Below are positions 1 through 33,660 of a stretch of DNA of 33,660 nt, piece after piece (the first letter of the stretch is position 1; every line of letters begins with the position of its first letter). Source of the DNA: Candidatus Arcticimaribacter sp. (GTDB lineage: Bacteria > Bacteroidota > Bacteroidia > Flavobacteriales > Flavobacteriaceae); the NCBI GenBank assembly GCA_011526265.1, contig WTJN01000136.1:1-33660 (forward strand), read 5' to 3'. Made by a program: the position numbers and the translations under genes. The notes beneath the pieces were generated by a model. That model ran no database searches. It worked only from the letters and a program-made list of their open reading frames with translations, and was not told where the DNA came from.

Positions 1-171
1 GGAGGAGACATTTCACTCATTGAAATTGAAGAGGACCGAATAGTCAAGGTACAATTACACGGTGCCTGTGCCGGTTGTTCTGTCAATCAGATGACCTTAA
101 AATCTGGTGTTGAAATGACGATTAAAAAACACGCCCCACAGATAGAAGAAGTTGTCAATATCCAGCCCTAA
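1..171 (+). CDS. NifU-like C-terminal domain protein (5'-truncated by window)
   Basis: Only the last 56 codons are present; the reading frame is open from base 1 and stops with TAA at 169-171. The fragment carries the NifU C-terminal signature, a Cys-x-x-Cys pair in the context GACAGCSVNQMTLKSGVE, which in this family holds a labile 4Fe-4S cluster for delivery to apoproteins. The missing upstream part probably contains either another NifU domain or an Nfu-type N-terminus; it cannot be judged here. The next gene, a 2Fe-2S ferredoxin, starts three bases after the stop, so the two are probably co-transcribed, which fits a role in Fe-S cluster assembly. Confidence 0.9.
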   Translation, partial: GGDISLIEIEEDRIVKVQLHGACAGCSVNQMTLKSGVEMTIKKHAPQIEEVVNIQP

Positions 172-174
172 ACA

Positions 175-504
175 TTGAAGCAAGACATTACCATTCATTT
201 AACGGATCGCGAGGGAGTAACCCACACTATAGAAGCGCCTACGGACATGGCCATGAATTTGATGGAGGTCTTAAAGAGTTATGAATTCCCAGTTGAAGGG
301 ACCTGCGGCGGGATGGCCCTTTGCGCATCATGTCAGTGTTATATCACTTCCGACCATGCTTTAAATCAGCCTTCTGAGGAGGAAGAAGCCATGTTGGCAG
401 AAGCCTTTCATGTGGAAGACAACAGCCGGTTGGGATGCCAACTCCCCATCACTGAAAATTTAGATGGCCTTTGTGTGACCATTGCTCCGGATGAGGACGC
501 TTAG
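175..504 (+). CDS. 2Fe-2S ferredoxin (adrenodoxin type)
   Basis: A 109-residue protein with the plant/adrenodoxin-type cysteine pattern Cys44-x5-Cys50-x2-Cys53 ... Cys88, the four ligands of a single 2Fe-2S cluster. The spacing C-x5-C-x2-C is that of the adrenodoxin/Isc-Fdx class rather than the plant photosynthetic class. It is a soluble electron carrier. The start is TTG at 175: an in-frame stop (the TAA of the NifU gene) lies at 169-171, and the first in-frame ATG (247) would remove the beginning of the fold, so the rare start is almost forced. It follows the NifU-type gene with a 3-base gap, which suggests an Fe-S biogenesis or general redox role. Confidence 0.9.
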   Translation: MKQDITIHLTDREGVTHTIEAPTDMAMNLMEVLKSYEFPVEGTCGGMALCASCQCYITSDHALNQPSEEEEAMLAEAFHVEDNSRLGCQLPITENLDGLCVTIAPDEDA

Positions 505-521
505 TCATCCCGCAACTTTTG

Positions 522-529
522 TATATTTA
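522..529 (+). promoter_or_regulatory. candidate -7 box (TATATTTA)
   Basis: The octamer matches the Bacteroidota -7 consensus TAnnTTTG at all positions but the last and lies 20 bases before the ATG of the GH13 gene. No convincing TTTG -33 element is visible at the usual distance. Confidence 0.35.
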
Positions 530-549
530 CCACTATCAAATTGAAAACA

Positions 550-1935
550 ATGAAAAAAATACTCGTTGCTTTTTTAGCAGTCATGGCCGTCGCGTGTAAG
601 AATACACCGACAGAAACTCCTTCAACTACCGTTCAGTCCCTGACCCCCATTACAGATGATGATATGGCCAAAGGGATATTATATGAGGTTAATATTCGTC
701 AATTTACCAACGAAGGAACTTTTGCTGCTTTCGAAAAAGAGCTGCCCAAGGTAAAAGCATTGGGGGTAAATATTTTATGGTTGATGCCCACCTATCCGAT
801 TTCAACGACAAAAAGTAAAGGCCCTTTGGGAAGCTACTACGCTGTTTCCGACTACAAAGGTGTGAATCCCGAATACGGTACTTTGGAAGATTTACGCCAA
901 CTCGTCAACTCCGCCCACGCATTAGGGATGTATGTGATTTTTGATTGGGTTCCGGGGCACACCGGTTGGGACCATGTTTGGATCAAGGAGCATCCTGAGT
1001 TTTATCTCAAAAACCAAGCAGGGGAAATTATCGATCCAATTGACCCCAGAACAGGTGAGTCATTCGGATGGACTGATGTGGCCGATTTAGACTATGACCA
1101 ACCTGCCATGCGTTCCGCAATGAAGGAAGCCATGCTTTATTGGATCAAAGAATTGGACATCGATGGATATCGTGTTGATCAAGCCTATGCTGTTCCAATG
1201 GATTTTTATGAAGATGTTTTTTCCGCCATGCGCGCACTCAAACCTGTTTTTTTATTGGGAGAGACAGACGCGAATCATCCGGGCGGACACGAACACCTCA
1301 AAAATTTCAATGCATCCTATGATTTCCCCGGTCATCATTTGACAAAGGATGTGGTAAAGGGCCATAAAAATGTAAAAGACTATTATGCCCATCGAAAAGA
1401 TTTCCTTTTGGCTCACGACCCTCAGCACTATTTGCTCAATTTTGTGAGTTCCCACGACGAAAATGCTTGGTCTGGCACTGTCGACGAGTTGTACGGCGAT
1501 GCAGCACATACCTTCATGGCTTTGAATTATGTCGCCCCGGGCATGCCTTTTCTTTATAGCGGGGTAGAGTATGACTTAAACAAGCGTCTTTTGTTTTTTG
1601 AAAAAGACAGTTTCCCTCGTGTTGCAGGTGACACCTACCAGTTGCTAAAAAAATTGGGAGACCTAAAAACCACGCATGCGGCGCTGAATGCTGGAAGTGA
1701 AGCCGGTGCATTTACACCGATTAAGACTTCCCTTGAGGAGAAAGTTTTGGCATTTGAACGTACCAAACTCGGCGATACGATTGTCTTTATTGCCAACATG
1801 TCTAAAGACCACATTGGTTTTACCTCTCCATACAACGGGATGTTCAAACGGTTTGAAGACAATCGAAGCAAACGTTTGTCTTCATCCTATGAGTATCGAA
1901 TGAAGCCATGGGAATTTTGGATATTAAAAAAATAA
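550..1935 (+). CDS. GH13 alpha-amylase family glycosidase, lipoprotein
   Basis: A 461-residue protein when started at ATG 550; an in-frame TTG nine bases earlier is less likely. The N-terminus is a lipoprotein signal with a lipobox-like AVAC, so the enzyme is probably membrane-anchored in the cell envelope. The four GH13 conserved regions are readable: region I FDWVPGH (Asp132, His137), region II GYRVDQ (nucleophile Asp210), region III LLGE (acid/base Glu238) and region IV SSHDEN (Asp303). It should act on alpha-glucans or related oligosaccharides; the exact substrate cannot be read from sequence. It is shorter than classic secreted amylases and has only a small C-terminal beta domain. The next gene begins four bases downstream, so both lipoproteins probably share a transcript. 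Confidence 0.9.
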   Translation: MKKILVAFLAVMAVACKNTPTETPSTTVQSLTPITDDDMAKGILYEVNIRQFTNEGTFAAFEKELPKVKALGVNILWLMPTYPISTTKSKGPLGSYYAVSDYKGVNPEYGTLEDLRQLVNSAHALGMYVIFDWVPGHTGWDHVWIKEHPEFYLKNQAGEIIDPIDPRTGESFGWTDVADLDYDQPAMRSAMKEAMLYWIKELDIDGYRVDQAYAVPMDFYEDVFSAMRALKPVFLLGETDANHPGGHEHLKNFNASYDFPGHHLTKDVVKGHKNVKDYYAHRKDFLLAHDPQHYLLNFVSSHDENAWSGTVDELYGDAAHTFMALNYVAPGMPFLYSGVEYDLNKRLLFFEKDSFPRVAGDTYQLLKKLGDLKTTHAALNAGSEAGAFTPIKTSLEEKVLAFERTKLGDTIVFIANMSKDHIGFTSPYNGMFKRFEDNRSKRLSSSYEYRMKPWEFWILKK

Positions 1936-1939
1936 ATCC

Positions 1940-2692
1940 ATGCAAAAAACCATTGTACTCATGCTCGCTTTTTGTTCTTTAGGGGCATGCACGTCCTCAT
2001 TGAAAAAACCTATTGTTATTGGTCATCGAGGAGCCAAAGGACATGCAGCGGAAAATACACTTCCTTCTGTTCGTGAAGCGCTGGCCCTAGGCGTAGACGC
2101 CATAGAAATAGATGTGTTCCGTTGTGCGACTGGAGAATTGGTAGTTTTTCATGATAAAACCCTCGAAAAACTGACCAACGCCACGGGGGCCATAGAACAA
2201 CTACCCCTCGACAGTATCCAGAAAATTACTGTGTTGGGGCAAGCCCCGATCCCCACTTTAGAAGAGGTATTGGACGAAATCAACGGCCGTGTTGTTTTGA
2301 ATATTGAATTAAAAGGAAGTCAAACAGCCCTCCCCACACATGCCCTTTTGCAACGCTATTTTGAGCGTGAGACCCTTACTCCAAACGATATTTTGATCTC
2401 GAGTTTTGATTGGGAAGAGCTAAAGATTTTTTTTCAAAACAACACCAAAGTACCCATTGCTGTCCTCACCGAAGATGACCCCTTGGATGCACTTCCCATC
2501 GCTCAACAGCTGAAGGCTGTGGCGATCAATCCCGATTATCGGACGCTGAATAAAAACAATGTCAAAAAAATCCAGGCCGCTGGATACAAGATATATCCAT
2601 GGACGGTCAATGCACCGGCCGATATTGAAAAACTGAAATCTCTTGGTGTAGACGGGATCATTACCGACTATCCCGAACGCGTTTTCCCCTAA
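1940..2692 (+). CDS. Glycerophosphodiester phosphodiesterase, lipoprotein
   Basis: A 250-residue GDPD-family TIM-barrel enzyme that hydrolyses glycerophosphodiesters to glycerol-3-phosphate and an alcohol. A signal peptide ends in the lipobox LGAC with Cys17, predicting an envelope lipoprotein. The active-site signatures are visible: HRG (His29, Arg30), EN (Glu38), EIDV (Glu56, Asp58) and HD (His71), with metal-binding and general acid/base roles known for the family. The C-terminal signature YPWTVN...GVDGIITDYPE is also typical. It starts four bases after the GH13 gene, suggesting the two scavenging enzymes are co-expressed. Full length for the family. Confidence 0.93.
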   Translation: MQKTIVLMLAFCSLGACTSSLKKPIVIGHRGAKGHAAENTLPSVREALALGVDAIEIDVFRCATGELVVFHDKTLEKLTNATGAIEQLPLDSIQKITVLGQAPIPTLEEVLDEINGRVVLNIELKGSQTALPTHALLQRYFERETLTPNDILISSFDWEELKIFFQNNTKVPIAVLTEDDPLDALPIAQQLKAVAINPDYRTLNKNNVKKIQAAGYKIYPWTVNAPADIEKLKSLGVDGIITDYPERVFP

Positions 2693-2701
2693 AAGCATAA
2701 A

Positions 2702-2870
2702 CCCTCCTATTGCTAGGAGGGAATGAGGCTGGATTCATATACCCCACTTTCGTCTGTAGAAGATTAGACGAACCAGAATCCAGCTTTGCAGTCATGCTGT
2801 GTAATCTTGAGCGCCTTAAAATAATAGTATAGGGAGTGTAGTTGTATCAGGGCTGTTTAGCGAAAGTTAC
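2702..2870 (+). ncRNA. Candidate structured small RNA or structured 3' region
   Basis: No protein-coding signal is seen, but the region is rich in perfect inverted repeats. First, an 8-bp stem CCCTCCTA/TAGGAGGG (2702-2709 with 2714-2721) around a TTGC loop. Second, a 9-bp stem GCTGGATTC/GAATCCAGC (2728-2736 with 2776-2784), extendable by G-U and A-U pairs, which encloses a third perfect stem TCGTCT/AGACGA (2750-2755 with 2766-2771). The long stem with internal loops and a terminal hairpin resembles an RNA gene such as a 6S-type RNA, but I do not recognise a known family. SRP RNA (no GGAA...AGCAG loop) and tmRNA can be excluded by eye. The first hairpin lacks a T-run, so it is not a standard terminator. 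Boundaries are approximate. Confidence 0.35.
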
Positions 2871-2922
2871 AAAAAAAATTAAATCTCAAAAATTCCGCTA
2901 AAATTTCTGTAAATGAAAGTCT

Positions 2923-2930
2923 TATCTTTA
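2923..2930 (+). promoter_or_regulatory. candidate -7 box (TATCTTTA) before mvaD
   Basis: A TAnnTTTA octamer located four bases before the mvaD start codon. It differs from the Bacteroidota -7 consensus only at the last base. If used, the transcript would have almost no leader, which makes the call tentative. Confidence 0.35.
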
Positions 2931-2934
2931 CCGC

Positions 2935-4014
2935 ATGAGCGAAGAAAAAGAATTCATTGCCCCCGAAATTTCGACACAAAACGGTGAAGTTATTTGGGAG
3001 GCCCCTTCCAACATTGCCTTGGTGAAATATTGGGGAAAATACGGCACCCAACTGCCGTGTAATCCCTCCATAAGTTTTACGTTATCGGCCTGTAAAACCA
3101 CGACAAAAGTGCTTTATTCCCCACGCACTAAAATGGATTCACCTTATTCTTTTGATTTTTTATTCGAAGGAAAACCAGCGCCAAGCTTTCATCCAAAAAT
3201 CGCGTCTTTTTTGACGAAAATCACCCCTTTTTGTCCTTACGTAAAGACCCATCATTTTTCCATACAGTCCCAAAATTCTTTTCCACACAGCAGCGGGATT
3301 GCTTCTTCTGCTGCAAGCATGGCGGCTTTGGCTTTGTGCCTGTTGTCCATCGAGCGACAGGCCCGTCCCACGATTGATTCCGCTTCGTTTTTTAAAAAAG
3401 CCTCTTTTCTAGCCCGCTTAGGCTCGGGAAGTGCCGCCAGAAGTGTCGAAGGGCCGGTGGTGTCTTGGGGAGCCTCCAGCACCATTGCAGGAACTTCCTT
3501 GCTTTTTGGAACTAGAATGCGCGAAAATCTCCATCCAGTCTTTCACGATTATCAAGACACGATCCTTATTATTGACAAAGGCCAAAAACAAGTCAGCAGC
3601 ACCCTTGGACATCAATTAATGGAAAAACATCCCTATGCAGATGTGCGCTTCAAACAAGCTGAAGATCATTTTGGTCAACTTTACACAGTAATGCATTCGG
3701 GCGACCTCGATGCATTTGTTCCTTTGGTAGAAAAAGAAGCGTTGACCCTCCATGCCCTGATGATGGCGTCCGATCCCTATTTTATTTTGATGCAGCCCAA
3801 TACCCTGGCCGTTATTCAAAAAGTGTGGGCATTTCGTGCCGAAACCAAAATTCCTTTGTGCTTCACCCTCGATGCAGGGGCCAATGTTCACCTTCTTTTT
3901 CCAAAAAGTGATGCCCAAAAAGTGAAAGCCTTCATACAAGAGGAACTCATTCACTACTGTCAAAACAATCACTACATTGAAGATCAGGTTGGTAATGGCC
4001 CAAAAAAGCTATAA
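2935..4014 (+). CDS. mvaD: Diphosphomevalonate decarboxylase
   Basis: A 359-residue GHMP-superfamily enzyme that converts mevalonate-5-diphosphate to isopentenyl diphosphate with ATP, the last step of the mevalonate pathway. Family hallmarks are the N-terminal SNIALVKYWGK (about residues 26-36), the ATP-binding SSGIASSAASMAAL (from about 118), GSGSAARS (from about 164) and the C-terminal FTLDAGANVH containing the catalytic-type Asp313. Length is normal, slightly longer at the N-terminus. A mevalonate kinase-like gene follows after 12 bases and a prenyltransferase after that, making a small isoprenoid operon. Confidence 0.95.
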   Translation: MSEEKEFIAPEISTQNGEVIWEAPSNIALVKYWGKYGTQLPCNPSISFTLSACKTTTKVLYSPRTKMDSPYSFDFLFEGKPAPSFHPKIASFLTKITPFCPYVKTHHFSIQSQNSFPHSSGIASSAASMAALALCLLSIERQARPTIDSASFFKKASFLARLGSGSAARSVEGPVVSWGASSTIAGTSLLFGTRMRENLHPVFHDYQDTILIIDKGQKQVSSTLGHQLMEKHPYADVRFKQAEDHFGQLYTVMHSGDLDAFVPLVEKEALTLHALMMASDPYFILMQPNTLAVIQKVWAFRAETKIPLCFTLDAGANVHLLFPKSDAQKVKAFIQEELIHYCQNNHYIEDQVGNGPKKL

Positions 4015-4026
4015 CTTTACACCGCT

Positions 4027-4950
4027 ATGAAAGGTCCTTTATTTTACGCCAAAATTCTTCTTTTTGGAGAATACGGAATCATCAAAGACTCTAAGGGTCT
4101 CTCCATTCCATACAATTTTTACCGCGGAGCCCTCCGTTTGCATGCCGACGAAACAACCTTGGATTCGCACAAAAAGTTGGTGGAGTTTTGTGCTTATTTA
4201 AAAACATTATCTCCCGCGTTGGTGAAGTTTAATTGGGAAGAGTTACAGGCCGATCTCGATCAAAAAATGTATTTTGAAAGCAGTATACCACAGGGTTATG
4301 GCGTGGGAAGCAGTGGTGCTCTGGTTGCTGCGCTTTATGATCAATACGCCACGGATAAAATTACAGTACTCGAAAACCTCACCAAAGAAAAACTCCAGCA
4401 CTTGAAGAAAATTTTTGCCCAGATGGAGTCTTTTTTCCATGGACAATCCTCCGGTCTCGATCCGCTGAATAGTTACTTGAGCCTCCCTATTTTAATTCAT
4501 TCAAAGGACCGTATTGAACCCACAGGTCTTCCCTCGCAAAACCCTCAAGGAAAAGGAGCAGTATTTCTTCTCGATAGTGGTATTGTGGGTGAAACCGCCC
4601 CGATGGTGAATATTTTCATGCAAAATATGGAGAATGAAAGTTTTCGCCTGATGATGAAAGAGCAATTCATTACGCATACCAATCAATGTGTCGATGCTTT
4701 TCTAAAAGGGAATGTAAAATCATTGTTTTCAAACACCAAGGCGCTTTCACGATTGGTGCTCCAAAATTTTAAACCCATGATTCCCGGCGAATTTCATACT
4801 TTATGGAAAAAAGGCCTTGAAACCAATGACTATTATCTTAAGCTTTGTGGCTCTGGTGGCGGGGGATATATACTAGGGTTTACCCAAGATTTTGAGAAGG
4901 CGCAACAAGCCTTGTCAGGGCATAAGTTAGAGATCGTATATAATTTTTAG
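4027..4950 (+). CDS. Mevalonate kinase-like GHMP kinase
   Basis: A 307-residue GHMP kinase. It begins with GPLFYAKILLFGEYGI, the usual N-terminal substrate-binding strand of mevalonate/galactokinase families, has the glycine/serine-rich phosphate loop GYGVGSSGALVAAL at about residues 90-103, a helix containing FFHGQSSGLDPL (the Asp is the likely catalytic base) and the C-terminal motif CGSGGGGYILGF near residue 274. It probably phosphorylates mevalonate at O-5; phosphomevalonate kinase cannot be completely excluded, but placement directly after mvaD and the HGxSSGLDP signature favour mevalonate kinase. The UbiA gene starts six bases after its stop. Confidence 0.88.
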   Translation: MKGPLFYAKILLFGEYGIIKDSKGLSIPYNFYRGALRLHADETTLDSHKKLVEFCAYLKTLSPALVKFNWEELQADLDQKMYFESSIPQGYGVGSSGALVAALYDQYATDKITVLENLTKEKLQHLKKIFAQMESFFHGQSSGLDPLNSYLSLPILIHSKDRIEPTGLPSQNPQGKGAVFLLDSGIVGETAPMVNIFMQNMENESFRLMMKEQFITHTNQCVDAFLKGNVKSLFSNTKALSRLVLQNFKPMIPGEFHTLWKKGLETNDYYLKLCGSGGGGYILGFTQDFEKAQQALSGHKLEIVYNF

Positions 4951-4956
4951 GTCATC

Positions 4957-5859
4957 ATGCGCCCTGCCTCTGCATCGCCTGTTTCTTCCTTTTTTTTGCG
5001 TTTATTTTTTGTTTTTGCTTCTACACGTGGGTACACCATTCTGGTGTTGGTTGCCGCACAATACCTTAGTGCACGATATATTTTGGCCCCATCAAAAAAT
5101 TGGCTGCAACACCTTACAGATGGATCGCTTTTTCTGCTGGTTTGTGCTTCATCATTGGCCATTGCAGGGGGATATTTAATCAATAACTTTTACGATGCTG
5201 AAAAGGATCGCATCAACCGCCCGAAACAATATCTTCTTCATCAAGCGCTACCACCTCGAGCACAATTGCAGTTTTATTTTTTATTCAACCTACTTTGTTT
5301 GGCCATGGCGGCCTATGTGAGCTACAAGGCGTTTTTGTTTTTTGTCGCCTATATTTTTGGACTCTGGCTGTATAGTCACTTTTTAAAAAAAATGTTTTGG
5401 GCAAGCAATCTCTTTGCGGCGCTTTTGGCCATAACTCCCTTCTTTGCCATTGCGATCTACTTCAGAAACTTTTCCCCTTGGGTCATGTATCATGCTGGTT
5501 TTTTGTTTTTGATCATCCTTACGCGCGATCTCATCAAGGATTTGCAAAACTTCCGGGGCGATTGGGTACGTAATTACAGAACGGTCGCAATTGTTTTTGG
5601 GAAACGATTTACCAAATATATTGTTACTGCACTCCTGTTTTTAAACACATTGCCTCTTTATTTTTTACTCAAAGAACCACAATCCTTGGGCGGAATGTAT
5701 TTTTATTTTCTCGCTTGTATTCCATTGTTGATTTCAATTCTAGTGCTGTTGTGGACTTCCGATAGACAAAAGACGTATCTTTGGATGCACAATATACTCA
5801 AGGCGCTTTTGATTGCCGGTGTGGCGAGTATTGTTTTGGTGCGATTTACTCCATTTTAG
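4957..5859 (+). CDS. UbiA-family prenyltransferase (geranylgeranylglycerol-phosphate type?)
   Basis: A 300-residue integral membrane protein with about eight or nine hydrophobic helices and both Asp-rich UbiA motifs: NNFYDAEKDRINRP (residues 76-89, Asp80 and Asp84) and RDLIKDLQN (Asp191, Asp195). These bind the Mg-diphosphate of an isoprenyl donor. Related flavobacterial proteins are often named geranylgeranylglycerol-phosphate geranylgeranyltransferase by homology to the archaeal lipid enzyme, but the aromatic or lipid acceptor cannot be read from sequence; menaquinone or heme-type transfer is an alternative. Its position behind two mevalonate-pathway genes means it sits next to enzymes making its C5 precursor. 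Confidence 0.85.
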   Translation: MRPASASPVSSFFLRLFFVFASTRGYTILVLVAAQYLSARYILAPSKNWLQHLTDGSLFLLVCASSLAIAGGYLINNFYDAEKDRINRPKQYLLHQALPPRAQLQFYFLFNLLCLAMAAYVSYKAFLFFVAYIFGLWLYSHFLKKMFWASNLFAALLAITPFFAIAIYFRNFSPWVMYHAGFLFLIILTRDLIKDLQNFRGDWVRNYRTVAIVFGKRFTKYIVTALLFLNTLPLYFLLKEPQSLGGMYFYFLACIPLLISILVLLWTSDRQKTYLWMHNILKALLIAGVASIVLVRFTPF

Positions 5860-5871
5860 TCCAACGATCAT

Positions 5872-6594
5872 ATGAACAATAAAACCACGACACGACTTAA
5901 TAAATACATTGCCAATGCAGGTATTTGCTCTCGTAGAGAAGCTGATATGCATATTCAATTAGGGACGGTGACCGTCAATGGAAAGATCGTAACAGAAATG
6001 GGGTACCAAGTCAAATCCGGCGATGAAGTTCGTTTCGATGGTCAGCGTATTTCGAGTGATCAACCCACCTATGTACTGCTCAACAAGCCCAAAGGGTTTT
6101 TAGCCAGTATCAAGAAAGGAAGCTACAAGAAAGACGTTTTGGAACTGATTGCACGGGCGGCTCCTTTTCGGTTGGATCCTGTTTTTGCCATGGACCGTTC
6201 TTCGACCGGTCTCCTGCTTTTTACCAACGATAGTGCTTTGCAAGCCAAGTTTCGTCGACCCAAAATGCGGATAAAAAAAATCTATCAAGTCGTATTGGAT
6301 AAAAATCTCACAGGCGAAGCATTGGGTAAAATAAAAAAGGGCGTGAAGATCGATCAGCAGTTCATCCCGGTGGAAGAAATCAGTTTCATTCCTGGGGAAC
6401 CCAAAAGAGTGGTAGGTTTAGAATTACACGATCAAACCTATAAGGCCGCACAACAAATTTTCGCCAGTTTGGATTATCGTGTAGAACAAATTGACTTGGT
6501 CACTTTTGGCCATCTCACCAAGAAAGATTTACCACGCGGACGCTGGCGTCACCTCTCGGAACAAGAAATCAGCCTATTGAAAATGATGAAATAG
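5872..6594 (+). CDS. S4-domain rRNA pseudouridine synthase (RsuA/RluB/RluF family)
   Basis: A 240-residue protein with an N-terminal S4 RNA-binding domain (RLNKYIANAGICSRREAD, then a TVNGKIV strand) and an RsuA-type catalytic domain. The catalytic Asp is Asp108 in AMDRSSTGLLLFTND; most relatives have GRLDxxTxGLLLLTND, so the Gly-Arg-Leu before the Asp is replaced by Phe-Ala-Met here, although the Asp and following Arg are kept. It isomerises one or a few uridines in ribosomal RNA; the target site is not deducible. It starts 12 bases after the UbiA gene, and its last 21 bases overlap the end of the convergent GT-C gene on the other strand. Confidence 0.9.
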   Translation: MNNKTTTRLNKYIANAGICSRREADMHIQLGTVTVNGKIVTEMGYQVKSGDEVRFDGQRISSDQPTYVLLNKPKGFLASIKKGSYKKDVLELIARAAPFRLDPVFAMDRSSTGLLLFTNDSALQAKFRRPKMRIKKIYQVVLDKNLTGEALGKIKKGVKIDQQFIPVEEISFIPGEPKRVVGLELHDQTYKAAQQIFASLDYRVEQIDLVTFGHLTKKDLPRGRWRHLSEQEISLLKMMK

Positions 6595-7890
6595 CGCTTT
6601 TTTATTTCGCCATTCCCACCAAAAGATACCGTATACCAATCCGTATTCTAAACCAATAAGCCACATGTTTTCGGTAAACGAAGGGGTCGAATATGTGAAG
6701 TAGCTCACAATGACCGCCGCCCCCCATACCATTGGGAAACGGTAAGAAGTGAACACGCCCAGTAAGATAAGATTGACAAGATACCAAGGGTGGACAATCG
6801 AAGCAATGAAATAATAACCGCTTAGCAGGATCAGCATGGCCGAAAATATCTCCTTGGCTGTTTTTTTCTTTTTGTAAAAGGCAAAAAATAGTACCCAACA
6901 CAAAAGAATCCAAGGTACAATTTCACCCCATTGACGAATAATATTATAGCCTTTCCATTGGTAGCCCAAAGATCGGATGAGGTAATAAATACTTCCATTA
7001 AACTCAAATTGTTTGAACCAAAGCTGGATCGTGGCGATATAGGTTGAAAAATCCAAGGAATGAAAAAACGGGAGAAAAAAAAGTAACAAGCCAGTGAGTC
7101 CACACAGGCCCATAATGACGTTGGTTTTTAGCTTTTGAAAACGAATAAAAACAGGATAAAGCAGCAATGGGATGAGCTTGGTCGCCACAGCCGCTGCGAA
7201 AGACAAACTTGCCCAACCGAATTTCTTTTTGGTATACAAATACCAACCACCTAAAAAAAAGAACAACATCAGTCCTTCTCCATGGAGGTTACCCGTTAGT
7301 TCTACAATGACCAGCGGGTGTAAAAAATACCATCCGATGCGATGAGGATTCATTTGAAAATGCGTCAATAAACGTGTTCCCAGAAAAAAGATACCCAAAT
7401 CCGACAAAATAAGCAGCAAGCGCATCCCCACGATAGCACTGAGTATGGAGGAAGAAAACAACTGTGTGGAAAGCCAAAATCCCAGTTGACTGATGGGGGG
7501 GTAATTGGAGTGATTTTCAGCACTGAGTTCTCCCATCTTTTCGAGGAGAAAGGATTGAAAAGGAATAGATTCGTTAGCTATAGCATTGGGTGGAAGGGCA
7601 TACGGGTTTTGTCCCGCATCGAGAAGCAGTCCATCCCAAATGAAGCGATAAAAATCTTGCGATAAGGCAGGAATCGTCCCCAAGAGCAGCAGCCGAAAAA
7701 AAAGTCCTGACCAAAAAATTTGCTTTAACGACAGCTGGGGCAGCCATCGGTAGGCCAAAAAACAAAGGAAAAGAAAGAGGCTGAGCAGTTGGAAAAAATC
7801 AGTCCGATTGGTGGAATACCCAAGGAGTAAATACGCACAACAAGAACAACCGATAAAAAAAAGATTGGAAATTTGAAAACGGTGTATCAT
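6574..7890 (-). CDS. Membrane GT-C type glycosyl(mannosyl)transferase
   Basis: A 438-residue protein made almost wholly of hydrophobic helices (roughly ten or more). An early extracytoplasmic loop carries QDFYRFIWDGLLLDAGQNPY, which resembles the Asp-containing loop of GT-C enzymes that use polyprenyl-phosphate sugars (GT87/PIG-M-like mannosyltransferases). It would transfer a sugar from a lipid-phosphate donor on the periplasmic side of the inner membrane. It is the last gene of the minus-strand operon: its ATG overlaps the stop of the preceding GT2 gene by four bases (ATGA), and two genes upstream lies a DPM1-like synthase that could make its donor. Sugar and acceptor are unknown. Confidence 0.75.
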   Translation of the reverse strand: MIHRFQISNLFFIGCSCCAYLLLGYSTNRTDFFQLLSLFLFLCFLAYRWLPQLSLKQIFWSGLFFRLLLLGTIPALSQDFYRFIWDGLLLDAGQNPYALPPNAIANESIPFQSFLLEKMGELSAENHSNYPPISQLGFWLSTQLFSSSILSAIVGMRLLLILSDLGIFFLGTRLLTHFQMNPHRIGWYFLHPLVIVELTGNLHGEGLMLFFFLGGWYLYTKKKFGWASLSFAAAVATKLIPLLLYPVFIRFQKLKTNVIMGLCGLTGLLLFFLPFFHSLDFSTYIATIQLWFKQFEFNGSIYYLIRSLGYQWKGYNIIRQWGEIVPWILLCWVLFFAFYKKKKTAKEIFSAMLILLSGYYFIASIVHPWYLVNLILLGVFTSYRFPMVWGAAVIVSYFTYSTPSFTENMWLIGLEYGLVYGIFWWEWRNKKALFHHFQ

Positions 7891-9389
7891 CCTTGTGTTC
7901 TAAACGAACTGACAAAAACAAAGCCAAAGCCTAGGAACAAGAGAAGATGAAAGGGAAACAACCCAAAGTCACCTTCTTTCCCTACCACAAACGCGCTGTA
8001 CATCCCAAAGAGGAAATACAGTGACAGCGCCCCTTCAAAAATAGTATTGCGGTGGATTTCCTTGGGTAAATATTTATTGTTTTTCCACGAATCCTTCAGC
8101 GTTTGTATATTGAATTTCGGAGTACGAACAAACTCACTTCGTTTTCCCAAGTGCCCCTCTATGACCGCCAGGGCATTGTGAAATGAAAACCCCATGGCAA
8201 CAGTATAAAAAGTCAAAAATGTTTTGGTGTAATCGATAAAGGAGAAAAAGTCGGAACCATTTTTTCTGCGGTACAATTCCCAGTAACAATAGAAGAAAAT
8301 CATGGTGCTGACGATAAACAGCGAGGAGATTTTGAAAAACCATGCCAAATGCCCCCATTCGTTTTTGATATACAACATGGGTATACTAAGGATCCCGACC
8401 AAAAGAACACTCAAAAACATGGTACTGTTAAGTAAATGCAAAACTGCATGCAGGCGAGTCTTCAATGGCAACTGGTCATGGTTCCACACTTTTTTTACCA
8501 TTTTCTGATAATTTTCTGCGCCTCCTTTATTCCAGCGAAATTGTTGGGATCGAATAGCGCTCATGACCACAGGGAGTTCAGATGGCGTTTGCACATCTTC
8601 AAGGTATTTGAATTTCCATTGTTTGAGCTGTGCACGATAGCTCAAGTCTAAATCTTCTGTTAGGGTGTCCCCTTCCCAATTTCCGGCATCTATAATGGTC
8701 GATTTTCGCCATATCCCAGCTGTGCCATTGAAATTAATAAAGTGCCCTCCAGCATTTCGACCCACTTGTTCGAGTGTAAAATGCGCATCCAATGCAAAGG
8801 CCTGCACTTGTGTTAAGAGTGAATAGTCGTGGTTGATGTGTTCCCAACGGGTTTGAACCACACCGATATTTTCATCGTTAAAGTGAGGTACAGTCTTTCT
8901 CAACCAGTCTTTTCTAGGAAGGAAATCGGCGTCAAAAATGGCAATAAATTCACCTTTGGCTACTGTCAAACCTTCTTTCAATGCGCCGGCTTTAAATCCC
9001 TCTCTGTTTTCTCTTCGAAATTGGATGATGTCCAACCCTTTTTGTTGGAGTTCAATCACCAAACGTTGGGTTAAGGCGACCGATTCGTCGGTGGAATCAT
9101 CTAGGACTTGGATTTCCAAGCGTTCACGGGGGTAATCCATTTGGCTGATGCAGTCGAGTAGTCGCTCCATCACATAAAGTTCATTGAAAACTGGAAGCTG
9201 AATAGTGATATGCGGTACCTTGGAAAGGTCTTCTACAGGAAGGAGATCGAGTGAAGGTTTACGTTGTTGCGCTTTTTTGTAATGAAAGAGAAGGTTGAGC
9301 TGGGCAAGGCTATAGCACAAAACTAGGATCAAGAAAAAGGCATACATCCCCATAACCAGATAGGAAATATTGAGCCAAAAATGATCCAT
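7887..9389 (-). CDS. Processive-type membrane glycosyltransferase family 2 (BcsA-like)
   Basis: A 500-residue enzyme with one N-terminal membrane helix (about 8-30), a cytoplasmic GT-A domain and about four C-terminal helices. GT2 motifs typical of cellulose/hyaluronan synthase relatives are complete: DD (Asp97-Asp98), DAD (Asp153-Asp155), the acceptor-side TED (Glu245-Asp246) and QQFRW (282-286). Such enzymes polymerise or add a sugar from a nucleotide-sugar donor while threading the product through the membrane; ceramide-glucosyltransferase-like and mannan-synthase-like enzymes share the motifs. There is no PilZ domain or BcsB neighbour, so cellulose synthesis is unlikely. It lies between a DPM1-like transferase (10-base gap) and the GT-C gene (4-base overlap). 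Confidence 0.85.
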   Translation of the reverse strand: MDHFWLNISYLVMGMYAFFLILVLCYSLAQLNLLFHYKKAQQRKPSLDLLPVEDLSKVPHITIQLPVFNELYVMERLLDCISQMDYPRERLEIQVLDDSTDESVALTQRLVIELQQKGLDIIQFRRENREGFKAGALKEGLTVAKGEFIAIFDADFLPRKDWLRKTVPHFNDENIGVVQTRWEHINHDYSLLTQVQAFALDAHFTLEQVGRNAGGHFINFNGTAGIWRKSTIIDAGNWEGDTLTEDLDLSYRAQLKQWKFKYLEDVQTPSELPVVMSAIRSQQFRWNKGGAENYQKMVKKVWNHDQLPLKTRLHAVLHLLNSTMFLSVLLVGILSIPMLYIKNEWGHLAWFFKISSLFIVSTMIFFYCYWELYRRKNGSDFFSFIDYTKTFLTFYTVAMGFSFHNALAVIEGHLGKRSEFVRTPKFNIQTLKDSWKNNKYLPKEIHRNTIFEGALSLYFLFGMYSAFVVGKEGDFGLFPFHLLLFLGFGFVFVSSFRTQG

Positions 9390-9399
9390 AGTGTGTTGT

Positions 9400-10086
9400 T
9401 TATGAAAACAAATGTTTGAAAATCCAACCGATGATTTTCATTCCGGCAAAGATAGTGCCTTTTATGGTACCCGACACTTTTGAGACCCCAATTCTTTCGC
9501 GGTAGCGCACGGGAATTTCTTTGTACTTGATTTTTTTACGTAAGACTTTCAATTGCATTTCAACAGTCCATCCATAGGTTTTGTCTTGCATTGCCAAATC
9601 TACTAGGGTCGACCAACGGATGGCACGGAAAGGCCCCAAATCGGTGAATCGACTCCCATATAAAATCCGCATGAGAAAACACGCCAACGCATTGCCAAAA
9701 ATTTGTTGAGGGGTCATGGCTTTTTTCTGTCTTTTTTCTGCCCCTCGACTTCCCACCACAAAATCAACTTCATTTTTCAAAATGGGGTCCACCAATAGCA
9801 CTAATTCCTCGGGGTAGTCGGCGTAATCTCCGTCCATGAATACTAGAATATCTGGTGGTTTGGTAGCTGTCAAATAGTTGATCCCTTTTAGGCAAGCATA
9901 ACCATATCCCTTGTTGTTTTCAGTCAATACTGTAGCTCCAGCATTTTTTGCTTCTTCTTCGGTGTTGTCGGTCGACCCGTTGCTCACCACAACAATTTCA
10001 TCCACAATATCGGGGATGTCACCCACGACTTTGGCAATGGAAGGTCCCTCATTGTAGGCCGGGATGATTACTTTTATTTTAGTCAT
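9400..10086 (-). CDS. DPM1-like glycosyltransferase family 2 (polyprenyl-phosphate sugar synthase)
   Basis: A 228-residue GT2 enzyme. The N-terminus IIPAYNEGPSI, the SNGSTDNT strand-loop, the metal-binding MDGDYADYPEE (Asp85-x-Asp87) and VVGSRG followed by FTDLGPFRAIRW place it with dolichyl-phosphate mannose/glucose synthases. There are no multi-helix C-terminal domains, only one hydrophobic segment (about the last 20 residues), so it is membrane-associated at most. Inferred reaction: nucleotide-sugar plus polyprenyl phosphate gives polyprenyl-phosphate-sugar, the donor class used by GT-C enzymes such as the one at 6574-7890. Its ATG overlaps the TGA of the 4Fe-4S gene by four bases, so the genes are translationally linked. 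Confidence 0.88.
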   Translation of the reverse strand: MTKIKVIIPAYNEGPSIAKVVGDIPDIVDEIVVVSNGSTDNTEEEAKNAGATVLTENNKGYGYACLKGINYLTATKPPDILVFMDGDYADYPEELVLLVDPILKNEVDFVVGSRGAEKRQKKAMTPQQIFGNALACFLMRILYGSRFTDLGPFRAIRWSTLVDLAMQDKTYGWTVEMQLKVLRKKIKYKEIPVRYRERIGVSKVSGTIKGTIFAGMKIIGWIFKHLFS

Positions 10087-11624
10087 TGTTTATCAATGGT
10101 ATTGCCAAGAGGATAGGAGGGGGTGATGGAGCGGTTACTGATAGTTCCATTCTCCAGTTTGAGTACACCACGCGGACAAACGGTGGCACAAATGCCGCAG
10201 CCCACACAAGAGGAACGCACAATGTTTTGACCCCGTTGTGCATAGGCCCTTACATCAATTCCCATTTCACAGTAGGCCGAGCAATTGCCACACGAAATGC
10301 ACTGGCCTCCATTGGTCGTAATCCGAAATCGTGAGAATAGTCGTTGTTGCAACCCTAAAATCGCTGCCATCGGGCATCCAAAACGACACCAGACACGGCT
10401 CCCTAAAAGGGGGTAGAAACCAACTCCCAATACACCAGAAAAGATGGCGCCAATGAAAAACCCATACCATTTGGTAAAACTGTAGCTGGAAAAAAACAAA
10501 ATGTTGTTTTCTCCAGACCATCCACGAACAAGCAGTAGCCCAAGCAGAAGAAGCCCCAAGCTAATTAAGGTGAATCGGGCGTCTGTTCGCATTTCATTTT
10601 TGAAGGCAAACAAAAGGATCAGAAGCATCACCACCAATAAACCGATGACGCCAAAAATAAATTGTTCTGCGTTAATGATGGCCGATGGTGAGGCTTTGCG
10701 AAGAAATGACCAAATCACGGATATGGTAGATAGAACCACCAAAACTAATACCACATGGATGCTCCATCGCTCCAATTTCCACACGCTTATTTTTTTGCTC
10801 GAAAGTTGCCGAAAGGGATCTCCGGCCGTTTCGGCCAATGCCCCACATCCACATACCCAGGAACAATACCAGCGTTTTCCGTAGCGGTAGGTTAAAAATG
10901 GTGAGACCAAAAAAGTCATGGCCAGTCCCGAGAGGAAAAAGAATAAACCCAAACGCCCACCATTGAGCATGTTTTTCAAATGCCATTGGTCAAAAAAATA
11001 GTAGTTCAGCGGCCACATGTTTTTTATGTCCTTCGCAAAATAGGGCGTGTCTGGATGAAGTAGTGCCAAGAGTTCTGGGATAAAAAAAGCAAATCCAAGT
11101 TGAAAAAACATCAAGACCAAGGTGCGAATGATTTGATAGCGCTGTCCTTGGTATTTCATGATAAATTTCACCCCAAAGACCACAATTGCCAAGGTGTACA
11201 AAAGCCCGTAGACAAACCATTGAGTAGCAGGTTTCCCGTTCAGGGTCACACTCAAAGGGTCGAATAGACCAACGATCCCGGTGTTCCCCTCTGGGTGATA
11301 TCCCAGGTGCTGCGGATAAAAGTAAATAAGAATATAAAACACCGTTAGTCCAGAGGCCAGCAGCCATCCCGCCCAACCACGACTTGTTAAAGGATGGATC
11401 CAAACATCATTGTTTTTTATACCAGGCAGCCGTCCCCGATAGAGCGAAAGCGAATAGAGCATCACCCCAGCAGTCATCAAAAAGAGAGAAAAACCTAGCG
11501 TCCACGGTAGGGGCTGTTCGACGACCAATGCGGGGGTAATTAACCCCAGCAGTCCACACCCCCCAAGGAGGAGTCCCAGTGATTGACCATAATTTTGAAT
11601 TATTGATGCGGGTGTTCTTTCCAT
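10083..11624 (-). CDS. Membrane-bound 4Fe-4S protein (NapH/CcoG-like)
   Basis: A 513-residue membrane protein with about eight or more hydrophobic segments and a cytoplasmic ferredoxin-like tail. Within the membrane part are two cysteine motifs reminiscent of NapH/NosR/CcoG proteins: CSWVCGCGALAE and WCRFGCPMAA. The tail holds two 4Fe-4S binding sets: Cys442, 445, 448, 452 and Cys473, 476, 479, 483 (CxxCxxCxxxC and CxxCxxCxxxCP). It should pass electrons between a quinone pool and a soluble or membrane partner. The preceding gene, a FAD oxidoreductase, overlaps its start by 25 bases and is the obvious partner. Its physiological acceptor in this arsenosugar-type operon is unknown. Confidence 0.85.
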   Translation of the reverse strand: MERTPASIIQNYGQSLGLLLGGCGLLGLITPALVVEQPLPWTLGFSLFLMTAGVMLYSLSLYRGRLPGIKNNDVWIHPLTSRGWAGWLLASGLTVFYILIYFYPQHLGYHPEGNTGIVGLFDPLSVTLNGKPATQWFVYGLLYTLAIVVFGVKFIMKYQGQRYQIIRTLVLMFFQLGFAFFIPELLALLHPDTPYFAKDIKNMWPLNYYFFDQWHLKNMLNGGRLGLFFFLSGLAMTFLVSPFLTYRYGKRWYCSWVCGCGALAETAGDPFRQLSSKKISVWKLERWSIHVVLVLVVLSTISVIWSFLRKASPSAIINAEQFIFGVIGLLVVMLLILLFAFKNEMRTDARFTLISLGLLLLGLLLVRGWSGENNILFFSSYSFTKWYGFFIGAIFSGVLGVGFYPLLGSRVWCRFGCPMAAILGLQQRLFSRFRITTNGGQCISCGNCSAYCEMGIDVRAYAQRGQNIVRSSCVGCGICATVCPRGVLKLENGTISNRSITPSYPLGNTIDKQ

Positions 11625-12898
11625 TTTGCGCTGATTTGTTTTTCATATCGACGACTAAACTCAGGATCAAAATTGGCTTTTTCCAACTGTTCTAGTAGAC
11701 TCGTCATTGTAATTTTTTCCTCCAGCCATTGGTCGAATACTTCGTGCCGAAGCCGAAGTCCCAAACTACTTACTCCCTTAAAGATCTTGCTGTCTTTTTC
11801 ATAAGCGAAGCGAAGCGATTTATTTTCTTGCGGTGATTGCCACAGAAAATGGGCTTCATTTTTTGTGGGGAGCGGTAAAATTTCGCCATAGGTTTGATAT
11901 TCAATATCAAAAAATTTAGCACTATTGAACCAGTGTCCGGGGCGGTAGGGAGTGGGGCTGTTGGTCAGGGTTTCTGCTAAGGTTTCTCCCATCATTCGTC
12001 CTGCATACCAAACCGCCTCAATGGCATTGCGGTGGGGGAGGGGGTGCGCTATTTGTGCGCAATCTCCAATGGCATAAATGTGGGGAATGTTGGTTGTGAG
12101 GTATTCGTCTACGACCACACCTTTGTCAATATTCAACCCCGCATTTTTGAGGAAGTCAACGTTGGGACGCACCCCAATCGTGATGCCCATTGTGTCGCAT
12201 TCAAGGTGTTGATCATCTTGGGTGGTGCAGCCAGAGAGTTCACCGTTTCTATCAGTTTCAATGGCTTTTAAGGTGCAGTTAAACCGCAAATCTACTTGAT
12301 GGTCACTGAGATGGTTGGCAATCAGTTGGGCTTCTTCGACACACAAGGCATTCGCCCAGAAGTGGCTTTCGCGCACCAAGTAGGTCACTTCCATTTTTCG
12401 GGAGCGCAACATTTCTGCCAGCTCAACCCCAATAAGTCCACCGCCCACAATGACGCTTTTTTTCTTTCCCTTGCACCACCGGTCCAAGGCTTCTAAATCT
12501 TGTTTGTGGTAAAGGCGAAAAACCCCTTGGCTGTTTTCACCTTTTAAACCCATATCACGGGGAATAGATCCCGTGGCGAGAACCAATTTTTTGTAGGGCA
12601 ATGCTTGGCCATCTTTAAGCACAATTTTTTGCTCGGTAGACATGATTTCTGTCACCCGTCCCTTGATGCGCCCAATCTGGTTGTCCGCCCAAAAACGGTC
12701 TTCATAGGGTTCAAGGTCATTCCATCGCAGGTGCCCCATAAACACATACATGAGGGCTGTCCGCGAGAAAAAAGATTCGTTCTCATCGGAGATCAGCAAT
12801 AGGGGGTGGTTGCTTTTTTTGCGAAAGTGCCGGGCAAATGTGGTTCCAGCGATCCCATTACCTATGATGATTATGGGTGCCGTTGAAGCATTATTCAT
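11600..12898 (-). CDS. NAD(P)/FAD-dependent oxidoreductase (pyridine nucleotide-disulfide family)
   Basis: A 432-residue two-dinucleotide-binding-domain flavoprotein. The FAD motif GNGIAG is at residues 13-18, the second GxGxxG (VGGGLIGVELAEML) lies near residue 150 and the FAD-closing YAIGDCAQI near residue 280. The arrangement resembles rubredoxin/ferredoxin reductases and the N-terminal half of NirB; no redox-active CxxC disulfide is evident. It probably moves electrons between NAD(P)H and the membrane 4Fe-4S protein encoded next, whose start codon lies inside this gene (25-base overlap). A 42-base gap separates it from DUF547 and contains a promoter-like box, so the downstream half of the operon may also be expressed separately. 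Confidence 0.88.
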   Translation of the reverse strand: MNNASTAPIIIIGNGIAGTTFARHFRKKSNHPLLLISDENESFFSRTALMYVFMGHLRWNDLEPYEDRFWADNQIGRIKGRVTEIMSTEQKIVLKDGQALPYKKLVLATGSIPRDMGLKGENSQGVFRLYHKQDLEALDRWCKGKKKSVIVGGGLIGVELAEMLRSRKMEVTYLVRESHFWANALCVEEAQLIANHLSDHQVDLRFNCTLKAIETDRNGELSGCTTQDDQHLECDTMGITIGVRPNVDFLKNAGLNIDKGVVVDEYLTTNIPHIYAIGDCAQIAHPLPHRNAIEAVWYAGRMMGETLAETLTNSPTPYRPGHWFNSAKFFDIEYQTYGEILPLPTKNEAHFLWQSPQENKSLRFAYEKDSKIFKGVSSLGLRLRHEVFDQWLEEKITMTSLLEQLEKANFDPEFSRRYEKQISAKWKEHPHQ

Positions 12899-12903
12899 GA
12901 TTC

Positions 12904-12911
12904 TAAAGGTA
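12904..12911 (-). promoter_or_regulatory. candidate internal -7 box (TACCTTTA)
   Basis: On the minus strand a TAnnTTTA octamer sits five bases before the FAD oxidoreductase ATG, in the largest gap (42 bases) of the operon. It misses the last consensus base and no clear -33 TTTG is seen. Confidence 0.25.
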
Positions 12912-12940
12912 ACGCATTTGGACGAGAACTCGGTGCTATT

Positions 12941-13639
12941 CTACTCATTGAGCGCCCAGTCATAGGGTAAAAAATCAATGCGCGTGTCTCTGGTTACTAC
13001 AATATCGGTATATCGATTGATGAATGCTCTTCGCTCTTGCCGACTGCCAAAATCACTCCCAAACCAAAAGAAAATTTTAGACAGGCTCATTTTTTTTTTC
13101 GTGATAATATTTTTCGTTGGGTCGTTGATGAATTCCCGAGTTGCCGCCTCCAATTGTTTATTCATCCCTTGAGGAAGAAAAGCGCGATTCCGCAAACGCG
13201 GGCAGGAAGCCGACGCACAATTGATGGCAAAATGAATTCTAGGTTCCTTCATTTTCCGCAAAATTTGATGTTCGATATGCCCCAATGAAACCTTTTTGTT
13301 GTTCAGTGTAAAGCGTTTGAACCGCCAAGGCGTGATGAGTCGACGGATGCTTTTAAGGGGGTAATTATCCAGAATAAGCTGCACCGTTACGGCGTTGTAG
13401 GCGTTGATGAAGTAGGCCAGAGAATCGTTCTTGCTCCAATAGGCTTGCGGGGGATTTTCTTCGAGCCCCTGAATGTAACTTTCTAAAAGTGCGGAGTTCT
13501 TCTTCCACCGGGCGTAGTCGACCTCACCACTGTCTGAAACGTAGGTTTGGAGTTGGCTGGTCCACAGATCATGAAGACTTTTTTGGGCCCACGTCCAATG
13601 AGCGGTCAGCACGAAAACAAAGCAAAGAATTGATCGCAT
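12941..13639 (-). CDS. DUF547 domain protein, secreted
   Basis: A 232-residue protein if started at the ATG at 13639; a longer reading from 13663 would only add eight residues before the signal peptide. The N-terminus MRSILCFVFVLTAHWTWAQ is a signal peptide, so the product is periplasmic or envelope-bound. The body is a DUF547 domain: AYFINAYNAVTVQLIL, the long helix-turn after it, and the conserved block HFAINCASASCPRLR with two cysteines. No function is established for DUF547; the domain's Cys/His/Asn conservation has suggested an enzyme. It lies 14 bases after arsM inside the arsenosugar operon, which hints at a role in processing or handling the product outside the cytoplasm. Confidence 0.85.
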   Translation of the reverse strand: MRSILCFVFVLTAHWTWAQKSLHDLWTSQLQTYVSDSGEVDYARWKKNSALLESYIQGLEENPPQAYWSKNDSLAYFINAYNAVTVQLILDNYPLKSIRRLITPWRFKRFTLNNKKVSLGHIEHQILRKMKEPRIHFAINCASASCPRLRNRAFLPQGMNKQLEAATREFINDPTKNIITKKKMSLSKIFFWFGSDFGSRQERRAFINRYTDIVVTRDTRIDFLPYDWALNE

Positions 13640-13653
13640 AGCGCAGTAGTGAG

Positions 13654-14628
13654 TTAACAGCACCCCCCACCGTCATAATGATAGGTGGACGCGCTAATGA
13701 ATAGATCATCTCGTTCGAGCTGCTGAAGTTGACTTGCGGTTTTGTCGCAAACGGCCAAGGGCTGATTGTGCAACAGCACATGTCCTTTCTGATCATCGAA
13801 GAACGCCTCGTTTCCAAAGTAGATTGCGGTTTTTCCAGTAAACACACAGGGTCCATCGTTGGGCATTGGGTCTTTGATTGCACAGACTTCCACACTCTCG
13901 ATATAGATCATTTCTTGGGTGGGGAATTGCCCGGGGGGCAAGAGGCGATAAGGTCTTTTTGCCCGTATTTCGATGGTACCAAATCCTACCTCGGTCAGTG
14001 CATTGACATAGGCTTCCAACGGAATGGCCCCCGACAGGCACAGCGCCCGAAGGCGGTCGTCGCTCCGCAGGGTTTCGTTCATGTGTTGGTTGCAAATGGG
14101 ATCACTCATGACCAATCGTCCGTGGGGTTTCAGCACACGGTACATTTCGCGGAGGGCTTGGGTCAGCTCATTTTGTTTAAAAATGTTGAACAGGCAGTTT
14201 TGTGCAGCAACATCCATGCTTTCGTCGGCCACCGGTAAGGCCAATGCGTCGCCTTTTTCGAGACGTACATAGGAGGACTTGAACCAATCATTCATGGCCT
14301 CGGCTTCTTTAAAGTTTTCTTGAGAAGCTTCGAGCATTTCATCGACGACATCAACTCCCGTCACCCCAGCTTCTTGTCTAGAAAAATAGGCGAATTGTAA
14401 TAGTTCCATACCACCGCCAACACCGACATAGAGAATTTTTGGTTGATTGACCAAATCGCGGGGATGTACCGTTGATCCACAGCCGTAGTTCATTTCTTGC
14501 ATGATGGTGGGGATTTGTAATCCAGGGAGCTGCCACACTGGGGTGGTGGTGCAACACAGTCCAACATCGGGGGTTAAAGCAGCGTCCTTGTATAGTTCTT
14601 TGGTGGCGTCGAGATAGTGTGCGGTCAT
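13654..14628 (-). CDS. arsM: Arsenite S-adenosylmethionine methyltransferase of arsenosugar type
   Basis: A 324-residue class I SAM methyltransferase. The SAM-binding loop is ILYVGVGGG (residues 65-73), preceded by thiol groups expected to bind trivalent arsenic: the Cys25-Cys26 pair and Cys50 in NYGCGST; further cysteines are in QNCLFN and DPICN. A C-terminal extension ends in GGGCC (Cys323-Cys324), a second possible metalloid-binding site. ArsM converts arsenite stepwise to methyl- and dimethylarsenicals; in arsenosugar organisms the dimethyl form is the substrate for ArsS. The gene overlaps the phosphorylase stop by four bases (ATGA), and ArsS is three genes upstream. Naming rests on motif plus context. 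Confidence 0.88.
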   Translation of the reverse strand: MTAHYLDATKELYKDAALTPDVGLCCTTTPVWQLPGLQIPTIMQEMNYGCGSTVHPRDLVNQPKILYVGVGGGMELLQFAYFSRQEAGVTGVDVVDEMLEASQENFKEAEAMNDWFKSSYVRLEKGDALALPVADESMDVAAQNCLFNIFKQNELTQALREMYRVLKPHGRLVMSDPICNQHMNETLRSDDRLRALCLSGAIPLEAYVNALTEVGFGTIEIRAKRPYRLLPPGQFPTQEMIYIESVEVCAIKDPMPNDGPCVFTGKTAIYFGNEAFFDDQKGHVLLHNQPLAVCDKTASQLQQLERDDLFISASTYHYDGGGCC

Positions 14629-15443
14629 AATTGTTGGATTAAATTTTTTACTAGTACAATCAATACTTTTTCTGCTTTTTTGGCTTGTGCGAATATGTCT
14701 TCGAGATCAATGGGCGCAAGGGCATCGGGGTCACACACATCGGTGAGCGCGGAAAAAGCAATGCAAGGGAACTCCAATTGGTTGGCAACAATAACTTCTG
14801 GGACGGTAGACATGCCTACTGCATCGGCGCCGATTGTTTTGAGATAGCGGTATTCTGCGCGGGTTTCGAGTTGGGGTCCAAGCACAGCCGCATAGACGCC
14901 ACGGTGCAACAAAAGACCGTGTTCATGCGCAACTTCCATGCATATTTCCATCATCTTTTTGTCATATGGGCGGCACATGTCTACAAAGCGCGGCCCGAGT
15001 TGGTCAATATCTTTTTCGGCCAATGGCGAACCGCCTTGAAGATTGATGTGATCGTCGATGAGCATCACTTCTCCCTTGTTGTAATCTAGATTGATGGCCC
15101 CAGCGGCATTGCTGATGATGAGTCGCTTTGTCCCCAGTGAATGCATCACTCGAACAGGATAGGTGATGCTGAAATAGTCCAAGGCTTCATAGGCGTGAAA
15201 ACGCCCTTCGAAAACAAGCACATCTCTACCCGCGTAATGTGCGTGATGCAGTTGGGCGGCATGATATTCCATGGACGACTTTGGAAAGTAAGGAATGTCG
15301 TTATAGGGGATGCTTTTTTTGATCGTCAATTCATGCACCAAGGCATTGAGTCCCGTGCCCAAAATAATGCCCGTGGGGATGGCATCGAATCCTTCTTTTT
15401 TCAGGAAGTCAGCGGTAGTTTTTAGTTGCTCATTTTTTGTCAT
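14625..15443 (-). CDS. Purine nucleoside phosphorylase (trimeric PNP/MTAP family) with MTAP-like specificity residues
   Basis: A 272-residue trimeric-type phosphorylase: GTGLNAL phosphate loop, EGRFHAYE, SNAAGAIN, and GPQLETRAEY with the base-side Glu. At the position of human PNP Asn243 (ITN motif) this protein has Asp235 (LTDVCD), and at that of His257 it appears to have Leu247 (LEDI). Methylthioadenosine phosphorylase likewise has Asp and Val there, which favour an adenine base and a non-hydroxyl 5' group. In the operon this fits phosphorolysis of the 5'-deoxy-5'-dimethylarsinoyl-adenosine made by ArsS, releasing adenine and an arsenoribose-1-phosphate. The family call is firm; the substrate is inference. 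It overlaps the glycosyltransferase by 14 bases and arsM by four. Confidence 0.92.
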   Translation of the reverse strand: MTKNEQLKTTADFLKKEGFDAIPTGIILGTGLNALVHELTIKKSIPYNDIPYFPKSSMEYHAAQLHHAHYAGRDVLVFEGRFHAYEALDYFSITYPVRVMHSLGTKRLIISNAAGAINLDYNKGEVMLIDDHINLQGGSPLAEKDIDQLGPRFVDMCRPYDKKMMEICMEVAHEHGLLLHRGVYAAVLGPQLETRAEYRYLKTIGADAVGMSTVPEVIVANQLEFPCIAFSALTDVCDPDALAPIDLEDIFAQAKKAEKVLIVLVKNLIQQL

Positions 15444-16041
15444 CGATTACTGCCATTAGTTCGGGAAATTGTTGCAAATCCTCGTAGGTATCAATATCGG
15501 TTTTTTCTTCCAATAAATGTACTTTTTTAGTCGCCAAATCGTTGAGGGTATCTTGCAACACGGTCGATGTGCTCCAAGACTTATTTTCAAACAACTGCGG
15601 GATGAAATATCGGGTACCCAAAAGATAATAACCCCCGTCGGTGGACGGGCCCAATACGGCATCGTGTTGATCGAGTTGTTCGATGGCGGTACGGATCATT
15701 TGCTTTTGCAATGACCACAGGTCAGTTCCTATAATGATTACTTTTTGGTGGGTGGCAAAGCCTTGTCGAAACGCATGAGCCATGCGGGTTCCCAGGTCGT
15801 CTCCTTGTTGAACGGATATTTCTGCCCGAATCGATTGGAATGCCTTTGCGGTCATATGATCACTGTACCAGAGGTGAAAATCAACGTCCAAACCTTGGAC
15901 TGCTTCAGCTGTTTTGCGGAGCAGCTGCTGATAGATTTTCAAGGCGTTATCTTCCCCAATGGTTTTGGCAAGACGTGTCTTTACTTTTCCTTTTACAGGT
16001 GCTTTGCAAAAAATCAAAAGCAAGGGCCGTTTCGTTTCCAT
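15430..16041 (-). CDS. Arsenosugar-associated CofC-like glycosyltransferase (TIGR04282 type)
   Basis: A 203-residue protein if begun at the ATG at 16041 (METKRPLLLIF); an upstream in-frame start at 16089 would lie inside arsS and adds a non-conserved stretch. It resembles the radical-SAM-associated CofC/GT-A-like family: APVKGKVKTRLAKTIG near the N-terminus, IGTDLWSL and AVLGPSTDGGYYLLG. Family members occur beside ArsS. The presumed role is transfer of the arsenoribosyl group to an aglycone such as glycerol, but a nucleotidyltransferase-like activity is also compatible with the CofC fold. It starts two bases after the arsS stop and overlaps the phosphorylase start by 14 bases. Confidence 0.85.
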   Translation of the reverse strand: METKRPLLLIFCKAPVKGKVKTRLAKTIGEDNALKIYQQLLRKTAEAVQGLDVDFHLWYSDHMTAKAFQSIRAEISVQQGDDLGTRMAHAFRQGFATHQKVIIIGTDLWSLQKQMIRTAIEQLDQHDAVLGPSTDGGYYLLGTRYFIPQLFENKSWSTSTVLQDTLNDLATKKVHLLEEKTDIDTYEDLQQFPELMAVIDDKK

Positions 16042-16043
16042 AT

Positions 16044-17105
16044 TTAAGCAATACTTCCTTGGCAACTGCTTCCTGCTCCAGCGGTGCACCCATAACAGTG
16101 TTGCCCCAAAACTATCGACCTATCTTGCACCTTCCCGAGTTCAAAGTTGTGGATATGATCAACGGAGCTACTGATTTTTAATTGAAGCATCTGATTAAAA
16201 TCACAATCATAGAGATGGCCGTCCCAACTCACCGACAATGTATTGGTACACATCACATTTTTGGCGGCCAGTGGATTGAAGGCTTCCACCAGCGTTTGCA
16301 TGTATTCCTCATAGTTTTCGGAGGCCAACAAATATTCTAGAAATCGACTAATGGGCAGATTGGTGATGGTAAATAAATGGTGAAAATCAATGCCAAAATC
16401 GGTTTTTAAAGCCCGTTTAAAATCCGTTTCCAACGCTTGTTGATCTCCCGGCAAAAACGCTCCCGAGGGGTTGTAGACCAAATCGAGGAGCAGGGGAGAA
16501 TCGGGCCTTCCGTAGCCTTTATTGTTCAACAATTGAAGCGCTTCCATGGATTGTTGAAACACGCCGTCTCCGCGTTGTCGGTCGGTTTTGTTTTTCTTGT
16601 AAAAAGGCAAAGATGAAATGACGTGCACCTTGTTTTTTACAAAAAAATCAGGCAGATCATGGAATTTTTTATTGGCCAAAAGGATGGTTAAATTCGACCG
16701 TACGATGATTTCTTTTACCGCTGTTGTTGCTCTGATTTGTGTGACGAACCATCGAAAATCGGGATGCATTTCTGGTGCACCACCCGTTAAATCGACTGTT
16801 ACGATTGTGTGTTGCCGCATGACTGAGAGACAGTCTTCGAGCGTAGATCGGGTCATGATCTCTTTGCGGTCGGGCCCGGCATCTACATGGCAATGCGCAC
16901 AGACCTGATTGCACATATAGCCCAAATTGATTTGAAGAATTTCCAGTAGCTTGGGTCGTAATGGACCGCAGTTGTATTGGTCCAATTTTTCGGTAAAGGT
17001 AGGCAAGCGCCCATCGGCAAAAGGGCCATCGTTCAGCAAGGCCAACTGTGCCTTGGGTGCTGCCAAGCGATTGCCGCGCGACAGCAGCGATTTTTTATTT
17101 TTCAT
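16044..17105 (-). CDS. arsS: Arsenosugar biosynthesis radical SAM protein ArsS
   Basis: A 353-residue radical SAM enzyme started at the ATG at 17105, which overlaps the preceding TAA by one base (TAATG); a longer frame to 17267 runs through the upstream gene and is rejected. The 4Fe-4S motif is Cys65-x3-Cys69-x2-Cys72 in NLGYMCNQVCAHCHVDAGP, the family signature. The C-terminal Cys-rich segment contains CTNTLSVSWDGHLYDCDFNQML and ends CYGCTAGAGSSCQGSIA. Some relatives carry selenocysteine in this tail; here every position is a sense Cys codon. ArsS joins the 5'-deoxyadenosyl group of SAM to dimethylarsenite, the committed arsenosugar step. Second gene of the operon. Confidence 0.93.
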   Translation of the reverse strand: MKNKKSLLSRGNRLAAPKAQLALLNDGPFADGRLPTFTEKLDQYNCGPLRPKLLEILQINLGYMCNQVCAHCHVDAGPDRKEIMTRSTLEDCLSVMRQHTIVTVDLTGGAPEMHPDFRWFVTQIRATTAVKEIIVRSNLTILLANKKFHDLPDFFVKNKVHVISSLPFYKKNKTDRQRGDGVFQQSMEALQLLNNKGYGRPDSPLLLDLVYNPSGAFLPGDQQALETDFKRALKTDFGIDFHHLFTITNLPISRFLEYLLASENYEEYMQTLVEAFNPLAAKNVMCTNTLSVSWDGHLYDCDFNQMLQLKISSSVDHIHNFELGKVQDRSIVLGQHCYGCTAGAGSSCQGSIA

Positions 17106-17440
17106 TACATGCTCAGTTGATCGTGACGATTCATCATTTGCACCCCGTGGACCAGTGCAGCGCCACTTTTGATGGCGGCCCCCACATGAATGGCTTCCAT
17201 CATTTCTTCTTTTTCGATGCCTTTTTGGAGGCCATCTTTGGTGTATGCATCGATGCAATAAGGGCATTGAACCACGTGAGAAACGGCCAGAGCGATGAGC
17301 GATTTTTCACGGGCGGAGAGTTCTCCTTCGGCAAAAACACTGTTGTAATAAGCAAAAAATTTATCGCCCAATTCAGGTTGCCAATCGCTGATGCTGCCAA
17401 ATTTTTTCAGGTCTTGTGGATCGTAATAATTGTTTTTCAT
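17105..17440 (-). CDS. Arsenosugar biosynthesis-associated AhpD/CMD-like protein
   Basis: A 111-residue carboxymuconolactone decarboxylase/AhpD-fold protein. The redox pair is Cys59-x-x-Cys62 in SHVVQCPYCIDAYTKDG, with His55 four residues before it; the residue that is often His in AhpD (four after the second Cys) is Tyr66. Members of this subfamily consistently lie next to ArsS genes, so it may act as a thiol peroxidase or reductase that keeps arsenic intermediates trivalent, but no activity is established to my knowledge. It is the first gene of the operon, with a promoter-like box 17 bases upstream, and its stop overlaps the arsS start by one base. Confidence 0.88.
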   Translation of the reverse strand: MKNNYYDPQDLKKFGSISDWQPELGDKFFAYYNSVFAEGELSAREKSLIALAVSHVVQCPYCIDAYTKDGLQKGIEKEEMMEAIHVGAAIKSGAALVHGVQMMNRHDQLSM

Positions 17441-17456
17441 TTTCTGGTTGTTTCAA

Positions 17457-17464
17457 CAAATCTA
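17457..17464 (-). promoter_or_regulatory. candidate -7 box (TAGATTTG) of the arsenosugar operon
   Basis: Perfect match to the Bacteroidota -7 consensus TAnnTTTG on the minus strand, 16 bases before the ATG of the first operon gene. No clear TTTG -33 element is seen at the canonical distance. It is in the 163-base gap that also separates the operon from the decayed histidine kinase gene. No ArsR-type operator palindrome is obvious. Confidence 0.5.
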
Positions 17465-17585
17465 CCAATAAATTGAATGCTTCGCTTTGGCATTTTTAAG
17501 AACAAGATGAGGGCATCAATTTTTATCATTGCAATGGTTGTCAAAAGCTTTTTATACATTTAAGGATATAAACCCAAACACCTAA

Positions 17586-18380
17586 CACTATTATTTTTGT
17601 TCTTTGGAGGTATTTGACCATTCCATCGCCGTTCCTTTGTTTGTCAGCAATTTTGTGACACTATTGCTGATCGTGTTTTTTGGTCGTGATCGCAATCGCC
17701 AGAAAATGGCCTACAAGAGCCAAATTGCGCAGTTGGAAGCCAAGTCTCTAAAGGCGCAAATGAATCCCCATTTTATTTACAATACCCTGAACGGCATATA
17801 GAGTGTGATGGTGCTGAAGGGCGAGCAAGTGGCCAATGAATACATTGGATTGTTTGCGCAAATGCTACGAAAAACGCTTGATTTTTCTTTGGCTGAAAAT
17901 CTGAGTCTACAGGAAGAAATTGAGTATATCGAGGCGTATATCCGCTTGCATAATATACGTCGAAATGACCCGGTGAAGTTTGAAGTCAGTTGTGCAGAAA
18001 ATGTGGATTTGTTGGGCCACACATTGGCTCCCATGCTGTTACAGCCCATCGTTGAAAACTGCATGTTACATGCGTTTTCATCGCAATCAAAAAATGCCAC
18101 AATCAAGTTGCGCATCACCGAAAAGTCAAACACTTTGATGTTGAAAATAGACGACAACGGCTTGGGGCGAAAAAAAGCCTCCGAAAACAAGGACAAGAAA
18201 AAGAACAATACCGAACATCAGTCCTACGCGACACAAATTTTGAAAGAACGCATTGATGTGCTGAATTACCTCCACAAAGAAAAATCTGTTTTTCGGTTAG
18301 AGGACATCAACAGCAATGGGCAAGTTGTGGGCACAAGGGCCATTTTAATTCTACCAAAAGTTAAACCCAAAAAGAAATAA
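17586..18380 (+). pseudogene. LytS-type sensor histidine kinase, interrupted by an in-frame amber stop
   Basis: The frame gives one membrane helix (about PLFVSNFVTLLLIVFF), a coiled linker and the His_kinase H-box AQMNPHFIYNTLNGI, then TAG at 17799-17801, then in the same frame SVMV... with the N-box PMLLQPIVENCMLHAF and the ATP-binding DDNGLGR. The TAG sits where relatives usually have Gln (NSIQS), so a single CAG-to-TAG change explains it. The phospho-acceptor His and the ATP site are now on separate fragments. The 5' end is also deficient: no sensor domain, no good start codon, an in-frame TAA at 17583, and a short orphan ORF (17507-17563) that looks like a signal peptide. The response regulator starts two bases after the end. 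Confidence 0.8.
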
Positions 18381-18382
18381 CG

Positions 18383-19144
18383 ATGGCAAAAATCAAAACA
18401 ATCTTGGTTGATGACGAACAAAACAACCTTGACCTCTTGGCACATTTTATCGAAAAATACTGTAAAAACATTGATATCGTTGCCCGTTGTGTGACCTATG
18501 ATAAGGCGCTGGAGGCTCTGAAAACCATGGAGTTCGAATTGGTGTTTTTGGATATCGTCTTGGACCGTGATACTTCGTTTGATTTGTTGGAAGAATTGGA
18601 TGAAATTAATTTTCATATCGTTTTTTGTACGGCCTACGACGAATATGCCGTTCGCGCATTTAAGTACAACACCATTGATTATCTATTGAAACCCGTGGTG
18701 ATTGATGAGTTGGTCAAAGCCGTAGATCGGAGTATAGACCGCATTCAAAGCGGAAGTTTTTCTCAACGCGATGTCTTTAGTCAGCTATCCACCATGGTCA
18801 ACCAGCAACGCCTTCAAAGCAGCATGGTGATCTCCAACATGGATTCGGTAACGATTATCAATCCTTTGGAAATTCTGTATTTTCAGGCGTCCGGGCGTTA
18901 TACCGAGATTCACGTCCTCAATCAAAAAAAGCCGTTAATTTCCTCAAAACCCATTGGCGATCATGAAGCAAAGCTCGATGAATCCTTGTTCTACCGAATC
19001 CATAATTCCTATATTATCAATCTTAATAACCTGAGCAGTATCGACCGCAAAGGCGGGAACTATTGTGTTTTGAATAATGGCATGAAACTGCCCATATCAA
19101 GAAGAAGAGTAGAAGGGATATTGCGGATTTTTCGCCCTACCTAG
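18383..19144 (+). CDS. LytR/AlgR-family response regulator (receiver plus LytTR)
   Basis: A 253-residue two-domain regulator. The receiver has the acidic pair Asp10-Asp11, the phosphorylation site Asp57 (VFLDIVL), the Thr in CTAYDEYA and Lys in YLLKPV. The C-terminal LytTR DNA-binding domain begins near residue 150 (NPLEILYFQASGRYTEIH) and includes FYRIHNSYIINLNNL and the final LPISRRRVEGI. It should bind short repeats upstream of target genes when phosphorylated. It is intact and follows the broken LytS-type kinase by two bases, so its cognate input may be lost or supplied by another kinase. It converges with the M15 peptidase gene with eight bases between them. Confidence 0.93.
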   Translation: MAKIKTILVDDEQNNLDLLAHFIEKYCKNIDIVARCVTYDKALEALKTMEFELVFLDIVLDRDTSFDLLEELDEINFHIVFCTAYDEYAVRAFKYNTIDYLLKPVVIDELVKAVDRSIDRIQSGSFSQRDVFSQLSTMVNQQRLQSSMVISNMDSVTIINPLEILYFQASGRYTEIHVLNQKKPLISSKPIGDHEAKLDESLFYRIHNSYIINLNNLSSIDRKGGNYCVLNNGMKLPISRRRVEGILRIFRPT

Positions 19145-19152
19145 GAACTGCA

Positions 19153-19884
19153 CTAGTCCGGCAATAAGCATGGGTTGATGCCAAGAATGTGCTGTTGGAG
19201 GTAGTTGGATTTAAACATAGGAGTGATGTGTTGGTGTCCGAGCAAGAGCGAATCCTTGGCAATGCTGTCCAGCAGATGGAATTTCTGGTAGGCCTCAAGA
19301 AAGGGTAGGGAGAGTTTTCGGTAGCTAAAGTGCCAAGGCTCATAATAAAAACCGGGTCTTAGCGTGTCTTTTGTGTATACCAGATAGAAGCCAAATTTCT
19401 CACTATTCGTTGTCAACCATTCATTGAGTTTTCTGTAGGGCCCTTGGGTAAACAACGAGTCCAGCAAAACATCTCCTTTGACCAGCGGTTTTGCATCGAC
19501 AAGGTCGAGATCGGTGCCCCAATGATGTCTCGATGTTCCGGGGAGGGTAGAGTAGGTAATGATTTTTTTTATGGCTTCATCGGGGGAAAGGCCTTGGGCA
19601 ACGAAGCGTTTGTATTTACGGTTCCAAATGCGGCGTTGGTCCTTATAGCTTCGAAAGCTAGAAACAACACGCAGTTGAACCCCCTCTTTTTGTGCTGCGT
19701 TGGCCATACGATCGAAGGCCTTTGCCACTTCGGGGAGCAAACTGTAATTGGCCTGTTTGGGTACCTCGGCTTTTCCCAACAACAAAAGCGAAGGAATGCT
19801 GTCGAGTTGGGATTGCCCATGTGTGGTCCAAAAAAAACTTGTAAGGCAAACAAAAAGAAAGAAGTGGCAGTTTCGTGATTTCAT
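19153..19884 (-). CDS. M15 family D-alanyl-D-alanine carboxypeptidase (VanY-like), secreted
   Basis: A 243-residue protein from the ATG at 19884; an in-frame TTG six bases upstream is less likely. A signal peptide (MKSRNCHFFLFVCLTSFFWTTHGQ) predicts export. The zinc-binding peptidase motifs of M15B enzymes are present: SSFRSYKDQ, TSRHHWGTDLDL (His and Asp ligands) and EPWHFSY (catalytic Glu and His ligand). It should trim the terminal D-Ala of peptidoglycan stem peptides in the periplasm. Length is normal for the family. Its neighbour on the right is an intergenic stretch and on the left the convergent response regulator, so it is probably a single-gene transcript. Confidence 0.92.
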   Translation of the reverse strand: MKSRNCHFFLFVCLTSFFWTTHGQSQLDSIPSLLLLGKAEVPKQANYSLLPEVAKAFDRMANAAQKEGVQLRVVSSFRSYKDQRRIWNRKYKRFVAQGLSPDEAIKKIITYSTLPGTSRHHWGTDLDLVDAKPLVKGDVLLDSLFTQGPYRKLNEWLTTNSEKFGFYLVYTKDTLRPGFYYEPWHFSYRKLSLPFLEAYQKFHLLDSIAKDSLLLGHQHITPMFKSNYLQQHILGINPCLLPD

Positions 19885-20234
19885 GCGCAAATGGGCGTGT
19901 ACGTCAAAGGTACTGAAATGCTTTGAGCCAAAAATGTGGAATGTTAAATTATTGGTTAGAAGCTGACTAGAGGTCTTTTTTTGTTACATTAGTATTACAA
20001 CAGCCCCAAATGCTGTTCTACGCCTATGAATGACCTACGCAACAAACCCAGCACATCACTGCGCCAAAAGGGCAAAATCTTCAATTTTTTAAAAGGTATA
20101 TACGAAAGCCATATCGGTCGAATAGATTTAATGGATGTATTCAAACCTCTATAATATGATCAACCCCAAAAAAAGCAAATAGTCTTGCCACTATAATTAC
20201 AATGAACATCTATAACTTACTAAAATTCAAAACG
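19885..20234. other. Gene-poor intergenic stretch with one doubtful small ORF
   Basis: About 350 bases between the divergent M15 peptidase and outer-membrane protein genes. Apart from the small ORF at 20026-20154 I see no RNA gene, no strong hairpin and no clean TAnnTTTG box. A T-run at 19977-19983 precedes the small ORF. An in-frame ATG at 20202 exists for the outer-membrane protein but lies before its signal peptide. Confidence 0.5.
20026..20154 (+). CDS. Hypothetical small protein (42 residues), doubtful
   Basis: An ATG-to-TAA frame of 42 residues, MNDLRNKPSTSLRQKG then a helix-like segment KIFNFLKGIYESHIGR and LMDVFKPL. The composition is basic and protein-like rather than random, and the frame uses ordinary codons, but there is no recognisable domain, no clear ribosome-binding site and no conserved context. 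It may be a genuine small cytoplasmic protein or a remnant of a longer gene. Confidence 0.25.
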   Translation: MNDLRNKPSTSLRQKGKIFNFLKGIYESHIGRIDLMDVFKPL

Positions 20235-20825
20235 ATGAAAAGACAATTATTTCTAATTTTATTGGCGATAAGCTTGGTTGCTAACGCTCAAGACAAGACG
20301 GATGTTCAAGAGACGGAAAGTCAAAAACGCATGACTGAATTCTCTAAAACAAAACCACATGCACTGAGTCTCGATGTAATTGCTGGACTTGTCTACCCTG
20401 CCTTTAACTCAAGATATGAGTACACACTCAATAAACACAGCGGCATAGGTGCAGATTTAAATATAAATTTTGACAATGAAAATGGGACAGAAGCATTAGA
20501 AAAGTTTTCATTCTCGCCCTATTATCGCCAGTACTTTTTTTCGAAAGAAGACTATGGTGCGAAAGGTTTTTATGGGGAAGGGTTTTTAAAGTTCTACACC
20601 TATGAAAATGATGATCGTTTATTCTTTGGAGATGCGATAAAAACAAATATCAAAACCTATTTTGAAACAGCTGCAGGTGTGGGTATAGGCTGGAAATGGG
20701 TAAGTGATTCGGGCTTCCTTATTGATATAAATTTCGGGCTAGGTCGTAACTTTGGTTTTTCAGACGACCCAAACAAGCGGGTTTTTACTGGAAAATCTAG
20801 TCTGTATTTTGGGTGGCAGTTTTAA
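20235..20825 (+). CDS. Outer-membrane beta-barrel protein (DUF3575-like), hypothetical
   Basis: A 196-residue protein from the ATG at 20235; an in-frame ATG at 20202 would put eleven residues before the signal peptide. The signal MKRQLFLILLAISLVANAQ ends in a clear cleavage site. The mature part alternates polar and aromatic residues (YRQYFFSK, GFYGEGFLKFY, GIGWKWVSD) and ends in YFGWQF, the C-terminal aromatic signature of outer-membrane barrels. About eight strands can be imagined. No function can be assigned; small barrels of this kind often have structural or unknown roles. It stands alone before tRNA-Gly. Confidence 0.7.
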   Translation: MKRQLFLILLAISLVANAQDKTDVQETESQKRMTEFSKTKPHALSLDVIAGLVYPAFNSRYEYTLNKHSGIGADLNINFDNENGTEALEKFSFSPYYRQYFFSKEDYGAKGFYGEGFLKFYTYENDDRLFFGDAIKTNIKTYFETAAGVGIGWKWVSDSGFLIDINFGLGRNFGFSDDPNKRVFTGKSSLYFGWQF

Positions 20826-20883
20826 AAATCTTCAACAGACTCTAAAACCATAGTTTCGAAAATAGAAAACAAAAAAGAAACAC

Positions 20884-20891
20884 TATCTTTA
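20884..20891 (+). promoter_or_regulatory. candidate -7 box (TATCTTTA) for tRNA-Gly
   Basis: TAnnTTTA octamer ending eight bases before the first base of the tRNA, a fitting distance for a transcription start at or just before the mature 5' end. Last consensus base differs. Confidence 0.4.
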
Positions 20892-20898
20892 CCCCAAT

Positions 20899-20974
20899 GC
20901 GGGAGTAGCTCAGTTGGTAGAGCGTCAGCCTTCCAAGCTGAATGTCGCCGGTTCGAACCCGGTCTCCCGCTCCA
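20899..20974 (+). tRNA. tRNA-Gly (anticodon TCC)
   Basis: A complete cloverleaf. The acceptor stem GCGGGAG (20899-20905) pairs with CTCCCGC (20964-20970), the discriminator is T as expected for bacterial tRNA-Gly, and CCA is encoded (20972-20974). The anticodon stem TCAGC/GCTGA encloses loop CTTCCAA, giving anticodon TCC. The T-arm GCCGG-TTCGAAC-CCGGT is standard. Confidence 0.97.
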
Positions 20975-21039
20975 AACGTATTTCTACATACGCCCCTTCA
21001 GCATTAGGGGAACCTCCAAATTTATTGTAACTTTCGGTA

Positions 21040-21768
21040 ATGAGATCAATCACCGCCTTGCTATTGTTTTTCCTTTGTTCTTCTGCTTTTGGGCAGGAAC
21101 AACGGCGGTTGCTTCGCGGAAAATTGATGTACCGCAACAGCAATGTGGTAGCGGCTAATGTGGTCAACAACAGCGCGCAAACCAATACGATCACGGATGA
21201 AAATGGTGAATTTGAAATCATAGCAGGCTTGGGCGATGAGATTATTTTCTCTTCGGTGCAGTTCAAAATCCGCACTGTGAGCGTTACCGCCGATATTTTG
21301 GAACGCAATCGCTTGATTGTTTCGGTCAATGAACGCGTCAATGTCTTGGACGAGATCGTCGTTGGTCCAGAAAACACTCAAAAATTCCTGGATTTGAAGA
21401 AAGAAGAATTTACCAAAGTCGAGTATCTTCAAGACAAATCCACAAAAATTGAAAACAATATCATGCGTCAGGGCGAGTTGACCAATGGGCTCAACATTGT
21501 TAATATTGCCAAACTTTTGGCCAAAATCGTTCAAGGGAAAAGCGCCGAAGAGCAAAGAACCTTGCAGCCATCGAAAGTATTGCCACAAATTTTTGATCGC
21601 GTATTTTTTACCCAAGAGTTGGGGCTAACCGCAGAAGAGGTCACACCCTTTCTGGAGCAAATGGATCGGGAATTACCCACCGACCGCTTGTTGAGAAAAG
21701 AACGCGAGTTTCAACTCATCGAATATCTTTACAACGCTTCTGAGGTGTTTAAAAGTAAGCGTCAATGA
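21040..21768 (+). CDS. Secreted carboxypeptidase-regulatory-like domain protein
   Basis: A 242-residue protein with a signal peptide (MRSITALLLFFLCSSAFGQ) followed by a CarboxypepD_reg-like beta-sandwich (about residues 23-108): LLRGKLMYRNSNVVAANV, TITDENGEFEIIAGLGDEIIFSSVQFK, and VNVLDEIVVGP. This domain usually forms the N-terminus of TonB-dependent receptors, but here it is followed by an alpha-helical tail of unknown type with no barrel. Function unknown; periplasmic. It is the first of four overlapping or close genes leading to the M1 peptidase, and the next gene, a paralogue, overlaps its stop by four bases. Confidence 0.75.
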   Translation: MRSITALLLFFLCSSAFGQEQRRLLRGKLMYRNSNVVAANVVNNSAQTNTITDENGEFEIIAGLGDEIIFSSVQFKIRTVSVTADILERNRLIVSVNERVNVLDEIVVGPENTQKFLDLKKEEFTKVEYLQDKSTKIENNIMRQGELTNGLNIVNIAKLLAKIVQGKSAEEQRTLQPSKVLPQIFDRVFFTQELGLTAEEVTPFLEQMDRELPTDRLLRKEREFQLIEYLYNASEVFKSKRQ

Positions 21769-22544
21769 GCGTTATAGGGCGCTTTTTTCTTTTTGTTTTA
21801 CTGCTGTTTACAACCCTGCTTTTTGGGCAAGAATTCAAATTGTTGCAGGGAAAAATTGTCCACCCCGAACTTTCCGTAGCGCAAATTCACATCATCAATT
21901 TGTCCCGTGGCAATGCCGAAGTCACCGACGTCGATGGAGCCTTCGAAATTTCGGTACGCCAAGGGGAACGCTTACGTTTTTCTGGGGTACAGTTTAAACC
22001 ACTCGAAATCGAAATCAGTGCAGCCGTATTTACCACTGCCGAACTCACCGTCTATCTCGAAGCACAGATCAATGAACTGGACGAAGTTGTGGTTAAACCC
22101 CATGCGCTTTCGGGCAGTTTGTCACAAGATTTGCAAAATGTTAAGGCACCGATTAATTTTAGTGATGTTGGTATTCCGGGGTTTAAAGGCAAACGCAAAG
22201 AACGGATTGTCTCTAGTGAAGAAATACTTCTGCGCACCCTGCTGTTGCCCATATCCGGAGGGGTCGACATTGAAGCAATCTACAAGCACTTGTCTGGCTA
22301 CTACAAAAGCCTGAAGAAGAAGCGGGCGTTGGAGGCCAATTTTTTGGCCGTCTACAAAATGATTCGGTTCTATGGTGTCGTTTATTTTATTGATACCTTC
22401 GGGTTCAAAACCGAAGAAGTGTATGATTTTGTCTTGGCATGTTCGGAAAACACTTCGGTGATAGATGACTTTAACAAAGGCAGACACGACCGTGTTTTAA
22501 AACATTTCGAAACGTATAATTCCATATACCGCAGCAATGAATAG
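21765..22544 (+). CDS. Secreted carboxypeptidase-regulatory-like domain protein (paralogue)
   Basis: A 259-residue protein with the same plan as its upstream neighbour: a signal peptide ending LLFGQ, a CarboxypepD_reg-like domain (LLQGKIVHPELSVAQIHI, VTDVDGAFEISVRQGERLRFSGVQFK, INELDEVVVKP) and a helical C-terminal region of about 150 residues with the segment KHLSGYYKSLKKKRALE. The shared block SGVQFK/SSVQFK and the LDE(V/I)VV ending show the two genes are duplicates that have diverged strongly. Function is unknown. The start overlaps the previous stop by four bases (ATGA) and its stop overlaps the DUF6702 start by eight, so translation of the set is coupled. Confidence 0.75.
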   Translation: MSVIGRFFLFVLLLFTTLLFGQEFKLLQGKIVHPELSVAQIHIINLSRGNAEVTDVDGAFEISVRQGERLRFSGVQFKPLEIEISAAVFTTAELTVYLEAQINELDEVVVKPHALSGSLSQDLQNVKAPINFSDVGIPGFKGKRKERIVSSEEILLRTLLLPISGGVDIEAIYKHLSGYYKSLKKKRALEANFLAVYKMIRFYGVVYFIDTFGFKTEEVYDFVLACSENTSVIDDFNKGRHDRVLKHFETYNSIYRSNE

Positions 22545-23025
22545 TTTTTTGATCGCTTTGTTGTATCGGGCTTTTTTGCCTACACACGATTACTACATCA
22601 GCACGACAACCGTTCGGGTGGTGTTGGAAAGTAAACAAATTCAGTTGACGAGTCGTTTTTTTATTGACGACATCGAAGCTTTGATGCAGTCGAAAACAGG
22701 GGAGCATATTCAATTGCAACCCGACTCAGATTCCGCGGTTATCGATCAATTCGTGGCGGCATTCTACCAAGAGAATTTGACCATAGAATGGGACGGAAAA
22801 CCACAAGACATCAAGTATTTGGGACGGGAATACCAAGATGATCTATTGGTGGTTTATGCCGAAATTCAACCGTTTCCCTCTGCTGTTGATGAGCTAATTT
22901 TTACCGTAACATTTCTGACCGATTTTTTGCCCAGCCAGCAAAACATCATCCATTTTTCCGCCCCATCTAGCAAGAAAAGTGTGTTGCTCAACCAAGCAAA
23001 AACCACCCACCGCATTTTTCTTTAA
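22537..23025 (+). CDS. DUF6702 family protein
   Basis: A 162-residue protein. The opening MNSFLIALLYRAFLPTHDYYISTTTVRV fits a short signal sequence followed by the family's characteristic H-x-Y-Y-(V/I)-S-x-T start of the mature region. The rest is predicted beta-rich (RVVLESKQIQLTSRFFIDDIEALM, LTIEWDGKPQDIKYLGREYQ, FTVTFLTDFLPSQQNIIHF). No biochemical function is known for the family; in flavobacteria it commonly precedes an M1 peptidase gene as here. It overlaps the preceding gene by eight bases. A promoter-like box lies between it and the peptidase, so the peptidase can also be transcribed alone. Confidence 0.8.
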   Translation: MNSFLIALLYRAFLPTHDYYISTTTVRVVLESKQIQLTSRFFIDDIEALMQSKTGEHIQLQPDSDSAVIDQFVAAFYQENLTIEWDGKPQDIKYLGREYQDDLLVVYAEIQPFPSAVDELIFTVTFLTDFLPSQQNIIHFSAPSSKKSVLLNQAKTTHRIFL

Positions 23026-23043
23026 TTGTTTGGGGAATTGGGC

Positions 23044-23051
23044 TATATTTG
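23044..23051 (+). promoter_or_regulatory. candidate -7 box (TATATTTG) for the M1 peptidase
   Basis: Perfect match to TAnnTTTG, 25 bases before the ATG at 23077. A TTGTTTG lies at 23026-23032, but the 11-base spacer is shorter than the usual distance to the -33 element. Confidence 0.5.
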
Positions 23052-23076
23052 GTAACAAACAAACGAATATATACGA

Positions 23077-25314
23077 ATGAAAAAGTACGCTTCTTTACTC
23101 TTCAGTCTCTTGCTAAGTGGAGTAGTATTTGCCCAGGATTCTTTGGTGCAAAAAGGACACACCAACAACAACAAGTTTAAACAGCTTTATGAAGAATTTG
23201 CAACGCCCAATCGTTTCCGCACCGCTTCTGGTGCACCGGGCGTAGACTACTACCAGCAACAAGTAGACTACAAAATGAACATCGTTCTAGACGACGCCAA
23301 CACGCGTCTCTCTGGCGATGAAACCATTACCTACACCAACAATTCTCCCGATGCTTTACCGTATCTCTGGGTGCAATTGGATCAAAACATTCGCAATGAA
23401 AACGATATGGAAACGGCGAAAAATCCATCCGGTGTAAGAAAGTTCCAAGGGGTAGAATCCTTCGTGAATGATTTTACTGGCGATAAATTTGTCGGTGGAT
23501 TCAACATCGAATCGGTGAAAGATGCCGCAGGGAGACCCCTTCGTCATACGATCAACCAGACCATGATGCGGGTAGACCTCCCCACGCCATTGAAAAGCGG
23601 AGAACAATTTACATTTTCGATCAAATGGTGGTACAAAGTCAATAACCACGTGACCGACCGCGCGCGCTCTGGATACGAATATTTCGAAGAAGACGATAAC
23701 CGCGCCTATGTCATCGCGCAGTTTTTTCCACGCTTGGCGGTCTACAACGATGTCGAGGGATGGCAGAACTATCAATTTTGGGGCAATGGTGAATTTGCGT
23801 TGAACTTTGGAAATTATGAAGTCAATATTACCGTTCCCGAAGACCATGTGATGGAGGCAACGGGCGAACTTCAAAATCCCAAAGAAGTACTGTCACGCAC
23901 GGAATACCAACGGTACAAAAAAGCACTCAATACCTTTGACGCTCCTGTCATCATTGTGTCGCAGGATGAGGTGGTTGAAAAAGAAAAGGTCAAGGCTACC
24001 AAAACAAAAACTTGGCGGTTTGTTGCCGACAATGTGCGCGATTTTGCTTTTGCCACTTCTCGACGTTTCATTTGGGACATGATGGCGGTAAAGGTTGGCG
24101 GGAAAAATGTCATTGCTTCTTCGCTTTATCCCAAAGAAGGGAACCCGCTTTGGGAAGAATATTCGACCAAAGTCGTTGCCCATTCCCTCGAAGTATACTC
24201 AAAATACACTTTCGATTATCCCTATCCCAAGGCTGTTTCTGTTCATGCCAAAAATCAGGGGATGGAGTACCCCATGATTTGCTGGAATTATGGCCGACCA
24301 AATCCTGATGGGACGTATTCAGACCGCACCAAATACGGTATGATTAGTGTAATTATTCATGAAGTAGGCCACAACTTTTTCCCCATGATTGTCAATTCAG
24401 ACGAACGTCAGTGGGGATGGATGGACGAAGGGTTGGATACTTTTATGCAGTATTTGACCGAGCAGGAGTTCGAAGATAACTATCCGTCACGTCGTGGCGC
24501 GCCGTCAAAAATTGTACGCTACATGTCTGGGGATCAAGATTTCATTAGCCCCATCATGTCCAATCCTGAAAACGTATATCAATTGGGGCCCAATGCTTAT
24601 GGGAAACCCGCAACAGCATTAAATATTTTACGCGAAACCATTATGGGGAAAGATCTTTTTGATTTTGCTTTTAAGACCTATGCGCAGCGCTGGATGTTTA
24701 AGCACCCTACACCGGAAGACTTTTTCCGGACCATGGAAGATGCTTCAGCCGTTGACCTGGACTGGTTTTGGCGCGGTTGGTTTTACTCCACTGATGTGGT
24801 CGATATCGGCGTGGGAAGTGTCAAAAGATACTATGTTTCTCCAACCCCAGACCAAGAAGTCACCGATCTGTTGGAGCGCTACAACATGACTGTAGACGAT
24901 TTGCAACCATCGGTATTTATGGTTTCTGAAGAAAGTGCTGCTTTTGATCCCGCGATTACCGAGGGTGAACCCACCAATCACTCTGCTGTTCTTGCCGAGA
25001 ACATGCCCGAGGGCAAAACATTGCCAAAATATTTCTACGAAATAGAGTTTGAAAAACCTGGGGGACTCGTCATGCCAATCATCGTGGAGTATGCCTATGC
25101 CGATGGAACAAAAGAACGTGTTACCTATCCCGTACAAGTATGGCGAAAGAATGACAGCAAGGTGCAAAAGCTTCTCACCAGCGATAAAGAATTGATTGGG
25201 GTGACCGTGGATCCGGATGCCGAAACAGCCGATGTAAACCTGACCAACAATGCTTGGCCCAAGGAAGAGGCCACCACCGATTTTGACAAATTTAAAGCCA
25301 AAGTACAAGGCTAA
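23077..25314 (+). CDS. M1 family zinc metallopeptidase, secreted
   Basis: A 745-residue exported aminopeptidase-like enzyme. The signal peptide MKKYASLLFSLLLSGVVFAQ is followed by a beta-rich N-terminal domain and the gluzincin catalytic domain: the zinc motif His428-Glu429-x-x-His432 with the third ligand Glu451 eighteen residues later (HEVGHN ... WGWMDEG), and the substrate-binding GMEYPM (GxMEN-like). The C-terminal part after about residue 560 lacks the ERAP helical domain and is beta-rich. It should remove N-terminal residues from peptides in the periplasm. A strong terminator follows ten bases after the stop. Confidence 0.95.
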   Translation: MKKYASLLFSLLLSGVVFAQDSLVQKGHTNNNKFKQLYEEFATPNRFRTASGAPGVDYYQQQVDYKMNIVLDDANTRLSGDETITYTNNSPDALPYLWVQLDQNIRNENDMETAKNPSGVRKFQGVESFVNDFTGDKFVGGFNIESVKDAAGRPLRHTINQTMMRVDLPTPLKSGEQFTFSIKWWYKVNNHVTDRARSGYEYFEEDDNRAYVIAQFFPRLAVYNDVEGWQNYQFWGNGEFALNFGNYEVNITVPEDHVMEATGELQNPKEVLSRTEYQRYKKALNTFDAPVIIVSQDEVVEKEKVKATKTKTWRFVADNVRDFAFATSRRFIWDMMAVKVGGKNVIASSLYPKEGNPLWEEYSTKVVAHSLEVYSKYTFDYPYPKAVSVHAKNQGMEYPMICWNYGRPNPDGTYSDRTKYGMISVIIHEVGHNFFPMIVNSDERQWGWMDEGLDTFMQYLTEQEFEDNYPSRRGAPSKIVRYMSGDQDFISPIMSNPENVYQLGPNAYGKPATALNILRETIMGKDLFDFAFKTYAQRWMFKHPTPEDFFRTMEDASAVDLDWFWRGWFYSTDVVDIGVGSVKRYYVSPTPDQEVTDLLERYNMTVDDLQPSVFMVSEESAAFDPAITEGEPTNHSAVLAENMPEGKTLPKYFYEIEFEKPGGLVMPIIVEYAYADGTKERVTYPVQVWRKNDSKVQKLLTSDKELIGVTVDPDAETADVNLTNNAWPKEEATTDFDKFKAKVQG

Positions 25315-25324
25315 AACCAACCCT

Positions 25325-25355
25325 AAAAAGGCAGCGGGAGTACCGCTGCCTTTTT
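25325..25355 (+). terminator. Rho-independent terminator after the M1 peptidase
   Basis: A perfect 13-bp inverted repeat AAAAAGGCAGCGG / CCGCTGCCTTTTT around a GAGTA loop, ending in five T. The A-run on the 5' arm makes it nearly symmetrical, so it might also work on the other strand, but no minus-strand gene ends there. Confidence 0.92.
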
Positions 25356-25370
25356 AGTCTTTAAATTCAA

Positions 25371-25646
25371 ATGCAGGAGATGTTATTCATCAGCGGAGCC
25401 GAGATTGTTTTTATCTTTTTTGTGGTGTTGTTACTTTTTGGCGCCGACAAAATACCCGGCATTGCACGGGGATTGGCCAAGGGGATTACCCAAGTCAAAC
25501 AGGCCACCAATGAAATCAAATCCGAGATTCAAAAGTCGGCTGATCTCGATCCCACTGAAGGCATTGGCGGCAATATTCAAAAAGAGATCAAAGAGGTCAA
25601 AGATGGTTTGGATCAATTGACCAATTCCATTAAGCGCAGTAAATAG
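25371..25646 (+). CDS. tatA: Twin-arginine translocase subunit TatA/TatB-type
   Basis: A 91-residue protein with one N-terminal membrane helix (ISGAEIVFIFFVVLLLFGADKIPG), the hinge Phe-Gly, an amphipathic helix (IARGLAKGITQVKQATNEI) and a charged tail, the plan of TatA-family proteins that form the Tat export pore. An alternative ATG three codons inside is possible. Its small size suggests TatA rather than TatB. The gene is separated from the M1 peptidase by a terminator and no tatC is in view, so other Tat genes must lie elsewhere. It is convergent with the O-methyltransferase, with four bases between them. Confidence 0.9.
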   Translation: MQEMLFISGAEIVFIFFVVLLLFGADKIPGIARGLAKGITQVKQATNEIKSEIQKSADLDPTEGIGGNIQKEIKEVKDGLDQLTNSIKRSK

Positions 25647-25650
25647 ACGT

Positions 25651-26292
25651 TTAAATTTTTCTGCTCAACGTCAGGCCGTCCCGCAAGGGTAGGAGTACGG
25701 TTTCTAGTTCAGGGTGTTTTGCCAAACGCTCATTGAATGCCTTCAATACTTTGGTATCCTCATCATTTTTTTGAGTGGCTTCGAGCACCTTGCCGCTCCA
25801 CAATACATTGTCGGATAAGAGTAAGCCTCCGGCATTTAACTTTGGGAGTAAAAGCGGTAGGTAGTTGAGGTAGTTTTTTTTGTCGGCGTCTAAGAAGATC
25901 AAATCATAGGTGCTGTTGAGCTCAGGAATAATGTCCAAAGCATTTCCCAAGTGCTGATTGATCTGACTGCCCCATGGGGAGCGATCAAAAAACTGCCGTT
26001 GAAAATCGACCAATTCTTCATTTTTGTCGAGGGTATCAATGTGTCCTTCCTTGGCGAGTCCTTCTGCCAGGCACAAGGTGGCATAGCCGGTAAAGGTTCC
26101 AACTTCTAGAATGCGTTTCGGGGCAATGAGTTTGCTGAGTAAACTCAAAAAACGCCCTTGCAAAGGCCCGCTTAGCATGCGGGGTTGCAGTACTTTAAGA
26201 TGCGTTGCTCTGGTCAATTCTTGAAGAAGCAAAGGTTCTTCTTGTGAATGTTGAACCACATAGTCGAAAAGTGAAGCAGCGATAAATTCCAT
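25651..26292 (-). CDS. SAM-dependent O-methyltransferase (class I, catechol-OMT-like)
   Basis: A 213-residue methyltransferase of the O-methyltransferase family 3 type. SAM-binding motif I is ILEVGTFTGYATLCLAEGL, the acidic motif II lies in HIDTLDKNEE, and FLDADKKNYLNY contains the metal-site Asp of the caffeoyl-CoA/catechol O-methyltransferase group. It methylates a hydroxyl of a small, probably aromatic molecule with a divalent metal; the natural substrate in bacteria is unknown. It starts after the flavin reductase stop with a two-base gap, so the two genes are co-transcribed. Length is normal. Confidence 0.9.
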   Translation of the reverse strand: MEFIAASLFDYVVQHSQEEPLLLQELTRATHLKVLQPRMLSGPLQGRFLSLLSKLIAPKRILEVGTFTGYATLCLAEGLAKEGHIDTLDKNEELVDFQRQFFDRSPWGSQINQHLGNALDIIPELNSTYDLIFLDADKKNYLNYLPLLLPKLNAGGLLLSDNVLWSGKVLEATQKNDEDTKVLKAFNERLAKHPELETVLLPLRDGLTLSRKI

Positions 26293-26294
26293 TT

Positions 26295-26912
26295 CTATTC
26301 TTTTGGTCGTGCGTAGGGGAACCGATCAATCAGCGCTGTTTTTGCATATCCTTCCAAACCATTGATGGCAACAACGTTCCCTTTGTCTAGCTGCAGCCAC
26401 CCGTCTGGGTGGAGCATTTCTTCTTGGACAAAAACTTCTTCAATAGCTCCAACGACAAGGCGTGTGTTGTTCTCTTCGATCAAGTAATTGTTGACGTACC
26501 GACAAAGAATCTGTACTGGAGACCCTTCAACAAAAGGAACTTTTTGGTCGGTTTTATAAACGGGTTGAAGTCCTGTTTTTTCGAACTCAGAAACGGTTTC
26601 AGGGTACTTGGCCGAGGTGTTGTGTGCTGCTTCAATCATGTCTTGACCAATGTGGTTGACCGAAAAATAGCCCGTGTTTTGCATGTTGGAAAAACTATGC
26701 CGCGGTACGGTGGTCGGCCGCAAAATAAAGCCCAACAAAGCAGGGTTGCTACCAAGATGCACGACAGAATTAAACACCGCAAGATTGGTTTGTCCCGAGA
26801 CATTTTGTGTTCCAATCAGGTTGGCCGATTTATAGCCCGACAGACTGTTGATGAGATAGTTGCGATAACGCGTTTCGAAATTTGAAAGGTCATCGGCAGT
26901 GAAGTGACGCAT
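26295..26912 (-). CDS. Flavin reductase family protein (FMN-binding split barrel)
   Basis: A 205-residue protein of the flavin reductase/DIM6-NTAB family: SLSGYKSANLIGT, NLAVFNSVVHLGSNPALLGFILRP and the segment SFSNMQNTGYFSVNHI are the usual flavin-binding region. It likely reduces FMN or FAD with NAD(P)H, either alone or as the reductase part of a two-component oxygenase; no partner oxygenase lies near. It is followed by the O-methyltransferase (two-base gap) and preceded by a small membrane protein gene 17 bases away, making a three-gene minus-strand unit. Confidence 0.88.
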   Translation of the reverse strand: MRHFTADDLSNFETRYRNYLINSLSGYKSANLIGTQNVSGQTNLAVFNSVVHLGSNPALLGFILRPTTVPRHSFSNMQNTGYFSVNHIGQDMIEAAHNTSAKYPETVSEFEKTGLQPVYKTDQKVPFVEGSPVQILCRYVNNYLIEENNTRLVVGAIEEVFVQEEMLHPDGWLQLDKGNVVAINGLEGYAKTALIDRFPYARPKE

Positions 26913-26929
26913 TTTTTCTTCAAAGATAA

Positions 26930-27133
26930 CTATTCTTCTTTGCTCTCGCCACTGAGCAGAACAGCAATCACTGTGAGTACGCCTACCACAAGGATACCGA
27001 TAAAATAAATGTGTTTATCTCCTTCCGTCCCCGTATAGTTACCCGCTAAAATATACCGGTCTATAGCGCTGACGAATAAGAGAAGAAAGGCCAACAGAAA
27101 AATGCCTTTATACCGGTGTAAAATATTTTTCAT
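26930..27133 (-). CDS. Small two-helix membrane protein, hypothetical
   Basis: A 67-residue protein with two hydrophobic helices (about residues 9-27 and 43-61) joined by a polar loop containing NYTGTEGDKH, and a charged tail ending GESKEE. No family is recognised. It is probably an inner-membrane protein. It lies first in the unit with the flavin reductase and O-methyltransferase. The composition and clean start make it a likely real gene. Confidence 0.65.
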   Translation of the reverse strand: MKNILHRYKGIFLLAFLLLFVSAIDRYILAGNYTGTEGDKHIYFIGILVVGVLTVIAVLLSGESKEE

Positions 27134-27176
27134 AAAAAATGAATTTATCTACCAATTTACAATAATTAAAATAGTG

Positions 27177-27282
27177 ATGAGTAATAAAGACGCTGTCTTA
27201 GGGCAACCTGAACCAATAAAATACTCCGATTTTGTGGAATGATAAAGAATATGGATATAACGATGTTCAAGAAATTTATTGA
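27177..27282 (+). pseudogene. Possible frameshifted small ORF remnant
   Basis: ATG at 27177 opens a protein-like 21-residue frame ending PIKYSDFVE followed by TGA at 27240-27242; in the +1 frame the next stretch reads WNDKEYGYNDVQEIY and stops with TGA at 27280-27282. A single-base indel near 27235 would join them into one small acidic protein. It could equally be chance. The rest of the 239-base gap before aconitase holds only the promoter-like box. Confidence 0.2.
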
Positions 27283-27342
27283 GACTGTAACTTTTAGGAC
27301 AATTTATGTAAAACCATAGGCGACAAACATTTTGATATTTTG

Positions 27343-27350
27343 TAATTTTA
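27343..27350 (+). promoter_or_regulatory. candidate -7 box (TAATTTTA) for aconitase
   Basis: TAnnTTTA octamer 22 bases before the aconitase ATG; the last base differs from the consensus. A TTTG occurs at 27331 but too close to be a standard -33 element. Confidence 0.35.
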
Positions 27351-27372
27351 CCAAAACAAAAAAAACAGGATT

Positions 27373-29640
27373 ATGGCATTTGACATCGAAATGATCAAAG
27401 CAGTATACAATCGATTTGAAGAACGTGTAACTGCAGCTAAAGCACTTACGGGGAAACCCCTCACAGCAGCAGAGAAAATTTTATATACACATCTTTGGGA
27501 TGATAGTACAGCAAAAGCCTATACGCGAGGTGCTGATTATGTCGATTTTGCTCCCGATCGTATTGCTTGTCAAGATGCCACCGCGCAAATGGCTTTACTG
27601 CAATTTATGCAAGCTGGGAAACCAAAGGTGGCTGTGCCAACTACAGTGCATTGCGACCATTTGATTCAGGCAAAAAGCGGAGCCTTAGAAGATTTAAAGT
27701 CCGCAAACTCTACCTCGGCAGAAGTATTTAACTTTCTTGAGTCCGTATCGGATAAATACGGTATTGGATTTTGGAAACCTGGCGCTGGGATCATCCATCA
27801 AGTTGTCTTGGAAAACTACGCATTTCCCGGGGGAATGATGATCGGAACCGACTCTCACACGGTCAATGCCGGTGGTTTGGGAATGGTTGCAGTAGGGGTT
27901 GGTGGTGCCGATGCCGTTGATGTGATGGCCGGTATGCCATGGGAGTTAAAGTTCCCCAAACTCATTGGGGTGAAATTGACTGGAAAACTCAACGGTTGGA
28001 CCGCCCCAAAAGATGTTATTTTAAAAGTAGCAGGAATTCTCACCGTTAAAGGTGGTACAGGAGCTATCATCGAATACTTTGGCGAAGGTGCCGAGGCCAT
28101 GTCTTGTACAGGAAAAGGAACCATTTGTAATATGGGAGCCGAAGTAGGGGCGACCACTTCAACCTTTGGTTATGATGCTTCCATGGAACGTTATCTGCGT
28201 TCTACAGGAAGAGACGATGTGGCCGATGCAGCGAATGCTATTAAACAACACCTTACGGCTGATCCAGAAGTATACGCCGATCCAGAAAACTATTTTGATC
28301 AAGTCATCGAAATTGATTTAAATACCTTGCGTCCCCACCTCAATGGACCCTTTACACCCGATTTGGCAACGCCCGTTTCGGAAATGAGTAGTGTTGCCAA
28401 AGAAAACGATTGGCCATTGCAAGTAGAATGGGGATTGATCGGTTCATGTACCAATTCCTCCTATGAGGATTTGACCCGTGCTGCCTCCATTGCCAAGCAG
28501 GCGGTTGAGAAAAAATTAGTCACCAAAGCAGAATTTGGAATCAATCCAGGGTCTGAACAAGTAAGATTTACGGCAGAACGTGACGGTCTTTTGGAAATTT
28601 TCGAAGACCTGAATGCGAAGATCTTTACCAACGCTTGTGGTCCGTGTATTGGACAATGGGCAAGAGAAGGAGCCGATAAGCAAGAACGCAACTCAATCGT
28701 TCATTCATTCAACCGTAATTTCTCTAAGCGCGCTGATGGCAATCCCAATACGCATGCTTTTGTCGCTTCCCCAGAAATGGTGGCCGCGTTGGCCATTTCA
28801 GGAAGATTGGATTTTGACCCTGTCAATGACACCTTGATCAACCAAGAAGGGGAAGAAGTAAAACTGGATCCGCCAACAGGATTGGAACTTCCTCCTCAAG
28901 GATTTGATGTTGAAGACAACGGATATCTGGCACCGTCAGACGATGGATCCGCTGTTGAAATCAATGTTAATCCTACTTCAGAGCGACTACAGCTATTGTC
29001 TCCCTTTGCGCCTTGGAATGGAGAAAACCTTACAGGGGCTAAGCTTTTAATCAAAGCACACGGCAAGTGTACAACCGACCACATCTCAATGGCTGGACCT
29101 TGGTTGCGTTTCCGTGGTCACCTCGATAACATTTCCAACAACTGTTTGATTGGTGCGGTGAATGCGTACAATGAGAAAACCAACTTTGTCAAAAATCAGT
29201 TGACCGGAGAATACGGGGGTGTGCCTGATGTTCAAAGAGCATACAAAGCAGCGGGAATTGAAACGGTGGTTGTGGGCGACCACAACTACGGCGAAGGGTC
29301 GTCGCGCGAACACGCAGCCATGGAGCCTCGTCACCTAGGCGTGAAAGTTGTTTTGGTAAAATCGTTTGCCCGTATTCACGAAACCAACCTGAAGAAACAA
29401 GGCATGTTGGGCATTACTTTTGCCAACGAAGCCGATTACGATTTGATTCAAGAAGACGACACCTTCAACTTTGTTGACTTAAAAGATTTCGCTCCTGGCA
29501 AGCAATTGACGATCGAAGTTGTGCATGCAGACGGTTCTATAGATACCATTATGGCGAACCACACCTATAATGCACAGCAAATCGAGTGGTTCAAAGAAGG
29601 TTCTGCGTTGAACTTGATTAAAAAGCAAAACGCCGCCTAA
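27373..29640 (+). CDS. Aconitate hydratase
   Basis: A 755-residue aconitase of the mitochondrial-like type, interconverting citrate and isocitrate in the TCA cycle. The 4Fe-4S cluster ligands are Cys359 (GSCTNSS), Cys422 and Cys425 (ACGPCIGQW). The substrate-binding signatures [24 protein letters not shown] and the swivelling domain motif [16 protein letters not shown] are complete. Length matches the family. It is cytoplasmic and transcribed alone, with a terminator 20 bases after the stop. Nothing unusual is seen. Confidence 0.97.
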
Positions 29641-29660
29641 GCTGAAAAATAGTCAAATTT

Positions 29661-29682
29661 AAAGCCTGCAGATGCAGGCTTT
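29661..29682 (+). terminator. Rho-independent terminator after aconitase
   Basis: Stem AAAGCCTGC / GCAGGCTTT (9 bp) with loop AGAT, then a run of T continuing to 29687. It fits a classic intrinsic terminator. Confidence 0.92.
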
Positions 29683-29725
29683 TTTTTGGTGTAAACTCAA
29701 CCATTCTCAATTGTAATAAATAGTT

Positions 29726-29733
29726 TATTTTTG
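29726..29733 (+). promoter_or_regulatory. candidate -7 box (TATTTTTG)
   Basis: Perfect match to TAnnTTTG, four bases before the ATG at 29738. If used, the message would be nearly leaderless. Confidence 0.45.
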
Positions 29734-29737
29734 TGTT

Positions 29738-30949
29738 ATGCGTAGTTTATTGTGGATCGTATTCCTCGTTCTTCTTTCAACATCTCTTCGATGTACTCCC
29801 CCTGTGTTTACCCCACCGGTGGCAGAAGAGGATCAAATCAATGCCAATTGGAGTAATGTCGGGAAGCTGAATGCCAATTTTATTGCGACTTCGCGCAGTC
29901 TTGGGGTATCTACCAATGCGGGTTCTCCAACGTTTCAAATCAGTTTCATTGCCTCAGCTAGTAATATCGATAGCCTGCAATGGAGTTTTCCAGGAGGGAC
30001 CACCCCCGACACGATTAGCGATGTAACCGAGATGGTTACCTACGACCGTTTTGGTCAATTTGATGTTGGCTTGGAAGTGTTCAACACTGAAGATTCTGAC
30101 CGACGATTTTATGAAAATTTTATTGAAATATTTTTTCGCGACGACTTTCGGTTCACTACCGACGATGCTACGTCTTGGATTGTTACAGGCACTGGTGTAA
30201 CGACCAATGATTTTGTCCCTTATCGTAACAGCAGCGGGAATTATGCCGAGGATTGGATCACGGTTCCCTTTGATGTAAATCACCAAACCCGTGCTGTAAA
30301 GCAGTTTTCGAGTTTCCCAAAAAACAATCTTGTTTTGGAATTCGATTACCGGCTCGAGCGTATTCCCGTGATTTATATCGATCACAACAGTTTTGCTCCG
30401 TCAACAGTTGCGTCGCCTGCTTTGGCGACCTATGTCCCCCCTCTTTCCAGTACGGTTTCTGATGTTCGCGTTGAAACGCCTGCGACCTACCCTGGCGCGC
30501 GTAGATTTTATATTGAATACAACGGTATACCTTTTTGGGTGAGTTCCAACATGAACGACGAGTTTTTTGAACATATTCGTCTTGACTTGCCTTCCCAATC
30601 AGAATTTTCTTTGGGGATTGTTCGCGAGGCACAAAGTTTCAATTCCGTTACCGTACCCTATACTGCCAATGCGGATTCAAGCCACAATCCGTCGACACTA
30701 AATTCGCCCTACCCCATGGAAGAAGATCTTGATCGGGATGGGATTCCAGACACTACTGACGAAGACATTGATGGCGATGGATATCTTAACACCACAGAAT
30801 GGGGCGCTTCTACCGAGCCTGCCCACCCTGACTTGTTTGTCTCCGATCCTGAAGATGAGGAAAGCATTCCCAAATATGTCATGAATTATATTGCGTACCC
30901 CTACATTTTGAACATACGCAACATGACCATTAAAGTACGGGAGGACTAG
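29738..30949 (+). CDS. Secreted PKD-like and TSP3-repeat protein, hypothetical
   Basis: A 403-residue exported protein. The N-terminal hydrophobic segment ends in SLRC; a Cys follows, but Arg at -1 is a poor lipobox, so lipid attachment is uncertain. Residues about 70-115 look like a PKD-type domain (LQWSFPGG...VTYDRFGQFDVGLEV). A middle beta-rich region of about 150 residues is unassigned. Residues about 330-352 hold a thrombospondin type 3-like calcium-binding run (DLDRDGIPDTTDEDIDGDG). Function is unknown; probably a cell-surface or secreted binding protein. Its last 20 bases overlap the end of the convergent glcD-like gene. Confidence 0.7.
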   Translation: MRSLLWIVFLVLLSTSLRCTPPVFTPPVAEEDQINANWSNVGKLNANFIATSRSLGVSTNAGSPTFQISFIASASNIDSLQWSFPGGTTPDTISDVTEMVTYDRFGQFDVGLEVFNTEDSDRRFYENFIEIFFRDDFRFTTDDATSWIVTGTGVTTNDFVPYRNSSGNYAEDWITVPFDVNHQTRAVKQFSSFPKNNLVLEFDYRLERIPVIYIDHNSFAPSTVASPALATYVPPLSSTVSDVRVETPATYPGARRFYIEYNGIPFWVSSNMNDEFFEHIRLDLPSQSEFSLGIVREAQSFNSVTVPYTANADSSHNPSTLNSPYPMEEDLDRDGIPDTTDEDIDGDGYLNTTEWGASTEPAHPDLFVSDPEDEESIPKYVMNYIAYPYILNIRNMTIKVRED

Positions 30950-32330
30950 TCGAAGAGTCGACGATTCTTCCGGGGTTAAGGATGTTTTTCGGATCGATCG
31001 TGGCTTTGAGTAATTGCATCAATCTTATTTCAGTCGCATTCCTAGAGGTGGACAGATATGCCTTTTTGTCCAAGCCAATTCCGTGCTCGGCGGATACAGA
31101 TCCATTGTTTTTTTTCAGGTTGGCGTAAATAATGCTGTTAATGGCTTCAATGATTTCTTTGGACTGGTCTTTTTTACCAATAATGAAATGAATGTTTCCA
31201 TCGGCCACATGTCCGAAAGGGAAAATGCTGCTCACGAAAGGAAGTTTTTCTAAGGCTTCAATGGCATGATTGACTTCCTGACCTATAACGCCAATGGGGA
31301 GGCTGATATCGAAGTGTTGGTCATAGGGTGACTGGTCGGCCAGGACAGACACATCTTCACGGATACGCCAAATATTTTGCAATTCGCGTTCGGTTTGTGC
31401 CATCACGCCATCCAAAATTATTTCTTTTTCTAACGCGTCTTCAATCAGAAGCGTTAGCTGTTCAAAGTCTGTTTGCCGGTTGCTGCCCAAGCTTTCAACA
31501 AAAACATAATACGGATATGAAGACGGCAGCGGTGGCGAATAGGTGGACGGGGGTTGGGTCATCGCTTGATAGGTGCGTTGCCACATGAGTTCGAAGCCGG
31601 ATAAAGTTCCTCCCAACCCTTTTTCCAAAAACTTGAGCAATGCCACCACATTTTTGTATTCGGAGAGGGCAACGATGGCCGAGGATCGACTGCTGGGTTT
31701 TTCCAACAGACGGAAATTAACCCGCGTGACGATTCCCAGCGTTCCCTCAGCACCGATAAAAAGTTGCTTGAGGTCGTATCCGGAGTTGTCTTTAATGATC
31801 TTTTTCAGGGAAGTAATGATGGTTCCATCAGGCAATACCGCCTCCAAGCCCAGCACCATTTGCCGGGTCATGCCGTAGCGAAATACGCGTAATCCACCAG
31901 CGTTGGTTGAGACAATCCCGCCAACATGGGCCGATCCTTTGGCACCAAAGCTCAGGGGGAGAAAAAGATCTTTTTCTGCAGCGGCATCGATAGCGTGTTC
32001 CAAAATAGTCCCTGCCTCCACAGTCATGGTTCTACTTTGCGTATCGATTTCCTCAATACGATTCATCTTTTCGAGCGATATAACGACTTGGTGAGGTTGA
32101 CTTCCTGTGCCGCCAACCAAATTGGTCAACCCGCCATGCACCACTACTTCTTGATTTTTGGAATGGCACAGCTTCATAACCGCTGCCACTTCTTCGGTAG
32201 AGGTGGGGAATACAATGGCCAGTGCTTCTAGGGGTTGGTCCGTTTTCCATATATGGGTAAAACGTTCCTTTTCTTTTCCGCTATGAAGGATATTTTTATC
32301 GCCTACGATGGCTTGCAGTTCGTTGAGCAT
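30930..32330 (-). CDS. FAD-binding oxidoreductase (GlcD / D-2-hydroxyacid dehydrogenase type)
   Basis: A 466-residue VAO-family flavoenzyme. The FAD PP-loop region VVVHGGLTNLVGGTGSQP, GGIVSTNAGGLRVFRYG and ADGNIHFII plus the C-terminal VSAEHGIGLDKKAYL are the signatures of GlcD and D-lactate dehydrogenases. It oxidises a 2-hydroxyacid such as D-lactate or glycolate, or a D-2-hydroxyglutarate-like substrate, passing electrons to an acceptor. No GlcE/GlcF partners lie alongside, favouring a single-subunit enzyme. It follows alanine dehydrogenase by 30 bases. Substrate cannot be fixed from sequence. Confidence 0.92.
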   Translation of the reverse strand: MLNELQAIVGDKNILHSGKEKERFTHIWKTDQPLEALAIVFPTSTEEVAAVMKLCHSKNQEVVVHGGLTNLVGGTGSQPHQVVISLEKMNRIEEIDTQSRTMTVEAGTILEHAIDAAAEKDLFLPLSFGAKGSAHVGGIVSTNAGGLRVFRYGMTRQMVLGLEAVLPDGTIITSLKKIIKDNSGYDLKQLFIGAEGTLGIVTRVNFRLLEKPSSRSSAIVALSEYKNVVALLKFLEKGLGGTLSGFELMWQRTYQAMTQPPSTYSPPLPSSYPYYVFVESLGSNRQTDFEQLTLLIEDALEKEIILDGVMAQTERELQNIWRIREDVSVLADQSPYDQHFDISLPIGVIGQEVNHAIEALEKLPFVSSIFPFGHVADGNIHFIIGKKDQSKEIIEAINSIIYANLKKNNGSVSAEHGIGLDKKAYLSTSRNATEIRLMQLLKATIDPKNILNPGRIVDSSTSPPVL

Positions 32331-32360
32331 AGCAATGGTCTATGGCCCAAAAATACGCAA

Positions 32361-33467
32361 TCAAAACGGATTGGGCGAATAGGGAATAGCGAATGCTTCG
32401 GCCACAGATGTATTGTGTAGAGTACCTTCAGCACAATCCAATCCGCGGGCCAAGTGATGGTTTTGTTCACAGGCCTTTTTCCAACCCAACTGAGCTATTT
32501 CTTTGACAAAAGGAAAACTCGCATTGGTCAATGCTTGGGTTGCGGTAATGGGCACAGCACCAGGAATATTGGCTACACAGTAGTGGACAATGCCTTCTTC
32601 AATATAGGTGGGCTGTTCGTGTGTCGTGGGTCGACTGGTTTCAAAGCAGCCCCCTTGATCGATGGCAACATCGAGAAGGACAGCCCCTTTTTTCATGGTT
32701 TGAAGCATCTTTTTGCTGATCAGTTTTGGCGCCTTGGCCCCTGGGATAAGCACTGCGCCAACGACGACATCACTCTGGGGCAGTAGTTGTTCAATCAGCT
32801 TAGGACTGGAGTAAAGTGCGGTCACATTTGCTGGCAATAGTTCGTCCAAATGTTTGATGCGGACTAAGTTGATGTCTAAAAGTGTTACCTGTGCTCCTAA
32901 GCCCGCAGCCATTTTTGCGGCCTCGGTGCCTACCACACCTCCACCAATAATCAAAACATTTGCGGGGGAAACACCGGTAACGCCACCCATCAATTTGCCG
33001 CTGCCTCCTTGGGGTTTTTCGAGGTATTTGGCGGCTTGTTGGATGGCCATGCGACCTGCGACTTCTGACATTGGTGTAAGTAGAGGTAATTGCCCCGCTT
33101 GGTTGGTGATGGTTTCATAGGCGATACAGACGGCACCGCTGCCCAACATCGCACGGGTGAGTGTTTCTGAAGCGGCAAAGTGGAAGTAGGTGAATAACAC
33201 TTGTTGTGGCTGAATCCATGGATATTCTTCGGGCAAGGGTTCTTTGACTTTTACGATCATTTGAGACTGACGGTATACTTTTTGTGCACTTTCTTCGATG
33301 ATTGCACCCGCCTGTAGATAGTTATCGTTGCTGTAGCCACACCCCTGTCCCGCGTTGTTTTCTACGATAAGCTGATGACCTTGTTGGGCGAGATGGGCCA
33401 CATGCTCAGGCAACAATCCGACACGGTATTCATGATTTTTACGTTCTTTAAGAATCCCAATGATCAT
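32361..33467 (-). CDS. ald: Alanine dehydrogenase
   Basis: A 368-residue NAD-dependent alanine dehydrogenase that converts L-alanine to pyruvate and ammonia. Hallmarks are EYRVGLLPEHV, KVKEPLPEEYPW (catalytic Lys), FTYFHFA (His), the NAD-binding VLIIGGGVVGTEAAKMAAGLGAQVTLLD and HYCVANIPGAVP near the C-terminus. Length is normal. It is the first gene of a two-gene unit with the GlcD-like enzyme; together they could feed pyruvate from alanine and lactate-type acids. A perfect -7 box lies 20 bases upstream. Confidence 0.95.
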   Translation of the reverse strand: MIIGILKERKNHEYRVGLLPEHVAHLAQQGHQLIVENNAGQGCGYSNDNYLQAGAIIEESAQKVYRQSQMIVKVKEPLPEEYPWIQPQQVLFTYFHFAASETLTRAMLGSGAVCIAYETITNQAGQLPLLTPMSEVAGRMAIQQAAKYLEKPQGGSGKLMGGVTGVSPANVLIIGGGVVGTEAAKMAAGLGAQVTLLDINLVRIKHLDELLPANVTALYSSPKLIEQLLPQSDVVVGAVLIPGAKAPKLISKKMLQTMKKGAVLLDVAIDQGGCFETSRPTTHEQPTYIEEGIVHYCVANIPGAVPITATQALTNASFPFVKEIAQLGWKKACEQNHHLARGLDCAEGTLHNTSVAEAFAIPYSPNPF

Positions 33468-33487
33468 TTTTATTGTTCATTTTACAA

Positions 33488-33495
33488 CAAAAATA
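33488..33495 (-). promoter_or_regulatory. candidate -7 box (TATTTTTG) for ald
   Basis: Perfect TAnnTTTG on the minus strand, 20 bases before the ald ATG. A TTTG lies further upstream at 33509-33512, spacer 13 bases, shorter than canonical. Confidence 0.5.
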
Positions 33496-33587
33496 AATGA
33501 TAAAGTGTCAAATTAAACAATTCAATTCATTTAATTTCCAATGAAAACTATGGACATCTAAGGGTACTACAACAAGAAAAAAACAGT

Positions 33588-33595
33588 TATATTTG
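33588..33595 (+). promoter_or_regulatory. candidate -7 box (TATATTTG) for tRNA-Val
   Basis: Perfect TAnnTTTG ending 11 bases before the tRNA start, the spacing expected for a transcription start just ahead of the mature tRNA. Confidence 0.55.
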
Positions 33596-33606
33596 CCATC
33601 CGCAAA

Positions 33607-33660
33607 GGGTGTTTAGCTCAGTTGGTTTAGAGCGCTACCTTGACAGGGTAGAGGTCACTG
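33607..33660 (+). tRNA. tRNA-Val (anticodon GAC), 3' end beyond window
   Basis: The acceptor 5' strand GGGTGTT, positions 8-9 TA, D-arm GCTC-AGTTGGTTTA-GAGC and anticodon arm CTACC/GGTAG with loop TTGACAG are present, giving anticodon GAC. The window ends in the variable/T-arm region, so the acceptor 3' strand is missing. Confidence 0.93.

Follow-up and report, generated by a model that had tools for sequence, protein, structure and literature searches.

A purine-nucleoside phosphorylase in flavobacterial arsenosugar gene clusters as a candidate for adenine removal from the ArsS product

Arsenosugars rank among the major organic arsenicals of marine organisms. ArsM and ArsS account for their methyl and adenosyl groups, and we know of no enzyme assigned to the step that removes adenine. 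Searches of the open-access literature turned up no named enzyme for the removal of adenine or the activation of the sugar in arsenosugar synthesis; one paper describes a radical SAM enzyme that adenosylates arsenic in the synthesis of oxo-arsenosugar (PMC12159101). The window (the whole stretch of 33,660 nucleotides analysed here, from Candidatus Arcticimaribacter sp.) encodes a phosphorylase between ArsM and ArsS. This raises the question of whether the phosphorylase takes the adenine-removal step, as a sequence-only reading had proposed from two active-site residues that resemble those of methylthioadenosine phosphorylase (MTAP).

The phosphorylase and its gene cluster

In the window, we detected ArsS, ArsM and TIGR04282 proteins that all score above their NCBIfam cut-offs, marking an arsenosugar gene cluster (Table 1). 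The genes overlap, arsS and the TIGR04282 gene by 46 bp, the TIGR04282 and phosphorylase genes by 14 bp, the phosphorylase gene and arsM by 4 bp, and arsM and the DUF547 gene by 10 bp. The best TIGR04283 score among the ten proteins of the cluster is 29 bits (cut-off 182), and no window ORF of at least 110 aa within 7 kb joined the TIGR04283 group. This cluster without TIGR04283 carries an AglJ-like and a PgaC-like GT2 gene and an MptB-like gene at 6574-10086, which might point to a polyprenyl-phosphate-linked sugar.

Table 1. Genes of the arsenosugar cluster in the window
Feature	Position	Strand	Evidence
ArsS radical SAM (TIGR04167)	16044..17267	minus	433 bits, cut-off 300
TIGR04282 'arsenosugar biosynthesis glycosyltransferase', CofC-like	15430..16089	minus	209.9 bits, cut-off 134; GKVKTRL; proposed nucleotidyltransferase
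PNP-family phosphorylase (P0001)	14625..15443	minus	272 aa; Asp235 and Leu247 at the flagged positions
ArsM, arsenosugar type (NF038099)	13654..14628	minus	559 bits, cut-off 400
DUF547 protein	12941..13663	minus	PF04784
Pyridine nucleotide-disulphide oxidoreductase	11600..12898	minus	PF07992
Fe-S protein with NapH-like part	10083..11624	minus	profile matches
GT2 glycosyltransferase, AglJ model best	9400..10086	minus	under every NCBIfam cut-off; TIGR04283 29 bits, cut-off 182
GT2, PgaC/CelA-like	7887..9389	minus	under NCBIfam cut-offs
Weakly alpha-1,6-mannosyltransferase-like (MptB)	6574..7890	minus	27 bits, cut-off 40

By whole-protein score, the phosphorylase is a purine-nucleoside phosphorylase (PNP), with 306.1 bits against NF006054 (cut-off 218) and 250 bits against TIGR01697 (cut-off 197.1). 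It scores below the cut-offs of TIGR01700, which represents the inosine/guanosine-specific PNP I (242.6 bits, cut-off 293.35), and of the MTAP model TIGR01694 (85.2 bits, cut-off 274.85). The AlphaFold2 model (pLDDT 92.1, 17 sequences) has the Spirosoma PNP 4lna as its top PDB match (Z 39.1, rmsd 1.4), followed by other PNPs; MTAP chains are absent among the 50 PDB matches listed, which excludes nothing.

The two flagged residues were placed by sequence alignment, the fold comparison yielding ranges and no residue pairs. MAFFT aligns Asp235 with human PNP Asn243 and MTAP Asp220, and Leu247 with human PNP His257 and MTAP Val233, just as the sequence-only reading had them; the human PNP and MTAP sequences used match their PDB chains letter for letter. 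A larger alignment gives identical letters, and neither the Asn nor the His of human-type PNP occurs at these positions. The same Asp and Leu are present in the PNPs of Spirosoma linguale (4lna, 47% identity) and Planctomyces limnophilus (4m1e, 42% identity), to which the loop aligns ungapped with phmmer; both share the fold (Z 39), a likeness that concerns the protein alone.

The chemistry behind the two residues is sound. In excerpts of PMC5074518, the N256D variant of Kluyveromyces lactis PNP, altered at the same position, prefers adenosine over inosine, xanthosine and guanosine in that order, which agrees with the earlier claim that Asp at the base position favours 6-amino substrates. Human PNP accepts adenosine prodrugs when Glu201Gln and Asn243Asp are combined (PMC2799393, in part), and the Glu201 equivalent is kept in the window PNP. 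The further claim, that a hydrophobic residue suits a 5'-modified substrate, fits passages of PMC5147791 in which human PNP His257 touches O5' and the liking of MTAP for 5'-substituted nucleosides is ascribed to its hydrophobic ribose site.

The rest of the first shell is PNP-like, with Glu193, Phe153, Tyr85 and Asn112 standing for human PNP Glu201, Phe159, Tyr88 and Asn115, where MTAP has Ser178, His137, Ile67 and Thr93; equivalents of human PNP His64 and His86 are also present. The window PNP thus shares with human MTAP (1cb0) the Asp at the base position and, near the ribose 5' end, a small hydrophobic residue, but lacks its Ser178, His137, Asp222 and Ile67, and differs from human PNP in the replaced Asn243 and His257. 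The description as MTAP-like holds for the two flagged positions and not for the protein as a whole. With the Glu201 and Phe159 equivalents retained, the pocket is not of the MTAP kind, which speaks against a role on the ArsS product.

The window PNP has a long terminal branch in our tree, longer than those of its nearest relatives (0.70 versus 0.16 for L143), as a decaying gene might, but a pN/pS of 0.28-0.34 against five relatives, with synonymous sites saturated, speaks against decay and makes purifying selection likely. The protein also carries odd letters at family-wide positions, for example Ala87 and Leu88 in place of the Gly and Tyr of nearly all other sequences.

Distribution and age of the residue pair

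Named relatives of the window PNP are mostly Flavobacteriaceae, and the window's own family (f1), in the phylum Bacteroidota, is taken as Flavobacteriaceae or part of it. All 98 other ars-type loci, some being the same organism fetched twice, have Asp together with Ile or Val, and the window alone has Leu; this conservation is more than chance. Asp with a hydrophobic residue is also found in 27 of the 29 PNP loci fetched from ArsS-bearing genomes outside f1; their fetched flanks of 1-4 kb are free of ars genes. The same holds for the residues in 29 of the 30 loci that score best among 80 ArsS-lacking genomes, a similarity-picked and hence biased set. These 80 genomes were searched out of 219 ArsS-lacking genomes outside f1: 78 have a PNP match, and 66 (counted by eye) reach at least 230 bits, a score range where the typed PNP loci (the top 30 and some lower-scoring ones) are almost all Asp/hydrophobic. 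ArsS-bearing genomes have a PNP match in 154 of 156 cases.

Other residue pairs mark other PNPs. A second PNP type in f1 has Asp and His in 12 of 12 loci, a pair also present in 6 of 12 mixed further PNP loci. Low-scoring second copies, where typed, have the classical Asn and His (7/7), and in three of these genomes an Asp/hydrophobic copy was typed too. One locus (L224, 8376-10029, genome G049) holds a tandem pair of PNP genes of the same type as the window PNP, with ars genes absent nearby.

The tree was computed from 106 of 189 PNP rows (60 of the 80 named loci described below and other rows being omitted) by a quick search that gave a long-branch warning. The ars-linked PNPs form one clade in it (39 rows, SH-aLRT 98), nested among unlinked Asp/hydrophobic PNPs, the nearest of which are L093 and L099. 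L093 blurs the line between linked and unlinked: with wider flanks (locus L223, genome G045), genes for TIGR04282 and DUF547 adjoin its PNP gene; neither ArsS nor arsenosugar-type ArsM was found in that genome.

Two readings of this distribution were rejected. The residue pair is not an ars-specific signature, being common to unlinked PNPs of ArsS-lacking genomes and older on the tree, and this PNP type is not a phylum-wide arsenosugar gene, given the matches in 78 of the 80 ArsS-lacking genomes searched. As the tree has it, the Asp/hydrophobic pocket predates the joining of the PNP gene to the ars genes. Because the two residues are older than the ars linkage and present in ArsS-lacking genomes, they are an inherited feature rather than an arsenic-specific one, at most a pre-adaptation to 6-amino, 5'-modified nucleosides. 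With the pair common to many bacterial relatives that have no relation to arsenic, gene neighbourhood is therefore the stronger evidence.

Other columns do distinguish the ars clade from PNPs without the linkage (human PNP positions 63, 145, 148, 149, 160, 199, 246 and others; 98 versus 54 rows, the second set restricted to rows with Asp and without His). Several adjoin the active-site residues His64, Phe159, Phe200/Glu201 and Asn243; the ars rows being a single clade, adaptation and drift are not distinguishable in these columns.

Linkage to TIGR04282 and ArsS, and MTAPs in other clusters

ArsS was identified in 156 of the 395 genomes of the phylum. Within f1, the ars-clade PNP is present in all 18 ArsS-bearing genomes (17 fetched and the window) versus one of 20 without ArsS (G182), a co-occurrence with a Fisher p of 1e-9 in which kinship is ignored; the remaining ArsS-lacking genomes comprise nine with the Asp/His type and ten without a match at E 1e-8. 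Genus g2 has the ars PNP in 3/3 ArsS-bearing versus 0/17 ArsS-lacking genomes, and there it is an extra copy, with the Asp/His-type PNP elsewhere in the genome. The gap between the PNP and TIGR04282 genes is at most 200 nt in 17 of the 18 ArsS-bearing f1 genomes and 3.3 kb in G218. In four of the 18, ArsS lies away from the PNP locus and the PNP gene still neighbours TIGR04282. Three of these have arsM alongside as well; in the fourth (G304), no arsenosugar-type ArsM was found in the genome. ArsS occurs twice in one genome (G286).

Controls gave ars genes in 0 of 13 unlinked PNP loci with flanks of 1.8-4 kb, and arsS, arsM or TIGR04282 in 0 of 4 with flanks of about 7-9 kb. Outside f1, none of the 23 ArsS loci fetched contains PNP, which counts against a role in the pathway.

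A second set was chosen by PNP similarity alone. A scan of contigs with an alignment of 17 PNPs gave 579 confirmed relatives, of which the best 80 were taken; these named loci partly overlap the genomes above, so the two sets are not independent. TIGR04282 lies within 1.5 kb in 78 of these 80 loci (no match in the loci L151 and L187), while arsM is in the locus in 60 and arsS in 50 (BLAST above 60 bits; either gene in 66), making TIGR04282 the most constant partner of the PNP. Across 98 loci (the best 80 of 579 and 18 others), PNP and TIGR04282 occur together in 96, on one strand in 95 and within 200 nt in 91. Among 99 loci, three further gene groups turn up repeatedly within 7 kb (in 62, 61 and 57 loci), and one typed representative of each was TIGR04283, a rhodanese (NF045521) and TIGR04169, respectively.

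At the level of the genome, ArsS is present in 74 of the best 80 (50 in the locus, 24 elsewhere) and was not found in the other six (L153, L166, L202, L203, L204 and L220), three of which are isolates (L202, L203 and L220). The persistence of the PNP/TIGR04282 pair without ArsS in these six, in G182 and in G045 also argues against the pathway, and the substrate in such genomes may be another 5'-modified nucleoside.

One PDB match was found for the TIGR04282 protein, the putative nucleotide-diphospho-sugar transferase 3cgx. It scores 60 bits against the NCBIfam CofC model (cut-off 105) and 38.9 bits against that of Pfam (cut-off 22). The motif GxxK[ST]RL, which we take to be common to CofC-like nucleotidyltransferases, is present in 87 of 96 TIGR04282 neighbours by a pattern that was relaxed after the sequences had been seen (stricter patterns had matched 23/96 and then 49/96); among the misses, some ORFs are truncated or mis-started and others have KKRL or KRRL.

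Plasmid-borne ArsS was found in six genera, Burkholderia accounting for 47 of the 52 records, and neighbourhoods were inspected in one record per genus. Burkholderia glumae has a gene annotated as S-methyl-5'-thioadenosine phosphorylase next to those for TIGR04283 and TIGR04282, with ArsS about 6 kb away. In Acinetobacter portensis, MTAP lies three genes beyond TIGR04282, on the opposite strand and 6.5 kb from ArsS. An unannotated Cupriavidus record has an ORF with 41% identity to human MTAP beside TIGR04282, which it overlaps in its longest reading, 3.5 kb from ArsS. In Burkholderia and Acinetobacter, the unrelated genes between MTAP and ArsS, or the change of strand, count against the pathway.

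All three proteins pass TIGR01694 with 276, 315 and 312 bits (cut-off 274.85) and keep the Asp220/Asp222 pair, with Gly at Ser178 in Cupriavidus and Ala at Val233 in Acinetobacter. They (L231, L233 and L234) resemble the window PNP in their gene setting with TIGR04282 and ArsS, but belong by score to the MTAP family, another branch of the superfamily. A different phosphorylase family thus seems to fill the same slot in proteobacterial clusters. MTAP-like matches occur on 81 of 72,556 plasmid records; these three genera supply 49, and the 32 that come from other genera count against the pathway. No MTAP or PNP was found within 8 kb of the plasmid ArsS of Hymenobacter, Pseudanabaena and Thiodictyon, and their absence from three of the six genera is a further point against the pathway. 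As MTAP acts on 5'-deoxy-5'-substituted adenosine, the presence of a true MTAP near ArsS in three lineages is the best support for an arsenonucleoside substrate.

A proposed pathway and its alternatives

We consider it fairly probable that a phosphorylase of the PNP-I fold was recruited into the arsenosugar pathway of Flavobacteriaceae, where it would cleave the ArsS product and feed the TIGR04282 and GT2 enzymes. Of the earlier proposal, the role on the ArsS nucleoside draws support from the conserved clustering and from true MTAPs in three proteobacterial clusters, while the residue argument is weak, the residues being older and widespread. The window phosphorylase itself probably removes adenine from an arsenic-containing nucleoside.

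In the proposed sequence, ArsM would methylate arsenic and ArsS would then adenosylate it, both activities being published for other bacteria. With phosphate, the phosphorylase would split 5'-deoxy-5'-dimethylarsinoyl-adenosine, releasing adenine and 5-deoxy-5-dimethylarsinoyl-ribose-1-phosphate. Phosphorolysis leaves the anomeric carbon in an activated state, so the CofC-like TIGR04282 protein could turn this sugar-1-phosphate, a natural substrate for such a nucleotidyltransferase, into a nucleotide sugar, which would explain the use of a phosphorylase rather than a hydrolase. A GT2 enzyme could transfer the arsenosugar unit onto glycerol or lipid. We put forward more tentatively, as somewhat short of an even chance, the fuller proposal of two separate recruitments for phosphorolytic adenine removal (a pre-adapted PNP in Flavobacteriaceae, MTAP in Proteobacteria) with TIGR04282 as a CofC-like nucleotidyltransferase, not a glycosyltransferase, that yields NDP-5-dimethylarsinoyl-ribose.

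It is possible, if rather unlikely, that the enzyme is a general adenosine, methylthioadenosine or 5'-deoxyadenosine phosphorylase located in the cluster and used for ordinary salvage or for both purposes. PNPs of the Asp/hydrophobic type are widespread independently of ArsS, PNP occurs with TIGR04282 where ArsS is lacking, and the window PNP, the sole PF01048 protein found in its own genome (82% complete), may have a double role that includes general purine salvage. The ArsS-lacking f1 genome G182 bears on the same point. Its locus (L123, 7861-13896, minus strand) encodes TIGR04283, DUF547, PNP, TIGR04282, a rhodanese, an ADP-ribosylglycohydrolase and, third past TIGR04282, a protein resembling 5-methylthioribose kinase (129.5 bits, cut-off 275); neither ArsS nor ArsM was found in the genome, and the cluster may hint at another 5-modified ribose. 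Salvage fits poorly, however, with the conserved tight linkage of the PNP to TIGR04282, ArsM and ArsS, with its position in g2 as a second copy beside another PNP, and with a DeoD-type PNP elsewhere (L125) in at least one f1 genome (G103).

An ordinary inosine/guanosine PNP in which both residues are neutral is improbable: the best whole-protein score (NF006054) and the retained Glu201 agree with it, but Asp takes the place of the hydrogen-bond donor to O6 (PMC5074518, in excerpt), the score lies below the cut-off of the inosine/guanosine-specific model, and classical Asn/His PNPs exist as second copies.

Least probable, and very much so, is arsenolysis, by which a nucleoside and arsenate would give ribose-1-arsenate, easily reduced to arsenite that feeds ArsM; the PNP gene adjoins arsM and parts of PMC12608789 describe PNP as arsenate-reducing in vitro, but the closer constancy of TIGR04282 than of arsM and the MTAPs of other clusters are left unexplained by a reaction of which many phosphorylases are capable.

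The adenine-removal step of the favoured pathway is testable, as the PNP/TIGR04282 gene pair is present in cultured flavobacteria. In Sinomicrobium weinanense (L202), in whose genome ArsS was not found, genes for TIGR04282, PNP, two GT2 enzymes and an MptB-like protein lie in a row at 7299-12359 and resemble the window genes.
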